64,000 nucleotides of DNA. It comes from Alteromonadales bacterium alter-6D02 (GTDB taxonomy: Bacteria; Pseudomonadota; Gammaproteobacteria; Enterobacterales; Psychrobiaceae). Shown here one piece after another: positions 1-64,000 of the stretch. Position numbers and translations under genes: made by a program. Below the pieces are notes generated by a model that was not told the origin of the DNA, made no database searches, and saw only the letters and a list, made by a program, of their open reading frames with translations. The stretch lies in the NCBI GenBank assembly GCA_002835545.1, contig PIZK01000004.1, forward strand, positions 1 to 64,000, written 5' to 3'. Within the stretch, counting starts at the first letter, position 1. Every line of letters starts with the position of its first letter.

Positions 1-68
1 CGCTCGACTTGCATGTGTTAGGCCTGCCGCCAGCGTTCAATCTGAGCCATGATCAAACTCTTCAATTA
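1..68 (-). rRNA. rrs: 16S rRNA, 5' end only (partial)
   Basis: Bases 42-61 are the reverse complement of the conserved 16S start AGAGTTTGATCATGGCTCAG, and the following bases match the usual continuation toward helix 6. The gene is on the minus strand and runs off the left edge, so only about 68 nt are visible. The mature 5' end is placed near 67-68 by comparison with the E. coli start AAATTGAAGAG; processing could shift it slightly. The boxA and promoters upstream (261-561) support a complete rrn operon beginning here. Confidence 0.97.
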
Positions 69-260
69 AAATTTGATTGCTACATCTAAGTAGCTAAGGT
101 CTCAATGAATACTAGCTTAACCTTCATCTAAATTCGAAAACCTAAATGATGTTACGCTTATCATAACTACAAGTTATTGCTAACTTGTTCGTGTAGACAT
201 ATTCAATTAAGTACCTTGATACTCAACTTCAAATGCCCACACAGTTTATTTGAATACTAA

Positions 261-272
261 TTGTTAAAGAAC
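261..272 (-). promoter_or_regulatory. boxA antitermination element of rrn leader
   Basis: On the minus strand this reads GTTCTTTAACAA, close to the E. coli rrn boxA TGCTCTTTAACA. It sits about 190 nt before the 16S 5' end inside the transcribed leader, the expected place for NusB/NusE loading. Confidence 0.75.
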
Positions 273-341
273 GTTTTAGCTCAACACTCTAATGAGTGGA
301 GCAGCGCTTGGGGCCGTGTGGTCCGTTGCGTTGGGAGGTGC

Positions 342-369
342 ATAATACGCTTCCCAGTGTTGAAGTCAA
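342..369 (-). promoter_or_regulatory. rrn promoter, inner
   Basis: Minus-strand -35 TTGACT (364-369) and -10 TATTAT (342-347) are separated by 16 bp, the short spacer usual for rRNA promoters. A GC-containing discriminator follows. The sequence upstream of the -35 is strongly A/T-rich, as expected for an UP element contacted by the alpha subunit. Confidence 0.8.
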
Positions 370-533
370 CACTTAATTTTACTTTATTTTAAAACACTTT
401 TTAAAAAGTGATTTAAAACGTTTTAAACTAATCGTTTTCCTTCGCTAACTCGTGTTGCTAGTGCCTTTCAAGTTACCTCGACTCTTAGTGTCTTAGCGCT
501 CTAGCAGTTGCTTCCCCGTGTCAGTGGATGCGC

Positions 534-561
534 ATTATAGGGATCTTCTGACACATGGCAA
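534..561 (-). promoter_or_regulatory. rrn promoter, outer
   Basis: Minus-strand -35 TTGCCA (556-561), 16-bp spacer and a perfect -10 TATAAT (534-539) followed by GCGC. With the inner promoter it forms the tandem arrangement seen in many gammaproteobacterial rrn operons. Confidence 0.75.
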
Positions 562-639
562 GGGCTTTTTTGATCTTTTATTTTAAGCGTCTATAAATGA
601 GGCGATCTGCCGATAATTCAGCTTAATTGTCTATTTATT

Positions 640-1320
640 TTACGCTAATGCTTGTTCTATCCATTGGCCAAGCTTATTTAGCTGAGGTTCGCACACCCAA
701 TGCTCCATCGGATACTGTGACCATTGCACATTAAACCCTGCATCTGCTAATTGTCTCGCCGCTTCTTTACCTGCGGAAAAAGGGACTGTCATGTCTTGTT
801 CGCCATGAGAGCTAAAGATAGGTGTTTTACTATTAATAGCCTGACTACCAAATGTTGGCAATGATTGTTCAGCTAAATAACATGAAAGACCTGCTATCCC
901 TGCTACCTTTTGCTTAAGGCGTAGGCCTGTATATAGTGCAAGCACCCCGCCTTGCGAGAAACCAGCAATAATAATACGTTCTGATTTAATCCCACTATTG
1001 ATCTGCTCTGCCACCAGCTGTTTTATCAGTAGTTCACTTTGTTGGAGTGTAGCAAGGTCTGCACGTCCTTCGAGATCCATTGTTTTGATGTCATACCATG
1101 AGCGCATCACATAGCCACCATTAATAGTGACAGGTTGTTGCGGTGCATTTGGGAAGACAAAGCGAATGCGATGATTCGAACTTAACTTTAATACAGGAAC
1201 AACATCGGAAAAACCTTTTGCTGAATCCCCCAGTCCGTGTAGCCAAATAACCACGGCATCGGCCGTTTGTTTTGGCTCTTTGACAATTGACTGTAATTGC
1301 TTGGTAATAGTCGATGGCAT
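640..1320 (-). CDS. alpha/beta hydrolase, carboxylesterase/phospholipase family
   Basis: A 226-aa protein of the carboxylesterase/phospholipase (COG0400) family, about the usual family length and without a signal peptide, so probably cytosolic. Visible motifs are the oxyanion-side HGLGDS near residue 28, the nucleophile elbow GFSQGG near 120, the acid region HGEQDMTVPF near 172 and the catalytic histidine in MEHWV near 206. It starts on an ATG sharing one base with the cyaY stop codon (TAATG), so translation is probably coupled and both genes form one minus-strand operon. The natural substrate is unknown; short acyl esters or lysophospholipids, or protein deacylation, are possible from the family. 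Confidence 0.9.
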   Translation of the reverse strand: MPSTITKQLQSIVKEPKQTADAVVIWLHGLGDSAKGFSDVVPVLKLSSNHRIRFVFPNAPQQPVTINGGYVMRSWYDIKTMDLEGRADLATLQQSELLIKQLVAEQINSGIKSERIIIAGFSQGGVLALYTGLRLKQKVAGIAGLSCYLAEQSLPTFGSQAINSKTPIFSSHGEQDMTVPFSAGKEAARQLADAGFNVQWSQYPMEHWVCEPQLNKLGQWIEQALA

Positions 1321-1643
1321 TATGTTGGCTCGTGTAAAGTAACAACAACACCAGATTGACGCTCGATACTCTGAGTTATTAATGTTAATAACTCATCGCC
1401 GGTACGATTGTCGATCCACTTTTGGTCTGCTAATTCAAAATGATGACCATCAAATTTTGTCGCAACCCAAATTTGGTGTAGCGGCTCTTGGCGGTTAATA
1501 ATGATTTGGCTGCCATCACTAAAGGCTAATTTTAACACCCCAGCTGATGTCTCATAATCAAAGTCGACCATCGCATCGTCTAGTGCTTCTTCAATGGCCA
1601 TTAAGTAGTCGTCTACAATTTGGTGAAATTCGCTATCGTTCAT
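1320..1643 (-). CDS. cyaY: frataxin-like iron donor CyaY
   Basis: 107 aa, the usual CyaY length. The family binds Fe2+ through an acidic first helix and regulates iron delivery to the IscS/IscU Fe-S assembly machinery in the cytosol. The N-terminus here (residues 10-32) carries the expected acidic ridge, for example EEALDDAMVDFDYE, followed by the beta-sheet with the conserved IWVATKFDGHHF region. It is divergent from lptM-lysA, which is the standard placement of cyaY in gammaproteobacteria. A good -10 lies about 40 bp upstream. The downstream esterase overlaps its stop codon by one base. Confidence 0.96.
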   Translation of the reverse strand: MNDSEFHQIVDDYLMAIEEALDDAMVDFDYETSAGVLKLAFSDGSQIIINRQEPLHQIWVATKFDGHHFELADQKWIDNRTGDELLTLITQSIERQSGVVVTLHEPT

Positions 1644-1682
1644 ATCATCCTCAAAAACATTGCTTTTCCTATATACAATGCG

Positions 1683-1710
1683 ATTATAGGGCTAATTGAA
1701 TTAATAAGCA
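1683..1710 (-). promoter_or_regulatory. candidate cyaY promoter
   Basis: On the minus strand a perfect -10 TATAAT (1683-1688) is preceded, after 16 bp, by a weak -35 TGCTTA (1705-1710). It lies about 40 bp upstream of the cyaY start. On the plus strand a TACAAT at 1674-1679 could serve lptM-lysA but lacks a convincing -35. Confidence 0.45.
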
Positions 1711-1721
1711 CCGGATAAAAG

Positions 1722-1856
1722 ATGCTAAAACTTACAATATTTACTGTTTTGTTGATTTTATTATCTGGCTGCGGTCAAAAAGGGCCGCTTTATCATGACA
1801 AGCCAGAGCAACAAAAAAATCAGCCTCAACCTACGCAACAGAAAGAACAAAACTAA
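1722..1856 (+). CDS. lptM: LptM, LPS translocon maturation lipoprotein
   Basis: A 44-aa lipoprotein. It has a hydrophobic signal peptide (residues 3-15) ending in a lipobox LSGC with the acylated cysteine at 17. The next residues, CGQKGPLY, are the hallmark of the LptM (formerly YifL) family, an outer-membrane lipoprotein that assists disulfide maturation of the LptD translocon. The C-terminal half is a low-complexity Gln/Lys/Pro tail. Its stop codon overlaps the lysA start by one base (TAATG), so the two are translationally coupled. The position between cyaY and lysA is the conserved one. Confidence 0.92.
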   Translation: MLKLTIFTVLLILLSGCGQKGPLYHDKPEQQKNQPQPTQQKEQN

Positions 1857-3109
1857 TGGACTATTTTAACTTCAAACAACAACAGCTTTTTGCTGAAGAG
1901 ATTCCAGTAACCCAATTAGCAGAACAATATGACACGCCACTTTATGTTTATTCTCGGGCAACTATAGAACGCCACTGGCATGCATTCGATCAGGCAGCAG
2001 GCGATCAACCTCATCTTGTTTGTTACGCTGTTAAAGCAAATTCAAACTTGGCCATCTTAAATACACTAGCTAAACTAGGTTCTGGCTTTGACATTGTTTC
2101 TATGGGTGAACTAGCTCGTGTATTAGAAGCCGGTGGCGACCCTCAAAAAGTTGTGTTCTCTGGCGTTGGTAAATCGGACCAAGAGATTCGTTATGCATTA
2201 GATGTTGGCATCTATTGCTTTAATGTCGAGTCTGTTCCTGAGCTAGAACGTATCAGTGCTATTGCTGCAGAACTTTCTTTAGTTGCGCCAATATCTATTC
2301 GTGTTAACCCCGATGTCGATGCGGGTACTCACCCTTATATCTCAACGGGATTAAAAGAAAATAAATTTGGTATTAGCATGGAAGATGCCATTGCCGCTTA
2401 TCAGTTTGCTGCTCAGTCACCATCGCTAGCAGTAAAGGGGATCGACTGTCACATTGGTTCACAGCTAACGGAACTATTACCTTTCACCGATGCCCTAAAA
2501 CGTGTCTTAGGGTTGGTTGAGCAATTGAAAGCGCAAGGTATTACGATTAGCCATATTGATGTTGGCGGAGGCTTGGGCGTTACTTATCAAGATGAAACAC
2601 CTCCTCAACCAGCAGAGTATGCCAGTGCATTAGCTGATTGCTTAGTGGATCACCCTGAGCTAACTATTATTTTCGAACCGGGGCGTGCGATTATGGCAAA
2701 TGCTGGGATATTAGTTTCTAAGGTCGAATACTTAAAAGAAACGCCTGACAAAAATTTTGCCATAATCGATGCCGCAATGAATGACTTAATCCGACCTTCA
2801 CTATATAGTGCATGGCAAGAGATTGTTGAAGTTAAACAAACGACACAAGCCACTAAAAATTATGATGTGGTTGGTCCTATCTGTGAAACCGGTGACTTTT
2901 TAGGGAAATCACGTGATTTAGCCCTAAACTCTGGCGACTTAATTGCCGTACGTTCATCAGGTGCTTATGGTTTCACAATGGCATCAAATTATAACTCTCG
3001 AGTAAAGGCAGCTGAAGTCATGGTCGATAAAGATCGCGCCATCCAAATTCGCCAACGCGAAACTTTAGCTGATTTATGGCGAGGCGAAGCAAAGACAATT
3101 GATGATTAA
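1856..3109 (+). CDS. lysA: diaminopimelate decarboxylase
   Basis: 417 aa, the usual length. It catalyses the last step of lysine synthesis, PLP-dependent decarboxylation of meso-diaminopimelate. The fold-type III barrel carries the PLP lysine in CYAVKANSNLAIL (near residue 60), HIGSQ near 198, the phosphate-binding glycine loop GGGLG near 238, and GPICETGDFL near 340, whose Cys acts across the dimer interface. It is followed 40 bp later by dapF, whose product makes the meso-DAP substrate, so the two steps are encoded side by side. The start overlaps the lptM stop. Confidence 0.98.
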   Translation: MDYFNFKQQQLFAEEIPVTQLAEQYDTPLYVYSRATIERHWHAFDQAAGDQPHLVCYAVKANSNLAILNTLAKLGSGFDIVSMGELARVLEAGGDPQKVVFSGVGKSDQEIRYALDVGIYCFNVESVPELERISAIAAELSLVAPISIRVNPDVDAGTHPYISTGLKENKFGISMEDAIAAYQFAAQSPSLAVKGIDCHIGSQLTELLPFTDALKRVLGLVEQLKAQGITISHIDVGGGLGVTYQDETPPQPAEYASALADCLVDHPELTIIFEPGRAIMANAGILVSKVEYLKETPDKNFAIIDAAMNDLIRPSLYSAWQEIVEVKQTTQATKNYDVVGPICETGDFLGKSRDLALNSGDLIAVRSSGAYGFTMASNYNSRVKAAEVMVDKDRAIQIRQRETLADLWRGEAKTIDD

Positions 3110-3149
3110 TAGCTTTTAACTGATCAGTTGTATAATTATAAGAAATTAA

Positions 3150-3980
3150 ATGTTATTAAATTTTTCAAAGATGCACGGCCTTGGTAATGACTTTGTCATG
3201 GTCGATGCTGTGTCGCAGAATGTATTTCTGTCTAAAGAACAAATCATTCGCTTAGCGGATCGCCATACCGGTATTGGCTTTGACCAATTACTAATGGTTG
3301 AAGCTCCTTATGATCCCGATCTCGACTTTCATTACCGCATCTTTAATGCTGATGGTAGTGAAGTCGAGAACTGTGGAAATGGCGCTCGCTGCTTTGCCCG
3401 TTTTGTCCGCTTGAAAGGCCTAAGCAACCGTTATCGCTTAGGCGTCAGCTGTAAAGGCGGTAAGCTACAGTTAAAGCATGAACGAAATGGCTTAGTTACT
3501 GTTTCTATGGGGGTACCGCAATTCCAACCATCGAAAGTCCCTTTTCAAGCCAATAAGCAAGAAGCTAATTACATTCTTCGTACCGAAGAGCAAACTGTTT
3601 TATGTGGCGTAGTCTCAATGGGCAATCCACATTGTGTTGTTACTGTAGATGATGTAGACACAGCACCCGTTGATACACTAGGTCCTGCATTAACATCACA
3701 TGAGCGCTTTCCTGAACAAGCTAATATTGGCTTTATGGAAATAGTTTCTCGTAACCACATAAAACTTCGAGTATTTGAGCGTGGTGTCGGTGAAACTCAG
3801 GCTTGTGGTACAGGCGCTTGCGCAGCTGTAGCCGTTGGCCAACAACAAGGTGTACTAGATCATACCGTTACCGTTGACTTACCCGGTGGTAGCCTCAAAA
3901 TTAATTGGCGAGGAGATCGCAGCGTCTTGAAAATGACTGGTCCGGCGCAGCATGTTTATGATGGCCAAATTAAGCTTTAA
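3150..3980 (+). CDS. dapF: diaminopimelate epimerase
   Basis: 276 aa, the normal length. It interconverts LL- and meso-diaminopimelate without cofactor, using two cysteines as acid/base. Both are present: Cys in ENCGNGARC near residue 73 and Cys in [10 protein letters not shown] near 219. The N-terminal MHGLGNDF motif is also intact. The product feeds both LysA and peptidoglycan precursor synthesis. The 40-bp gap after lysA holds a TATAAT-like box and a 12-bp palindrome (3118-3129), so a weak internal promoter is possible. Confidence 0.98.
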
Positions 3981-4027
3981 ATTAGATGCAGTTTTAACAA
4001 CACAGTTGCGATAGTGAGTTTACGAGC

Positions 4028-4693
4028 ATGAGTACAATACAAGAATTATCGGATCTACTAGATGAGTCAATCGTCGCAGAATATTTAGAGCAACACCCTG
4101 ATTTTTTTCAGCGCCACCAGCAATTATTATCAAAACTAAGTTTGCCCAGCGCACAGCAGGGCGCGATCTCTTTAGTTGAACGCCAGCAGCAATTAATGCG
4201 CACTAAGATCAATTCATTAGAAGATGAAATTACCTCACTGATGTCGATTGCCGCGCAGAACCAAGCGCTATATCAAACATTCGCCAAATTATTCTTTGAA
4301 TTATTACAGTGCAGTAACGTCATTGAGCTTAAGCACACATTATCGCAATACTTTAATGAGCAACTGTCATTAAGCCCAACCACTCTTTTCTTATATTCAA
4401 CAGAGGCACCAACAGAGCTAGCGATAAGACGAAATGAGTTAGAGAACTTACTCGTACAGCGTCTTGGGCGTGCTAATCATTATTTTGGTCGTATCAATCA
4501 ACAAGAGCAGCAATTATTGTTTAAGCAACCAATCATAGGGTCTGTCGCTCTAATCGCCTTAGGTAAGCATGGCGAGCAAGGATTATTAGCTATTGCCAGT
4601 GATGACCCGCATCACTTTCACCCCGAAGCGGACAACTTGATGCTGTCGCAATTATGTCGTTTAATCTCAAGCCTCATTCAGCGAATGCTTTAG
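4028..4693 (+). CDS. DUF484 family protein
   Basis: 221 aa. It matches the DUF484 family (YigA in E. coli): an N-terminal helical part with the characteristic YLEQHPDFFQRH near residue 18, a short coiled region around 55-75, and a GAF-like C-terminal domain. Function is unknown. The family is nearly always found between dapF and xerC, and here it follows dapF by 47 bp. The next gene is not xerC but the HAD phosphatase. The stop codon sits inside an 8-bp perfect stem at 4681-4700. No signal peptide or membrane segment is seen. Confidence 0.88.
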   Translation: MSTIQELSDLLDESIVAEYLEQHPDFFQRHQQLLSKLSLPSAQQGAISLVERQQQLMRTKINSLEDEITSLMSIAAQNQALYQTFAKLFFELLQCSNVIELKHTLSQYFNEQLSLSPTTLFLYSTEAPTELAIRRNELENLLVQRLGRANHYFGRINQQEQQLLFKQPIIGSVALIALGKHGEQGLLAIASDDPHHFHPEADNLMLSQLCRLISSLIQRML

Positions 4694-4700
4694 CATTCGC
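4681..4700. repeat. perfect inverted repeat over the DUF484 stop codon
   Basis: Two 8-bp arms GCGAATGC and GCATTCGC flank a TTTA loop; the stop codon TAG begins in the loop. No T-tract follows, so it is not a standard intrinsic terminator. It marks the junction where xerC would normally be found. Confidence 0.7.
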
Positions 4701-4719
4701 TCAGTGCAATTATCTCACC

Positions 4720-5439
4720 ATGCATTTTTATAAAACTTATCAGCGCCCCCTTGCCATAGGTTTCGATTTAGATGATACCTTATATGACAATCAACCGGTT
4801 TTAGCGCACGCCGAGCAACAGTTACAACAATATCTTCTGCAGCAATTTCCAAAAACTAAAAAACTAACACTTAATGACTGGCTACAACTACGCTTAACCG
4901 CGGTTGTCCACCAGCCAAGCTTAGCTCATGACATTTCATTATCCCGCCGAGTATCCATTGAACAAGGGCTACTCTCATTGGGTTATAGTGTTGATGAAGC
5001 AGTGATGGGTAGTCAACGAGCGTTAAGCGTATTTTTACAATGGCGCAATAAAATCACCATTACACCAAACACTCTCAACACATTAACTGAACTAGGTAGA
5101 CAGTTTCGCTTATTTGTTATTTCAAACGGGAATGCCGACATTCACAAACTGGGGCTAGGTCATTTATTCGAATTTGCACTCCACCCTAATCAACACTGCC
5201 CGATGAAGCCTGCCCAGTGTTTATTTACTCAAGCACAACAGCGGTTAGCACTCCCCCAACAATCAATACTATATATTGGTGACCACCCGATCTCAGATAT
5301 TGTTGGTGCAAATAACGCAGGCTGGCAAAGTGGTTGGTATAATCCAACACAACAATTAATTCAGCACAGAAAAGGGTCGCTGCAACTCCCAACATTTGAA
5401 CTGTCGACTATTACTCAACTAAAACAATTACTCAAATAG
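4720..5439 (+). CDS. yigB: HAD-family phosphatase, YigB-like
   Basis: 239 aa from the ATG at 4720, chosen because it puts the HAD motif I (GFDLDDTLYDN) near residue 16, as in YigB; the frame is open further upstream to 4654 but would overlap DUF484. Motif II is FVISNGN near residue 136, and the distal Asp motif IYIGDHPISDI is near 188. E. coli YigB dephosphorylates FMN and the riboflavin intermediate 5-amino-6-(5-phosphoribitylamino)uracil, a likely role here by family and position before uvrD. The ribosome site is weak, so translation may depend on DUF484. Confidence 0.85.
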   Translation: MHFYKTYQRPLAIGFDLDDTLYDNQPVLAHAEQQLQQYLLQQFPKTKKLTLNDWLQLRLTAVVHQPSLAHDISLSRRVSIEQGLLSLGYSVDEAVMGSQRALSVFLQWRNKITITPNTLNTLTELGRQFRLFVISNGNADIHKLGLGHLFEFALHPNQHCPMKPAQCLFTQAQQRLALPQQSILYIGDHPISDIVGANNAGWQSGWYNPTQQLIQHRKGSLQLPTFELSTITQLKQLLK

Positions 5440-5474
5440 CGTTATCGTCACACCCTATATTTAAACCACAAACA

Positions 5475-5503
5475 GTGTATTTACGTACAGTGTTTGCTAT
5501 AGT
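5475..5503 (+). promoter_or_regulatory. LexA-like SOS box and -10 of uvrD
   Basis: GTGT-N8-ACAG at 5475-5490 differs by one base from the core CTGT-N8-ACAG; over the extended 20-bp consensus I count 14 matches. A TATAGT -10 follows at 5498-5503, so the operator would overlap the -35. uvrD is a classic SOS gene, which supports the reading. Confidence 0.65.
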
Positions 5504-5532
5504 TGAGCCATTATTCAACAACAAGAACTTTA

Positions 5533-7701
5533 ATGATGGACGTTTCCTTACTACTCGATGGCTTAAATGATAAACAGCGTGATGCCGTGGCAGCACAACC
5601 AGGCAATCAGCTAGTATTAGCAGGCGCTGGTAGTGGTAAGACTCGGGTATTAGTTCATCGCATTGCATGGCTATTAAAAGTAGAGCAACATTCAACGTTT
5701 TCTATTCTAGCAGTAACCTTTACCAATAAAGCGGCTAAAGAAATGCGCTATCGTGTTGAGAGCCTGCTGGGCGATCAACTGGGTAAAATGTGGATCGGGA
5801 CCTTTCATGGTATTGCCCATCGCTTGTTGCGTATGCACTATAGCGAAGCTAAGTTACCTGAGAACTTTCAAGTGATCGACTCTGACGATCAATTTAAAAT
5901 GCTTAAGCGCATTTTAAAATCAATGAACCTTGATGAGAAAAGCTTTCCACCACGCCAAGTACAGTCGTATATCAACAGCCATAAAGATGAAGGGCTCAGA
6001 CCTAAGCATATTGAAACTTATGGCGATGCGTATGAAACAACCATGCGCGATCTGTATAAAACCTATCAAGATGCCTGCGATCGTGCCGGCCTAGTCGACT
6101 TTGCTGAATTACTACTGCGCGCACATGAGTTATGGCTAAATAACCCACAAGTACTAAGTCATTACCAACGACGCTTTAGCAATATTCTGGTCGACGAATT
6201 CCAAGATACCAATAACATTCAGTATGCGTGGATTAAGATGCTGGCGGGTCAGCACAACAATATTATGATTGTTGGCGATGATGACCAATCAATCTATGGG
6301 TGGCGCGGCGCTAAAGTTGAAAACCTACAACGCTTTTTAACCGATTACCCTAAAGCGCAAACCATCAAGCTTGAACAAAACTATCGCTCCACCTCAAATA
6401 TTCTTGAAGCTGCTAATGCAGTGATCAGCAATAACACTGAACGCTTAGGTAAAAAATTGTGGACCGAAGATAACAAAGGCGACCCCATTTCTCTTTATGC
6501 TGCATTTAATGAATTAGACGAAGCTCGATTTATTAGTAATAAAATTAAAGAATGGCACGAGCAAGGTGGTAACTTAGAAGAAGTGGCTATCTTATACCGC
6601 AGTAATGCTCAATCACGCGTGATTGAAGAAGCGTTACTAGCACAACAATTGCCTTATCGTATCTATGGCGGTTTACGCTTCTATGATCGTCTAGAGATAA
6701 AAGATACCTTAGGTTATTTACGTCTAATGAGTAATCGCGATGATGATGCGGCATTTGAGCGTGTGGTTAATACTCCTGCGCGTGGTATCGGTGCAACCAC
6801 CCTAGATAAACTCCGCCATAATGCCCGTCAACAAGGGATGACATTATGGCAAGTGAGTAAATTACTACTTAGTGAAAAGATACTGACTGGGCGTGCGGCC
6901 AATGCAGTAAAAGGCTTCCTGTCTTTAATCGAACAATTAGAAGATGATAGTGCCGAAATGAGTCTGCGCTCAATGACTGACTTTGTGGTTAATCACAGTG
7001 GCTTAAAAACCATGTATCAAAATGAAAAAGGCGATCGTGCCCAAGACCGTATCGAGAACTTAGATCAGCTATTAACGGCTATGAATGATTTTATTATTCC
7101 AGAAGAAGCGGAAGAAATGACGCCATTAAACGCCTTCTTATCTCATGCAGCACTTGAATCAGGTGACTCTCAAGCCGATGAATATGACGATGCGGTACAA
7201 CTAATGACGATGCACAGTGCCAAAGGGCTCGAGTTCCCAATGGTATTAATCGCTGGTGTTGAAGAAGGTATGTTCCCAAGTACCCGCACCATGGAAGAGC
7301 CGGATAAAATGGAAGAAGAACGCCGTCTCGCCTATGTTGGGATCACGCGGGCGATGAAAAAGCTCTATATTAGTCACGCCGAGTCGCGCCGTTTATACGG
7401 CCAAGAAAAGTTTCATAAACCATCACGTTTCATTCGAGAAATCCCCAGTGAGCTCGTTGACGAAATCCGCTTAACCACCCAAGTGTCTCGACCAACACAG
7501 TACAATCGCTTTAATCAAAGCCAAGAGCAGTTTAACGAAACAGGTCTCAGTTTAGGTCAACGTGTAACACATAGTAAGTTTGGTGATGGTACGATTATTA
7601 ATTATGAGGGTAGCGGCGCACAATCTCGGGTTGAAGTGAGTTTCGATGATGTCGGAACAAAATGGTTATTTGTTGCCTACGCCCGACTTGAAGTGATTTA
7701 A
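5533..7701 (+). CDS. uvrD: DNA helicase II (UvrD)
   Basis: About 722 aa, close to E. coli UvrD (720). It is a superfamily 1A 3'-to-5' helicase for nucleotide excision and mismatch repair. Visible are Walker A GAGSGKT near residue 35, motif II VDEFQDTN near 220, QSIYGWRGA near 246, EQNYRST near 284, and motif V/VI regions TMHSAKGLEF and YVGITRA. The C-terminal 60 residues form the Tudor-like RNA-polymerase contact module (GQRVTHSKFGDGTI). ATGs at 5533 and 5536 are both possible; MDVSLLLDGLN matches the usual N-terminus. An SOS box lies upstream and a terminator after it. Confidence 0.97.
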   Translation: MMDVSLLLDGLNDKQRDAVAAQPGNQLVLAGAGSGKTRVLVHRIAWLLKVEQHSTFSILAVTFTNKAAKEMRYRVESLLGDQLGKMWIGTFHGIAHRLLRMHYSEAKLPENFQVIDSDDQFKMLKRILKSMNLDEKSFPPRQVQSYINSHKDEGLRPKHIETYGDAYETTMRDLYKTYQDACDRAGLVDFAELLLRAHELWLNNPQVLSHYQRRFSNILVDEFQDTNNIQYAWIKMLAGQHNNIMIVGDDDQSIYGWRGAKVENLQRFLTDYPKAQTIKLEQNYRSTSNILEAANAVISNNTERLGKKLWTEDNKGDPISLYAAFNELDEARFISNKIKEWHEQGGNLEEVAILYRSNAQSRVIEEALLAQQLPYRIYGGLRFYDRLEIKDTLGYLRLMSNRDDDAAFERVVNTPARGIGATTLDKLRHNARQQGMTLWQVSKLLLSEKILTGRAANAVKGFLSLIEQLEDDSAEMSLRSMTDFVVNHSGLKTMYQNEKGDRAQDRIENLDQLLTAMNDFIIPEEAEEMTPLNAFLSHAALESGDSQADEYDDAVQLMTMHSAKGLEFPMVLIAGVEEGMFPSTRTMEEPDKMEEERRLAYVGITRAMKKLYISHAESRRLYGQEKFHKPSRFIREIPSELVDEIRLTTQVSRPTQYNRFNQSQEQFNETGLSLGQRVTHSKFGDGTIINYEGSGAQSRVEVSFDDVGTKWLFVAYARLEVI

Positions 7702-7729
7702 ACTACCCGTTAAATAATTGGGTTAACTA

Positions 7730-7762
7730 AAAGCGCGAGTGTTTAACTGGCGCTTTTTTTGT
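7730..7762 (+). terminator. intrinsic terminator after uvrD
   Basis: AGCGC and GCGCT arms enclose a loop and are followed by seven Ts, 28 bp after the uvrD stop. Confidence 0.8.
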
Positions 7763-7785
7763 TTTGGCATGCAAATTTGAGAGGC

Positions 7786-8523
7786 TTAAGCACGAATGTT
7801 GATAAACTGTGACTTAAACAAAAAGCCTTGCACATAATCCACCCCAATCTCTTGAGCAAAGGCGAAGTCTTCCTCAGTCTCAACACCTTCTAAAATAAGT
7901 GGTTTATTAGCCGCCTTGGCATAAGAAATCAACGCATCAAGTAACGTTAAAAATGCTGGCCGATGGCGGTTTAGCATAACGTAGCGATCAAACTTAATGT
8001 AATTGACTCGCTCTAATACCAGCGTCGAGAGCATCGAGTGTTCGTTACACACATCATCTAACGCAGTCTTGATATTGTTTTCCTTCATCAGGTTAATCAT
8101 TTCCAGACTTTTTCTCGCATCACTAATTTCTGAGTTTTCGATTAACTCAACCACCAAGGTCGTGTGATACTCTTTAAACAAATTAAGAAATGCATTTGGC
8201 TCATCATGTCTGTCACACACAAAGTATGAATCTTGATCGAGGTTAACAAATAATCGATGTGAGTGAGGAGCATTAGCCAATTGTAACTTCTTCTGCGCTA
8301 GCTCCACCTGATATAAAGATAATGGATTATCATGTAATGCGGCAAAGACATGATCGGGGCGAATAGGCTTGTCCGAACAATTATAAAATCGCGCAAGCGC
8401 TTCGTAAGCAAACACCTCTTTATTTCGAACGTCAATAATAGGTTGATACTCTACGCCAAAATTCTTACTTTCAATTAAATGAACCAATTGCACCGTAGAG
8501 AGCATGGTATCGTTAATACACAC
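7786..8523 (-). CDS. EAL-domain protein, putative c-di-GMP phosphodiesterase
   Basis: 245 aa from a GTG at 8523, chosen because AAGGAA (8530-8535) sits at ideal distance before it; an in-frame ATG at 8562 lies inside the promoter. A stand-alone EAL domain fills the protein. Putative active-site motifs are present: YEALARF, the Asn in FVNLDQD, ELIEN, the DD pair, IKFDR, EGVET and YVQGFLF. Loop 6, usually DDFG-x-G, reads LDDVCNE, so activity may be altered or lost. No GGDEF, sensor or membrane segment is present. The protein would act in the cytosol. A Fur-like operator overlaps its promoter. Confidence 0.85.
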   Translation of the reverse strand: MCINDTMLSTVQLVHLIESKNFGVEYQPIIDVRNKEVFAYEALARFYNCSDKPIRPDHVFAALHDNPLSLYQVELAQKKLQLANAPHSHRLFVNLDQDSYFVCDRHDEPNAFLNLFKEYHTTLVVELIENSEISDARKSLEMINLMKENNIKTALDDVCNEHSMLSTLVLERVNYIKFDRYVMLNRHRPAFLTLLDALISYAKAANKPLILEGVETEEDFAFAQEIGVDYVQGFLFKSQFINIRA

Positions 8524-8560
8524 TGATACTTCCTTAAATAAACAGTAACGATTGCGACAC

Positions 8561-8589
8561 ATAATGAATGATAATTATTTTCACTACAA
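8561..8589 (-). promoter_or_regulatory. promoter of EAL gene with nested Fur-like box
   Basis: Minus-strand -35 TTGTAG (8584-8589), 17-bp spacer and -10 CATTAT (8561-8566). The plus-strand bases 8564-8582, ATGAATGATAATTATTTTC, match 14 of 19 positions of the Fur consensus and cover the spacer and part of the -10. The GTG start lies about 38 bp downstream. Confidence 0.55.
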
Positions 8590-8718
8590 GTGAAAATCCG
8601 GCTTGACCAGTTGATAGGCTACTATGACAGCACTCTCAAATATCCAGAGCAGTCTGAACTGTGAAGTCTCGTTTTTACCCGCTACAATATAAACAATTAC
8701 CTCCAATTTAATGACACC

Positions 8719-9369
8719 ATGAATACACTGCCAATTTTATATAGCTTTAGACGATGCCCGTACGCTATGCGTGCGCGTATGGCAATCTACCTTAACGACA
8801 CCACAACAGAGTTACGTGAAGTCGTTTTAAAAGATAAGCCACACTCATTACTAGAATATTCTCCAAAAGGTACTGTGCCAGTGCTCGTGCTAGCAGATAG
8901 CCAAGTAATTGAGGAAAGCCGTGAAATTATGGACTGGGCCATTAACAATGCAGCTAGTCCGACTTTGGCATTGGCGACAGCGACGCAGGTTGAATTGATT
9001 GACTACAATGATAATGATTTTAAGCAACAACTCGATCGTTATAAATATTTTGACCGCCATCCTGAGCACACGCAGAGCGAGTACCGAAAGCAAGGCGAGT
9101 TTTTTCTACAAAGACTAGAACAAATGCTGACCGAACAAGATTTCTTATTCGGTGATAGCTATAGTTATGCTGACATCGCAATATTTCCTTTTATTCGTCA
9201 ATTTGCTCATGTTGATAAAACTTGGTTTGATGCTGCTCCCTACCCTAGGCTCCAACAATGGCTGTCGAGCTTTCTAGCCATGCACGCTTTCGCGCAAGTG
9301 ATGACAAAGTTTCCGCAATGGCAACCTAATCATGAGGTTTGTCACTTTCCTGCCACTGAGGTTGCATAA
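8719..9369 (+). CDS. glutathione S-transferase-like protein
   Basis: 216 aa. The N-terminal thioredoxin-fold domain begins with YSFRRCPYAMRARM (residues 8-21), a Cys-containing active-site motif resembling glutaredoxin-2/omega-type GSTs, followed by the cis-proline motif KGTVPVL and EESREIM. The C-terminal half is all-helical with the FGDSYSYADIAIFPF capping-box region near 150. Such proteins conjugate or reduce glutathione adducts in the cytosol; the substrate is unknown. Its stop codon abuts the next start (TAATG), indicating an operon with the phosphodiesterase. A TACAAT -10 about 25 bp upstream may drive it. Confidence 0.82.
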   Translation: MNTLPILYSFRRCPYAMRARMAIYLNDTTTELREVVLKDKPHSLLEYSPKGTVPVLVLADSQVIEESREIMDWAINNAASPTLALATATQVELIDYNDNDFKQQLDRYKYFDRHPEHTQSEYRKQGEFFLQRLEQMLTEQDFLFGDSYSYADIAIFPFIRQFAHVDKTWFDAAPYPRLQQWLSSFLAMHAFAQVMTKFPQWQPNHEVCHFPATEVA

Positions 9370-10079
9370 TGATTTGTATTGCTCACCGTGGCGCTCGAGG
9401 CTATGCACCTGAAAATACCCTAGCCGCTATCGATGTGGCATTAGAACAGGGCGCAACATGGATTGAAATTGATGTTAGAGCACATTCAGGTCAAGTCATT
9501 GTATTACACGATGAGTACCTTGATCGCACCACCAACGGCCACGGTCATATTGAACACTATAGCTTGAACGAATTACGCCAGTTAGATGCAGGCAACGGTC
9601 AACAAATCCCCTTATTAAATGAAGCAATTGAACTTGTTAATCACCGCGCAAAAATAAATATTGAATTAAAAGATGCTAATAGCGCAGCGTTGGTTCTCGC
9701 ATTAATTGAACAATATGTGAGTCGAGGTTGGCAGTATCAAGATTTTTTAGTCTCTGGCTTTTTTCATCATCAACTACAATGGATAAAGCAACAGCAACCA
9801 CAATGTCGTATTGGCGCATTAAGCGCTGGAGTTATGCTTGGGTATGCCGAGTTTGCACAGCAGCTTAACGCTTGGTCAATTAACCTCTGTGCTCAGTCGA
9901 TTAATCAACAAATAATTGATGATGCTCACCAGCGCGGCTTAAAGGTATTTGTTTATACCGTCAATAATCATCTACAGTTTGACGAGTTTGCTGCGATGGG
10001 AGTCGACGGTTTATTTACTGATTACCCTGAGCGAATGCTACACTGGCTCGATGAGCAAGCGTTATCATTACCCGGCTGA
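9369..10079 (+). CDS. glycerophosphodiester phosphodiesterase (cytosolic type)
   Basis: 236 aa with a GDPD TIM-barrel: catalytic AHRGARGYAPENT at residues 5-17, EIDVRAHSGQVIVLHD near 37-52 with the metal-binding Glu and Asp, and the second His in that segment. No signal peptide, so it resembles cytosolic UgpQ rather than periplasmic GlpQ. It would hydrolyse glycerophosphodiesters to glycerol-3-phosphate and an alcohol. It overlaps the upstream GST-like gene by a TAATG junction. Its last 12 bases overlap the convergent rarD gene inside a shared terminator hairpin. Confidence 0.92.
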   Translation: MICIAHRGARGYAPENTLAAIDVALEQGATWIEIDVRAHSGQVIVLHDEYLDRTTNGHGHIEHYSLNELRQLDAGNGQQIPLLNEAIELVNHRAKINIELKDANSAALVLALIEQYVSRGWQYQDFLVSGFFHHQLQWIKQQQPQCRIGALSAGVMLGYAEFAQQLNAWSINLCAQSINQQIIDDAHQRGLKVFVYTVNNHLQFDEFAAMGVDGLFTDYPERMLHWLDEQALSLPG

Positions 10080-10089
10080 TAACGCTTGC
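10055..10089. terminator. shared bidirectional hairpin of two convergent genes
   Basis: A perfect 13-bp stem (10055-10067 with 10077-10089) encloses a 9-nt loop. A T-run follows on the plus strand. Both stop codons, TGA of the phosphodiesterase and TAA of rarD, lie at the loop edges, so the terminator is coding on both strands and both proteins end with Gln-Ala-Leu-Ser before their last residues. Confidence 0.8.
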
Positions 10090-10973
10090 TTTTTCCTGCG
10101 ATGATTCATTAAACCATCGTAACTATAAACAATAAGAGCCAGCCAAATAAAGCCAAAGGTTATCGCTTTTTCCATTGAAAAGGCTTCTCCATAAACAAAA
10201 ACTGCCAATAGCAGCATTAGACTCGGCCCAATATATTGAATAAAACCTAAAGTTGATAATGGTATTCTGATAGCAGCCGCTGAAAACGCTAATAGCGGTA
10301 ACGTTGTCACTACACCCGCGGCAACCAATAATAGGCTATAAGTTAAGTCACTCATCAGTAATTCAATCGAGCTATGATCAATTAACCATAAATAAGCTAA
10401 AGCAACGGGTAATAAGAACAACGTTTCTACAAACAAGCCACTCAACGCATCGATATTAATTTTTTTTCGCAGGAGACCATAAATACCAAATGAGCTAGCT
10501 AATGCCAACGACACCCAAGGTATAGATCCGAATGAAATCAGCTCAACCAACACGGCTATGGCGGCAAGAGCCACAGCAGCCCACTGTAATCGTCGCAGTT
10601 TTTCTGCTAAGAAAACCGTACCTAACAAAATGTTAAATAGGGGATTAATATAATAACCTAGCGACGCATCAAGCATTCGATCATTATTGATAGCCCAAAT
10701 AAATAATAACCAGTTAAAAGCAATAATGACGGAAGTCACCGCCAGTAAGAGGATTTTTTTTCGCTGAGCAAATAACTGCTTGATATTACTAAAACCGCGC
10801 ATTAGTGCAATTACAATTAATACAAAAGCAAAAGACCATACTACTCGGTGTAATAAAATGTCGACAGCGCCAATATCGCCTAGCGCTTTAAAATAGAGTG
10901 GCGCAATCCCCCACATGATATAGGCGCTAAAAGCGAACATTAGCCCATGTTTATATCGTTGCTCAGCTAGCAT
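10068..10973 (-). CDS. rarD: RarD, EamA-family transporter
   Basis: 301 aa, the usual RarD length, with about ten predicted membrane helices in two EamA repeats. The N-terminal region carries the family hallmarks YIMWGIAPLYFKAL (18-31) and HRVVWSF (42-48), with a YYINPLFN segment near 105. It belongs to the drug/metabolite exporter superfamily in the inner membrane; the substrate of RarD is not settled. It is convergent with the glycerophosphodiesterase and shares a terminator with it. About 150 bp upstream a minus-strand intrinsic terminator lies in its possible leader. Confidence 0.9.
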   Translation of the reverse strand: MLAEQRYKHGLMFAFSAYIMWGIAPLYFKALGDIGAVDILLHRVVWSFAFVLIVIALMRGFSNIKQLFAQRKKILLLAVTSVIIAFNWLLFIWAINNDRMLDASLGYYINPLFNILLGTVFLAEKLRRLQWAAVALAAIAVLVELISFGSIPWVSLALASSFGIYGLLRKKINIDALSGLFVETLFLLPVALAYLWLIDHSSIELLMSDLTYSLLLVAAGVVTTLPLLAFSAAAIRIPLSTLGFIQYIGPSLMLLLAVFVYGEAFSMEKAITFGFIWLALIVYSYDGLMNHRRKKQALSAG

Positions 10974-11333
10974 AGCACTACCCTTAAAAAAGAAAGCCGA
11001 TAGTTTAAAGGGTAATCTACGACAAAGCTATTAATGAGATAGCTCCGTTCTTCCGCGAATGTAATCAAAAGGGTTGGAGAGGCAACAGAGTGACCGTTAT
11101 TTACTGGTGTGCAGTAAAAAAAAAGCACCATCAAATGATGGTGCCGCAAATAATCACTTACAGGAAACATGAGAGAGATAACTCAATGTCAATTTAATAG
11201 AGCAGCATAATCTTTATTAGTTCAATATTTATTTAATTAATTTTGATCTACGCTGATTTATTTACTCAGAGTATTTAGAAAGTGAACTGCATCAAGTACA
11301 CTAGCGGGTAATTTAGACAATGAGAACCTGACA
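10974..11333. other. intergenic region between rarD and ubiE
   Basis: 360 bp without a convincing gene. It must hold promoters of the divergent rarD and ubiE. The only strong structure is a minus-strand hairpin with T-run at 11115-11144. I see no clean -35/-10 pair on either strand. A minus-strand frame from 11170 to 10967 spans the hairpin but has no recognisable protein features. Confidence 0.6.
11115..11144 (-). terminator. intrinsic terminator upstream of rarD (sRNA end or attenuator)
   Basis: A perfect 9-bp stem (GCACCATCA/TGATGGTGC, 2-nt loop, 11125-11144) is followed on the minus strand by an unbroken run of about nine Ts. No gene ends just upstream on that strand, so it either ends a short RNA starting between ubiE and here, or attenuates rarD transcription. 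Confidence 0.7.
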
Positions 11334-12089
11334 ATGAGCAACACCGATAATGAAACAACCCATTTTGGCTATGAACAAGTAAAGGTTGAAGAAAAAGCCA
11401 CCAAGGTCGCTGACGTTTTTCATTCCGTTGCCGCTAAGTATGACATTATGAATGACTTAATGTCATTTGGTGTTCATCGCTTATGGAAGCGTTTTGCCAT
11501 TGATTGTTCCGGTATTCGTCCTGGCCAGAAAGTATTAGATCTAGCCGGTGGTACAGGCGATTTAACGGCCAAATTTTCTCGTGTTGTTGGCGACAAAGGT
11601 CAGGTCGTATTAGCTGATATAAATGATTCGATGCTTAAAGTAGGTCGTGATAAGTTACGCGATCTAGGTGTCGTATCTAACGTTGATTATGTGCAAGCCA
11701 ATGCAGAAGCATTGCCATTCCCAGACAATACATTCGATCTTATTACTATTGCTTTTGGGCTACGAAACGTCACCGATAAAGATAAAGCGTTACGTTCAAT
11801 GTACCGTGTATTAAAGCCTGGTGGACGCCTCTTAGTATTAGAGTTTTCAAAGCCAAGCAATGAACTTCTCTCTAAAGCTTATGACATGTATAGCTTTAAC
11901 TTACTACCAACAATGGGAAAAGTCATAGCTAACGATAGTGAGAGTTATAAATATTTAGCAGAATCTATTCGCATGCACCCAGATCAAGCGACATTACAAG
12001 GCATGATGGATAGCGCTGGTTTTGAACAAACTCAGTTTTATAATTTAACTGGCGGTATTGTTGCATTACACCGTGGTTATAAGTTCTAA
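11334..12089 (+). CDS. ubiE: UbiE, C-methyltransferase of ubiquinone/menaquinone synthesis
   Basis: 251 aa, the usual length. It methylates demethylmenaquinol and 2-polyprenyl-6-methoxy-benzoquinol with SAM. The SAM-binding motif I is [11 protein letters not shown] near residue 70; the UbiE signature [17 protein letters not shown] (38-54) and the C-terminal [12 protein letters not shown] are present. It heads the plus-strand ubiE-ubiJ-ubiB-tatABC cluster, the conserved gammaproteobacterial order. ubiJ follows after 9 bp. The protein is peripheral to the inner membrane in the Ubi complex. Confidence 0.98.
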
Positions 12090-12098
12090 GGTTGCGTC

Positions 12099-12704
12099 AT
12101 GCCCTTCCCTACTTTAATCAGTGCTGTTGTTGAAACAGCACTCAACCATCTACTTACATTAGATAGAACCCACCATTTACGGATGCAACCATTGCTAGGA
12201 AAGACCATTGCCGTCACCCTAGCTGAATATAAGCAGCCTCTATATTTTCACTTTAGTTCAACAAAAATCGATGTGCTCAATCGTTATGAAGGTAAGTGTG
12301 ATGTTGAATTAGGATTAGCCTTAAACACGCTTGCAGCCTTAAAAAACACGCCGAATATCAGCGAACTGATAAAACAAGATCAGCTAGTTATTCAAGGTGA
12401 TATCAAAGTTTTACAACAGTTTGCCGACTTAGTAACGGAATTAGACATCGATTGGGCTGAACTTTTGTCACACTACACGGGAGACCTAGTTGCACATCGA
12501 GCGACTTTAGGTGTTAAAAAAACCTTATCAGGCCTCCATCATAAAAGCCTGGAAAGTAAACAACAGTTAGCCGAGTATTTGTCACAAGAAAAACGGCTCG
12601 TTTTAGGCCAGCTAGAATTTGTACACTTTAGCGATCAAGTCTCAGAACTAGAGCAGCGTACAGAACGTTTACTACAATTAACTAACTCTCTTGGAACGCA
12701 TTAA
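12099..12704 (+). CDS. ubiJ: UbiJ, ubiquinone assembly factor with SCP2 domain
   Basis: 201 aa. The N-terminal SCP2-like lipid-binding domain covers about residues 20-115 ([10 protein letters not shown]-like strand region and [14 protein letters not shown] helix), and the C-terminus (160-198) is a helical coiled coil ending near [12 protein letters not shown]. In E. coli UbiJ binds the hydrophobic ubiquinone intermediates in the cytosolic Ubi metabolon with UbiK. Position between ubiE and ubiB is decisive for the name. It overlaps the ubiB start by one base (TAATG). Confidence 0.92.
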
Positions 12705-14353
12705 TGAAGTTCTCTCGCCTACGCCGCTTTTATCAATTAAATAAAGTTTTCTTTCAATATGGATTAGATGAATTCATTCCATGGCACTTATTGCCTTGGT
12801 ATGCACGTGCTGGACGTTATTGTTTCTTTTGGCTCACCAATCAACACCAAGATAAATCCCAAGCCGAACGCTTGCGCTTAAGCTTAGAAAAGCTCGGCCC
12901 CGTTTATATAAAGTTTGGCCAAATGCTGTCTACTCGCCGCGATTTACTCACTCCGGAACTAGCCAAAGAGTTAAGTAAGTTACAAGATAATGTCGCGCCA
13001 TTTCCTAGTGAGCAAGCGATAGAGCTGATTACAAGAAACCTTGAGCAACCTATTGAGAAAGTATTCGATCATTTTGATTCAGTTCCCCTCGCCAGCGCAT
13101 CGATTGCACAAGTGCATACTGCAACATTAAAAGAAACGCAGCAGCAAGTCGTCATCAAGGTTATTCGTCCTGAGATTACTAACATCATAAAGAGTGATAC
13201 CGATTTAATGGCAACCTTTGCCAAGCTATTGACCAAGGTATTACCACAACACAGTGAGCGATTGCGCCCAGTCGAAGTCGTTGAAGAGTATCGTCGTACC
13301 ATTCTCAATGAATTGGACATGAGTAAAGAGGCAGCCAACACTCAGGTGTTACGCAGTAATTTTACCAACTCAGATTCATTATACATCCCTGAAATATACC
13401 CAGAGTATTGCTTTAAAAACATGCTAGTCATTGAGCGTATCTTTGGGATACCTGTTGCAGATATTGAACAATTAAAAGCACAAAACACGGATCTTAAACT
13501 ATTAGCGGAACGTGGTGTTGAAGTCTTCTTCACTCAAGTCTTCCGTGATAGTTTCTTTCATGCAGATATGCACCCAGGCAACATCTTTGTTTCTAAAGAG
13601 ACACCCCATAATCCAAAGTACATCGGCATTGATTGTGGCATTGTAGGGACATTAAACAAAGAAGATCAGCGCTATCTTGCGGAAAACTTTGCCGCCTTCT
13701 TTAATCGTGACTATCACAAAGTTGCAACGCTTCACGTGGATTCAGGGTGGGTACCCAGTGATACCAATGTTGAAGAATTTGAGTTTGCTATTCGTCATGT
13801 TCTCGAACCGATTTTCGCTAAGCCGCTAGCTGAGATATCCTTTGGCCATGTATTAATCAACCTGTTTGATACGGCTCGTCAATTTAATATGCAAGTTCAG
13901 CCTCAACTAGTGCTGCTTCAAAAAACTTTACTTTATATTGAAGGGCTTGGCCGCCAGCTCTACCCAGAACTCGACTTATGGCAAACCGCCAAACCGTTTT
14001 TAGAGCGCTGGCTTAAAGAGCAGATGGGGCCGCAAGCGTTTTACCAAGCAGTAAAAGCGAACGGGCCATTTTGGCTAGAGAAGATGCCTGAACTGCCAAA
14101 TTTAGTTTATGACAGTTTAAAGCGTCAGCAAAAGCAGCAAGCACAATGGCAGAAGAATCAACAGCGATTACTGCGCAATCAACACCTACAACAGCGGAGC
14201 CAGTTCTTTTTAATTATTGGCAGCTGCCTGCTGCTATCAAGTACGCTACTTTACCTTCATGATAAGAGCGATGGCTTATTGCTAGCAACAAGTATTGGTT
14301 CAATCTTTTGTTGGTTTAAAGCATGGCAAGATAAAAGCAGCTATACAGACTAG
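12704..14353 (+). CDS. ubiB: UbiB, atypical kinase/ATPase for ubiquinone synthesis
   Basis: 549 aa, the expected size. It is an ADCK/UbiB protein-kinase-like ATPase needed for coenzyme Q synthesis. Visible are the KxGQ motif in [13 protein letters not shown] near 90, the alanine-rich loop ASASIAQVH near 128, the catalytic-loop ADMHPGNIF near 288 and the metal-binding GIDCG near 307. The C-terminal 50 residues hold two hydrophobic segments that anchor it in the inner membrane, preceded by a Gln-rich linker. It follows ubiJ with a one-base overlap; tatA begins 57 bp later. Confidence 0.98.
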
Positions 14354-14410
14354 TCAAAAAACGATTAGAATAGGTGTAATTAAGTTTTTATAAGAATAAC
14401 TGGAGCCGTT

Positions 14411-14638
14411 ATGGGTAACATTGGAATTTGGCAATTATTGATTGTTGCTGTGATCATCGTTTTATTATTTGGTACAAAAAAATTACGTAACTTAGGTAGC
14501 GATCTGGGTTCTTCTGTAAAAGGCTTTAAAAAAGCGATGAACAATGATGAGTCACAGTCTTTAGATAACAAAACCGCTGATACAACAGCGACTAAAGAGC
14601 AGGCTGAATCGGTAGAAAACAAAAAAGAGCAGGTTTAA
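14411..14638 (+). CDS. tatA: TatA, twin-arginine translocase pore subunit
   Basis: 75 aa. A short N-terminal transmembrane helix (residues 4-20, [17 protein letters not shown]) is followed by the conserved [10 protein letters not shown] hinge, an amphipathic helix ending in VKGFKKAM, and an acidic charged tail. It oligomerises to let folded proteins cross the inner membrane. A short gap of 6 bp leads to tatB. An SD-like GGAG lies just before the ATG. Downstream order tatA-tatB-tatC is complete. Confidence 0.97.
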
Positions 14639-14644
14639 CTCTTT

Positions 14645-14986
14645 ATGTTCGATATCGGTCTGTGGGAGCTCATTGTCATTGGTATTTTAGGGCTTATTGT
14701 TTTAGGTCCTGAACGGCTACCAACAGCGGTTAGAACTGTGTCAGGCTGGATTAAAACCACACGACGAATGGCCCAAAACGTTAAGAATGAGCTTGAACAA
14801 GAACTTGAAATTGAAAAGTTACACAGCGATTTGAAAAAAGCTGAAAGTATCTCTAGCGATCTTAATAGTGAGGCGATTCCTGAAGAGTTAAGGAAGTCGG
14901 TTCAAACATTACAACAGGCCGCCCAAGAAGTTACTCGCCCCTATGAAACTAAACCGAGTAACTCGACTCCTCCAGCTAAAGAATAA
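14645..14986 (+). CDS. tatB: TatB, twin-arginine translocase receptor subunit
   Basis: 113 aa, somewhat shorter than E. coli TatB (171). The N-terminus [13 protein letters not shown] with Glu at residue 8 in the membrane helix and the LGPERLP hinge are TatB signatures that separate it from TatA. A long amphipathic/coiled region rich in Glu and Lys follows (residues 30-95), then a Pro/Ser tail. With TatC it forms the twin-arginine signal receptor. It ends 2 bp before tatC. Confidence 0.96.
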
Positions 14987-14988
14987 TT

Positions 14989-15729
14989 ATGTCAACGTCT
15001 TCGCAACCGCTTATTTCACACCTAATGGAACTTAGGAATGGTTTATTAAAAGCCATTTTTAGCGTTCTGCTCATTTTCATCGGTCTCGTCTATTTTGCGA
15101 ACGATCTTTACATATACGTTTCACAACCATTAAAAGAGCAATTGCCCGAAGGGACGTCAATGATTGCGACAGGGGTGACATCATCATTTTTCGCTCCTTT
15201 TAAGTTAACCTTGATGTTGTCATTTTTTATTGCAATTCCTTTTGTGCTCCATCAGATCTGGAGTTTTATCGCCCCAGCGCTCTATAAGCACGAAAAACGT
15301 TTGGTTTTACCTCTTTTATGCGCCAGCACAATCTTATTTTATGCAGGTATAGCCTTTGCCTATTATGTGGTTTTTCCAGTGATATTTGGTTTTTTCACTA
15401 GTGTAGCTCCTGAAGGGGTCACTATTGCGACAGATATCGAGAGTTACCTAGACTTTGTTCTTAAGCTATTTTTTGCTTTTGGTTTTGCCTTTGAAATTCC
15501 TATTGCGATTATCTTAATGTGCTGGGCTGGTGTCACTACACCAGAAAGCCTTAAAGCAAAACGTCCCTACGTTGTAGTGGGTGCATTTGTAGTTGGTATG
15601 TTATTAACACCACCTGACATTATTTCTCAATCGATGCTCGCAATTCCAATGCTTATATTATTTGAATGTGGCTTACTCATTGCTTCACTCTACCGCCCAA
15701 ATACTGACAACAACACCGTCGAAGAGTAG
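14989..15729 (+). CDS. tatC: TatC, twin-arginine translocase core subunit
   Basis: 246 aa with six predicted membrane helices. The N-terminal cytosolic [12 protein letters not shown] (residues 11-22), with the Glu contacting the signal peptide, and the loop motif [11 protein letters not shown] near 90-100 are characteristic, as is the [11 protein letters not shown] stretch near 160 containing the conserved membrane Glu. It recognises RR signal peptides with TatB. The next gene, a small secreted protein, begins 9 bp after the stop, so it is probably in the same transcript. Confidence 0.97.
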
Positions 15730-15738
15730 GTTTTATTT

Positions 15739-16254
15739 ATGAAATTGTTATCACTATCAATCACTGTATTACTACTAATTGCATTTAATGCATCTGCAAA
15801 AAGTACTCAAGATAAAATACAACACTGCGCTAAATTTGAAGATAATAAAAAGCGCTTAACATGTTTTGACTCACTAGTAATAAAAAAGGAAAAAGCACCT
15901 AAAGGTAAAGAGGTCTCGCTAGCTAAGTCAGAAGTAATACTAGAGACGGCTAAACCAAAAGCAGTGGTAAATGTAGCTGAACCCAAAAAACTTACTCAAC
16001 AGTTTGGTTTCGAGTCAAAAGTTATTACACAAACACCGGAATCGCTAACGTTTACAGTACAAAAAGTCCAAAAAAATCCTCATGGAAAATTAAAGATTAC
16101 CTTTAAAAACGGTCAAATTTGGCAACAACGAGACTCCAAGCGTTTCCGTTTAAAGACAGATGAGCAGGTTATTGTGTCAAAAGGAGCCTGGGGCTCATTC
16201 TTTCTTCAAAAACCAACAGCCAATAGCCGTATCAAGATCAAGCGACTTAAATAA
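15739..16254 (+). CDS. small exported protein of unknown function
   Basis: 171 aa, not recognised with confidence. A Sec-type signal peptide (residues 1-20, cleavage after ASA) is followed by a short segment with two cysteines in the pattern C-x10-C (HCAKFEDNKKRLTCFDSL), which is shared by many small periplasmic proteins including T6SS-associated VasI/TagO types. A Lys-rich linker follows, then a beta-rich C-terminal part (residues 110-171) with FKNGQIWQQRDS and KIKRLK. Sandwiched between tatC and tatD and overlapping tatD by one TAATG, it is co-transcribed. No role in Tat export can be claimed from sequence. Confidence 0.75.
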   Translation: MKLLSLSITVLLLIAFNASAKSTQDKIQHCAKFEDNKKRLTCFDSLVIKKEKAPKGKEVSLAKSEVILETAKPKAVVNVAEPKKLTQQFGFESKVITQTPESLTFTVQKVQKNPHGKLKITFKNGQIWQQRDSKRFRLKTDEQVIVSKGAWGSFFLQKPTANSRIKIKRLK

Positions 16255-17048
16255 TGCCTGAGTCTTATATAGATATAGCTGTCAACATCAGTAATGGTCC
16301 GCTAGAAACTCGCGTCGAGCAAATCATTGAAGAGGCAAAAGCGGTTAATGTTAATCATTTAATCGCTTTGGGCTGTAACATTGTCAACACTGAAAAAGCC
16401 ATTTTATTAAGTAAGCGGTTCCCAGGTTCAATTTACGCAACAGCAGGTATTCACCCGCATGATGCAAAAACTTTTGATCAACATTCTATCGCTCAACTAT
16501 CAGCTTTTGCACAAGAGCCGACAGTAGTCGCATTGGGTGAGTGCGGTTTAGATTTTAATCGTGATTTTTCTCCGAGACCAAAACAAGAGTATGCATTTGA
16601 AGCTCAACTAGAGTTAGCAGCTACCCTAAATATGCCTATCATCATGCATCAACGAGATGCTCACGACCGCTTTATTACAATTTTCGAACGATATAAAAGC
16701 GATATATCTAAAGGGGTTGTTCACTGTTTCACTGGTGAAGAAAGTGAGTTAAACGATCTATTATCTCTGGATTTACACATAGGCATTACGGGATGGATTT
16801 GTGATGAGCGGCGCGGGTTACACTTATTAGAGAGTGTTCACTTAATCCCAGATAACCGTTTGATGTTAGAAACGGATTCCCCATATTTAATTCCGAGAGA
16901 TTTGAAACCAAAACCCAAATCGCGTAATAATGTACCGGCAAATTTGCCTCATATAGCAGCACGCGTAGCGCAAGCAAGGGGTCAATCGTTAGAGCAGCTA
17001 TCAAAGAACTGCTATAAAACCACTAAGCAATTTTTTGACATTAAATAA
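16254..17048 (+). CDS. tatD: TatD family metal-dependent nuclease
   Basis: 264 aa. The TatD barrel shows AGIHPHDA near 62, GECGLDF near 91, the metal-binding HQRDAHDRF near 127 and HCFTGE near 152, and LETDSPY near 203. The N-terminal strand reads YIDIAVNIS, lacking the HxH of YcfH relatives, as in true TatD. The family has DNA 3'-exonuclease and apoptotic-type nuclease activity; it is not needed for Tat transport despite the name. It follows the small exported protein with one-base overlap, and the diguanylate cyclase gene comes 16 bp later. Confidence 0.94.
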   Translation: MPESYIDIAVNISNGPLETRVEQIIEEAKAVNVNHLIALGCNIVNTEKAILLSKRFPGSIYATAGIHPHDAKTFDQHSIAQLSAFAQEPTVVALGECGLDFNRDFSPRPKQEYAFEAQLELAATLNMPIIMHQRDAHDRFITIFERYKSDISKGVVHCFTGEESELNDLLSLDLHIGITGWICDERRGLHLLESVHLIPDNRLMLETDSPYLIPRDLKPKPKSRNNVPANLPHIAARVAQARGQSLEQLSKNCYKTTKQFFDIK

Positions 17049-17064
17049 AACAAAGGTTAACTAG

Positions 17065-18927
17065 ATGTCTCGATTAACACTGCATTTAATATTATTAATC
17101 GTTACAACCTTCACCTGCTTAGTGTCATTTTCTTCATGCGTTATCGCCGTAGAAAAAAACTCCGCCATCAATGTTGATGAATTAGTCATAGAGCGCCTTA
17201 ATAGCGACCATAATCAGCTTTCGTTTTCTCAAGTTAGCAAACTACATAATGATCAATGGCATCATGCAGCACGAGACAAGACACTAAGAGCAGCTAATCA
17301 ATGGATTAGGTTTACGTTGAAATCTGAACATTTCCAACACGGTTCAGAGCCCCTCTTATTAGAAATAAGCAACCCATTAATCAGTAGCATTGAAGTTCAC
17401 TTGATAGATGAGCAGCAACATAGCAGTTTCATCGCTGGTACTGATCACCCTGTTTCATTTCGCCCGTTACTAACACGAACTTTACTATTCCCTTTACCAA
17501 AACCTAATGGAAAGATGCTAACGGTTTATCTAAACTCGAAAGATATTGCGGCATACTCCTTACCATTTAGGTTTATTACCTTTACCGATGCCAGTGCCGA
17601 AAGTGAAGCATCTAGTATTACAACAGGCATGTTAATAGGTGGACTGCTAACGATATTAATGTGCTGCGTATATGTGTATTCAGTAAACTTAAAAAGAATT
17701 TATGCTAATTTCGGTGCCTATATCGTAACCTTACTCTTTTTGCTATTAGCGATCGAGGGGTATTCAAGCTTTTACTTATGGCCAGACTTTGCATGGATGC
17801 ATAATATTTCCACGCCATTGTTAATCGGCGCCGCATGCTATTTCCTTATTACAATCTCTCTGTCAATTCTAAAGCTAAAAAGCCTATTACAGGTGAAAGT
17901 TTATCGAATGTTCACTTGGTTTGGTTCAGCTACCGTATTAATAAGCTTATTGACCTTAGTGCTACCAGAGCAGCTAGACTTTTACCTCGGCGTAACACTT
18001 TTTTACTTATCTGTAGCCGCAATCACGTCAATGCAGATTATAAGCCTACGAAAAGGCGAACAACCTTCCAAGCTTTTTTTGGCCTCCTTCATCCTCTTGA
18101 TTGCAGCTTTTAGCTTAAAGTTAATGCAGGTAATCGGCTTGATTACGTTTAATCCGATAGTTAACAATCTTTTCCAAATCGGCGTTTTTGCACACGTATT
18201 AGTCCTTGCAGTCCAGCTAGCAGAAGAGTTTAATAACAAACAATATAAGCGTATCAAGAAACAACAACAGCAGATCATCACACACCAAAGGCTTGCAAAA
18301 GACTATTTAGAACAACTTACTGCTCATCAAGAAGAGCAAGACACATTAGAAGCCACTGTTGATGAACGTAACTTCGAACTTAATATGACTCTCTTAGAGC
18401 TTCAGGAAAAAAATCGCCAACTCGAAGAGCAAGCCACTAATGACGCCCTCACTGGAGCAAAAAATAGAAAGTTTTTTGACCAACGGCTAAGTGCTGAGTA
18501 TCGACTCAGCCGCCGTCAGCTCACTCCACTTTCGATGCTGTTGTTAGATGCTGATAAGTTTAAAGATGTTAACGATACTTACGGACATCTAGCCGGTGAT
18601 GATGTTTTAGTCGCCATTAGTCAAATTGCAAGAAATGCATTAAGTCGGCCTAATGATTATGTTTGTCGTTATGGTGGGGAAGAATTTGCGATATTGTTAT
18701 CAAATACTGATAGCAAAGGGGCAGAAAAAGTTGCTGAACTAATTAGACAGAAAATCGAAAGCACTAAAATAAAAACAGAATCTGCACAACTAAACGTGAC
18801 TGTAAGTATAGGAGTATCAACTATCATCGTTGATGCTGAAACGCCAGAAACCGCTTTATTTTCAGCAGCAGATAAAGCGCTTTATCAGGCAAAAAATTCA
18901 GGTAGAAATCAAGTTGTTGCCGCTTAA
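17065..18927 (+). CDS. membrane diguanylate cyclase with 7TM-DISM sensor
   Basis: 620 aa. Order of parts: a signal/anchor sequence (1-30); a periplasmic beta-sandwich of the 7TMR-DISMED2 type (about 40-175, with ANQWIRFTL); seven membrane helices (about 180-395); a coiled coil (400-465); and a GGDEF domain (465-620). The catalytic motif is GGEEF near residue 538, fully compatible with activity, and an inhibitory I-site RPND stands five residues before it. It would make c-di-GMP at the inner membrane in response to an unknown periplasmic ligand, probably a carbohydrate or similar small molecule. It is followed 25 bp later by hemB. Confidence 0.92.
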   Translation: MSRLTLHLILLIVTTFTCLVSFSSCVIAVEKNSAINVDELVIERLNSDHNQLSFSQVSKLHNDQWHHAARDKTLRAANQWIRFTLKSEHFQHGSEPLLLEISNPLISSIEVHLIDEQQHSSFIAGTDHPVSFRPLLTRTLLFPLPKPNGKMLTVYLNSKDIAAYSLPFRFITFTDASAESEASSITTGMLIGGLLTILMCCVYVYSVNLKRIYANFGAYIVTLLFLLLAIEGYSSFYLWPDFAWMHNISTPLLIGAACYFLITISLSILKLKSLLQVKVYRMFTWFGSATVLISLLTLVLPEQLDFYLGVTLFYLSVAAITSMQIISLRKGEQPSKLFLASFILLIAAFSLKLMQVIGLITFNPIVNNLFQIGVFAHVLVLAVQLAEEFNNKQYKRIKKQQQQIITHQRLAKDYLEQLTAHQEEQDTLEATVDERNFELNMTLLELQEKNRQLEEQATNDALTGAKNRKFFDQRLSAEYRLSRRQLTPLSMLLLDADKFKDVNDTYGHLAGDDVLVAISQIARNALSRPNDYVCRYGGEEFAILLSNTDSKGAEKVAELIRQKIESTKIKTESAQLNVTVSIGVSTIIVDAETPETALFSAADKALYQAKNSGRNQVVAA

Positions 18928-18949
18928 ATATCAAAAAACTAAGGAGTAA

Positions 18950-19960
<1,011 letters not shown>

Positions 19961-19972
19961 GACCGTTATTTT

Positions 19973-20015
19973 GAAGCAGAAAGCGAGTAAGTTACTCACT
20001 TTCTGCTTCCGTTTT
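19973..20015 (+). terminator. hairpin terminator after hemB
   Basis: A long stem of 17 pairs with mismatches (19973-20009, arms GAAGCAGAAAG and CTTTCTGCTTC) followed by CGTTTTC. The T-run is weak, so it may be a Rho-aided or partial terminator; it also faces the convergent minus-strand gene ending at 20062. Confidence 0.65.
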
Positions 20016-20061
20016 CAAAAAAGTAATTAAACAGCTCGAAGACTGATCAAATTGAAGTCAG

Positions 20062-20499
20062 TTAAGATTTCAGCAGTGCTGAACTTCTCTGTTCTGTTAA
20101 TAACCACCGCTTTGCATTTTTTTGCTCTATTAATGTATATTGCCAAAAATGATCGTAAGAAAGACCATCCGTTATAGTCACTGTTTTATAGGTTTTAACA
20201 TCACCAAGACTAGCCGCCGGTTCATTAGAAGACTCGATGCTCAATAATGTTGTAAGGCTTGAAGGGGCAAGCTGTTTTGAGGTTGTTACTTTTTTTGTGT
20301 GCTGATCAAGACCATTGAAAGGTTGATAAACGACCGTAAACGAAAGGTGCCGATTAAAGTCCGACGATGACATCGCAGCAACGTCTGTATACCGCTTACC
20401 ATCAATGTCTGCTTTAGATTCAACATCACCTGCTGTGGCAAAACCTGCGTTAGCAGAAGAAAACAGAATCAACCCAGCTAGACCAAATACTTTATTCAT
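20062..20499 (-). CDS. small exported protein of unknown function
   Basis: 145 aa, not recognised. A clear Sec signal peptide (residues 1-23, LILFSSANAGFATA) is followed by a mature part of about 120 residues that is Ser/Thr-rich with no cysteines and no known motif; the C-terminal half (YDHFWQYTLIEQKNAKRWLL) looks like alternating beta-strands. A good AAGGAT ribosome site precedes the ATG. A TATAGT box about 45 bp upstream may be its -10, and the 7-bp tandem repeat at 20564-20623 ends just upstream of the possible -35. It is monocistronic, convergent with hemB. Confidence 0.75.
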   Translation of the reverse strand: MNKVFGLAGLILFSSANAGFATAGDVESKADIDGKRYTDVAAMSSSDFNRHLSFTVVYQPFNGLDQHTKKVTTSKQLAPSSLTTLLSIESSNEPAASLGDVKTYKTVTITDGLSYDHFWQYTLIEQKNAKRWLLTEQRSSALLKS

Positions 20500-20563
20500 T
20501 TCTTATCCTTGTAATATAACTTCCTGAAAGTATTTTCGACTATATATCAAACTCTAAAGTAAA

Positions 20564-20623
20564 GATAGTGGATAGTGGATAGTGGATAGTGGATAGTGGA
20601 TAGTGGATAGTGGATAGTGGATA
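20564..20623. repeat. 7-bp tandem repeat (GATAGTG), 8.5 copies
   Basis: Eight uninterrupted copies of GATAGTG plus four bases of a ninth, with no mismatches. The tract lies between the alpha operon terminator and the small exported protein gene, about 65 bp upstream of its ATG and next to its putative -35. Perfect heptamers are prone to slipped-strand copy-number change. Confidence 0.95.
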
Positions 20624-20659
20624 AAAACTGAAATAAAAGTGAGCATAAAAATCAAACAT

Positions 20660-20688
20660 AAAAAAACCCAGCCGAAGCTGGGTTTTTT
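20660..20688. terminator. terminator of the alpha operon (rplQ)
   Basis: An ACCCAGC/GCTGGGT stem with a CGAA loop, flanked by runs of A on the left and T on the right, so it can act in both directions. On the minus strand it lies 33 bp after the rplQ stop and ends the ribosomal protein transcript. Confidence 0.9.
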
Positions 20689-20721
20689 AAGTGGCTTAGC
20701 TAAAAGCTAAACCTGAAGAAA

Positions 20722-21114
20722 TTAATCTTCTGAAGACTCTACTTCTTGTTCAACTACTGGGCGGTTAACTAGCTCAATGTATGCCATTGGAGCGTTGTCA
20801 CCAGCACGGAAGCCGCACTTAAGAATACGAGTATAACCGCCTGGGCGATCTTCATAACGTTTACCTAGGTCGGTGAACAATTTGCCTACAACCGCTTTAT
20901 CACGTGTGCGGGCAAATGCTAAACGACGGTTAGCAACGCTGTCACTCTTAGCGAGTGTGATTAATGGTTCAACTACGCGACGCAGTTCTTTTGCCTTTGG
21001 CAAAGTTGTCTTGATAACTTCGTTTTCTAACAAAGATACCGCCATGTTACGGAACATAGCTTGACGGTGACTGCTGTTACGGTTCAGTTGACGTCCACTC
21101 TTACGATGGCGCAT
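20722..21114 (-). CDS. rplQ: 50S ribosomal protein L17
   Basis: 130 aa. The N-terminal signature [12 protein letters not shown] and the LVNRPV region near the end identify L17, which lies by the exit tunnel on the 50S subunit. It is the last gene of the alpha operon (rpsM-rpsK-rpsD-rpoA-rplQ), starting 50 bp after rpoA. The C-terminal acidic tail EVESSED extends a few residues beyond the E. coli protein. An intrinsic terminator follows at 20660-20688. Confidence 0.98.
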
Positions 21115-21164
21115 GACCTTATCCTTTTAACTAAATCTTGTTCGACTATAACAATCTATAAAAA

Positions 21165-22154
21165 CTATAGGCTGTCAGCGATACTAGCCGGTGGCCAGTT
21201 TTCAAGGCGCATACCTAAAGATAGACCGCGTGAAGCAAGAACATCTTTAATTTCAGTAAGCGATTTCTTACCAAGGTTAGGAGTTTTAAGTAACTCAACC
21301 TCAGTACGCTGAACTAAATCACCAATATAGTGAATAGCTTCGGCTTTCAGACAGTTAGCCGAACGAACTGTGAGTTCTAGATCGTCTACAGGACGCAGCA
21401 GGATCGGATCGAACTCTGGTTTCTCTTCTTTCTCTTCTGGCTCAGTTACATCACGTAAATCTACGAATGCATCTAATTGCTCAGCTAAGATCGTTGAAGC
21501 ACGACGAATCGCTTCTTCAGGATCAAGAGTACCGTTAGTTGTCATATCAATTACTAACTTATCTAAGTCAGTACGTTGTTCAACACGAGCTGATTCAACG
21601 TTGTAAGCGATACGAACAACAGGGCTGTAAGAAGAGTCAACTAACAAACGACCAATAGGACGTTCTTCATCTTCGTCAGATTGACGAGCTGTAGCTGCTT
21701 CATAACCACGACCCATTTCAACCTTGATACGCATGTTAACTTCGCCATCATTAGTTAAATGACAAATTACGTGTTCAGGGTTTACTATTTCAACATCACC
21801 ATCATGGGTGATGTCACCTGCAGTCACAGGGCCTGCACCACTCTTGGTGAGTGTCAACATAGCTTCAGTTTTACCTTCAAGCTTAATAGATAAGCCCTTT
21901 AGGTTTAGCAAAATCTCAAGTACGTCTTCTTGAACGCCCTCTTTAGAGCTGTACTCATGAAGTACACCATCGATCTCAACTTCGGTCACTGCACAACCAG
22001 GCATTGAAGATAGTAAAATGCGACGTAGCGCATTGCCTAGTGTATGACCAAATCCACGCTCTAAAGGCTCTAAAATAACCTTTGAACGGGTAGCACTGAC
22101 TTGCTCGATATCGACCAGCCGTGGCTTTAGAAATTCTGTAACAGAACCCTGCAT
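21165..22154 (-). CDS. rpoA: RNA polymerase alpha subunit
   Basis: 329 aa, identical in length to E. coli RpoA. The N-terminal assembly domain (about 1-235) includes [18 protein letters not shown] near residue 28-45, which dimerises and binds beta and beta'. A flexible Glu-rich linker follows, then the C-terminal domain (250-325) with the DNA/UP-element contact [15 protein letters not shown] near 268 and [14 protein letters not shown]. Placement between rpsD and rplQ is standard. It is co-regulated by S4 through the operon leader. Confidence 0.99.
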
Positions 22155-22177
22155 TGTGTCCTCTCTTATTATTAGCT

Positions 22178-22798
22178 CTACTTAGAGTAAAGCTCGACGA
22201 TCAGCTGTTCGTTGATTTCCGCAGACAAATCACTACGTTCTGGAAGGCGTTTAAAAGTACCTTCAACTTTAGTGCTGTCAACTTCAACCCAAGCGCTTGG
22301 CTCGCGTTGTGCGGCCAATTCTAATGAAGCGGCAATACGTGCTTGCTTCTTAGATTTTTCGCGAACGCTGATTACGTCGCTAGGCTTAACGTTATACGAC
22401 GGAATGTTTACTACTTTACCGTTTACTAGAATAGCTTTGTGGCTAACTAGTTGACGTGACTCAGCACGTGTAGAGCCGAAGCCCATGCGGTAAACAACGT
22501 TATCCAGACGACCTTCAAGGATAACTAATAGGTTTTCACCTGTGTTACCTTTTAGACGTGCTGCATCTTTATAGTAGTTACGGAATTGCTTTTCTAATAC
22601 ACCGTACATACGACGTACTTTTTGCTTTTCACGTAATTGAATACCGTATTCTGATAGACGGGTTCTGCGCGCTCCGTGAACACCAGGCACTTGCTCGATG
22701 TTACACTTAGAGTCGATTGCACGAACGCCACTCTTCAAGAAAAGGTCAGTACCTTCTCTACGGCTTAGTTTGAGTTTTGGACCCAAATATCTTGCCAT
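22178..22798 (-). CDS. rpsD: 30S ribosomal protein S4
   Basis: 206 aa, as in E. coli. The start [16 protein letters not shown] and the S4 RNA-binding domain near residues 95-150 ([27 protein letters not shown]) are clear. S4 nucleates 30S body assembly and in E. coli represses its own operon by trapping the ribosome on the rpsM leader. It follows rpsK by 28 bp and precedes rpoA by 23 bp. This copy is the cysteine-poor form without an N-terminal zinc site. Confidence 0.99.
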
Positions 22799-22826
22799 GT
22801 TTCTTCTCCAACTTGCCTAAGACGTC

Positions 22827-23216
22827 TTAAACGCGACGTTTCTTAGGTGGACGACAACCATTGTGCGGAATAGGTGTAACATCAGTGATGTTAGTGATCT
22901 TGTAACCCACTGCATTTAATGCACGGATTGCTGATTCACGACCTGGTCCCGGACCTTTTACGAATACTTCAATGTTCTTTAAACCGTATTCTTTCGCAGC
23001 TTCACCTGCACGCTCAGCAGCAACCTGTGCAGCGAACGGAGTTGATTTACGAGAACCACGGAAGCCAGAACCACCAGATGTTGCCCATGAAAGAGCGTTA
23101 CCTTGGCGATCAGTCAACGTAATGATTGTGTTGTTAAAAGAAGCATGGATGTGTGCCATGCCGTCTGCGACTTGCTTACGTACGCGCTTACGAGAACGTG
23201 ATGGAGTTTTAGCCAT
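22827..23216 (-). CDS. rpsK: 30S ribosomal protein S11
   Basis: 129 aa. It has the S11 core with [20 protein letters not shown] near residue 21 and the C-terminal [10 protein letters not shown]. It lies on the 30S platform, contacting S18, S21 and the mRNA exit region. It starts 12 bp after rpsM in the alpha operon. Nothing unusual is seen; length equals the E. coli protein. Confidence 0.99.
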
Positions 23217-23228
23217 TATTTATCCCGC

Positions 23229-23585
23229 CTACTTCTTAATTGGTTTACGAGGACCTTTACGAGTACGAGCGTTAGTCTTAGTACGCTGTCCACGTAGAGG
23301 CAAGCTCTTACGATGACGCAGACCGCGGTTACAACCGAGATCCATTAGTCGTTTAATGTTCATAGAAACTTCACGACGTAAATCACCTTCAACGGTGAAT
23401 TCGCCAACGGCGTTACGTAGAACATCTAATTGTGTTTCGTCTAATTCCTTGATCTTAACATCTTCAGCAATACCCGTTTCTGCACAAATAGCTTGTGCAC
23501 GAGTAAGACCGATACCATAAATGGCAGTCAGTGCGATTACTGTGTGTTTGTGATCAGGAATGTTAATGCCAGCGATACGGGCCAC
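23229..23585 (-). CDS. rpsM: 30S ribosomal protein S13
   Basis: 118 aa, first gene of the alpha operon. [14 protein letters not shown] and the [16 protein letters not shown]-terminus are diagnostic; S13 sits in the 30S head and contacts tRNA and L5. The start codon is GTG, as in E. coli, where the weak start is part of the S4-controlled leader switch. A GAGGAG Shine-Dalgarno precedes it. The 127-bp gap upstream contains stem-loops compatible with such a leader. Confidence 0.98.
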
Positions 23586-23712
23586 TGTAGCACTCCTCTA
23601 AGTTTAATGGACTGGGGTCGAAAAGCCCGTTAGGATACTCGACCTCATGTCAGTTTGCAAATAATATTTGCACCAAGTTTAATTAAGCAACTTGGTGCAA
23701 TATCTGACGATA
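23586..23712 (-). promoter_or_regulatory. alpha operon leader, putative S4-binding element
   Basis: Between rpmJ and rpsM the minus strand folds a stem GGTCGA/TCGACC with a long loop shortly before the GTG start, a layout like the Alpha_RBS pseudoknot that S4 binds. Further upstream a perfect 12-bp stem with a 9-nt loop (23668-23700, arm TTGCACCAAGTT) has no T-run; it may slow transcription or mark an RNA processing site between spc and alpha operons. The pseudoknot pairing itself is inferred. Confidence 0.5.
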
Positions 23713-23826
23713 TTAGCCTTGACGTTGTTTATGTCTAGGTTCTACGCAAATTACGCGAACCACGCCATGGCGTTTGATAACTTTACAGTTACGGCAGATT
23801 TTCTTTACCGATGCACGAACTTTCAT
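23713..23826 (-). CDS. rpmJ: 50S ribosomal protein L36
   Basis: 37 aa. Starts [14 protein letters not shown] and ends HKQRQG, an unmistakable L36. It carries the zinc ligands C11, C14, C27 and H32, so this is the zinc-binding (C+) form. L36 is the last protein of the spc operon, placed 35 bp after secY. No second, zinc-free L36 is in the window. Confidence 0.97.
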
Positions 23827-23861
23827 ATCATTACTCCGATATATATTCTTAAGTTGTCAGC

Positions 23862-25184
23862 CTATCGGCCAACACCTTTAAGATTTGCTTTTTTCATGAC
23901 CGAATCATACTGATGAGACATCAGATGGGTCTGAACTTGAGCCATGAAATCCATGATTACCACAACCATAATCAATAGCGATGTGCCACCGAAGTAGAAT
24001 TGTACATTCATAGACATGGTCATGAATTCTGGTACCAAACAAATAAAGGTAATATACAACGCACCCGCGAAGGTTAAACGTGTCATTACTTTATCAATGT
24101 ATTTTGATGTTTGCTCACCAGGGCGAATTCCTGGAACAAATGCACCACTTTTCTTCAAGTTATCTGCAGTTTCACGCGGATTGAAAACAAGAGCCGTGTA
24201 GAAAAAACAGAAGAAGATTATAGCAGCTGCATAAAGCATTGAATACAGTGGTTGCCCCGGCGCAATTGCCAGAGAAATATCAGCTAGCCAAGTCAAACCT
24301 TCTGTTTGACCAAACCATTGACCCAATGTACCTGGGAACAGGATGATGCTTGATGCAAATATTGGTGGGATAACACCCGCCATGTTTACCTTTAACGGTA
24401 AGTGTGTGCTTTGCGCTGCAAAAACCTTACGGCCTTGCTGACGTTTCGCATAGTTTACCACAATGCGACGCTGCCCGCGCTCGACGAACACCACAATATA
24501 TGTGACGGCGAACATAATTCCGGCCAATAACAATGCCAGTAGTATATTTAAATCCCCTTGACGCGCTTGCTCAACTGTTTCGCCTAGTGCAGACGGTAGA
24601 CCGGCAACAATACCGGCAAAAATTAAGATTGAGATACCGTTACCGATACCACGCTCTGTAATTTGTTCACCTAACCACATCAAGAACATTGTACCTGTTA
24701 CCAAACTCACTACTGCTACAAAGTAGAAAGCAGGGCCTGGATTAGCTACAAGTCCGTTGATAAGGTTTGGCAACCCCGTTGCAATTCCGATTGCTTGGAA
24801 TGTTGCCAACACTAATGTGCCCCAGCGAGTATATTGACTGATCTTACGGCGACCAGCCTCACCCTCTTTTTTAAGCTCTGCCATAGCCGGATGTACCACG
24901 GTCATTAGCTGCATGATAATACTTGCAGAAATGTATGGCATGATCCCTAAAGCAAAGATAGAGGCACGTTCAAGGGCACCACCTGAAAACATGTTAAACA
25001 TGCTCAGGATAGTTCCTTTTTGCTGTTCAAACAGCTGGGCTAGTACAGCGGCGTCAACACCAGGAATTGGCACAAATGAGCCGGCTCTGAACACGATAAT
25101 CGCGCCTAAAACGAACCACAAGCGTGCTTTCAATTCTGAAAGACCACCTTGCGCACCTTGTAAATCTTTTCCTGGCTTAGCCAT
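23862..25184 (-). CDS. secY: protein translocase subunit SecY
   Basis: 440 aa with ten predicted membrane helices; the central channel subunit of the SecYEG translocon. Recognisable segments are [16 protein letters not shown] near residue 35, the plug/TM2 region [19 protein letters not shown] near 70-88, and the cytosolic loops C4/C5 ([11 protein letters not shown] near 245 and [14 protein letters not shown] near 335) that contact SecA and the ribosome. It lies in the spc operon between rplO and rpmJ, 6 bp after rplO. Confidence 0.99.
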
Positions 25185-25190
25185 CAGCTA

Positions 25191-25625
25191 CTATTCCTCG
25201 ATTTTGCCACCGGCAGCTTCAATAGCTGCGCGAGCGCCTTTAGTTACACGTAGACCTTTAACGGTCACTGGACGCTCAATAGTACCCGAAAGTACTACTT
25301 TAGCAAACTTAATGTTACGTGTAATAACATTAGCTTCCATTAAGCTAGCCAGTTCAACTACGTCACCAGACACTTTAGCAATCTCGTGTAAACGAACTTC
25401 AGCTGTTACCAAGGCTTTACGTGAAGTAAAACCAAATTTTGGTAAACGTTGTTTCAAAGGCATTTGACCACCTTCAAAACCTGGACGTACACTACCGCCA
25501 GAACGTGATTTTAGACCTTTGTGACCACGACCACCAGTCTTACCAAGACCAGAACCGATACCACGGCCTACACGCTTAGCTACTTTCTTAGAACCTGCAG
25601 CTGGAGAAAGAGTATTTAAACGCAT
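25191..25625 (-). CDS. rplO: 50S ribosomal protein L15
   Basis: 144 aa. The glycine/basic N-terminal extension ([32 protein letters not shown]) threads into 23S rRNA, and the C-terminal [18 protein letters not shown] is typical. Length equals the E. coli protein. It starts 3 bp after rpmD and ends 6 bp before secY in the spc operon. Confidence 0.99.
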
Positions 25626-25628
25626 GTC

Positions 25629-25811
25629 TTAATCCTCTACCTTAACCATGTAGTAAACTTTATTAATCATACCGCGAACAGAAGGAGTATCTTCTAGTTC
25701 AACAGTGTGGTTAATGCGACGTAAGCCAAGACCTGCTAAACAAGCTTTGTGCTTAGGTAAACGGCCGATTGAGCTTTTTACCTGAGTTACTTTAACTGTT
25801 TTCTTAGCCAT
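25629..25811 (-). CDS. rpmD: 50S ribosomal protein L30
   Basis: 60 aa. The core [19 protein letters not shown] and [19 protein letters not shown] is the L30 signature. It starts 3 bp after the rpsE stop and 3 bp before rplO, so translation is probably coupled. The N-terminal MAKKTVK resembles E. coli MAKTIK with one added residue. Confidence 0.98.
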
Positions 25812-25814
25812 TTC

Positions 25815-26318
25815 TTACTCCAGGATCTCTTTAACGCTCAGACCACGTTTCGCAGCAATAGCAGAAGGAGTATTCATACCTTCTAAAGCGTTGAACGTTG
25901 CACGAACGATGTTGATCGGGTTAGTAGAACCGTAAGCTTTAGATAGTACGTTTTGTACACCTGCAACTTCAAGTACTGCACGCATTGCACCACCGGCGAT
26001 GATACCAGTACCGTCTGATGCTGGTTGCATGTAAACTTGTGAACCAGAGTGCTTACCTTTGATTGCGTGTTGCAATGTAGTACCACGTAGGTTAACAGTT
26101 ACTAAGTTACGACGCGCTTTTTCCATTGCTTTTTGAATAGCAGCTGGAACTTCACGTGCTTTACCGTAACCAAAACCAATTTTACCTGCACCGTCACCAA
26201 CTACTGTTAGTGCTGTGAAGCTAAAGATACGACCACCTTTAACTACTTTAGATACACGGTTTACTGCGATTAGCTTTTCAGCCATATCGCTTTGTTGTTG
26301 TTCTTCAAACTTTGCCAT
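25815..26318 (-). CDS. rpsE: 30S ribosomal protein S5
   Basis: 167 aa. S5 keeps decoding fidelity near the mRNA entry. The double-stranded RNA-binding-like N-domain ([19 protein letters not shown] near residue 15) and the spectinomycin loop region KVVKGG are intact, and the C-terminal domain carries GSGTG-like [15 protein letters not shown]. Start [15 protein letters not shown] is used; an internal ATG at residue 12 is less likely. It follows rplR by 9 bp. Confidence 0.98.
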
Positions 26319-26327
26319 GCCCTACTC

Positions 26328-26681
26328 CTAGAATTTCAGACCAGCTTCACGTGCAGCATTAGCTAATGCTTCAACGCGGCCGTGGTATTTGAAACCTGAA
26401 CGATCGAATGCAACAGCTGTTACACCCTTTTCAGAAGCACGTTCTGCAACAGTTTTACCGACGATAGTCGCCGCTTCAACGTTACCAGTGTTCTTAAGTT
26501 CAGAACGGATCGCTTTTTCTACAGTAGAGGCACTTGCTACTACTTCGCCAGTACCAGCAGCGATTACTTGAGCGTAGATATGGCTAGATGTACGGTGTAC
26601 AACAAGACGCGTAGCGCCTAACTCAGCCATTTTTGCGCGAGTGCGAGTAGCACGGCGCAAACGAGTTGCTTTCTTATCCAT
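26328..26681 (-). CDS. rplR: 50S ribosomal protein L18
   Basis: 117 aa, the E. coli length. It binds 5S rRNA with L5 in the central protuberance. The basic N-terminus [18 protein letters not shown] and the C-terminal [20 protein letters not shown] are diagnostic. It starts 9 bp after rplF in the spc operon. No anomalies. Confidence 0.99.
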
Positions 26682-26690
26682 CGTAATTAC

Positions 26691-27224
26691 CTACTTCTTC
26701 TTAGCTTCTTTACGGCGAACATGCTCATCAGCGTAACGAACACCTTTACCTTTGTAAGGCTCTGGTGGACGGTATCCGCGGATTTCAGCAGCAACCTGGT
26801 TTACAACCTGGTTGTCTACGCCCTTAAGAATGATTTCAGTTTGACTTGGAGTCTCAGCAGATACACCTTCTGGAAGTTGGTGTACTACAGGGTGAGAAAA
26901 ACCAAGTGAAAGATCGATTGCGTTACCAGAAACTTTAGCACGGTAACCAACACCAACTAGCTCAAGTTTCTTTTCGAAACCGTTGCTTGTACCTATAACC
27001 ATGTTGTTAACTAAAGCGCGAGCTGTACCAGCTTGTGCCCAACCGTTCACTGAACCTTCAGCAGGTCCAAATGTAACAGCATTGTCTTCAACGGCTAAGG
27101 CTACTTCGCTATTAATAACGCGAGTTAGTGAACCTTTACTGCCTTTAACAGTAATTTCCTGACCGTTTAGAGAAATCTCTACGCCAGCAGGAATTGCAAC
27201 GGGTGCTTTTGCGACACGTGACAT
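26691..27224 (-). CDS. rplF: 50S ribosomal protein L6
   Basis: 177 aa. It has the two tandem L6 folds with [15 protein letters not shown] at the start and the signature [19 protein letters not shown] near the end, located by the sarcin-ricin loop and factor-binding site. It follows rpsH by 13 bp and precedes rplR by 9 bp. Length is as in E. coli. Confidence 0.99.
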
Positions 27225-27237
27225 TATTAACTCCTTA

Positions 27238-27630
27238 TTAAGCTACGTAGCAGATGATCTCGCCACCCATGCCTGCAGCACGTGCAGCACGGTCGGTCAT
27301 CAAACCTTTAGAAGTAGAAACTACAGCAACGCCCATGCCACCCATAACTTTAGGTAGCTCGTCTTTGCCTTTATAAATGCGTAAACCTGGACGGCTTACA
27401 CGTTGGATAGTTTCAATAACTTTTTTGCCTTCGAAGTACTTTAAAGTAACTTCTAATTCTGATTTTACGTCACCAGAAACAGCGTAGTCAGTGATATAAC
27501 CTTCCTCTTTAAGTAACTTAGCAATTGCTACTTTAAGTTTTGAAGAAGGCATTGATACAACAGTTTTCACTGCTTTCTGACCATTACGAATACGTGTTAA
27601 CATATCCGAGATAGGATCTTGCATGCTCAT
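27238..27630 (-). CDS. rpsH: 30S ribosomal protein S8
   Basis: 130 aa. Starts [18 protein letters not shown] and ends with the conserved [23 protein letters not shown]8 organises the central domain of 16S rRNA and in E. coli represses the spc operon by binding near the rplE start. It follows rpsN by 15 bp. No S8-site structure was verified here. Confidence 0.98.
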
Positions 27631-27645
27631 ATTAGCTTACTCCGA

Positions 27646-27951
27646 TTACCAAGAGGCTTTTGTTAAGCCAGGGATTTCACCACGCATCGCAGCTTCGCGA
27701 ACTTTGATACGACTCATGCCGAACTTACGTACGTAACCGTGTGGACGGCCAGTAACGTTACAACGGTTGCGAGCACGTGACTTACTAGAATCACGTGGCA
27801 ATGATTGCAGTGTTAAAACTGCATCCCACTTTTCTTCTTCAGAAGCAGTAGTGCTGCTGATAATCGCTTTTAGAGCTGCACGCTTTTCAGCGAACTTAGC
27901 AGCTAATTTTTCGCGTTTGGCCTCGCGGGCCTTCATTGATTGCTTTGCCAT
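27646..27951 (-). CDS. rpsN: 30S ribosomal protein S14 (zinc-free form)
   Basis: 101 aa. The long form without the CxxC pairs of zinc-type S14; only one Cys occurs (in [20 protein letters not shown]). S14 sits in the 30S head near S3 and S10. [17 protein letters not shown] and the C-terminal [17 protein letters not shown] are typical. It follows rplE by 11 bp. Confidence 0.98.
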
Positions 27952-27962
27952 AACCCTACACC

Positions 27963-28502
27963 TTATTTGCGGAATGGGAAGTTGAATGCGGCTAACAGAG
28001 CACGACCTTCAGCATTGTTAGATGCAGTAGTACCAATGGTAATATCCATACCACGGATTTTATCTACTTTATCGTAATCAATTTCTGGGAAGATGATCTG
28101 CTCACGTACACCCATGCTGTAGTTACCACGACCGTCAAAAGACTTATCGCTTAAACCACGGAAATCACGGATACGAGGAATTGAAATAGAGATTAAACGC
28201 TCTAAGAATTCCCACATACGTTCGCCACGTAGAGTTACTTTACAACCAATAGGGTAGCCTTCACGGATTTTGAAGCCAGCTACTGATTTACGAGCTTTAG
28301 TGATCACTGGCTTTTGACCAGAGATAGCAGTCATATCTTTAACTGCGTGCTCTAAAACTTTCTTATCAGATAGTGCTTCACCAACACCCATATTTAGGGT
28401 GATTTTTTCAATCCGAGGGACTTGCATGACACTGGTAAAGCCGAACTCTTCTTTAAGTTGGTTTACAACAGTCTCGTTATAATAACCATGCAGTTTCGCC
28501 AT
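27963..28502 (-). CDS. rplE: 50S ribosomal protein L5
   Basis: 179 aa, E. coli length. L5 carries 5S rRNA and touches the P-site tRNA and S13. The [18 protein letters not shown] segment near residue 25 and the loop [20 protein letters not shown] near 110-130 are the family signature. It starts 13 bp after rplX in the spc operon. Confidence 0.99.
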
Positions 28503-28515
28503 CGTTATCTCCGAA

Positions 28516-28824
28516 TTAAACTAGTTCATTATTAGACTTGAAGAAACGGACTTTTTTGCCGTCTTCTAGTCGGAAACCAACACGACTTGCTTTGCCAGTG
28601 GCGTCTACAAGTGCAATGTTAGATACTTGGATTGGTGCTTCTTTCTCAATAATACCGCCAGCTACGCCCAATTGTGGGTTTGGCTTTTGGTGTTTCTTGA
28701 CAAGGTTTACACCTTCTACAATTGCTTTGCCGTCGGCTAAAATGCGAGTAACTTTACCCGTTTTGCCTTTATCTTTACCAGCAATAACAATGATTTCATC
28801 ATTTTGACGAATTTTCGCTGCCAT
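28516..28824 (-). CDS. rplX: 50S ribosomal protein L24
   Basis: 102 aa. The KOW motif [20 protein letters not shown] (residues 9-28) identifies L24, an initiator of 50S assembly at the tunnel exit. It is two residues shorter than in E. coli. It follows rplN by 10 bp. Confidence 0.98.
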
Positions 28825-28834
28825 GATTAATTCC

Positions 28835-29203
28835 TTACAGTACTTCTGGAGCCAGAGAAACGATTTTCATGAACTTTTCTGTACGTAGTTCACGCGTTAC
28901 TGGACCAAAGATTCGAGTACCAACAGGCTGTAAGTTAGCATTTAACATTACAGCTGCATTGTTGTCGAAACGAATTGCGCTGCCGTCTGCACGACGGATT
29001 GCTTTAGACGTACGAACAACTACGGCGTTCATTACATCACCTTTCTTCACTTTACCGCGAGGAATAGCTTCTTTAACAGAAACTTTGATGATATCACCAA
29101 CGCGCGCATAACGACGGTGAGAACCGCCAAGAACCTTAATACACTGTACTCGACGTGCGCCAGAGTTATCTGCTACGTCAAGTTTAGATTGCATTTGGAT
29201 CAT
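28835..29203 (-). CDS. rplN: 50S ribosomal protein L14
   Basis: 122 aa from the ATG at 29203. That start is chosen because [18 protein letters not shown] aligns with the known L14 N-terminus and a GGAG site sits 8 bases before it; the frame is open upstream to 29290 but that stretch is leader. L14 bridges to 16S rRNA. It is the first gene of the spc operon, preceded by an extended -10 promoter at 29276-29284 and a terminator hairpin after rpsQ. Confidence 0.97.
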
Positions 29204-29275
29204 ATTATATGCTCCGCTATATTTAACTAAATCCACATCGACTGATATGGACCCCTTCCCATTAAGAGGCGCGAT

Positions 29276-29284
29276 AGTATAACA
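29276..29284 (-). promoter_or_regulatory. spc operon promoter (extended -10)
   Basis: Minus strand TGTTATACT is an extended -10 (TGn plus TATACT at 29276-29281); the -35 region is poor. It lies about 73 bp upstream of rplN in the 296-bp gap between rpsQ and rplN. The rest of this gap, 29285-29445, is AT-rich with no gene. Confidence 0.6.
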
Positions 29285-29445
29285 AATCAAATTTTATATA
29301 GATAGTTAAATGTTCATTGAATATACAATTATCGAAAGTCACCTTTTTAGGGAACTATCGCATTCAAAATCAACAACATAAGACAAAAACATCATTAAAC
29401 GAGCTTATATTTTGACGTGATTTTGTTCACAATATTCCAGATGGT

Positions 29446-29475
29446 AAAAAAAAAGCGACCCGAAGGCCGCTTTTT
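29446..29475. terminator. terminator of the S10 operon
   Basis: Arms AAAAAGCGACC and GGCCGCTTTTT around a CGAA loop (one mismatch), with nine Ts following on the minus strand, 25 bp after the rpsQ stop. It separates the S10 and spc transcripts. Confidence 0.85.
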
Positions 29476-29499
29476 AATCATCAGATTTACTTAATTGAA

Positions 29500-29748
29500 T
29501 TAAGCAGTTTTGATGATTGATTCCAGAGTCCAAGACTTAGTCTTAGATAGAGGACGACATTCGCGAATCGCTACTAAGTCACCTTCTTTACACTGGTTTG
29601 TCTCGTCATGAGCATGGATCTTTGTAGAGCGAGTTAAAAACTTGCCATACATAGGATGCTTTACACGACGTTCAATAAGGACAACAATTGATTTGTCCAT
29701 TTTGTCGCTAACTACGCGACCTTGAAGAGTACGGATCTTATCGCTCAT
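29500..29748 (-). CDS. rpsQ: 30S ribosomal protein S17
   Basis: 82 aa. The OB-fold protein has [20 protein letters not shown] (residues 10-29) and [11 protein letters not shown] near 63. It is a primary 16S-binding protein of the 30S body. Its start overlaps the rpmC stop by one base. It is the last gene of the S10 operon and is followed by an intrinsic terminator. Confidence 0.98.
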
Positions 29749-29939
29749 TATGCACCTGCCTTCTGGTTTAGAATGGTTTTAACACGTGCGATATCGCGAC
29801 GCACATTCTTTAACAAGTGAGTTTGAGCAAGCTGACCAGTGCTATTTTGCATACGTAAGTTAAATTGCTCACGTAATAATTCTAATAGCGCTGTGTTCAG
29901 CTCTTCAACCGACTTTTCTCTCAGTTCGACTGTATTCAT
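29748..29939 (-). CDS. rpmC: 50S ribosomal protein L29
   Basis: 63 aa, a two-helix protein at the tunnel exit that binds trigger factor and SRP together with L23. [18 protein letters not shown] and [20 protein letters not shown] are the signature. It overlaps rplP and rpsQ by one base each, so the three genes are translationally coupled. Confidence 0.98.
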
Positions 29940-30349
29940 TACATCACCGTCCGAGTTACAAAAGTAGTTTTCATAGGAAGTTTAGTTGCAGCCAGTTCAA
30001 ATGCTTCACGAGCAAGTTCTTCTGGTACACCTTCCATTTCATATAAAACGCGGCCTGGTTGAATCTGACAAATCCAGTATTCAACGTTACCTTTACCTTT
30101 ACCCATACGAACTTCTAATGGCTTAGAGGTAATTGGCTTATCTGGGAAAACACGAATCCAGATTTTACCTTGACGCTTAACATGACGAGTCATAGCACGA
30201 CGTGCAGCTTCGATTTGACGAGCAGTAAGACGCCCACGACCAACCGCTTTAAGACCAAATTCACCGAAAGAAACTTCAGATCCTTTAGCTACGCCACGGT
30301 TACGGCCTTTGTGCATTTTACGAAACTTCATACGTTTTGGTTGTAACAT
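29939..30349 (-). CDS. rplP: 50S ribosomal protein L16
   Basis: 136 aa. Starts [19 protein letters not shown]; contains [20 protein letters not shown] and [17 protein letters not shown]16 positions the A-site tRNA elbow; the arginine hydroxylated by YcfD in E. coli lies in the RMGKGKG loop. It starts 11 bp after rpsC and overlaps rpmC by one base. Confidence 0.99.
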
Positions 30350-30360
30350 GATTCAGTCTC

Positions 30361-31050
30361 CTATTTACCGCGTTGCTTACGCTTAGCTGGCTTCTTAGGC
30401 TCTTCTGTTTTAAGTGGTAAACCACCTAGAACGTCACCTTTGTAGATCCACACTTTGATACCTAAGATACCGTATTGTGTTAGACCTTCAGCCGTTGCGT
30501 AATCGATGTCAGCACGAAGAGTATGTAGAGGTACACGACCTTCACGATACCATTCTGAACGTGCGATTTCAGCACCACCTAGACGACCACCAACTTGTAC
30601 TTTGATACCTTTAGCGCCTTGACGCATTGCGTTTTGTACTGCGCGCTTCATAGCACGACGGAACATAACACGACGCTCAAGTTGACTAGCGATACCTTCA
30701 GCTACTAGTTTAGCATCTAGGTCAGGCTTACGAATTTCTGCAATGTTGATTTGCGCAGGTACACCAGTAATTTTAGTGATGTGCTTACGTAGTTTTTCAA
30801 CATCTTCGCCTTTCTTACCGATAACAACACCAGGACGAGCAGTGTGAATAGTCACACGAATGCTTTTCGCTGGGCGTTCGATAACGATGCGAGATACAGA
30901 GGCTTTAGCAAGTTCTTTTACTAAGAACTTACGAACCTGGTGGTCACCGTGTAGGTTATCTGCAAAATCTTTTGATTCCGCGAACCAAGTAGAATTCCAA
31001 GGCTTCGAGATACCTAGGCGGATACCATTAGGATGTACTTTTTGTCCCAT
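30361..31050 (-). CDS. rpsC: 30S ribosomal protein S3
   Basis: 229 aa. The N-terminal [14 protein letters not shown], the KH domain (about residues 40-110 with the [14 protein letters not shown] loop) and the C-domain [19 protein letters not shown] are clear. S3 lines the mRNA entry tunnel and acts as part of the ribosomal helicase. The tail is Lys-rich and three residues from the E. coli length. It follows rplV by 9 bp. Confidence 0.99.
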
Positions 31051-31059
31051 TGCTTGCTC

Positions 31060-31392
31060 CTAGCTATCTGAAACAATCACAGAAATGTGACTGCTACGCT
31101 TAAGAATACGGTCTGCACGACCCTTCGCACGAGGCATGATGCGTTTCATAGTAGGGCCTTCGTCTACGAAAACCTTAGCTACTACTAGCTCATCAATGTC
31201 TGCACCTTCATTGTGCTCTGCATTAGCCATTGCTGACTCAAGCACTTTCTTAACTAGACCAGCCGCTTTTTTAGGGCTGTAAGTTAAAACGTCGATCGCA
31301 TCTGCAACTGATAAGCCGCGGATTTGATCTGCTACCAGACGTACTTTCTGCGGAGAAATCTGGGCATAACGATGTTTAGCAAGAACTTCCAT
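31060..31392 (-). CDS. rplV: 50S ribosomal protein L22
   Basis: 110 aa, E. coli length. L22 lines the exit tunnel with a long beta-hairpin, here [20 protein letters not shown] near residue 83-102, the site of macrolide-resistance deletions. The N-terminal part [20 protein letters not shown] is typical. It follows rpsS by 11 bp. Confidence 0.99.
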
Positions 31393-31403
31393 CTTTAACT
31401 CCC

Positions 31404-31679
31404 TTATTTCTTCGCTTTCTTATCAGCAGCGTGGCCGCGATAAGTACGAGTTGGTGCAAATTCACCCAGTTTGTGACCGATCATATCTTCGGTAACAAAT
31501 ACTGGAACGTGTTGACGACCATTATGGACAGCGATGGTCAATCCGATCATATCAGGAATGATCATTGAACGACGAGACCAAGTCTTAATAGGCTTTTTGC
31601 TCTCGCTTTCCACTGCTGTCTCTACCTTCTTTAACAAGTGTAGGTCAATGAAAGGACCCTTCTTGAGAGAACGTGGCAT
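31404..31679 (-). CDS. rpsS: 30S ribosomal protein S19
   Basis: 91 aa. [18 protein letters not shown] and the C-terminal [20 protein letters not shown] define S19, which lies in the 30S head beside S13. It follows rplB by 17 bp. Ordinary length and composition. Confidence 0.99.
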
Positions 31680-31696
31680 AGTAATTCCTCTTTAAA

Positions 31697-32524
<828 letters not shown>

Positions 32525-32539
32525 CAGAATACTCCTCTA

Positions 32540-32842
32540 TTACTCAGCGCCGCCAACGAAATCGATATCACTACCGTCTTTCAGCGTTACGTAAGCTTTT
32601 TTCCAGTCGTTACGACGACCCATGCGAGCACCAGTACGTTTTGTCTTACCTTTAACATTTAAGGTACGAACAACGTCAACTTCAACTTCAAAAAGTTTTT
32701 CTACAGCAGCTTTAACTTCAGCTTTAGTTGCAGTATTAACTACTTTGAAAACGATGGTGTTGTTAGTTTCAGCAGTCAACGTACTCTTTTCAGAAATATG
32801 TGGACCTACTAAAACTTTTAATAAACGTTCTTCAGTGATCAT
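32540..32842 (-). CDS. rplW: 50S ribosomal protein L23
   Basis: 100 aa. L23 docks trigger factor and SRP at the tunnel exit. [14 protein letters not shown] near residue 12 and the [20 protein letters not shown] loop near 64-83 are diagnostic. Its start overlaps the rplD stop by four bases (ATGA-type), so coupling is likely. Confidence 0.98.
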
Positions 32843-33444
32843 GCTAGCATCTCCTCAATTTGCTTCACTGCAGCAGCAGTGATTACAACTTTGTCGAAAC
32901 CAACCAGTGATACTGGGTCAAGACCTGCAACGTCACGAACATCAACTTTGTATAAGTTGCGAGCAGCTAAGAACAAGTTCTCTTCTACTTCTTCAGTAAC
33001 GATTAAAACGTCTTTAAGTTCTAATTCTTTTAGTTTTGCAACTAATTCTTTAGTCTTTGGCGTTTCAACTGCAAAGTTTTCAACCACTACTAAGCGTTCT
33101 TGACGAACTAACTCAGAGAAGATTGACTGTAGCGCAGCGCGGTACATCTTGCGGTTTACTTTTTGGCTGTGGTCCTGTGGACGAGCAGCAAAAGTAACAC
33201 CACCAGAGCGCCAGATTGGGCTACGGATTGTACCAGCACGTGCACGGCCAGTACCTTTTTGTTTCCAAGGTTTGCGACCACCACCACTCACTTCTGAGCG
33301 TGTTTTTTGCTTGCGGCTACCTTGACGGGCGCCAGCAGCGTAGGCTACAACTACCTGATGAACCAGAGCTTCATTAAAGTCACGGCCAAAGGTAGCATCA
33401 GAAACTTCAAGAGCGTTACCCGCGTCTTTCAATACCAATTCCAT
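32839..33444 (-). CDS. rplD: 50S ribosomal protein L4
   Basis: 201 aa, E. coli length. The tunnel-lining extended loop ([20 protein letters not shown] and [17 protein letters not shown], residues 42-80) is intact. In E. coli L4 also represses the S10 operon through its leader by attenuation and translation control; a structured leader is present here before rpsJ. It follows rplC by 13 bp. Confidence 0.99.
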
Positions 33445-33457
33445 TACTATCTCCTAA

Positions 33458-34096
33458 CTATGCTTTAACAGTAGGGTTAACGATAACAGTGCCGTTTGTA
33501 GCACCTGGGATCGCACCCTTTATCAGGATTAAATTGTTTTCCGCATCTACGCGAACAACATCTAAACGCTGAACTGTAACTCTTTCTGCACCCATGTGAC
33601 CGGCCATTTTCTTACCCTTGAACACACGTCCAGGAGTTTGACACATACCGATTGAACCAGGGGCACGGTGAGAAATAGAGTTACCGTGAGTAGCATCTTG
33701 CATTGCAAAGTTGTAACGTTTAATAACGCCAGCAAAACCTTTACCTTTAGATGTACCAGTAACGTCTACTTTAGTGTTCTCAGCAAAAACATCTACTTTT
33801 AGCTCAGCGCCAACTTCGATATCATTACCTTCGCCTTCATTAAGGCGGAATTCCCACAGACCGCGACCAGCGTCAACACCAGCTTTAGCAAAGTGACCTG
33901 CTTCTGGTTTGTTTACGCGACTCGCTTTTTTAGCGCCTGTGGTTACTTGAAGTGCGCGGTAACCGTCTGTCTCAAGAGTTTTAACTTGAGTAACACGGTT
34001 CGGCTCTACTTCAACAACAGTCACTGGAATTGATACACCATCTTCTGTGAAGATACGTGTCATTCCAACTTTACGACCGACTAGACCAATAGCCAT
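33458..34096 (-). CDS. rplC: 50S ribosomal protein L3
   Basis: 212 aa. [16 protein letters not shown] at the start and the conserved [20 protein letters not shown] near residue 133-152, which contains the Gln methylated by PrmB, identify L3. It binds close to the peptidyl-transferase centre and is an assembly initiator. It starts 26 bp after rpsJ. Confidence 0.99.
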
Positions 34097-34122
34097 TGTT
34101 ATAACCTCTTACCGTCTTAGGA

Positions 34123-34602
<480 letters not shown>

Positions 34603-34608
34603 ACGCGA

Positions 34609-34637
34609 ATTATATGCTCATTTTTTAGCAAACGCAA
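34609..34637 (-). promoter_or_regulatory. S10 operon promoter, inner
   Basis: Minus-strand -35 TTGCGT (34632-34637), 17-bp spacer and perfect -10 TATAAT (34609-34614). Confidence 0.8.
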
Positions 34638-34709
34638 GTCTTTTATATTGTTGTGCTCAGATAATAGTTCTTCGAGCACTCATTTCGCGATTAGGCGAAA
34701 GATGGCGGC

Positions 34710-34737
34710 ATTATACTCAAATTCATATTGAGTGCAA
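34710..34737 (-). promoter_or_regulatory. S10 operon promoter, outer
   Basis: Minus-strand -35 TTGCAC (34732-34737), 16-bp spacer, perfect -10 TATAAT (34710-34715) and a GC-rich discriminator GCCGCC, which looks stringently controlled. The RNA from here would carry two further hairpins (TTTCGC/GCGAAA and GTGCTC/GAGCAC) before reaching the inner promoter. Confidence 0.75.
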
Positions 34738-34764
34738 GTAGAAAATTCACACATTAATGCCTTA

Positions 34765-35883
34765 CTACTTTACTAACTTTCTGCGTTTAAGCCATGGATA
34801 AAACTGCTGCTTCAACCACCCTTGAGGCATGCCACCGCCAACAATTCCGTAAGCTTTAGGCCATTTACTTTCGCCTGTCACCGCAGTTTTCAATATATAG
34901 TCAATAAATGAAAAGTGAGCCGCATAGTTACGATCAATCGCCGCCTTATCAGAAGCATGGTGCCAATGATGAAATTGTGGTGTCACGAGTATATAACGTA
35001 GCCAACCTATATTTATATTAACATTAGCGTGGTTAAAGACCGCTTGGAAGCCAACTATAATGATATAGGCATCAATCACCGACTTTTCAAAACCAAAGAC
35101 AAAGATTGGGGTAAGCACAAAACAGCGTGTCACAATAAGTTCTGCGATATGCTGTCTAGACCCCGCTAGCCAATCCATGCTCTCAACACTGTGATGTACT
35201 GAGTGGAAGCGCCATAGAAATGGGACTTCATGATACGCGCGATGCAGTGTGTATTGAACCAAATCGGCCATGAGTAACACCAAGAATAACTGCCCAAGCC
35301 ATGGTAACTGTTGTACCGATGATTGGATAGCATCACTAACAGCCCAACCAAAGAATACATTAACGAATTGATTCCCTGCTATCAAAGCAAAACCTATAAT
35401 TAGATGATTAATCAAGAAGTGCTGTAAGTCCGTTTGCCATTCAGGACGAAGTACGGGTTGCTTTCTAAATGGAAATAGCTTTTCTATCAGCACAAATATT
35501 AAAGTCGAACCAAGTAAGTCAAGGATAAACCAGTCAAGACCCAAGTACGGTGTATTATCTGGAAAGTCACCAACCTCGACTCGATGCCCGCCTAATGCAA
35601 TTGTCACTGAAATAAAACACCATGCAATAACTGCCGCACGCTTATTCACATTACGAATAATATTCCACAGCCCTAAGCTACCTGAAATAACCAATGCAAC
35701 AAACATCACATGCCTGATGACATTAACATCATAAGACTGTCTCAATTGCGGAGTTGTTAAATATTCAGGGAAGTGAAAAGCAATGACACCGAAAAAAGAC
35801 AACACAGCAAGAGCAACAGCCATATAGCCACTGAGTCGCCCGTCACCCACCTTAAAGCTGCCGCCATCTAATTTATTTAGCAT
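34765..35883 (-). CDS. sterol desaturase / fatty acid hydroxylase family protein
   Basis: 372 aa integral membrane protein with several helices in the first 200 residues. It carries the di-iron histidine clusters of the family: HRAYH near residue 219, HSVHH near 232, and FHHWHH near 310. Such enzymes use O2 to hydroxylate or desaturate lipids in the membrane; the lipid substrate cannot be read from sequence. It ends just beyond the S10 promoters and is on the same strand but has no shared transcript signals. The N-terminal 130 residues are an unassigned membrane extension. Confidence 0.85.
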   Translation of the reverse strand: MLNKLDGGSFKVGDGRLSGYMAVALAVLSFFGVIAFHFPEYLTTPQLRQSYDVNVIRHVMFVALVISGSLGLWNIIRNVNKRAAVIAWCFISVTIALGGHRVEVGDFPDNTPYLGLDWFILDLLGSTLIFVLIEKLFPFRKQPVLRPEWQTDLQHFLINHLIIGFALIAGNQFVNVFFGWAVSDAIQSSVQQLPWLGQLFLVLLMADLVQYTLHRAYHEVPFLWRFHSVHHSVESMDWLAGSRQHIAELIVTRCFVLTPIFVFGFEKSVIDAYIIIVGFQAVFNHANVNINIGWLRYILVTPQFHHWHHASDKAAIDRNYAAHFSFIDYILKTAVTGESKWPKAYGIVGGGMPQGWLKQQFYPWLKRRKLVK

Positions 35884-35945
35884 AAGTGTTTATTCGTTTA
35901 AAATTATCGTTGCTAAAAAATATCAATTAACTCATAGAAATGCAA

Positions 35946-35969
35946 AAGGTCACTACATGTAGTGACCTT
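35946..35969 (-). terminator. 24-bp perfect palindrome after the TonB receptor
   Basis: Arms AAGGTCACTACA and TGTAGTGACCTT meet without a loop base; on the minus strand TTTTGC follows. It is 26 bp beyond the receptor stop and probably ends that transcript. Confidence 0.65.
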
Positions 35970-35994
35970 GATAAGTTATGCTAGCAATCGTTAA

Positions 35995-38466
35995 TTAAAA
36001 GCGTACATTGACCCCAGCAAAGATTGTTCGGCCTACTACATCATAGACCGCGGGCACGGTTCCAGCATCGTTACCATTTGGCACTTCTTCCGGCTCCTTA
36101 TCAAATAAATTATTAATACCAGCACTAAATGTCACTGCATCATTGAATTGATAAGCCCCTGACACATTGTGATAAACCACTGAAGCCGTATCAAATGGTG
36201 TGCCGTAGTAATCACCATCCATACCACTTAAGAACCGAGCGCTATAGTTCAGTGATAAAGCATCAAGTTGTGCGCCAACTGTTAAGTTTGATTTCAACTC
36301 AGAATATGCACCGTTATTACCATCAATGGTACCAGTATAATCAACACCGTCCTCTTCAAAGTTTAATAAGAAGGTGGTATCTAAGTTCAACTTCCAATCA
36401 ATTGCGCCAGAGGTAAAACCATACTGCATATTCCAATCAACGCCAGACGTCTCTTGATAACCAACATTCGTTAGTGTGGCTTGCATCTCATCTAAGTTAC
36501 CTTCAGGAGTAACATTAATAATCTCACACGCATCCGTGTCACCGGCATAACAATCATTAAGTGACGTCTGTACGTTGACTCGTGAGATAGCATCGGTAAT
36601 TTTAAACTGCCAATAATCAACCGTCGTACTAAAACCATCCAAGCTCGCCGGCTCATAAACAGCTCCTAAGGTTAACGACTTACTCTGTTCTGGCTGTAAA
36701 TTAGGATCCGAGGTATAGATCACTTTAATTTGCGAGTCTTCCTCATTGCCCCACGGGTCAGTTAGGTAATCAAATGAGCCAGAATCACCACCGAATAGCT
36801 CAGCAACACTTGGTGCACGGTAACCTGTCGCTAATACACCACGAAGTTTTAATTCATCGGTCGCCGTATAAGTATTACCAACTTTCCACGTTGTAGCAGA
36901 ACCAAAAGTTGAGTACTTATCATAACGAACCGCAAACTCAGAAGTTAGTTTATCCGTGACTGGTACACTTAACTCAACATAAGCCGAGCCTGTTTTATAC
37001 GATCCCTTTGTCGCATCTTGCTGCGCCGCTGTGCTATCACCATCTTGCACGACTTGATCAGGCGTATACCACCCTTCATCTCGACGATACTCAACACCGG
37101 CTGCAAATGCGGCCACATCACCATTTGGCATCTCCCAAGCATCACCCGACACCAAGAACGAGGCTAAATCTTGTTTATTACCGCCACTCGCTACATCGGT
37201 ATACGAGATGTCATCGACAATATCTTGGCTTAACGGGTTACCTGAAAACCACTGGTCTTGGTGATCATAAATAGATTGCTCCATTTTTGTTGCGTTAATA
37301 CTATTGTAAGTAACATCAGATGCTTCATTAGATCCGTGAACATAAGATAACTCCCAGTTCACGCCATTTAAAATATCAAACTCACCGATAGCTGAAATAG
37401 AGGCACGTAAGGTATCAGTATCTTGTTCATAGATACGGTTACCTGCATCTGTCATTCGACGTTTATATTCTATCGAGTCTAAATCTAAGCCTGGAATTCC
37501 AACATCTGGTGTGCCACCAGGGATATTTAATTTGTCCGTGTCTAAGTCTACGCTGGCCGGTTGTGGGGCCATTTGCTGATTGCTCTTACGATTAGTAAAC
37601 AACACATCGGTATTTAATTCGAACTGTTCAAATTCATAGCTACCTTTGGCAAATATACTTAAACGTTCTGATGGTGTTTGTGCATACGACTCAGCGGCAT
37701 AATCATAACTGGTATCACGCTCTTTAAAGCCCCCATTTCCATCCGGAACACGTCCACCTAAAGTGCCCTCAGGAATAAACGAAGACTCTCCCGCTGGGAT
37801 ATAGTCACGATCGCCCTGCATTACTTCGCCACGATCGGTATAGGATAGACCAAAGGTGGCGTTACCCTTTTCAAAGTTTCTCCCGACTAATATGCTCATG
37901 TCAGCAGATTGACCATCACCTTTACTCGATTGGTTGCCACTAATATCTACTTCAACTCCGTCAAAGTCTTTCTTAGTGATAATATTGACTACACCAGCGA
38001 TTGCATCCGAGCCATATACAGCAGAGGCACCATCTTTTAAAATCTCAATTCTTGCAATCATTGCAACAGGGATTGTATTTAAGTCTACAGTTGAGTCAGC
38101 GCCCGTACCTGAGTTAACCATACGTTTGCCATCTAGCAACACTAATGTACGTTGCGATCCCATTCCACGTAAGTTAACCGTTGCAGATCCACCAGAGCCA
38201 TTATTAGTCGTTGCCCCTAGTGACATGCCAGCTGCTGCTGATGTTTGACCTAGAATTTGATCAACTGATGTAAAACCACCAGCTTTAATTGCATTAGCAT
38301 CGATAATGCTCACAGGCGAAGCCGTTTCCATATCAGCACGGCTGATACGCGAGCCAGTAACATCGATACGTTCAACTTCTTTTTGGTTAATGTTCGTTTC
38401 ATTGGCGTAAGTGCTAATCGCTAATGGCATTGTTAATACTGCTAATAACTTCAATTTATTCATCAT
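35995..38466 (-). CDS. TonB-dependent receptor
   Basis: 823 aa. A signal peptide (residues 1-21, ending STYA) precedes a TonB-box-like ERIDVTGSRI near 33-42, the plug domain (about 45-165, with DGASAVYGSDAIAGVVNI) and a 22-strand barrel that ends in the outer-membrane signature FAGVNVRF. It resembles the large Alteromonadales receptors for sugars or peptides, but nothing neighbouring (tex, a hydroxylase) reveals the substrate. No Fur-like box is seen in the 115-bp gap to tex; AAAAGGTTGA before the ATG is its ribosome site. Confidence 0.93.
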   Translation of the reverse strand: MMNKLKLLAVLTMPLAISTYANETNINQKEVERIDVTGSRISRADMETASPVSIIDANAIKAGGFTSVDQILGQTSAAAGMSLGATTNNGSGGSATVNLRGMGSQRTLVLLDGKRMVNSGTGADSTVDLNTIPVAMIARIEILKDGASAVYGSDAIAGVVNIITKKDFDGVEVDISGNQSSKGDGQSADMSILVGRNFEKGNATFGLSYTDRGEVMQGDRDYIPAGESSFIPEGTLGGRVPDGNGGFKERDTSYDYAAESYAQTPSERLSIFAKGSYEFEQFELNTDVLFTNRKSNQQMAPQPASVDLDTDKLNIPGGTPDVGIPGLDLDSIEYKRRMTDAGNRIYEQDTDTLRASISAIGEFDILNGVNWELSYVHGSNEASDVTYNSINATKMEQSIYDHQDQWFSGNPLSQDIVDDISYTDVASGGNKQDLASFLVSGDAWEMPNGDVAAFAAGVEYRRDEGWYTPDQVVQDGDSTAAQQDATKGSYKTGSAYVELSVPVTDKLTSEFAVRYDKYSTFGSATTWKVGNTYTATDELKLRGVLATGYRAPSVAELFGGDSGSFDYLTDPWGNEEDSQIKVIYTSDPNLQPEQSKSLTLGAVYEPASLDGFSTTVDYWQFKITDAISRVNVQTSLNDCYAGDTDACEIINVTPEGNLDEMQATLTNVGYQETSGVDWNMQYGFTSGAIDWKLNLDTTFLLNFEEDGVDYTGTIDGNNGAYSELKSNLTVGAQLDALSLNYSARFLSGMDGDYYGTPFDTASVVYHNVSGAYQFNDAVTFSAGINNLFDKEPEEVPNGNDAGTVPAVYDVVGRTIFAGVNVRF

Positions 38467-38581
38467 TCAACCTTTTCTCTGTTCAATCTATGAGCTTGAT
38501 TCTAGAGTGGTGAAAAATAAATTAATGTTGTCAATCGTCATAAACTGTTATCAAATGTAACGATACTTCCAATTAATAAAA

Positions 38582-40915
38582 GTGCCTATGTCTGCTCTAC
38601 TTAAAACGCTAGCTTCTGAACTCAATACCTCTATTAATAGTATTCAATCAGCGATTCAATTATTTGATGAAGGGGCAACCGTTCCTTTTATCGCACGCTA
38701 CCGTAAAGAAGCAACAAATGGCCTCGACGATGGTCAGTTACGAACACTGGATAAGCGCTTAAAGTATTTGCGTGAATTAGAACAACGCAAACAAACAATT
38801 ATCAACTCCCTCATAGAGCAAGAGCAGCTGACGCCCAAACTAAAACAACAAATATCGCAAGCGCAAAGCAAAACATTATTAGAAGATATTTATAAACCTT
38901 TTAAGAGTAAACGTAATACCAAGAGCCAGCAGGCTATTGATGCAGGATTATTACCTCTGGCTAAACATTTATTGACACAACCTCGCCAATCACCGACTCA
39001 TTTAGCTCAAAGTTATGTACGAGCAGATAACAAGTTCAATGACTCACAACTTGTACTTGATGGCGTGCAGGCAATTTTAATTGATCAAATGTCTGATAAC
39101 ACGAGCATCGTAAAACAAGCAAGAGAGCTACTATGGGGGCGGGGCTATCTACAGACTAAAAAAGCGCGTAAAAAAAACCCGCCAATCGCCGAACAGTTAT
39201 GCAATAAATTCAGTGATTATTTTGACTATAGTGAACAGCTAAATAAAGTTCCCCCGCACCGTATTCTTGCTATTTTACGTGGTTACAATGAAGGAGTTTT
39301 ACAACTAACCATAAATCCAGATCCGTATAGTGAGACTAACACTGGATTAGCAATACTTTTAGCCCACCATAGAATAAATACTCAATCGACTTCAGGACAA
39401 TGGTTAGCAGACACAGCCACCAAGGCTTGGAAAAACAAGCTTTACCCGAGCCTAGAAACGGAGCTAATTAACAAGGTAAAAGCTCATGCACAACAAAGTG
39501 CAATGGATGTCTTTGCTGCCAATTTACATGATCTATTAATGGCTGCCCCTGCGGGCAACCAAATCACATTAGGGTTAGACCCTGGTATTCGTACGGGTGT
39601 AAAGCTGGCAATTATTGATAGCAATAATAAAGTTCTAGCCACTGACACCATTTACCCTCACGCTCCGCGTAATCAATGGCAAGAGTCTATTGAACAGCTC
39701 GCTAAGTTAATCAAGCGCTATCGAGTCACTTTGGTTAGCATTGGTAATGGCACTGGCTCTCGAGAAACAAACAAGTTAGTACAAGACTGCAACAAGCTCC
39801 ATCAACTTAACATCACCAGTATAATTGTCAGTGAAGCCGGTGCATCGGTATATTCCGCCTCCGAATTAGCTGCTGCGGAGTTCCCAGAGTTAGATGTTTC
39901 ATTACGTGGAGCGATATCTATTGCGAGGCGTTTACAAGATCCACTTGCAGAGCTGGTCAAGATCGATCCAAAAGCAATTGGTGTAGGTCAGTATCAGCAC
40001 GATGTCAGCCAGACTCAATTAGAACAGCGTCTTGATGAGGTTATCGAAGATTGTGTCAATGCCGTCGGAGTTGACCTTAATATGGCATCACCTGCTCTTC
40101 TTTCACGTATCAGTGGATTAAACCAAACATTAGCAAAAAACATTGTTGCTTACCGCGATGAACACGGACGCTTCGAACAGCGCAGTCAGTTATTAAAAGT
40201 CTCACGTCTAGGCCCTAAAGCATACCAACAAGCGGCTGGCTTTCTTAGGATCACCGATGGCAAGCAACCATTAGATGGTTCAGCCGTTCACCCGGAAAGT
40301 TACTCGTTAGTCAACGAAATTGCCAATCATTGTCAACTAACGACCCATCAACTAATTAGCAATACAACTGCTCTACATACACTCGACCCACACCAGTTTA
40401 TAAATCCGAACTTTGGTTTACCGACTATTAAAGATGTACTCAAAGAGCTTGAAAAGCCTGGTCGAGATCCACGACCTGAGTTTACATCAGCATCCTTTAA
40501 AGAAGGTGTTGAGACAATTAACGATTTACATGAAGGTATGCGCTTAGAAGGGGTGGTAAGTAATGTCACTCACTTCGGTGCTTTTGTGGATATTGGCGTA
40601 CATCAAGACGGCTTGGTGCATATCTCAGCACTCGCCGACCATTTTGTCAGTGATCCTCGTGATATCGTAAAAGCTGGGCAAATTGTTAAAGTTACGGTTA
40701 CAGAAATAGACGTCGCTCGAAAACGTATCGCCTTATCGATGAAATCTGATACCCCAGCTAATGCACAACAGAAAAAGGCCCAACCAACATCAAGAGAAAC
40801 GGATAAACCCACACAGCGCCACAACAAACCAGCTGCTCACCCAGTGAAATTGGCACCTCAACATAACACCATGCAGCAGGCATTTAAGCAAGCGGGACAA
40901 AAATCAAAAGGATAA
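38582..40915 (+). CDS. tex: Tex, S1-domain RNA-binding transcription factor
   Basis: 777 aa, the usual size. N-terminal helical part with GATVPFIARYRKEATNGLDD (residues 31-50); YqgF-like RNase H fold around 325-450 (LGLDPGIRTGVKLAI); helix-hairpin-helix segments near 500-560; and an S1 RNA-binding domain near 650-720 (EGVVSNVTHFGAFVDIGVHQ). The tail is basic and Gln-rich. Tex is a cytosolic nucleic-acid-binding protein linked to transcription and stress tolerance. Start may be GTG 38582 or ATG 38588. It ends only 5 bp from the convergent SprA-type gene. Confidence 0.96.
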   Translation: MPMSALLKTLASELNTSINSIQSAIQLFDEGATVPFIARYRKEATNGLDDGQLRTLDKRLKYLRELEQRKQTIINSLIEQEQLTPKLKQQISQAQSKTLLEDIYKPFKSKRNTKSQQAIDAGLLPLAKHLLTQPRQSPTHLAQSYVRADNKFNDSQLVLDGVQAILIDQMSDNTSIVKQARELLWGRGYLQTKKARKKNPPIAEQLCNKFSDYFDYSEQLNKVPPHRILAILRGYNEGVLQLTINPDPYSETNTGLAILLAHHRINTQSTSGQWLADTATKAWKNKLYPSLETELINKVKAHAQQSAMDVFAANLHDLLMAAPAGNQITLGLDPGIRTGVKLAIIDSNNKVLATDTIYPHAPRNQWQESIEQLAKLIKRYRVTLVSIGNGTGSRETNKLVQDCNKLHQLNITSIIVSEAGASVYSASELAAAEFPELDVSLRGAISIARRLQDPLAELVKIDPKAIGVGQYQHDVSQTQLEQRLDEVIEDCVNAVGVDLNMASPALLSRISGLNQTLAKNIVAYRDEHGRFEQRSQLLKVSRLGPKAYQQAAGFLRITDGKQPLDGSAVHPESYSLVNEIANHCQLTTHQLISNTTALHTLDPHQFINPNFGLPTIKDVLKELEKPGRDPRPEFTSASFKEGVETINDLHEGMRLEGVVSNVTHFGAFVDIGVHQDGLVHISALADHFVSDPRDIVKAGQIVKVTVTEIDVARKRIALSMKSDTPANAQQKKAQPTSRETDKPTQRHNKPAAHPVKLAPQHNTMQQAFKQAGQKSKG

Positions 40916-40920
40916 TACAG

Positions 40921-41835
40921 TTAGACTTGTTGTTGTAATTGAGCAGGCTCAAGTGCTTGGCTTGCTTGATTATAATAGGCATTAATATGTTGAGTGCGGT
41001 TCTTGATCGTTTGCTGAAAAGCAGGATCTTGTGCTTGACTAATACGACGGTTAAAACTGTCTGACTCGACTTCGTTATTAATACGGTAACTAGGGCGCTC
41101 TTCACTGGCTTGTCGTTGGTCAGCAAGAATATCTTGTCTCGCTTCACTAGCCATCTGGGTAGCTTGCGCTGCAACACGTCGATCTTGCCCTGAAGGGCTG
41201 GCAGGAGCTAAGGCTGCTCGTCTAATTTGCTGTGCCTTTAAGAGCGTTGCTTGTGGATCATTGGGAATCTTCGAAGTATCAATAGAGACTTCACCACCGA
41301 CGGCATACTTATTGCCATCTGGCCCCGTTTGAAACGAGTAACTTGGAGAGCCAGCATATTTACCACCGACAGCTGCGTGAGCTTGTTCATGAGCAACGAC
41401 CTCGGAGTCACGTCGCTTTAATTGCTCAATTTGCTGCTGTTCTTCTTCCGTATAACGCTCATTAGGTTGAGCTGAGTTTCGTTTACCCTCTTCTTGTTCC
41501 TCGCGACCTCGCTGCTCCCCTTGCTGCTCTTCCCCTTGTGCAGATTGCTCTTGACCATTTGGGTCTTGCTCGGAAGCATCTCGTTCTTGATTTGTCGAAT
41601 CCGTTTTTTCGGGAAGGCTTGGATTTGTAAGATCGTATGTAGGATTTAACGAAGGAGAAATAGGCGCAGGCTGAGCTTTATCACGCTCACCAGCCACTGG
41701 GGGCTCAGCATTACCTTGGGTTAATGCTTCTGTGGCAGGAACAATCGGACGAACAGCACTCTCACGCACTACACTATCTGTAGCGGGGTTAGTGGTGACC
41801 AAACTCACATTTGGGTAGTTCGTCGTAATATTCAT
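40921..41835 (-). CDS. SprA-related putative metallopeptidase
   Basis: 304 aa. The first 135 residues are low-complexity and likely disordered, rich in Gln/Glu/Pro (EEQQGEQRGREEQEEGK). The C-terminal part resembles the SprA-related family (PF12118): a zincin-type HEQAH motif in DSEVVAHEQAHAAVGG near 146-161, then SYSFQTGPDGNKYAVGGEV and the IPNDPQATLLKAQQI stretch. No signal peptide. The role is unknown; the HExxH suggests a metalloprotease. It is 25 bp downstream of the small protein at 41861, same strand, so probably co-expressed. Confidence 0.8.
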   Translation of the reverse strand: MNITTNYPNVSLVTTNPATDSVVRESAVRPIVPATEALTQGNAEPPVAGERDKAQPAPISPSLNPTYDLTNPSLPEKTDSTNQERDASEQDPNGQEQSAQGEEQQGEQRGREEQEEGKRNSAQPNERYTEEEQQQIEQLKRRDSEVVAHEQAHAAVGGKYAGSPSYSFQTGPDGNKYAVGGEVSIDTSKIPNDPQATLLKAQQIRRAALAPASPSGQDRRVAAQATQMASEARQDILADQRQASEERPSYRINNEVESDSFNRRISQAQDPAFQQTIKNRTQHINAYYNQASQALEPAQLQQQV

Positions 41836-41860
41836 CTAGCACTGAGTAATTGGTCGATGC

Positions 41861-42142
41861 CTAAGCACGAGTATCAATAAGACTACCAACCACTTCATCG
41901 GCAGTAGTAATCACTTTTGCTGCAACTTGTGCTTCTCGCTCAGCCACTTTAAGACTAACCAACTCTTCAGTGAGAGGTTTTGTTTCTTGAACTGCCTGTT
42001 CAGTTTCAACATTAGTACTGCTACTGCGCGCTTGTATATTGTCAGTCTGTTGAGAGGCTATATTAGCTGCACTTTCAGAAGCACGCTCAGTGGCAGCTTG
42101 AAAACCTGCAACACCAGAATCAAAGGCCGATTGGATTACCAT
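41861..42142 (-). CDS. small protein, partner of the SprA-related gene
   Basis: 93 aa, not recognised with certainty. It is helical, Ala/Ser/Glu-rich, without signal peptide. The C-terminus VITTADEVVGSLIDTRA resembles the C-terminal helix of flagellar rod/hook-type proteins, so export by a flagellar-like route is conceivable but unproven. A GAGGAG site precedes the ATG. It lies upstream of, and probably in one transcript with, the SprA-related gene. Confidence 0.7.
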   Translation of the reverse strand: MVIQSAFDSGVAGFQAATERASESAANIASQQTDNIQARSSSTNVETEQAVQETKPLTEELVSLKVAEREAQVAAKVITTADEVVGSLIDTRA

Positions 42143-42225
42143 AATTCGCTCCTCATCCCACGATATAGTTATGATTAATTATTGACCATTATTTATAAAA
42201 AAGGAAGCTTTTTATCTTTCTAAGA

Positions 42226-43011
42226 TCAAGAGTCAACGACTTTATTTAAGGTAAATGTGAGTAACTCTTCAATAAAGTCTTGATGATGCGAAATAAACGG
42301 CGCATGAGATGCTTTTTGAAAAACGACTTTCTCACTCTGTGGTGCTAACTGATCGATCGCTTTAATCGCTCGATGGCTAACTAATGAATCTAAACGGCCA
42401 TACATCCTTAAGAATGGCTGCTTAATGTCGGTTAATTGCTCTCTTAAATCAACAGAATCTAATAAATCCAATCCAATTTTTAGCGCTGATTCATTGGGCA
42501 ATGGACGTTGCTGAAGAATACTTTTTAAGTTCTTGATATCTTGCTTAGCAGACTCGCTTCCCATGGCCTGTATAGCTAAAAATCGCTCCAATGTAACCGC
42601 AAAGTCCGTTTTTAGTTGAGATTGAAACATGTTAAGAACATCAGGCTTAATCCCATGCCAATCGGCATCTGCTACAAACTTAGGTGAGCTCGCTACCGTC
42701 ACTAACTTGCTCACTAGCTGTGGGTAGCGAGTCGCCGCTTGCGTTGCGACTAGGCCACCTAAGGACCACCCCAACCATATCGCCGGTTTATCAATTTGCT
42801 TTGCTATCATATCCACCCAACAACTTAATTGAGTCTTTACAGGCACTTGGTTACTATGACCAAAACCGGGAAGATCAACAACATGCACTTCAAAATGCAA
42901 CGCCAAAGTGTCAACAATATGATGCCATACCGCCCCATTTAAGCCCCAGCCATGAATTAAAACTAACGCAGGCCCTTGACCACTCACTTCAACATTTAAC
43001 TGATCAGTCAC
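42226..43011 (-). CDS. bioH: pimeloyl-ACP methyl ester esterase BioH
   Basis: 261 aa. An alpha/beta hydrolase with HGWGLNGAVWH near residue 20, the nucleophile in GWSLGG near 82, and the catalytic His in SHAPFISHH near 235. BioH releases pimeloyl-ACP for biotin synthesis in the cytosol. The gene is divergent from gntX with only 24 bp between starts, the conserved bioH-gntX-nfuA arrangement, which favours BioH over a generic hydrolase. No bioC is adjacent. Confidence 0.92.
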   Translation of the reverse strand: MTDQLNVEVSGQGPALVLIHGWGLNGAVWHHIVDTLALHFEVHVVDLPGFGHSNQVPVKTQLSCWVDMIAKQIDKPAIWLGWSLGGLVATQAATRYPQLVSKLVTVASSPKFVADADWHGIKPDVLNMFQSQLKTDFAVTLERFLAIQAMGSESAKQDIKNLKSILQQRPLPNESALKIGLDLLDSVDLREQLTDIKQPFLRMYGRLDSLVSHRAIKAIDQLAPQSEKVVFQKASHAPFISHHQDFIEELLTFTLNKVVDS

Positions 43012-43035
43012 AATTTCCTCGACTACACTGGTGGG

Positions 43036-43779
43036 ATGAAAATATTCAGAAACAGTGTAACATTTAATAAGTTTTACGCAGGGGTAAATTATCTGCGTAA
43101 CGCACTACCTCACGCCTGTTTACTTTGCCTCAATCCAACTGAACATTATCAACAATACTTATGTAATACCTGCAGAACCGACTTACCCTATGTGGATTAC
43201 TTATGCTTAGGTTGTGCGATACCATTAACGAGTAATAATAAACTATGTGGTAACTGCCAACAATCTCCACCGGCATATCACTTAGTTACGGCGGGAGCCT
43301 ATCAAACTCCTGTTAAAGAATTAATTTCAGCACTCAAATATCGCAATAACCAATTAATCGCACACGAAGTTGCAGACCTACTTGCCCGCCGTATCACTCA
43401 GCTGTTGGCTGCACAAACCATTAACAAGCCAGACTTTTTGATTGCTGTACCATTACATTGGAAAAAGCACTACCAACGAGGGTTTAATCAGGCAAATCTA
43501 ATCGCCGAGTGTTTAAGCCAGAAACTAAATATCCCCATCTTAGATTGCTGCCAACGTAATCGATACACAAAAGCACAAGTGTCATTAACGTTTAAACAAC
43601 GACAGCATAACCTTAATAAGGCATTCAGTATCACCAAACCAATCACAGGACATACCATTGCACTAGTGGATGATGTTTACACCACAGGAAGCACCTTACA
43701 CGAACTCGCATCTACCATAATACGCGCCAAAGATGTCGATATTCAATTCTGGACAATAGCTCGAACCCAACTTGAATAA
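43036..43779 (+). CDS. gntX: ComF/GntX family phosphoribosyltransferase-like protein
   Basis: 247 aa. The N-terminus has zinc-finger-like cysteine pairs (CLLCLNPTEH, CNTC, CLGC and CGNC, residues 28-80), followed by a PRTase domain with the PRPP loop ALVDDVYTTGSTLHE near 211-225. Relatives include ComF, needed for DNA uptake in Bacillus and Haemophilus, and E. coli GntX/YhgH. Divergent from bioH and upstream of nfuA as usual. The start at 43036 leaves little room for a separate promoter, so the promoter overlaps bioH or lies in it. Confidence 0.9.
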   Translation: MKIFRNSVTFNKFYAGVNYLRNALPHACLLCLNPTEHYQQYLCNTCRTDLPYVDYLCLGCAIPLTSNNKLCGNCQQSPPAYHLVTAGAYQTPVKELISALKYRNNQLIAHEVADLLARRITQLLAAQTINKPDFLIAVPLHWKKHYQRGFNQANLIAECLSQKLNIPILDCCQRNRYTKAQVSLTFKQRQHNLNKAFSITKPITGHTIALVDDVYTTGSTLHELASTIIRAKDVDIQFWTIARTQLE

Positions 43780-43837
43780 ACTCATTATCTAGCTACTTAA
43801 ACTCTATCGCGACATGCAATTTAGCGGTAGAATAGTA

Positions 43838-43862
43838 AAACCTGACCAAACTTGTCGGATTA
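43838..43862 (+). promoter_or_regulatory. IscR type 1-like site upstream of nfuA
   Basis: The core CCTGAC-N7-GTCGG fits the type 1 IscR half-sites; against the 25-bp degenerate consensus I count 18 matches. A TAGAAT -10 sits just before it at 43828-43833. It lies 167 bp upstream of the nfuA start, and nfuA is an IscR target in E. coli. Confidence 0.5.
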
Positions 43863-44028
43863 ATTGAATAAGTATGATTTATTCATTAGCAGAGTTTAGT
43901 TAGCATCACATTTAGTAAATCTCATACAGCAAAAATAATAGAATGAGGTATACGTTCAAGTTGTTTGGCAAGCCATATCATTAGCACCAACAACAGAATT
44001 ATTTTTAATAGCAATTTTGAGGCACCTT

Positions 44029-44607
44029 ATGATTTCAATTTCGGAACAAGCTCAGAGTCATTTTTGTGAACTGTTAAGCAATCAACCAGAGAATACGGCA
44101 ATTCGTGTTTTTGTTGTAAACCCTGGGACACCTAATGCAGAATGTGGTGTGTCATATTGCCCACCAGAAGCATTTGAAGAGACTGATAAATCATTTGAGT
44201 ACAATGGTTTCTCTGCAGTTGTTGACGCGCAGTCTGTGCCTTATCTAGACGAAGCAGAAATCGATTATGTCACCGATAAGATGGGATCACAGCTAACGCT
44301 TAAAGCACCAAACGCGAAAATGAAAAAAGTAGCTGAAGATGCTCCACTAGTAGATCGTGTTGATTATTTTATTCAATCAGAAATTAATCCTAAGTTGGCG
44401 AGCCATGGCGGCCAAGTAACACTAATGGAAATTACTGATAATGGTACCGCGATCCTACAATTTGGCGGTGGCTGTAACGGTTGTTCAATGGTTGATGTAA
44501 CATTAAAAGAAGGCATTGAAAAAGAAATGCTAGAAATTTTTGCGAACGAGCTAACAGGTGTTAAAGATATGACTGAGCACCAAGCTGGCGAACACTCTTA
44601 CTACTAA
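44029..44607 (+). CDS. nfuA: Fe-S biogenesis protein NfuA
   Basis: 192 aa from the ATG at 44029, which gives the standard [10 protein letters not shown]-terminus with GAGG six bases before it; an ATG four codons upstream is less likely. A degenerate A-type carrier domain (residues 1-95) is followed by the Nfu domain, whose CxxC in [15 protein letters not shown] near 147-155 binds a 4Fe-4S cluster for transfer to apoproteins under stress. It sits after gntX with a 249-bp gap holding an IscR-like site. The small membrane protein gene follows after 5 bp. Confidence 0.97.
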
Positions 44608-44612
44608 GTATC

Positions 44613-44888
44613 GTGTTACAGCAAGTGAAATATTGGCTTTATCGCCAAGGAAATAACCCGCAACGTAGTGTGCGGGTATTTTTTTGTGGTTTATTAAGCT
44701 TCTGTTCTGGCCTTGGCTTACTCTCTTACCATCAGCAAGGTACTAGTTGGCAAGGGTATCTAGCCGTTATCATTATCACACTAAGCTTAATTACTTGTGC
44801 CTATGGTTACTTAGGTATCGTTGCGAATCGATTAAGTCACTTGATTGACCGCGCTGAACAAGCACGACGTAACAATCCTCATGATTAA
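44613..44888 (+). CDS. small membrane protein of unknown function
   Basis: 91 aa, not recognised. Two predicted helices (about residues 22-41 and 50-71) and a basic C-terminal tail with NRLSHLIDRAEQARRNN suggest an inner-membrane protein with a cytosolic helical end. It begins on a GTG 5 bp after nfuA, so it is likely co-transcribed, possibly by coupled translation. It could be a short Alteromonadales-specific gene. A strong bidirectional terminator follows. Confidence 0.6.
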   Translation: MLQQVKYWLYRQGNNPQRSVRVFFCGLLSFCSGLGLLSYHQQGTSWQGYLAVIIITLSLITCAYGYLGIVANRLSHLIDRAEQARRNNPHD

Positions 44889-44927
44889 TTGGTTCACCAT
44901 ATTATTAACTCACTAACTGACTGGCAC

Positions 44928-44957
44928 AAAAAAGCCCAGATAATTATCTGGGCTTTT
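44928..44957. terminator. bidirectional terminator between nfuA group and aceA
   Basis: Stem AAAAAGCCCAGATAA/TTATCTGGGCTTTTT with A- and T-runs outside, able to stop both the plus-strand nfuA transcript and the minus-strand aceA transcript. Confidence 0.9.
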
Positions 44958-44980
44958 TATTAGAACTTAGACTCTTAAGA

Positions 44981-46567
44981 TTAAGAGAACTGGTTCATTG
45001 TGTTGTCTTCACCAGCCGCTTTCAGTGCAGCATCACCAGCGAAGTATTCTTTGTGATCATCACCCATGTCTGAACCAGCCATGTTTTGATGTTTAACACA
45101 TGCGATACCCTGACGGATTTCTTTACGTTGAACACCAGCAACATAACCTAACATACCTTGGTCACCGAAGTACTCTTTTGCTAAGTTATCAGTTGATAAC
45201 GCCGCAGTGTGGTAAGTAGGTAGCGTGATTAGGTGGTGGAAAATACCAGCTTCACGTGCTGCATCAGCTTGGAAAGTACGGATCTTCTCATCAGCTTGTG
45301 TTGCTAATTCAGTATTGTCGTAGTCAACACTCATTAATTTGTCACGATCGTAAGCTGATACGTCTTGACCTGCTTCAGCCATTGCATCAAATACTTGTTG
45401 ACGGAAGTTTAATGTCCAGTTGAATGAAGGCGAGTTGTTGTAAACAAGTTTAGCGTTAGGTACGACTTTCTTGATTTCATCCATCATGCCGCCGATTTGA
45501 CGAACGTGTGGTTTCTCTGTTTCAATCCAAATTAAATCAGCACCGTTTTGTAGCGATGTAATGCTGTCTAAGATACAACGAGCTTCACCAGTACCTTCTT
45601 TAAATTGGAATAAGTTGCTTGGTAAACGCTTAGGACGAACTAATTTACCGTCTTGCTTGATAATTACATCACCGTTACCAACTTGGTCAGCCGATACTTC
45701 TTCACAATCTAAGAATGCATTGTATTGGTCACCTAAATCGCCTGGTTCATTTGTTACAGCGATTTGCTTAGTTAAGCCAGCACCTAGTGAGTCTGTACGT
45801 GCAACGATTACACCATTATCAACACCTAGTTCTAAGAAAGCGTAACGAACAGCATTAATTTTAGCTAAGAAATCTGAATGTGGAACAGTTACTTTACCGT
45901 CTTGGTGACCACATTGTTTCTCATCAGATACTTGGTTTTCAATTTGAATACAACAAGCACCCGCTTCAATCATTTGCTTAGCCATTAGGTAAGTCGCTTC
46001 AGCGTTACCGAAACCAGCATCGATATCAGCAATGATTGGCACAACGTGTGTTACATGATTATCGATTTTATCTTGGATAGCTGCTTTTTCTGCTTCTGGG
46101 GCTGCATCTAATTCGCGGAATAAGCCACCTAACTCACGAGCATCAGCTTGACGTAAGAAGGTGTATAACTCACCGATAAGAGAAGCAACAGAAGTCTTTT
46201 CGTGCATTGATTGGTCAGGAAGTGGACCGAACTCAGAACGAAGTGCTGCAACCATCCAACCTGAAAGGTATAGGTAACGACGATCAGTGTTGTTTTCAAA
46301 ATGTTTCTTGATAGAAATCATCTTTTGCTGACCGATAAAGCCATGCCAACAACCTAGTGATTGCGTGTACTTAGATGTATCGTTGTCATAGTTTTCCATA
46401 TCACGACGCATGATATCAGCTGTGTAGCGAGCAATATCTAATCCATTTTTAAAACGATTTTGCAGTCTCATACGAGCTACAGATTCAGGATTGATTGCGC
46501 TCCACGCGTTACCTTCTTGTTGACAAACCGTTGCAACGTTATCAATTTCTCTTTTGTAATTAGACAT
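44981..46567 (-). CDS. aceA: isocitrate lyase (long form)
   Basis: 528 aa. It cleaves isocitrate to succinate and glyoxylate, the entry to the glyoxylate shunt. The active-site region reads SDEKQCGHQDGKV near 215-227, with the catalytic Cys, and DIDAGFGNAE near 175. It is of the longer Pseudomonas/Alteromonas type with an extra internal segment relative to E. coli AceA (434). No malate synthase is adjacent. A LysR regulator is divergent upstream, and an FNR-like box lies in the intergenic region. Confidence 0.95.
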   Translation of the reverse strand: MSNYKREIDNVATVCQQEGNAWSAINPESVARMRLQNRFKNGLDIARYTADIMRRDMENYDNDTSKYTQSLGCWHGFIGQQKMISIKKHFENNTDRRYLYLSGWMVAALRSEFGPLPDQSMHEKTSVASLIGELYTFLRQADARELGGLFRELDAAPEAEKAAIQDKIDNHVTHVVPIIADIDAGFGNAEATYLMAKQMIEAGACCIQIENQVSDEKQCGHQDGKVTVPHSDFLAKINAVRYAFLELGVDNGVIVARTDSLGAGLTKQIAVTNEPGDLGDQYNAFLDCEEVSADQVGNGDVIIKQDGKLVRPKRLPSNLFQFKEGTGEARCILDSITSLQNGADLIWIETEKPHVRQIGGMMDEIKKVVPNAKLVYNNSPSFNWTLNFRQQVFDAMAEAGQDVSAYDRDKLMSVDYDNTELATQADEKIRTFQADAAREAGIFHHLITLPTYHTAALSTDNLAKEYFGDQGMLGYVAGVQRKEIRQGIACVKHQNMAGSDMGDDHKEYFAGDAALKAAGEDNTMNQFS

Positions 46568-46960
46568 AGCAATAATCCTTACATTGTGTTTTAAATATCA
46601 AATATTTTGAAGTGGTTGAAACAATATACCGCTTCGGACAGACAAATATTAGCCCTAAAACACACCATAAAATAACTTTATATATTTTATTACCGACATT
46701 CACACGATGAATAACTTAACAAATTAACAACATAAGAACAACACACCACACCAAACTACAACCTTAGTATGACAATAAGTAGACCTAAGTAGCTAATTAA
46801 AAACAATGCCTTATATTGACGCAGATCAAAATGACCCTTTTCGACATTAATAAAACACGGAGTAAAGCAACACAAAACAAATCAAACACACGTTTTAATA
46901 ATTATTGGAAATATTTTAATAATTCATGTAACTTATAGTTTTCCCATAGGTATTAAGAAC
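46568..46960. other. intergenic region between aceA and the LysR gene
   Basis: 393 bp, AT-rich, with no credible ORF. It should hold the aceA promoter (minus) and the regulator promoter (plus); I cannot single out clear boxes for either. The only readable operator-like site is the FNR-type box at 46816-46829. Confidence 0.5.
46816..46829. promoter_or_regulatory. FNR/CRP-family-like box
   Basis: TTGAC-GCAG-ATCAA differs by one base from TTGAT-N4-ATCAA. It lies about 250 bp from aceA and 130 bp from the LysR gene, in the divergent intergenic region. It could serve either gene. Confidence 0.4.
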
Positions 46961-47896
46961 ATGAATATAAACAAGATCGATCTAAATTTACTAATTTATC
47001 TCGATGTATTACTGCGAGAAAAAAATGTCACTCGAGCTGCAAACCAACTAAACATTACTCAACCAGCCATGAGTAATGGATTAAAACGTTTAAGGACATT
47101 ATTTAATGATCCTATTTTAGTTCGCACCTCTGACGGTATGGCACCTACTGAACGCTCACAAGCCTTAGCCCCTGTGATTCGTAAAATCTTATTAGAACTA
47201 GAAGAAGCATTACAAGACGAAGATAACTTCAACCCTGCCACCAGTGATCGTGTATTTCGATTGATGGCCAGTGACTATGCAGCTTCAACTCTTGTACCAA
47301 CCCTGTTGAGCAACATAAGTAAAATCGCACCGCACATTAGCATTGATATCATGACACCAAGCGATATTAACTTTCATGATGTTGAAGCCGGCAAGGTTGA
47401 TATGGCGATAAATCGCTTTGAGGAGTTGCCACAATCTTTTCACCAGAAAACCCTTTGGCGTGATTCATTTACCTGCTTGTTAGCAGCAAATAGCCCTATG
47501 GTTAATCGCTTTGGACTACAAAGTTACCTCAGAGCTAAGCATATTTGGGTTTCTAAGACCGGGTTTGGTGTCGGCGTGGGTATGGATCCTAAAGATGTTC
47601 AAAAACTTGGATGGGTTGATGAAGCATTGGCTAAAATTGGTGAAAAACGAACCATCAAGGTCTTCACTCGTAATTACAATGTAGCGATCCAACTGACTCA
47701 ACAAGACCAGCTCATTGCAACACTTCCTAGCAAAGCAGCTATGCGTTTTGAAGACGATCCCCATTATACTAGCCTAGCTCCTCCTTTTGAAATCCCAGAT
47801 ATTGAACTAAAAATGATCTGGAGCCCTCTATTGCATCACGATGCCAGTCATATTTGGTTTAGACAGCAAGTCATTGAAGCTGCATCGAGTTGTTAG
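46961..47896 (+). CDS. LysR-family transcriptional regulator
   Basis: 311 aa. The winged helix-turn-helix occupies residues 5-65 (NLLIYLDVLLREKNVTRAAN, QPAMSNGLKRLR), and a substrate-binding domain runs from about 95 to 295 (FRLMASDYAASTLVP). It is divergent from aceA, so it may regulate the glyoxylate shunt, though the 393-bp gap and absence of a visible LTTR dyad leave this open. NodD/PbgR-like relatives respond to aromatic or sugar-acid ligands. Confidence 0.88.
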   Translation: MNINKIDLNLLIYLDVLLREKNVTRAANQLNITQPAMSNGLKRLRTLFNDPILVRTSDGMAPTERSQALAPVIRKILLELEEALQDEDNFNPATSDRVFRLMASDYAASTLVPTLLSNISKIAPHISIDIMTPSDINFHDVEAGKVDMAINRFEELPQSFHQKTLWRDSFTCLLAANSPMVNRFGLQSYLRAKHIWVSKTGFGVGVGMDPKDVQKLGWVDEALAKIGEKRTIKVFTRNYNVAIQLTQQDQLIATLPSKAAMRFEDDPHYTSLAPPFEIPDIELKMIWSPLLHHDASHIWFRQQVIEAASSC

Positions 47897-47952
47897 TAAT
47901 AAAGTGATACACTAGAGCACACATTATTGAACTATGTTTAGCGTATCACTTT

Positions 47953-48462
47953 ATGACCGAATTACAGTTTTGGCAACTTGTTAGTACTACTGACCCTCTA
48001 GCCGACTCAGACCACTTAGCAAATAGCTTAACAGAGAAATTGACACCTCTTGGCAATGAGGAATTAGCAGCGTTTGATAAAATTTTTAATCAAAAGATGC
48101 GCCAGGCATATACTTGGGATCTATGGGGAGCCGCCTTTGTTATTGCTGGCTGTAATAGTGAGTTCGCCTTTGCTGAGTTTAGGTGTTGGTTAATTTCACG
48201 GGGCCAAACAATATTTGAACAAGCACTAGCCAACCCTGATAGTTTAGCGAAATTAGAGATTCACCAGAAAGATGAGTACGCTAACCCTTACCTTGATGAA
48301 TATGACTTAATCGCAGGACAACTGTACGAAAACCGTACCGAGCAAGAGCTACCTTTCGTCCCCTCTGGTCAAACACAACCACAAGGGAAGCGCTTCAAAG
48401 ACAAAGCTCGCTTAGTGAAAAAAACGTACCCTGAATTATTCGCCAAGTATTGGACTGGCTAG
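47953..48462 (+). CDS. DUF4240-like protein
   Basis: 169 aa, matching the DUF4240 family by the features FWQLVSTTD near residue 6, the WDLWGAAFVIAGCNSEFAF segment near 56-74, and FRCWLISRGQTIFEQAL near 77-93. It is a soluble alpha-helical protein of unknown function; the related Streptomyces proteins sit near toxins or immunity genes, but no such neighbour is visible here. It follows the LysR gene on the same strand by 56 bp and ends 11 bp before the convergent sigma factor. Confidence 0.75.
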   Translation: MTELQFWQLVSTTDPLADSDHLANSLTEKLTPLGNEELAAFDKIFNQKMRQAYTWDLWGAAFVIAGCNSEFAFAEFRCWLISRGQTIFEQALANPDSLAKLEIHQKDEYANPYLDEYDLIAGQLYENRTEQELPFVPSGQTQPQGKRFKDKARLVKKTYPELFAKYWTG

Positions 48463-48473
48463 CTTAATCGGCT

Positions 48474-49088
48474 TTAATTAATGTAATCATCAAATTCTAA
48501 GGTAATGACTTCCTTAAGCCGTGATTTTGCCCGAAATAAAACGCGATCAAATTGGGACGAAGTTAAATTAAGTTGATCACAAACCGTTTTCTTTTCTTGT
48601 TGATGTAAAAAATAGCTAGTTAAGAGTTGCCTATCGCGCTCGGTAGGCAATGAATCAATAGCATTGGTTAATAATCGCGTATTATCATCAGTCACCACGC
48701 AATCAAAACCACTCATGCCATTATCTTGTAGACTATCAATACTCTCATTATCTTCATTATATTGGACAATTGTCCTATATGTTATTGCCTGATAAATTAA
48801 GTGAGAAGCTGTCGATGTAATGTAATATTTCAATGCCTCTGGTTTTAATAATTTACCCTGCCGTAGCTTAATAATCACTTGCGTAAAGGTTTCTTGGAAG
48901 ATATCTAGACTGATTTGTTCTTCATTTAACTTAGAATGAATAAACGACATTAAATAAGCTGAAAAGCTATTGATTAGCTCACACTCGGCATGGCGATCAT
49001 TCAATTTTATCCGCTCAGCAAGCGAAGCCATTAAAGCAATGTCATTAACATTAACGTAATTGTGTGAAATATAATACTCTGAATTCAT
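48474..49088 (-). CDS. ECF-like sigma factor
   Basis: 204 aa from the ATG at 49088, which has AAGGA seven bases before it; an upstream ATG at 49136 lacks one. Region 2 is recognisable in SLDIFQETFTQVIIKLRQGK near 62-81, and region 4 in LPTERDRQLLTSYFLHQQ with the helix-turn-helix SSQFDRVLFRAKSRLKE near 150-195. No adjacent anti-sigma gene is visible. It is divergent from the two secreted DUF3718-like genes, and the 18-bp repeated box lies in the shared region about 93 bp upstream. Confidence 0.78.
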   Translation of the reverse strand: MNSEYYISHNYVNVNDIALMASLAERIKLNDRHAECELINSFSAYLMSFIHSKLNEEQISLDIFQETFTQVIIKLRQGKLLKPEALKYYITSTASHLIYQAITYRTIVQYNEDNESIDSLQDNGMSGFDCVVTDDNTRLLTNAIDSLPTERDRQLLTSYFLHQQEKKTVCDQLNLTSSQFDRVLFRAKSRLKEVITLEFDDYIN

Positions 49089-49180
49089 AAGATATCCTTG
49101 CCACCTAGTCACGTCTACACATGATCTTGATATCACTATCTCATTTAAATTTAGCCTATGTATGTCAGTTTTTCTTTCTG

Positions 49181-49198
49181 ATGTTACAAATCATGTCA
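49181..49198. repeat. 18-bp box, copy 1
   Basis: ATGTTACAAATCATGTCA, identical to 49974-49991. It lies about 282 bp upstream of the first DUF3718-like ATG and about 93 bp upstream of the sigma factor start on the other strand, so it could act on either gene. Confidence 0.85.
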
Positions 49199-49320
49199 TG
49201 ACATATGATCATTACCGCCACAAAACTCAATCAGTAAATAAGATAATCTTCATCTATTCAATCAATTAGTTTTTTTGTTTAAATAAACAGCAATATTTAA
49301 GCATCATTATAAAAAATAAA

Positions 49321-49378
49321 ATCTTACATTTGGCATAAAAATATAGTGAGAGGAAATCACAGTACAGTGCACTTATTA
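49321..49378 (+). repeat. 58-bp upstream conserved block, copy 1
   Basis: Aligns without gaps to 50116-50173 with 41 of 58 bases identical by hand count. Best conserved are TTACATTTrGCA at the left, TGAGAG...AAA near the middle, and CACAGTA and CACTTATTA on the right. A promoter or leader function is likely; it begins 142 bp before the ATG. Confidence 0.75.
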
Positions 49379-49462
49379 GTAGACTGAGCAAGGACACTAT
49401 GGATAGCCATATCTAAAATGTTGTAGGTTCAACGTCAGAAATAAATAATCTGGAGAAATACA

Positions 49463-49831
49463 ATGGGCATTCTAAAATTAGCAATAATAACCAGTTTGAC
49501 TCTCTCTTCTATGGCAGTAACAGCGACTACATATAAATTTATCCCAGGCAATAATGAAGTTGGCACAAAGCTGTGTGTTGAAGCAGGAAGTAATGATCTG
49601 AAAGGCTATAGAAGCGAGATGCGTAGCCATCGTCTCAATAATAGACGTATAGCCAATAATCTTACTTGTAATGGCGAAAATGTCGCAAGTTTCGCAGAGC
49701 GATACAACGCGCTAAAAACCGCCGCACATATCAATAAATTCCGCAAAAATAGAGTGACAATTACTGATCTTGCAGCGAATAAAAGTCCACAAACCTCTGA
49801 CACTGAAGTTATCATTGTCACAGTGAATTAA
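49463..49831 (+). CDS. exported DUF3718-like protein, paralogue 1
   Basis: 122 aa. Signal peptide (residues 1-20, ending VTAT) is followed by TTYKFIPGNNEVGTKLCVEA, a domain I assign to DUF3718, known mainly in Alteromonadales and of unknown function. The mature part has two cysteines (KLCVEA and LTCNGE) shared with the paralogue 417 bp downstream, about 55 percent identical by eye. Clear SD GGAG before the ATG. A hairpin terminator follows at 49863-49892, so it is transcribed separately from the next gene. Confidence 0.8.
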   Translation: MGILKLAIITSLTLSSMAVTATTYKFIPGNNEVGTKLCVEAGSNDLKGYRSEMRSHRLNNRRIANNLTCNGENVASFAERYNALKTAAHINKFRKNRVTITDLAANKSPQTSDTEVIIVTVN

Positions 49832-49862
49832 TATTCAAAAAAGTGATTTATATAAAAGCCCG

Positions 49863-49892
49863 AACGGCCCTTCATTTATGGGCCGTTTTTTA
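49863..49892 (+). terminator. intrinsic terminator after paralogue 1
   Basis: Stem AACGGCCC/GGGCCGTT with a 9-nt loop followed by TTTTATTT, 32 bp after the stop codon. Confidence 0.88.
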
Positions 49893-49973
49893 TTTAAGAG
49901 GTATTTAAAAATTAGCTAGCAAAGTCCCTAGCCTTCCAAAAACTCCCATTTAACCATTAATATTTTAAAGCCA

Positions 49974-49991
49974 ATGTTACAAATCATGTCA
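49974..49991. repeat. 18-bp box, copy 2
   Basis: ATGTTACAAATCATGTCA, identical to copy 1 at 49181-49198, about 274 bp upstream of the second DUF3718-like ATG. The palindromic extension seen beside copy 1 is absent. Confidence 0.85.
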
Positions 49992-50115
49992 GACTTGCAG
50001 TCGATAGCAGGTTTATTAAAGCCTAGCATCACTATAAAACCACCCAATGATCACCAACTTACAACGACTAACAAGTCACAATAGGTACATTTAAATTCAC
50101 CTAAGCATTCATAAA

Positions 50116-50173
50116 ATTTTACATTTAGCACTCATTATTACTGAGAGAAAAACACAGTAACAACCACTTATTA
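50116..50173 (+). repeat. 58-bp upstream conserved block, copy 2
   Basis: Gap-free counterpart of 49321-49378 (41 of 58 identical). It begins 132 bp before the ATG of paralogue 2, 10 bp closer than in copy 1. Confidence 0.75.
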
Positions 50174-50247
50174 AGTACTGTTAAAAAATGAACATATTGT
50201 GGCCAGGATTTGGCTAACTTAATCATCAAATGTATTTGGAGAAATAT

Positions 50248-50616
50248 ATGAAAATCTTAAATATTGCATTGGCTTCAGCTATTATCGCTACATCTTACAA
50301 CGCAGCAGCAACTACCTACCAATTTATCCCTGGGAATGATGCACCAGGAACAAAGTTATGCGTTGAAGCCGTAAGTGGTGATCTGAGAGGTTACAGAGAA
50401 AAGATCAAGGAGTATCATTTAAAAGACAAAACTGTAGCCAATAAGTTAGAATGTAATGGTGAGAATATAGCCAATTTTGCTGCGCGATATGATGCAATGA
50501 ATACTGCTGTTTATATTAATAAATACCGCAAGAATAGAGTATCGATTACGGATTTAGCTGCATTAAATGCTAAGAAAAAAGATTTAAAAGATACTGTAAT
50601 TATTACCATCAATTAA
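50248..50616 (+). CDS. exported DUF3718-like protein, paralogue 2
   Basis: 122 aa from ATG 50248, whose GGAG-AAATAT ribosome site mirrors that of paralogue 1; a frame-internal ATG six codons earlier is unlikely. A signal peptide of about 20 residues ends at AAAT, and the mature TTYQFIPGNDAPGTKLCVEA matches paralogue 1. The two cysteines are conserved, as is the motif CNGENIANFAARYDA. The C-terminus VIITIN is nearly shared. A tandem duplication with its regulatory region is the simplest explanation. It converges on znuD. Confidence 0.8.
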   Translation: MKILNIALASAIIATSYNAAATTYQFIPGNDAPGTKLCVEAVSGDLRGYREKIKEYHLKDKTVANKLECNGENIANFAARYDAMNTAVYINKYRKNRVSITDLAALNAKKKDLKDTVIITIN

Positions 50617-50686
50617 CCCTACCGACAGCACTAAAGATGAGTTAGCCGCCTGCTATGTAACTAGCGACTAACTCACTGCAGTATCT

Positions 50687-52900
50687 TTAGAAGCTCCAGC
50701 GCAAACCAACTTTAGCACTGACGCCAGGCAATGGTGCTTGCTCCTTTAAGAATGAACTATGCACATTGGCTTTTTCATCAAAAATATTACTAAGCTTTAA
50801 GTAATACTTTAATTGACCTGTCACCAACGCCTGATGCTTATAAATACTTAGATCTACTAGTGTATATGCATCTGTAGGCTCTTCTAAATGAGCAACATCA
50901 GACTGTTTCGCATAATAGCTGGCTAACAAGTTAAAGTGCCAATCTTGATGTTCATAATTCATCTGCGTTGCAAAGCGCATCGGTGGAATACGTGGTAAAT
51001 ACTCCCCTGACTCTTCTAACTCCGCAGCAGTGTAATCGATAAAACTGGTCAGGGTTAAATGATCATTATGGAAGTAACTTAACTGTAATTCACCACCCTT
51101 TAACACTACATTATCCTGCTGATATTCATATATCGGCAAACCATGATCATTATGTAATGGTGAAAGTGCCTGATATGCAAAATTATCAACCTCACTATAA
51201 AATAGTGACGCAGCTATAACGACTTTATCACCGTCATAACGCCAGCCTAAGTCAATCGTCGTAGCGTCTTCAGTCTCAAGCTTATTATAATCAGAGCTTG
51301 GTATTAGCAAAGCATCATCATGCTCTGACGCCATATTAAAATATACGCCAACATCAAAAGAAGCTGTACCTAAGTGCTCCCCAAACGAAAATAATTCATT
51401 TGCACTAAGTGCCCGCTGGCTATGACTTAGATTTGTTAATAATTGGTGCTGTTTATTCACCTGCCAGCTCATACCTGCTGAGAAACTTGCTGGTGTGAAT
51501 TGTACATTATCTACTGCACCAGCTAACTCTAGATCAGGGGTGATATCAACCTGCTCAATTCGTGCACCAACATGTAGTTCAACCTGATCAATTTGACGTT
51601 TTTGAGTTAAGAACAATGCCCAAGATTCCGTTATTGTGCTTGGCGAATTAGCTTCTTCTCCCACAGGATTCGTTTCATTGTTTAAGTAATGAATACCTGC
51701 AATACCTTCCCATTCTGGAAGCCATTGATGCGTTAACTGTAATTTAGCTTCACTATTTAAGGTGTCGATTTGTGTTGCCACATGCCCGTGTTCAATTTCT
51801 TGTAATTGATAATCCGTATAGGCTGCTTTTAACGAGAGTTCACTGACATTTGTAAATGGATTAAACCATTGGCTTGAAAACTGCACTCGATATTGCTCAG
51901 TTTTCGCGATAGGCAAGGCTTCGTCATGTTCATGCTCGTGCTCATCATGCTCGTGCTCATCATGCTCATGCTCATCATGCTCATCATGCTCATCATGCTC
52001 ATGACCAATTAAGCCATACTCTGATTTAATGAAACCGACCGAAATACCTGTCACTTGCTTATCAGTAATGTAACTAGTACCAAAGGTAAGGCCAGAGCTT
52101 TTAGCTTGGCTATTTTCTATATGGTCTAACTTGGTATTTTTATCTTCATCATGGCCGTGGTCATCATGCCCGTGCTCTTCGTGGTCATCATGCTCGTGTT
52201 CTTCGTGGTCATCATGCTCATGCTCTTCGTGAAGGTAAAATGATGGGGTTTGCATTTCTTGAGCATCACGAACGAAGCCGTCGACATACAAACCAATATC
52301 ACCTTGAGCAGTAAGCACTTTAAAAGCTGCATTCTTTTCTTTATTCGCAGAATTAAAGCTAGCACTTAATTCAGTGCTTGTTTCATCTACAAGTGCTTGC
52401 GGAATACGTTGGTCGACAACATTAACAACACCACCAATGGCACCACTACCATGAAGTAGTGTTGCAGGCCCTCTTAATACTTCAATCTCTTGCGCAGTAC
52501 TAGACTCACTACTGACTTGATGATCAGGCGCACTACGTGACGCATCTCCCCCATCTAAACCGTTTTGCATGACCTTAATACGAGGGCCATCTAGGCCTCG
52601 GATAACAGGACTAGAAGACGATGGACCAAAATAACTTGAATGTACACCAGGAATGGTTTTTAGTGTTTCACCCAAGCTGCTTGCTTGCATAATATCAAGT
52701 TGCTCGCGCTCCACTAATGTTGAGGAAATCAAAGAGTCTAAGTCACTACGCAAAAGATGCGCTTTGGATTTCACTTCAATGGTTTCAATTTGCTCTGCAG
52801 ACTTTTTTTTGTCTGAAGTGTTCGCCTCAGCAGCAACACCCGCAGAAACAAAATAACCACCAGCCAACATACCGGTTAATACTAAACTCTTTTTAAACAT
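50687..52900 (-). CDS. znuD: TonB-dependent receptor, ZnuD-like with His-rich loops
   Basis: 737 aa from ATG 52900 (MFKKSLVLTG), chosen because upstream codons lie in the operator region. Signal peptide about 1-23; IETIEVKSKAH is TonB-box-like; plug near 50-165 (IPGVHSSYFG, VLRGPATLLHGSGAIGGV); barrel ending AKVGLRWSF. Two long insertions are dominated by His, Asp and Glu (near residues 221-250 and 300-332), as in ZnuD zinc receptors of Neisseria and Acinetobacter. Zinc or a similar metal is the likely cargo, supported by Zur-like boxes upstream. It is divergent from sthA. Confidence 0.85.
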   Translation of the reverse strand: MFKKSLVLTGMLAGGYFVSAGVAAEANTSDKKKSAEQIETIEVKSKAHLLRSDLDSLISSTLVEREQLDIMQASSLGETLKTIPGVHSSYFGPSSSSPVIRGLDGPRIKVMQNGLDGGDASRSAPDHQVSSESSTAQEIEVLRGPATLLHGSGAIGGVVNVVDQRIPQALVDETSTELSASFNSANKEKNAAFKVLTAQGDIGLYVDGFVRDAQEMQTPSFYLHEEHEHDDHEEHEHDDHEEHGHDDHGHDEDKNTKLDHIENSQAKSSGLTFGTSYITDKQVTGISVGFIKSEYGLIGHEHDEHDEHDEHEHDEHEHDEHEHEHDEALPIAKTEQYRVQFSSQWFNPFTNVSELSLKAAYTDYQLQEIEHGHVATQIDTLNSEAKLQLTHQWLPEWEGIAGIHYLNNETNPVGEEANSPSTITESWALFLTQKRQIDQVELHVGARIEQVDITPDLELAGAVDNVQFTPASFSAGMSWQVNKQHQLLTNLSHSQRALSANELFSFGEHLGTASFDVGVYFNMASEHDDALLIPSSDYNKLETEDATTIDLGWRYDGDKVVIAASLFYSEVDNFAYQALSPLHNDHGLPIYEYQQDNVVLKGGELQLSYFHNDHLTLTSFIDYTAAELEESGEYLPRIPPMRFATQMNYEHQDWHFNLLASYYAKQSDVAHLEEPTDAYTLVDLSIYKHQALVTGQLKYYLKLSNIFDEKANVHSSFLKEQAPLPGVSAKVGLRWSF
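51922..52006. repeat. low-complexity His/Asp/Glu coding tract 1
   Basis: Runs of GCTCAT/GCTCGTG on the plus strand code on the minus strand for a loop of His-Asp-Glu repeats in the ZnuD-like barrel. The unit is irregular. Confidence 0.8.
52156..52227. repeat. 24-bp tandem repeat coding His/Glu-rich loop
   Basis: Three adjacent 24-bp units (52156-52179, 52180-52203, 52204-52227) differing by a few bases, each encoding an eight-residue EEHEHDDH-type unit of the receptor. Copy number could vary without breaking the frame because the unit is a multiple of three. Confidence 0.85.
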
Positions 52901-52911
52901 CTCATACACCA

Positions 52912-52925
52912 AACGTTATAACATT
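52912..52925. promoter_or_regulatory. Zur-like palindrome just before znuD
   Basis: AACGTTATAACATT, an almost perfect palindrome around GTTATAAC, 12 bp upstream of the znuD ATG. It resembles half of a Zur operator and may be a second site. Confidence 0.4.
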
Positions 52926-52937
52926 ACAACCCGACGA

Positions 52938-52952
52938 TGCTATAACATAACA
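52938..52952 (-). promoter_or_regulatory. Zur-like box of znuD
   Basis: On the minus strand TGTTATGTTATAGCA matches 13 of 15 positions of the gammaproteobacterial Zur core TGTTATAWTATAACA. A TTGACT -35 lies just upstream at 52959-52964, so binding would cover the promoter. Confidence 0.55.
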
Positions 52953-53103
52953 ATATAAAGTCAACTGTTTATTATAACTTCGATTCAAAAAAACTATACA
53001 AAGGTCTAACCCTCGTATCACTACTAGTATAGCTAAGGCCATGGTGCTTTCAGCTTTCACAAGGTAGTATTTAACTATTAAAAGAATAAAAGGAATAACG
53101 TCG

Positions 53104-54546
53104 GTGACAAACAAAAAGAATAAAATAGATAATGAAAAGAACGTCAATGTAACTATTTCTGCACATTACGATGTCATTGTTATCGGCACAGGCCCTGGTG
53201 GTGAAGGAGCTGCAATGGGCCTTTCAAAACAAGGGAAAACCGTTGCCGTTATAGAACGAGCTCATGATGTTGGAGGGGGCTGTACTCACTGGGGAACGAT
53301 CCCGTCAAAAGCATTACGTCATTCTGTATCGCGTATTGTTGAATTTAAAAAAGGCGGATTCGATATTGGAAATGGTCTCGGTGAGAAGATGACATTTCAA
53401 AGTATCCTCAAGCACACTGAGCGTGTCATTAAAGATCAAGTAAAGCTAAGACAAGGGTTCTATTACCGTAATCAGTGTCCAATTTATAACGGCGAAGCCA
53501 GTTTTGTCACCAATAAAATTATTGAAGTAAATCATAATAACGAAAAAGAGTATATTAGCGCCGATCAAATTGTCATAGCTACAGGTTCACGCCCTTATCG
53601 CCCTGCAGACGTTCAATTTAATAGCTCACGAATTTACGACAGTGATACTATTTTATCTTTAGACCACCAACCTAAAAGCATTATCATTTATGGTGCAGGT
53701 GTTATTGGGTCAGAGTACGCTTCAATTTTTCGTGGCCTTGGTGTCCGAGTCGATTTAGTCAACACTCGTGACCGCTTATTGTCATTTCTCGATGCTGAAG
53801 TCACTGATTCGTTATCGTACCACTTCTGGAATAGTGGTGTGGTGATCCGACATAGTGAATCCTACGAAAAAATCGAAGAGACGGCAGATGGTGTCATCGT
53901 ACACCTTGAGTCTGGTAAGAAAATGAGGGCAGACTGTTTATTATTTGCCAACGGTCGAACGGGTAATACAGATAAACTAAAGCTGAATAACATTGGGCTT
54001 GAAGCGGACTCTCGCGGGCAAGTAAAAGTGAACTCCCACTACCAAACGAGTGTTGACAATATCTACGCAGTCGGCGATGTCATAGGCTACCCTTCTCTTG
54101 CGAGTGCAGCCTATGATCAAGGACGAATTGCAGCAAAAGCCATGGCCAGTGGTAATTGTGAAGAACAGCTAACTCGTGATATTCCAACCGGTATTTATAC
54201 TATCCCAGAGATTAGCTCAGTTGGTAAAACCGAACAGGAACTAACGGAGCAGAAAGTCCCTTACGAAGTTGGACGAGCCCAATTTAAACACCTCGCACGC
54301 GCACAAATTGGTGGTATTAATGTAGGCTTCCTGAAACTATTATTTCACCGAGAAACAAAACAAATTCTTGGTATCCATTGCTTCGGCGAACGCTCTTCTG
54401 AAATCGTTCACATCGGGCAAGCAATCATGGAACAGAAAGGTGAAGGTAATAACATCGAGTATTTCGTCAATACGACATTTAACTATCCAACCATGGCAGA
54501 AGCCTATCGAGTAGCGGCACTTAATGGCCTAAACCGTCTATTCTAA
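53104..54546 (+). CDS. sthA: soluble pyridine nucleotide transhydrogenase
   Basis: 480 aa. A flavoprotein that transfers hydride between NADPH and NAD+. N-terminal FAD motif [13 protein letters not shown] near 30, the single-cysteine [17 protein letters not shown] near 57-73 (the second redox Cys of lipoamide dehydrogenases is Thr, as in SthA), an NAD(P) motif [17 protein letters not shown] near 199, and the C-terminal [20 protein letters not shown] are all present. The GTG start 53104 has AAGGA nine bases upstream. The first 20 residues are a non-conserved extension. It is divergent from znuD. Confidence 0.97.
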
Positions 54547-54561
54547 TTTACGAGAGGATAC

Positions 54562-54592
54562 AAAAAAGGCAATCAATGATTGCCTTTTTTTA
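54562..54592. terminator. bidirectional terminator between sthA and the DksA-like gene
   Basis: Stem AAAAAAGGCAATCA/TGATTGCCTTTTTT with A- and T-runs on each side, serving the convergent sthA and DksA-like genes. Confidence 0.9.
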
Positions 54593-54606
54593 TGAGTATC
54601 GTTTAT

Positions 54607-54933
54607 TTAGCTCGCTTTACTCGCACACTTAATACAATGTTGAGTATACGGTAATACTTTTAAGCGCTCGATATTGATTGTTTCACCGCAGTCTTCACAA
54701 AACTCGTATTCACCCTCTTTCATGCGATGTAGCGCGAGGTTCACTAGTTTTAATTCGCGGCGCATTTCATTACCAAGCGCATCGATAACTTCATCATTTT
54801 CGCGTTCTTGAGCCTGCTCAGACCAATCGGAGTTAGCCTCAGTAGTTATATGGTTAACAATCCGTTCTAATTTATCGGATAGCTCTTGCTGCATTTGAAT
54901 TAACTGCTGACGAATATTTTGTAATTGCTCCAT
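54607..54933 (-). CDS. short DksA/TraR-family zinc-finger protein
   Basis: 108 aa, shorter than E. coli DksA (151). An N-terminal coiled coil (about 1-75) with acidic tip-like residues ENDEVIDALG is followed by a C4 zinc finger (CEDCGETINIERLKVLPY, then HCIKCA). The family binds in the RNA polymerase secondary channel and modulates initiation with ppGpp. Size and finger are closer to YbiI/TraR-type paralogues than to canonical DksA. It precedes no obvious partner. Confidence 0.82.
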   Translation of the reverse strand: MEQLQNIRQQLIQMQQELSDKLERIVNHITTEANSDWSEQAQERENDEVIDALGNEMRRELKLVNLALHRMKEGEYEFCEDCGETINIERLKVLPYTQHCIKCASKAS

Positions 54934-55052
54934 ACCTACCTCACTAAATTAGTACACGAGTCATTTCTGATGCTAAGACTCCGAACTGATTAATTTCAAT
55001 AAGCCAATCATAAACGCGCTTTAAGGATACAAACTTGATCTACATTACAAAT

Positions 55053-55862
55053 TTATTTATCTTCCGCAATTATTATTTTAGACCAAGGGAAGCTCTGATG
55101 ACCAGTTACAACAAAATTGGGATTTGCTAAAGTATCTCTTAAATTATAGGTCAAACGATTCAAAGACAGATCAGTAATATCACCACCCGCTTCAGTTAAG
55201 ATACAATGAGCAGCCCCGGTATCCCACTCACCAGTAGGACCCACTCGCATATAAATATCCGCACCGCCTTCAGCAACTAACCCCGCCTTAAGCGTTGCAC
55301 TCCCCATTGGAACCAATCGATATTCATAGTCGGCAGAAACCCTTGAAAGTACGGTCTCTTTACTCTGACGCAAACTGACCGCAATAGAAATACCCTCATT
55401 TGCGTTATCATTGACTTTAATGGGAATAAGTTCATTACCTTCCCGCTTAAATGCGCCTTTACCCAATGAAGCCAAGTAACAACGATCATGTATTGGTGCG
55501 TATATCACACCAATAACAGGAATATTATTTTCAATCAGCGCAATAACAGTGGTGAAATCGCCACTGCCTGCCACAAATTCTTGAGTACCATCAAGCGGGT
55601 CGATTAACCAATAGCGTGACCATTGTTGACGATTAGCAATCGCCTCAGGTTTTGACTCTTCGGACACAATAGGAATTGTAGGGGCAAGCTTTAAAAGCTC
55701 AGCACAAATAATGTCATTGGCAGCATAATCGGCACTAGTTACTGGTGACTCGTCCCCTTTGGTATAAGATTCATACTGACCAGCATCATAACAGCGCTTG
55801 ATCTCGGCCCCAGCTTGGCGGGCAATCTTTTCCACTGCTAGTGTTAATTCACATAAATCCAT
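55053..55862 (-). CDS. cysQ: 3'(2'),5'-bisphosphate nucleotidase CysQ
   Basis: 269 aa inositol-monophosphatase-fold enzyme. Metal-binding motifs are EESK near residue 64, WLIDPLDGTQEFVAGSGDFT near 83-102 and GEWDTGAAHCIL near 207-218. It removes the 3' phosphate of PAP from sulfate assimilation, preventing its toxic build-up. It starts 13 bp after nudE, so both follow the gsp genes in one minus-strand transcript, an arrangement also common in Alteromonadales and Vibrionales. Confidence 0.95.
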   Translation of the reverse strand: MDLCELTLAVEKIARQAGAEIKRCYDAGQYESYTKGDESPVTSADYAANDIICAELLKLAPTIPIVSEESKPEAIANRQQWSRYWLIDPLDGTQEFVAGSGDFTTVIALIENNIPVIGVIYAPIHDRCYLASLGKGAFKREGNELIPIKVNDNANEGISIAVSLRQSKETVLSRVSADYEYRLVPMGSATLKAGLVAEGGADIYMRVGPTGEWDTGAAHCILTEAGGDITDLSLNRLTYNLRDTLANPNFVVTGHQSFPWSKIIIAEDK

Positions 55863-55875
55863 AAGAGCCCCCTAA

Positions 55876-56427
55876 TTAAATGGCTAATCTTGTTTGCGCC
55901 ATCAGTAATGCGGCAACACATCGAGCATCATTAAAGTCTTGTTGTACCATTAAGTTGTCTATACCCGCGAGCGGCCATTGAACAACCTCTAGTGGCTCAG
56001 GCTCATCCCCTTCAAGCCTTTGCTCATACAGCTCTTCAGCAATAAAGATATGCATTGTGGAGCCAAAATAAGTAGGGGCCATTGCCAATGACTTAAGTTT
56101 AGTAAACTTAGAGGCTCCATAACCTATTTCTTCTTGTAGCTCACGGTTTGCTGCCTGCTCAGGCGTTTCTCCGGGGTCAATTAACCCCTTAACAAAGCCC
56201 AATTCATAAGTATGGGTACCACAAGCATACTCTCGAATTAATAACATCGTCTTTTCATCGAGTAAAGGAACAACCATCACGGCACCATGCCCACCACTGC
56301 GCATGCGCTCATACTGGCGTTCAACGCCATTAGAAAACTTGAGTTCTACCTGTTCAATCGTAAATAAACGGCTTTGTGCACTTACACTAAGCGATAAAAT
56401 TTCAGGTAATTGATTGGGTTTATCCAT
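55876..56427 (-). CDS. nudE: ADP compounds hydrolase NudE (Nudix)
   Basis: 183 aa. The Nudix box GLIDPGETPEQAANRELQEE followed by IGYG (near 81-104) is complete, and the N-terminal RYERMRSGGHGAVMVVP resembles NudE. It hydrolyses ADP-ribose, NADH and Ap3A-like compounds. It follows gspN by 24 bp and precedes cysQ by 13 bp. Confidence 0.93.
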   Translation of the reverse strand: MDKPNQLPEILSLSVSAQSRLFTIEQVELKFSNGVERQYERMRSGGHGAVMVVPLLDEKTMLLIREYACGTHTYELGFVKGLIDPGETPEQAANRELQEEIGYGASKFTKLKSLAMAPTYFGSTMHIFIAEELYEQRLEGDEPEPLEVVQWPLAGIDNLMVQQDFNDARCVAALLMAQTRLAI

Positions 56428-56451
56428 GATCGCTCCACATCGTCGATGTTC

Positions 56452-57207
56452 CTATAGTGCCATCGTGTAGTTAATTAGATATTGTCCATTAGGGTTAGGC
56501 TGCCCCATAAATTTTAATAAATTAACAAAATCTTTCGGGGCATTTGCGGGCGGCTTAATGAAACCTGTCGTAGTCAATCGTTGACTTTTATCCAGAGTAG
56601 CATCAAGTTTAATTCCTAAGCTATTTGTATTCGGCACTAACTTAGCCACTAAGTTTCCTTGGTCACAACCAAGTTTAGCCTGTGCGCGTGTGACATCAAC
56701 CTGGCCAAAACCACTCGATACTACCAACTCATTAACGTTCAATTGACCATTCAATTCTTGACACCAAAGGCCAGTATAATGATAAGCAGACACGTCTAGA
56801 TTTGCTCTCCCAGACGCACTAAGCCCCATAGGTAATGCGACAACTCGAGTTAACTGTTCAATAGGCGCTTGTAATGTCAGACCGTCAATCAGAATTTCAT
56901 TGTGCTTTACAGTCAGCTGACCAGCCCCTTGAATCTCACTTTGACGGCTACCTAACTTAATATCAAGCTGAGCTGAAGCCGATACAAGCGACAATGGGGC
57001 TAATTTCCAATGTATCGGTGCAACTGTTAACCCTTGATAACTCAGTGAACTCACTTGCCCCTGCCAAATCGAGCCAGATACGGCACCCAATTTTATTTGT
57101 GGAGGCAGTTTCACCCATGGCAATACGGCTGTTGCAGGCATAATCGAGATTAAAAATACGAAATAAACAACGGCGGAAGCAATAATATAACCAACTATTT
57201 TCTTCAT
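56452..57207 (-). CDS. gspN: type II secretion protein GspN
   Basis: 251 aa. One N-terminal membrane helix (6-27) and a periplasmic beta-rich domain (GSIWQGQVSSLSYQGL near 45-60, QIKLGAVSG region). GspN is an accessory subunit present in only some type II systems; its role is not fixed. It begins 2 bp after gspM and ends before nudE. Confidence 0.9.
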   Translation of the reverse strand: MKKIVGYIIASAVVYFVFLISIMPATAVLPWVKLPPQIKLGAVSGSIWQGQVSSLSYQGLTVAPIHWKLAPLSLVSASAQLDIKLGSRQSEIQGAGQLTVKHNEILIDGLTLQAPIEQLTRVVALPMGLSASGRANLDVSAYHYTGLWCQELNGQLNVNELVVSSGFGQVDVTRAQAKLGCDQGNLVAKLVPNTNSLGIKLDATLDKSQRLTTTGFIKPPANAPKDFVNLLKFMGQPNPNGQYLINYTMAL

Positions 57208-57209
57208 TG

Positions 57210-57680
57210 TTATTTACTCACTACCAAGCGTGTTTTAACAAAACCAGGTAAGCCATCGCTACGAAAATCAACCACATCAACCGTTAGTCCATACTCTAGC
57301 TGTAATGTCTCTATCCACTGCAATAGTACGCTAAATTCAGCTTTATCAATCATCACTTGAAGTTTGTTGTTCTGCGGCTGTAACCTGTTGACAACCAAGC
57401 TATATTGGCGCGATGAATTATTAATCACTCGCTGTAAAGGTAAATTGCTACTTTGAACATTAACACCACCAGCAGCACGTAAGCTGATAATACGATCTGC
57501 GTTGGTTTTAACCCATTCTAATAATTGGCTCTCACGCTTTACCGCTTGTTCAGCTTTAACTAAACGTTGCTGTAATGGTTGATATACAAGAAAGAAAATA
57601 CCCGCGATGAAGATAACTAGCCCCATGAGTGAAACAAGTCTCTGCTCACGTTGATCTAAACCGTTAAACCATTGCTTCAT
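57210..57680 (-). CDS. gspM: type II secretion protein GspM
   Basis: 156 aa. A short cytosolic start (MKQWFNGLDQREQRLV) leads into a membrane helix (residues 17-33) and a periplasmic ferredoxin-like domain. GspM anchors the inner-membrane platform together with GspL. It overlaps gspL by four bases. Confidence 0.93.
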   Translation of the reverse strand: MKQWFNGLDQREQRLVSLMGLVIFIAGIFFLVYQPLQQRLVKAEQAVKRESQLLEWVKTNADRIISLRAAGGVNVQSSNLPLQRVINNSSRQYSLVVNRLQPQNNKLQVMIDKAEFSVLLQWIETLQLEYGLTVDVVDFRSDGLPGFVKTRLVVSK

Positions 57681-58888
57681 GATGCTACCTTCATCGTCAA
57701 TGCAGCGGTGACTTTGCTGCCCGTATTATTCATTGCGCCAGATGTGACAGAGTATTCTCCTACCAACACACGTTTAAACTCTTCTAATTGCTGATAGCTA
57801 TCACCTTCAGCTTGTAACCTCAGCTCTTTTCTACGTGCGTCAAATTTTATTGACGCAGGTTTTATCGTCGGTACTTGCTTGAAAGCCTTATTCAAAGTAA
57901 CTAGCATATTACTCAATTGCATATCGCCACTACCGCCTGAGAGTTGACCAAGTTGCTTTCTCATTTGACTTTTTAACTTGATAACCCGCTTAACCCCTGG
58001 GTTTAACTGTCGATAAATCTCTTCAGATTGTTGTTTAAGTTGAACACTTTGCTGTTCCAATTTTTGCGCACGAAAAAACTGTTCGACAAAAATAAGTAGT
58101 AACGCAATTACACCCACTACAGCCACGTGGCGCCATAGCTGAAAGGTGATAGGCTGCTCTTTTTCTTGCGCATACTCATCCACTAAAAAATTAACCGGGT
58201 TTGCTTGTATACCACAGGCTAATAACTGCATAGGCATCTGTAATGTTTGAGCTTGCCAATCCACCTTGTCGCTCTCTATTACTTGATCTACTCCATAGTT
58301 AGCCACTTGTAATCTTTGCTCAGCCTCCAGAGGTGCAGTAATACGCTGTATGTAGACGTCGCTCCACTGCAAATCAATAGTGCAACCTTGGGTAGCAGTT
58401 TGCCTGAATAACAGGTCTTGACCTAACTGCAATGCACTAAGACCAGCGTTATCATTATAAGGTAAAGCCAGATAATCAACACTCATGCTATTAACCACCA
58501 GCCCAGCCTGAGCTAACCAATCAACCCATTGCACCATTTGCTGCTTAGCACAGACATACACGCCCTGCTTATCCCCTTCTGCAGGAGGATAAACAAAGTG
58601 CAATAACTCAACATCGGTTGCTAAATCATCTTCCAACATATATGGAATAGCTTTGAGTGCTTGGCGTCGATTACTTTTTGGTAACTCAACTTCAAAGTAA
58701 TTAACTTCACCACCAGACACTAGCACTTGCACAGTACGCCCCTTGGCCTGCTCAGTTAAGTTATCTAGCTCAGCTGCATCATTAAGTTGCCCCGATGCAA
58801 TAATTTCCTGATCTTTATCAGAGAACACCACCCAGTTAACTGGCTGTTGTTGCTGGCCACCTAAGCGTATAACTAATCGTTCGCTCAC
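57677..58888 (-). CDS. gspL: type II secretion protein GspL
   Basis: 403 aa. An actin-like cytosolic domain (1-230), a membrane helix near 248-265 (VAVVGVIALLLIFV) and a periplasmic ferredoxin-like part. The cytosolic domain binds GspE. Start is GTG at 58888; no better ATG is close. It overlaps gspM by four bases and follows gspK by 21 bp. Confidence 0.93.
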   Translation of the reverse strand: MSERLVIRLGGQQQQPVNWVVFSDKDQEIIASGQLNDAAELDNLTEQAKGRTVQVLVSGGEVNYFEVELPKSNRRQALKAIPYMLEDDLATDVELLHFVYPPAEGDKQGVYVCAKQQMVQWVDWLAQAGLVVNSMSVDYLALPYNDNAGLSALQLGQDLLFRQTATQGCTIDLQWSDVYIQRITAPLEAEQRLQVANYGVDQVIESDKVDWQAQTLQMPMQLLACGIQANPVNFLVDEYAQEKEQPITFQLWRHVAVVGVIALLLIFVEQFFRAQKLEQQSVQLKQQSEEIYRQLNPGVKRVIKLKSQMRKQLGQLSGGSGDMQLSNMLVTLNKAFKQVPTIKPASIKFDARRKELRLQAEGDSYQQLEEFKRVLVGEYSVTSGAMNNTGSKVTAALTMKVAS

Positions 58889-58909
58889 TCTATATTCTCC
58901 AACATCATC

Positions 58910-59905
58910 TTAATCATTTTGCCCAAACTGGCGTTGCGTCACTGCCAATTCGCCTTTTGCATTACGAGTAAAGGTACTAGCTAACGTAAAATTGTGCTCA
59001 TCAACAGTAAAGGTCAATACGGATTGAAAATTATTGCTGATGATCTGTAATTGCTCTTTTATATCAGCGTTAACGTCAGTGATAGCACTAATTTGAGGAG
59101 TCCCCCAAAAATCAGCCACATCATCATAACCCTCATCATCACGATTGCCGATTAAGGCCTGAGCATCATTTAAGGTTAATTTACCCTCAAACAAACCAAC
59201 GAGAAGATGCGCTTGGTCTGCTGATATAGTATTCACATTAATCGCTAATTCTTGTTCAGGAAGTACACAAACATACGGCCGAATCAATCGATAGATTGCC
59301 GCTGTTACACCTTCTATCGCTCTGAGTTCAGATACATCGACCATACTGTTATTTGCGGTCAAATACGGCAATTGCTTACTGCTATAACTATCGTCTTCAG
59401 CACCAAGGCCACCGGTGATTTGCTTGTCACTGTCCACCCAGTCTTTAACGCGATTTTGCACCATTTCTGCTTGATAGCTATCTAAGCCGATCGCCAATAA
59501 TAAGTGTTCAAATTGCCGTTGGGCTAATGACTCTTTAACGGGGCCACTTGAGGGGGCCGCTTGTACCAAGGCGTTTAAATTAAAGCAGCTATGTAAATCC
59601 TGAACAGCACCTGATAGTGAGCCTGCACCTAGAGGTACAACCATACCTTCACGTGCCCATAATTGCTTTAAATGAACCTTGGTTTTATCGTCTTTGTAGT
59701 CTTGCTCAAGGACTTTATAAATCAGTTGTTCACCTGCTAATGCTGACCACATTGCTTGCTGATAAGCCTGCTGATTGATACTGCGACTTAGTAATAAGTG
59801 TAATCGACCAGTCATATTCGCCGCAATAATAACAACCAATGCAACCACCAACATCACCGTTATTAAAGCAACACCTCGCTGCGGCTGTAAACGTTTAAAC
59901 ATCAT
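58910..59905 (-). CDS. gspK: type II secretion minor pseudopilin GspK
   Basis: 331 aa from the ATG at 59905; a GTG at 59911 and an ATG at 59902 are alternatives. Prepilin motif RGVALITVMLV near the start with a long helix, then a large globular domain (SSGPVKESLAQRQF, DAQALIGNRDD) typical of GspK, the tip pseudopilin. It overlaps gspJ by 11 bases. Length is usual. Confidence 0.92.
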   Translation of the reverse strand: MMFKRLQPQRGVALITVMLVVALVVIIAANMTGRLHLLLSRSINQQAYQQAMWSALAGEQLIYKVLEQDYKDDKTKVHLKQLWAREGMVVPLGAGSLSGAVQDLHSCFNLNALVQAAPSSGPVKESLAQRQFEHLLLAIGLDSYQAEMVQNRVKDWVDSDKQITGGLGAEDDSYSSKQLPYLTANNSMVDVSELRAIEGVTAAIYRLIRPYVCVLPEQELAINVNTISADQAHLLVGLFEGKLTLNDAQALIGNRDDEGYDDVADFWGTPQISAITDVNADIKEQLQIISNNFQSVLTFTVDEHNFTLASTFTRNAKGELAVTQRQFGQND

Positions 59906-60509
59906 GACCACCGGTGACTAAAAACTGCCACTGTACTTGGCCAAACCTTTCAGTGGTGAATATGACTTTGACTCCTTGCGGTAATGCTTGCTTATCCCAT
60001 TTTTTGAGCCACTTATTGTTGTCATAGTATTGAAATTTCAACCCTTCAACATCATCAAGGATCACACTCACCTGTGGTTCCTCACCTAACGCAGGGTCAG
60101 GGTATAAATAATACAGGCGCTCTAACTTATTTTCACGAAGTCGGTAGCCCATTGCCTGCACATTCCCCCGAGGAAATAACTGAGCAGGGTTACGCCATCC
60201 TAAACGAGAAAAGACGATACCATCATCTTCACTATCGATGACACGTTCACCAGCCACAAGAAATGTTTTATTTGGCTCCTCCCCCCCAACCCGATTACCA
60301 CGAGCAACCATTTGCATGAAATCACGCTGCATAATTTGATAAGCACGTTGCATAGTAGTAATACGTTGAGATGCCTTTATTGAAGCTTCATTACTGCGTA
60401 ATACCGATGATAGGACCTGTGATGATGCTAAACCAATCATACTAAAGATGGCGATTGCGATTAAAATCTCTATTAAAGTGAAGCCTTTTCTGCGTGAAGT
60501 ACCCATCAT
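59895..60509 (-). CDS. gspJ: type II secretion minor pseudopilin GspJ
   Basis: 204 aa. The prepilin site is RKGFTLIEILIAIAIFSM (residues 7-24), cleaved by prepilin peptidase after Gly. The C-terminal part (VEGLKFQYYDNNKW) is characteristic of GspJ. It overlaps gspI by four bases and gspK by 11. Confidence 0.93.
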   Translation of the reverse strand: MMGTSRRKGFTLIEILIAIAIFSMIGLASSQVLSSVLRSNEASIKASQRITTMQRAYQIMQRDFMQMVARGNRVGGEEPNKTFLVAGERVIDSEDDGIVFSRLGWRNPAQLFPRGNVQAMGYRLRENKLERLYYLYPDPALGEEPQVSVILDDVEGLKFQYYDNNKWLKKWDKQALPQGVKVIFTTERFGQVQWQFLVTGGHDV

Positions 60510-60877
60510 TTCTTCACCACAAAAGTAGTTAAATCAGCCAAAGCATTGGTCGACTCTTCTTCAGCAAATAAGCGTATATTCACCGAGCGAAATTGTGGAT
60601 CATCAGTTTTTTCAACTTGCTGTAGCCAAAACCATTTTTTCCCTGAAAGTTCGACTTCACCTCGCTTTACACCTAAGCTAGGAAACGTAGTGTCTAATTG
60701 TACATCCACTAAATGATTATTAGCTAGCCACTGTGCCATCGTCTTTTGTTCAAGATAGGATAATGAACGTATATGTTCACTTGCCACATTAACGACTGAA
60801 AGTGCTGCAAGTGCGAAGATAGCCAGTGCAGCCATCACCTCAATAAGCGTCATTCCACGTTGGTTACGGCTTTTCAT
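60506..60877 (-). CDS. gspI: type II secretion minor pseudopilin GspI
   Basis: 123 aa from the ATG at 60877, which has GGAG six bases before it; another ATG two codons upstream is too close to that site. Prepilin motif QRGMTLIEVMAALAIFALAA near 6-25, with the globular part containing WLANNHLVDVQL typical of GspI. It overlaps gspH and gspJ. Confidence 0.93.
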   Translation of the reverse strand: MKSRNQRGMTLIEVMAALAIFALAALSVVNVASEHIRSLSYLEQKTMAQWLANNHLVDVQLDTTFPSLGVKRGEVELSGKKWFWLQQVEKTDDPQFRSVNIRLFAEEESTNALADLTTFVVKK

Positions 60878-61493
60878 TACCATCTCCTACCGTGATCAGC
60901 CCTAATGAGTCTGCGGTTAATGATACGCGATAATCTTGCTGCTCTTGACTTAAAAAACGTGCATTATCATCGCTGATGCGTAAGGTAGCCTTAAAGGGAG
61001 TTAACTCTCCTGAAGATAACACCAATACCTGAGGTATATGTTGCTTTTCCTTTTCATCAAGCTCTCTATCCACCTCACGATCTTGAAACAGTTCACTCGA
61101 TGAAAAGTCTTGTTGCTCTGGCAGCCACATAAAGCCTTCGACTTCCAATGCGACTATACCATTTTGAAGTTGTTGCTCAGCGAGTGTTTTATCATCAATA
61201 GCTTGCCAACGCTGCTCAACCAACTCAACGAAATGGTACTTATGACCATTAAAAACAATACCAAAATCACGTGAAGTAAGTGTTGCACGATCAAGCGCAT
61301 ATTGCGTTAAAGCGGCTAGTTTATGCGTATCACGCTTGAGCTTTTTTTGTGGACCACTGCTGTCCACCGCAAACATTACCGCCGTCGCTGCCAGGCCCAT
61401 TAACAGAGCAACAAGCATGACTTCTATCAGCGTAAAACCAGATTGCTTTAACGACCTGGTTCTAGCAGGTATGGCGATGTTAAACACAAGCAC
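60864..61493 (-). CDS. gspH: type II secretion minor pseudopilin GspH
   Basis: 209 aa from a GTG at 61493. The first 16 residues precede the prepilin motif KQSGFTLIEVMLVALLMG near 16-33; this leader is long for a pseudopilin and the start may be later. The Glu at position 5 after the cleavage Gly is present. The body includes TLTSRDFGIVFNG, typical of GspH. It starts 7 bp after gspG. Confidence 0.88.
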   Translation of the reverse strand: MLVFNIAIPARTRSLKQSGFTLIEVMLVALLMGLAATAVMFAVDSSGPQKKLKRDTHKLAALTQYALDRATLTSRDFGIVFNGHKYHFVELVEQRWQAIDDKTLAEQQLQNGIVALEVEGFMWLPEQQDFSSSELFQDREVDRELDEKEKQHIPQVLVLSSGELTPFKATLRISDDNARFLSQEQQDYRVSLTADSLGLITVGDGNEKP

Positions 61494-61500
61494 AATAAGT

Positions 61501-61947
61501 CTATTCTTGTTCTGCTAAATCATGCATGTTCCAGTTGCCAATATCATCATCAGTCCCTTCTTCGCCATCTAGGCCTGCAGAAAAGATATCATACTGACCA
61601 TTTTCACCCGGACTCAATAACAAATAAGGATTACCCCAAGGATCATTCGGTAAACGCTTAATGTACCCAGCTTGTGGGTAATTACGTGGCACAGGATCCA
61701 TTTCAGGCTTGCTAACCAACGCTTCTAAGCCTTGATCAGTCGTAGGGAAACGGTTGTTATCTAACTTAAACATATCCATCGCCCCTTCTAGGGTCGTGAT
61801 ATCTGAAATCACTTTTTGTTGTTGTGCTTTATCTTTGTTGCCTAAAACACTTGGCATGACCATCGCCGCTAAAATACCTAAAATTACGATAACAACCATA
61901 ATTTCAATAAGTGTAAAACCTGCTTGGTTACGTCGTTTCTGCTGCAT
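61501..61947 (-). CDS. gspG: type II secretion major pseudopilin GspG
   Basis: 148 aa from ATG 61947; SD AGAGGAAAAT is close. Prepilin site NQAGFTLIEIMVVIVILGIL (residues 7-26), followed by MVMPSVLGNKDKAQQQK and the calcium-loop region YPQAGYIKRLPNDPWGNPYL and GLDGEEGTDDDIGNW. It is the main subunit of the pseudopilus. It is separated from gspF by 51 bp and from gspH by 7 bp. Confidence 0.96.
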   Translation of the reverse strand: MQQKRRNQAGFTLIEIMVVIVILGILAAMVMPSVLGNKDKAQQQKVISDITTLEGAMDMFKLDNNRFPTTDQGLEALVSKPEMDPVPRNYPQAGYIKRLPNDPWGNPYLLLSPGENGQYDIFSAGLDGEEGTDDDIGNWNMHDLAEQE

Positions 61948-61998
61948 ATTTTCCTCTAGCATCAATCAATAAATTAAATAAAAATCTGTTATTCCGCT

Positions 61999-63210
61999 TT
62001 AGCCAACTAACGTATTCAGGGCTAAAATAGGTTGTAAAATCGCAATCACAATAAAAAACACAATAACTGCCATGGAGACAACGATGGCAGGGGTGAACAC
62101 ACCTAAGGTCATATTAGCAATCGCTTCAAACTCTCGATCTTGATTATCTGCAGCGCGTCCAAGCATTTGCTCTAACTCACCACTTTTCTCTCCTGATGCC
62201 ACCATGTGTAACATCATGGGTGGAAACAATTTAGTTTGCTGTAATGCGGCACGTAAACTTGAACCTTCTCGCACATAATTAGCCGCGACCATCACTTGCT
62301 CTTCCATATGGCGATTCGCAAGTACTCGGGCTGAAATTTTCATACTTTCCAATAAGGGCACGCTCGATGAGGTTAAGATACTTAAAGTTCTCGCAAACCG
62401 TGCCGTATTTACTCCGCGAACCACTTTACCAATCAGCGCTATATTTAAGAGCTTATGATGGACTTTTAGTTCAAAATCCGGTCTCTTTAGTGATTGCTTA
62501 AAAACGACTACTGCCGTTATCAGCAAGCCAATAAAAATCAATCCATAATCACGCACGCCATCACTCAAAATAATCAACAATTGAGTGGCCCACGGTAACT
62601 CTTGCCCCATGTGAGCAAACTGCTCAATCACCTGTGGCACTACAAAAGCTAATAACAAGGCGATAACGCCGATAGCAACCACAGTCAACATCGTTGGATA
62701 TATCATTGCTTGCATTAATTTACTGCGCATTGCCTGACGCTGTTCGGTGTAATCCGCTAGGCGATTGAGTACAACATCTAAATGCCCAGACTTCTCACCA
62801 GCAGCCACCATGGCAGTATAGAGTTTCTCAAATATCTGCGGGAACTCAGCCATTGAGTCAGCCAGACTATAGCCTTCGACTACACGACTTCGTACCGCCA
62901 TTACTACAGATGTAATCTTAGGCTGATCACATTGCTCGGCAACGGCTTTTAAGCTTTCTTCGATTGGTAAAGCAGACTGAATTAACGTCGCAAGTTGGCG
63001 CGTAATTAATGCTAAATCCGCGGTGCTGATTTTATGCCTTGACTGCGCCTTGCCTTGCTTATTACTGGCACTGGCTACTTGTTTTACATCAATTGGCATT
63101 AACTGCTTTTCACGCAGCTGGGCACGTACTTGGCGCGATGAATCCGCGTCAATAACCCCTTTTGTTTCCTTACCGCGTTTATCTAACGCTTTATACTCAA
63201 ATGCTGCCAC
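61999..63210 (-). CDS. gspF: type II secretion platform protein GspF
   Basis: 403 aa with three inner-membrane helices (about 170-190, 220-240, 375-398) and two cytosolic repeats (VEGYSLADSMAEFPQIFEKL and SSLRAALQQTKLFPP). It is the polytopic core around which the pseudopilus assembles, contacting GspE. It begins 7 bp after gspE. Confidence 0.96.
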   Translation of the reverse strand: MAAFEYKALDKRGKETKGVIDADSSRQVRAQLREKQLMPIDVKQVASASNKQGKAQSRHKISTADLALITRQLATLIQSALPIEESLKAVAEQCDQPKITSVVMAVRSRVVEGYSLADSMAEFPQIFEKLYTAMVAAGEKSGHLDVVLNRLADYTEQRQAMRSKLMQAMIYPTMLTVVAIGVIALLLAFVVPQVIEQFAHMGQELPWATQLLIILSDGVRDYGLIFIGLLITAVVVFKQSLKRPDFELKVHHKLLNIALIGKVVRGVNTARFARTLSILTSSSVPLLESMKISARVLANRHMEEQVMVAANYVREGSSLRAALQQTKLFPPMMLHMVASGEKSGELEQMLGRAADNQDREFEAIANMTLGVFTPAIVVSMAVIVFFIVIAILQPILALNTLVG

Positions 63211-63217
63211 AAGTCAC

Positions 63218-64000
63218 CTACTCTTCGCGTGTTACACGTAGCACTTCTTCTAATGAAGTAATACCGGCAAGCACTTTAGAGACACCGTCACTGCGAATGC
63301 CTGGGCTATGTGTACGGGCATAACGCTCAACATCAAACTCACTAGCCCCTGAATGAATCATTTCACGGACCGTATCATCCACTTCTAATAATTCATGAAT
63401 ACCTGTACGGCCACGATAGCCTGTATAATTACAGTGCTCACATCCTGTCGCACGATAAATGGTAGTATTAGGATCGGTTTGCCCTAAAATGGCTAACTCG
63501 CTGGCATCGGCTACATGCTCTTCACGACATTCTTCACACAATGTTCGCACTAAGCGCTGTGCTAGCACCCCCAGTAAACTCGAAGAAAGGAGGAATGTCT
63601 CAACCCCCATATCTTGCAAACGAGTGACGGCACCTACTGCCGTGTTGGTATGGAGAGTTGACATCACCAAGTGACCGGTCAAACTTGCTTGAACAGATAT
63701 TTGTGCCGTTTCTAAATCTCGAATCTCACCCACCATCACTACATCAGGATCCTGACGTAAAATAGCTCGTAGCCCTCGAGCAAAAGTCATATCGACTTTA
63801 CTATTAACCTGTGTCTGGCCAATACCATCAATGTTATATTCAATCGGATCTTCAACGGTTAGGATATTCCGATCGTTCGTATTTAAGTCAGTCAGGCCAG
63901 CATATAAGGTGGTACTCTTACCTGAGCCTGTTGGTCCGGTTACTAAGATAATGCCATGGGGGCGATGAATCAGGCGATCAAATCGAATACGAATACTGTC
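63218..64000 (-). CDS. gspE: type II secretion ATPase GspE, C-terminal part (partial)
   Basis: The C-terminal ~260 residues lie in the window; the gene continues beyond base 64000. Walker [11 protein letters not shown] (near 63920-63950), the VEDPIEY Asp box, and the Walker B-type VVMVGEIRD are visible, as are the four-Cys zinc motif CEECRE and CEHCNYTG. The C-domain ends EVLRVTREE. GspE powers pseudopilus assembly in the cytosol. gspC and gspD should lie outside the window upstream. Confidence 0.96.

Follow-up and report, generated by a model that had tools for sequence, protein, structure and literature searches.

The stretch of DNA analysed here, 64,000 nucleotides long and referred to below as the window, encodes an ECF sigma factor divergently from two predicted exported proteins of the DUF3718 family. 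Judging from sequence, we consider it likely that this sigma factor is an orphan with anti-sigma-controlled relatives, that it reads promoters of the type TGAGAG-N17-CACTWA and that its regulon consists essentially of the two exported neighbours. The observations behind this reading are the synteny, the common descent and the joint absence or decay of the genes, the motif itself, its sharing with related loci and its rarity in the genome. In the mechanism that we propose, the sigma factor would be akin to a subfamily mostly encoded beside a membrane anti-sigma-like protein and, standing alone in this genus, would direct RNA polymerase to the motif before the two divergent DUF3718 genes (one in the other genomes), so that essentially two exported DUF3718 proteins would make up the regulon.

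A sigma factor divergent from two DUF3718 genes

The features of the region are the following:

48474..49088, minus strand: orphan ECF-type sigma factor, 204 aa from ATG 49088 (start in the ORF list, GTG 49136)
49181-49198, plus strand: 18-bp box ATGTTACAAATCATGTCA of paralogue 1, starting 282 bp before the DUF3718 ATG and 92 bp from the sigma ATG
49324..49331, plus strand: TTACATTT element of paralogue 1, starting about 22-23 bp before the proposed -35
49347..49375, plus strand: proposed sigma promoter of paralogue 1 (TGAGAG 49347-49352, N17, CACTTA 49370-49375)
49463..49831, plus strand: DUF3718 paralogue 1, 122 aa, PF12514 at 56.1 bits, signal-peptide-like N-terminal stretch (by eye), two cysteines
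49862..49888, plus strand: hairpin with T-run, probable terminator after paralogue 1 (-15.9 kcal/mol, z -3.6)
49974-49991, plus strand: 18-bp box ATGTTACAAATCATGTCA of paralogue 2, starting 274 bp before its ATG
50119..50126, plus strand: TTACATTT element of paralogue 2
50142..50170, plus strand: proposed sigma promoter of paralogue 2 (TGAGAG 50142-50147, N17, CACTTA 50165-50170)
50248..50616, plus strand: DUF3718 paralogue 2, 122 aa, PF12514 at 54 bits (start in the ORF list, 50230)

The sigma protein passes the TIGR02937 model with 48.1 bits (cut-off 42.9); the Pfam sigma domains score below threshold (Sigma70_r2 16.6, cut-off 24; r4_2 12.8, cut-off 25.7). A profile built from the protein and six relatives matched the Bacillus-type SigW structure of PDB entry 5wuq over profile positions 19-189 (E 1.4e-9). 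The TIGR02937 score together with this match marks the protein as a member of the sigma-70 superfamily whose regions 2 and 4 are of the ECF type. By eye, region 2.2 of the protein encoded at 48474-49088 and of its aligned relatives seems not to have the acidic residue with which the usual DAED motif begins, a motif described in PMC8999054. The start at ATG 49088 was preferred by eye and has AAGGA upstream.

An anti-sigma factor encoded alongside its cognate ECF sigma factor is typical, though not universal. No anti-sigma gene was seen adjoining the paired sigma gene in any of the four genomes that carry the pair, and a 12-row alignment of putative anti-sigma proteins retrieved no relative from G000, the genome of the window, or from G006 (80% complete) at E 0.001. 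Such relatives occur once each in G003, G005 and G007, where they adjoin the other sigma gene of these genomes. The neighbouring DUF4240 protein is unlikely to be the missing anti-sigma factor, since it occurs in 9/9 genomes of the genus, including those without the sigma factor.

Both window proteins score above the PF12514 (DUF3718) cut-off of 22.5 bits. They are 51% identical (62/122), their N-termini are signal-peptide-like by eye, and each has a cysteine pair that is invariant across 24 aligned DUF3718 proteins; we infer a periplasmic or secreted location and a single disulfide. For paralogue 2, ATG 50248 was preferred by eye, with GGAG upstream. The hairpin after paralogue 1 was missed by one scan with a loop limit of 8 (the loop here is 9); it makes each paralogue likely a separate unit, paralogue 2 probably with a promoter of its own. 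An earlier note, made from the letters alone, had described an ECF-like sigma factor without an adjoining anti-sigma gene, divergent from a pair of exported paralogues. The TIGR02937 score, the four genomes and the PF12514 matches bear out this description, and the genes lie where it placed them; of its further details the two cysteines per protein hold, and the identity of about 55% is to be lowered to the 51% given above.

A 24-row DUF3718 profile weakly matched designed ankyrins among known structures (best E 7.5e-4) and Bd3460 of Bdellovibrio, reportedly a periplasmic inhibitor, at E 0.27. No ankyrin family of Pfam was listed at E up to 1 for the two window proteins and four other DUF3718 proteins, and an AlphaFold model from three rows was unusable (mean pLDDT 45). 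The resemblance to ankyrins, seen at sequence level, is a lead only. Bd3460, an ankyrin self-protection protein, is the subject of PMC4686830. As to an anti-phage role, PADLOC gave no match for the sigma factor, either DUF3718 protein or DUF4240. A tree of the 24 proteins has two well separated branches (100/100), dividing L103, L114, L119, L045 and L053 from L025, L109 and others: a longer type, marked by an additional DG.TI.DWA..NGH-like segment, and a shorter type to which the window genes belong. In a separate genome (G311:C1:1611404-1631088), five DUF3718 matches lie within 20 kb, four of them equal in score, which suggests recent amplification.

A candidate sigma promoter before the DUF3718 genes

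At their targets, ECF sigma factors recognise -35/-10 promoters with fixed spacing. The upstream regions of the paralogues share, besides the 18-bp box, a second block of 63 nt (49316-49378 and 50111-50173; 73% identical). In the earlier note this block had been given as 58 bp, slightly too short, and correctly as common to both regions; the regulatory architecture described there, an exact box followed by the second block at near-equal distances, recurs in our alignment. It is the second block, and not the box, that probably carries the sigma promoter, TGAGAG-N17-CACTWA. We found the motif by eye on comparing the DUF3718 upstream regions with two sigma/putative anti-sigma/CHAT operons of G005 and G007, in both of which it precedes the sigma gene. 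TTACATTT is present in 5/5 upstream regions of the pair, 129-141 bp before the DUF3718 ATG. Three of the five DUF3718 promoters deviate from the motif by two mismatches each (TACTTT in G006 and G007, TGTAAG in G005).

In G000 (4.0 Mb; the window lies on contig C34), the exact motif TGAGAG-N17-CACTWA occurs three times, at the two DUF3718 promoters and within an ORF at C4:118543, and the stricter pattern STGAGAG-N17-YACTWW is confined to the two DUF3718 promoters, its reversed control giving 0 hits. Allowing TGAGAG-N17-CACTWA up to one mismatch gives 33 hits in all against 27 in the control, that is, about equally many. We inspected 30 of these 33 places (3 exact, 27 with one mismatch; the other three came without a locus) and found three intergenic ones besides the DUF3718 promoters. 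A single one of them, C22:23085 (TTAGAG), is correctly oriented before an ORF, by eye a lipoprotein-like metallo-hydrolase; the match is weak. Across the genus the strict pattern and its reversed control have 12 hits each, so that the motif itself is not enriched and only its positions are telling; 6/12 of the genus-wide hits are neither DUF3718 nor sigma-operon promoters. One strict hit, G003:C130:2693, precedes a lipoprotein-like ORF.

Two further DUF3718 genes of G000 have in their 500 bp upstream neither the box nor TTACATTT, and the motif only with three mismatches. Among nine DUF3718 genes checked in other genomes, one (L103, first copy) has two-mismatch motifs upstream.

The motif at related sigma loci

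The motif was then sought at loci that had played no role in its discovery. With up to two mismatches it is present at 10/11 sigma/putative anti-sigma loci of the order, 50-124 bp before the start of the putative anti-sigma gene, in a scan that began 400 bp upstream of this start and ended 50 bp beyond it; the single miss is L060, from G003, and L100, whose anti-sigma gene was not recognised, was left out. All ten have a gap of 17, although 16-18 was permitted. Eight loci were fetched from outside the order, four of them without a recognised anti-sigma gene; of the remaining four, two carry the motif (L185 and L189; 46 and 87 bp upstream of the putative anti-sigma gene) and L187 and L188 do not. 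We use the label 'putative anti-sigma' on the strength of position, size and the presence of a hydrophobic segment; a Pfam scan of a single such protein (L058:7369-7995) gave no family match. Genes further downstream vary: CHAT proteins in the genus, peroxidase-like proteins (by eye) in several other loci.

The fetched loci, many of the motif-test loci among them, total 316,740 bases, in which the exact motif occurs six times at gap 17 and not at all at gaps 14-16 and 18-20; with one mismatch the counts are six at gap 17 against 1 to 4 at each other gap, and with two mismatches 41 against 10 to 30. Among the 12 motif-bearing loci outside the genus (L086-L094, L096, L185 and L189), eight have the motif within the 3' end of the sigma ORF, where coding conservation could contribute, and at four it is intergenic (L094, L096, L185 and L189). 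The sigma factor of the window is the presumed reader of the motif.

The 18-bp box

The copies of ATGTTACAAATCATGTCA before the two paralogues are an exact match, as the earlier note had it. With up to three mismatches the window holds two matches (0.08 expected) and the whole of G000 eleven, namely the two exact paralogue boxes and nine with three mismatches (reversed control, 7). The genome scan for further copies, a check suggested earlier, has therefore returned the two paralogue boxes as the only exact ones. The box core ATGTTACAA is kept in 5/5 upstream regions of the pair. A shared 9-mer arose among four upstream regions in 0/2000 shuffles and among three in 19/2000, shuffles that ignore common descent. 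Across the genus the pattern ATGTTACAANNNRTKTC has six hits, five of them at DUF3718 promoters and all in pair-bearing genomes (4/9), against two in the reversed control; an extra copy in G005 (C4:98333) has no evident target. A spaced pattern, TGTTAC...TGTNA, has no match in the window. Judged by their consensus sequences, Pho, OmpR, CRP, FNR or TyrR sites did not seem to fit all five copies.

Since no copy of the strict motif precedes the paired sigma gene, the sigma factor is presumably switched on by something else. We infer that control acts on its transcription or its stability, with the 18-bp box as a candidate operator; PMC8999054 names transcription, conformational change, proteolysis, phosphorylation and extensions as modes of ECF control without an anti-sigma factor. 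An elaboration of our preferred reading, which we hold as a tentative one with somewhat less than an even chance, makes the box the operator of a separate regulator that acts on both the sigma gene and the DUF3718 genes, while the sigma factor reads the second block, in the manner of a coherent feed-forward circuit. It fits with the lack of a strict motif before the sigma gene and with the position of the box 74-92 bp before the sigma ATG (92, 77, 77 and 74 bp in the four genomes) and 274-282 bp upstream of the ATG of each paired DUF3718 gene, as well as with its retention before paralogue 2, which has no sigma gene alongside. Its regulator is hypothetical, and the G005 copy just mentioned counts against it.

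Conservation and loss of the pair

The divergent sigma/DUF3718 pair lies in the same block in 4/9 genomes of the genus (G000, G005, G006 and G007), with aceA-lysR-DUF4240 on one side and a TonB receptor and sthA on the other (aceA, the TonB receptor and sthA were named by eye). Only G000 among the four has the second DUF3718 paralogue. The paired sigma factors form one clade (93/90, the remnant included), and so do the paired DUF3718 proteins with weaker support (85/61); these values are below the star level of the tool. By eye, the TonB-receptor-like protein at 50687-52912 contains long stretches rich in His, Asp and Glu (EHEHDDHEEHEHDD) that resemble those of metal uptake receptors.

An intact pair was not found in the other 5/9 genomes. 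G008 keeps the flanks, with a truncated sigma gene that has an in-frame stop and no DUF3718 gene adjoining. In G002, DUF4240 lies directly beside the TonB receptor, and remnants of both pair genes are found on another contig, divergent and 3.7 kb apart; its contig C246 also has a short DUF3718 frame, with no sigma relative in the 6 kb around. Neither the paired sigma gene nor the paired DUF3718 gene was found in G001, G003 and G004; G003 has the other sigma type, and G001 and G003 have the other DUF3718 type. As G001 and G002 are incomplete (82% and 88%) and a single deletion could remove both neighbours, the joint loss is support rather than proof.

Between G005 and G007 the paired sigma factors are 40% identical, the sigma factors of the anti-sigma operon 70% and its putative anti-sigma proteins 65%; identity is 68% between the paired DUF3718 proteins and rises to 83% in the other DUF3718, 85% in DUF4240 and 90% in the TonB receptor. 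The pair evolves fast, the sigma factor most of all, for which relaxed constraint and changing partners are both possible. The sigma factor of the window is 30-32% identical to those of the other three genomes, which could mean altered specificity. That the paired sigma factor is merely decaying under relaxed constraint in this genus, after loss of its anti-sigma factor, we regard as unlikely: the 40% against 70% identity and the outright decay of the sigma gene in G008 and G002 are what one would then expect, but the four frames are intact (184-204 aa), the residues DR...RAK.RL near the C-terminus are invariant in all four, and the promoter elements have been retained.

Origin of the shared upstream elements

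Tandem duplicates that are still 51% identical may be expected to share some upstream sequence, and the region has eight sigma-70-like sites, close to the mean of 7.6 in shuffled sequence. The box and the block might accordingly be leftovers of the duplication that accompany housekeeping promoters, the sigma factor working elsewhere. We give this little credence: outside box and block the upstream regions are only 39% identical (108/274), a background at which an 18-base identical run has a chance of about 1e-5; the same elements recur at near-equal distances in G005, G006 and G007; and the motif is found again at related sigma loci that have no DUF3718 gene. It is just as improbable that the box, although the best conserved single element (18/18 between the paralogues, with a 9-mer in 5/5 upstream regions) and confined as ATGTTACAANNNRTKTC to genomes that keep the pair, is itself the sigma promoter and TGAGAG...CACTWA the site of a different factor, given that it has no second conserved hexamer at promoter spacing (alignment by eye), would imply a leader of more than 240 nt and, in the form TGTTACA, was absent from the 140-300 bases upstream of 11 related sigma genes, whereas TGAGAG-N17-CACTWA stands at most related loci.

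Distribution beyond the genus

DUF3718 was found in 107/394 genomes of the order (E 1e-5) and the sigma subfamily in 17/394 (E 1e-15), seven of the 17 belonging to the genus, two of these as remnants; in a sample of the class, 6/369 genomes, G000 included, have relatives of the paired sigma factor (E 1e-15). No DUF3718 gene was seen within about 1.5 kb on either side of 11 sigma loci from other families of the order, nor within about 1.5 kb of eight sigma loci from other orders of the class (five genomes). A contig search with the paired-sigma alignment gave at least five loci; among the matches listed one was close, a MAG labelled Gammaproteobacteria bacterium MedPE, with a stretch identical to that of G006.

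The small sigma-controlled regulon envisaged in the earlier note gains support, as far as sequence can lend it, from the motif at related loci, the synteny and the joint absence or decay. The same note had counted DUF3718 genes commonly occurring without the sigma factor as evidence against such a regulon, and family-wide this is what the counts of 107 and 17 genomes reveal. Because DUF3718 is common without the sigma factor and two further copies in G000 lack the elements, the link is one that holds for one DUF3718 branch in one genus.

Comparison with known systems

Our reading would provide a first way into the regulation of the exported DUF3718 family, under whose name no open-licence paper was found, and a testable promoter for a sigma subfamily. 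A sigma factor with a near-minimal regulon would also be a case for studying anti-sigma loss and the shrinkage of ECF systems. One may go further, in what is a doubtful extrapolation, and picture a minimal sigma module that has lost its anti-sigma factor and narrowed its target to the divergent exported neighbour, a pair kept or lost as a unit and unusually fast-evolving, in which the exported member may act in the periplasm as a short, ankyrin-like binder of a fast-changing partner, comparable in kind to Bd3460.

The window proteins resemble the DUF3718 (PF12514) family in their above-cut-off scores and invariant cysteine pair; in contrast to the window, DUF3718 mostly occurs in genomes that have no member of this sigma subfamily. 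PMC8999054 covers ECF sigma factors that have no cognate anti-sigma factor, and the sigma factor of the window is like them in being a single ECF gene for which no anti-sigma gene was found. It differs from those described there in that no known regulator gene was identified alongside, and in a predicted regulon of two paralogous exported proteins. Also close to it are the ECF/putative anti-sigma/CHAT operons of G005:C2 and G007:C42 (CHAT assigned by Pfam), with which it shares sequence similarity and the promoter motif. PMC8999054 mentions CHAT proteins in connection with group ECF54, where no anti-sigma factor accompanies them. Compared with the CHAT operons of the genus, the sigma factor of the window stands without an anti-sigma gene, without a CHAT gene and without the longer C-terminal tail of most such sigma factors.
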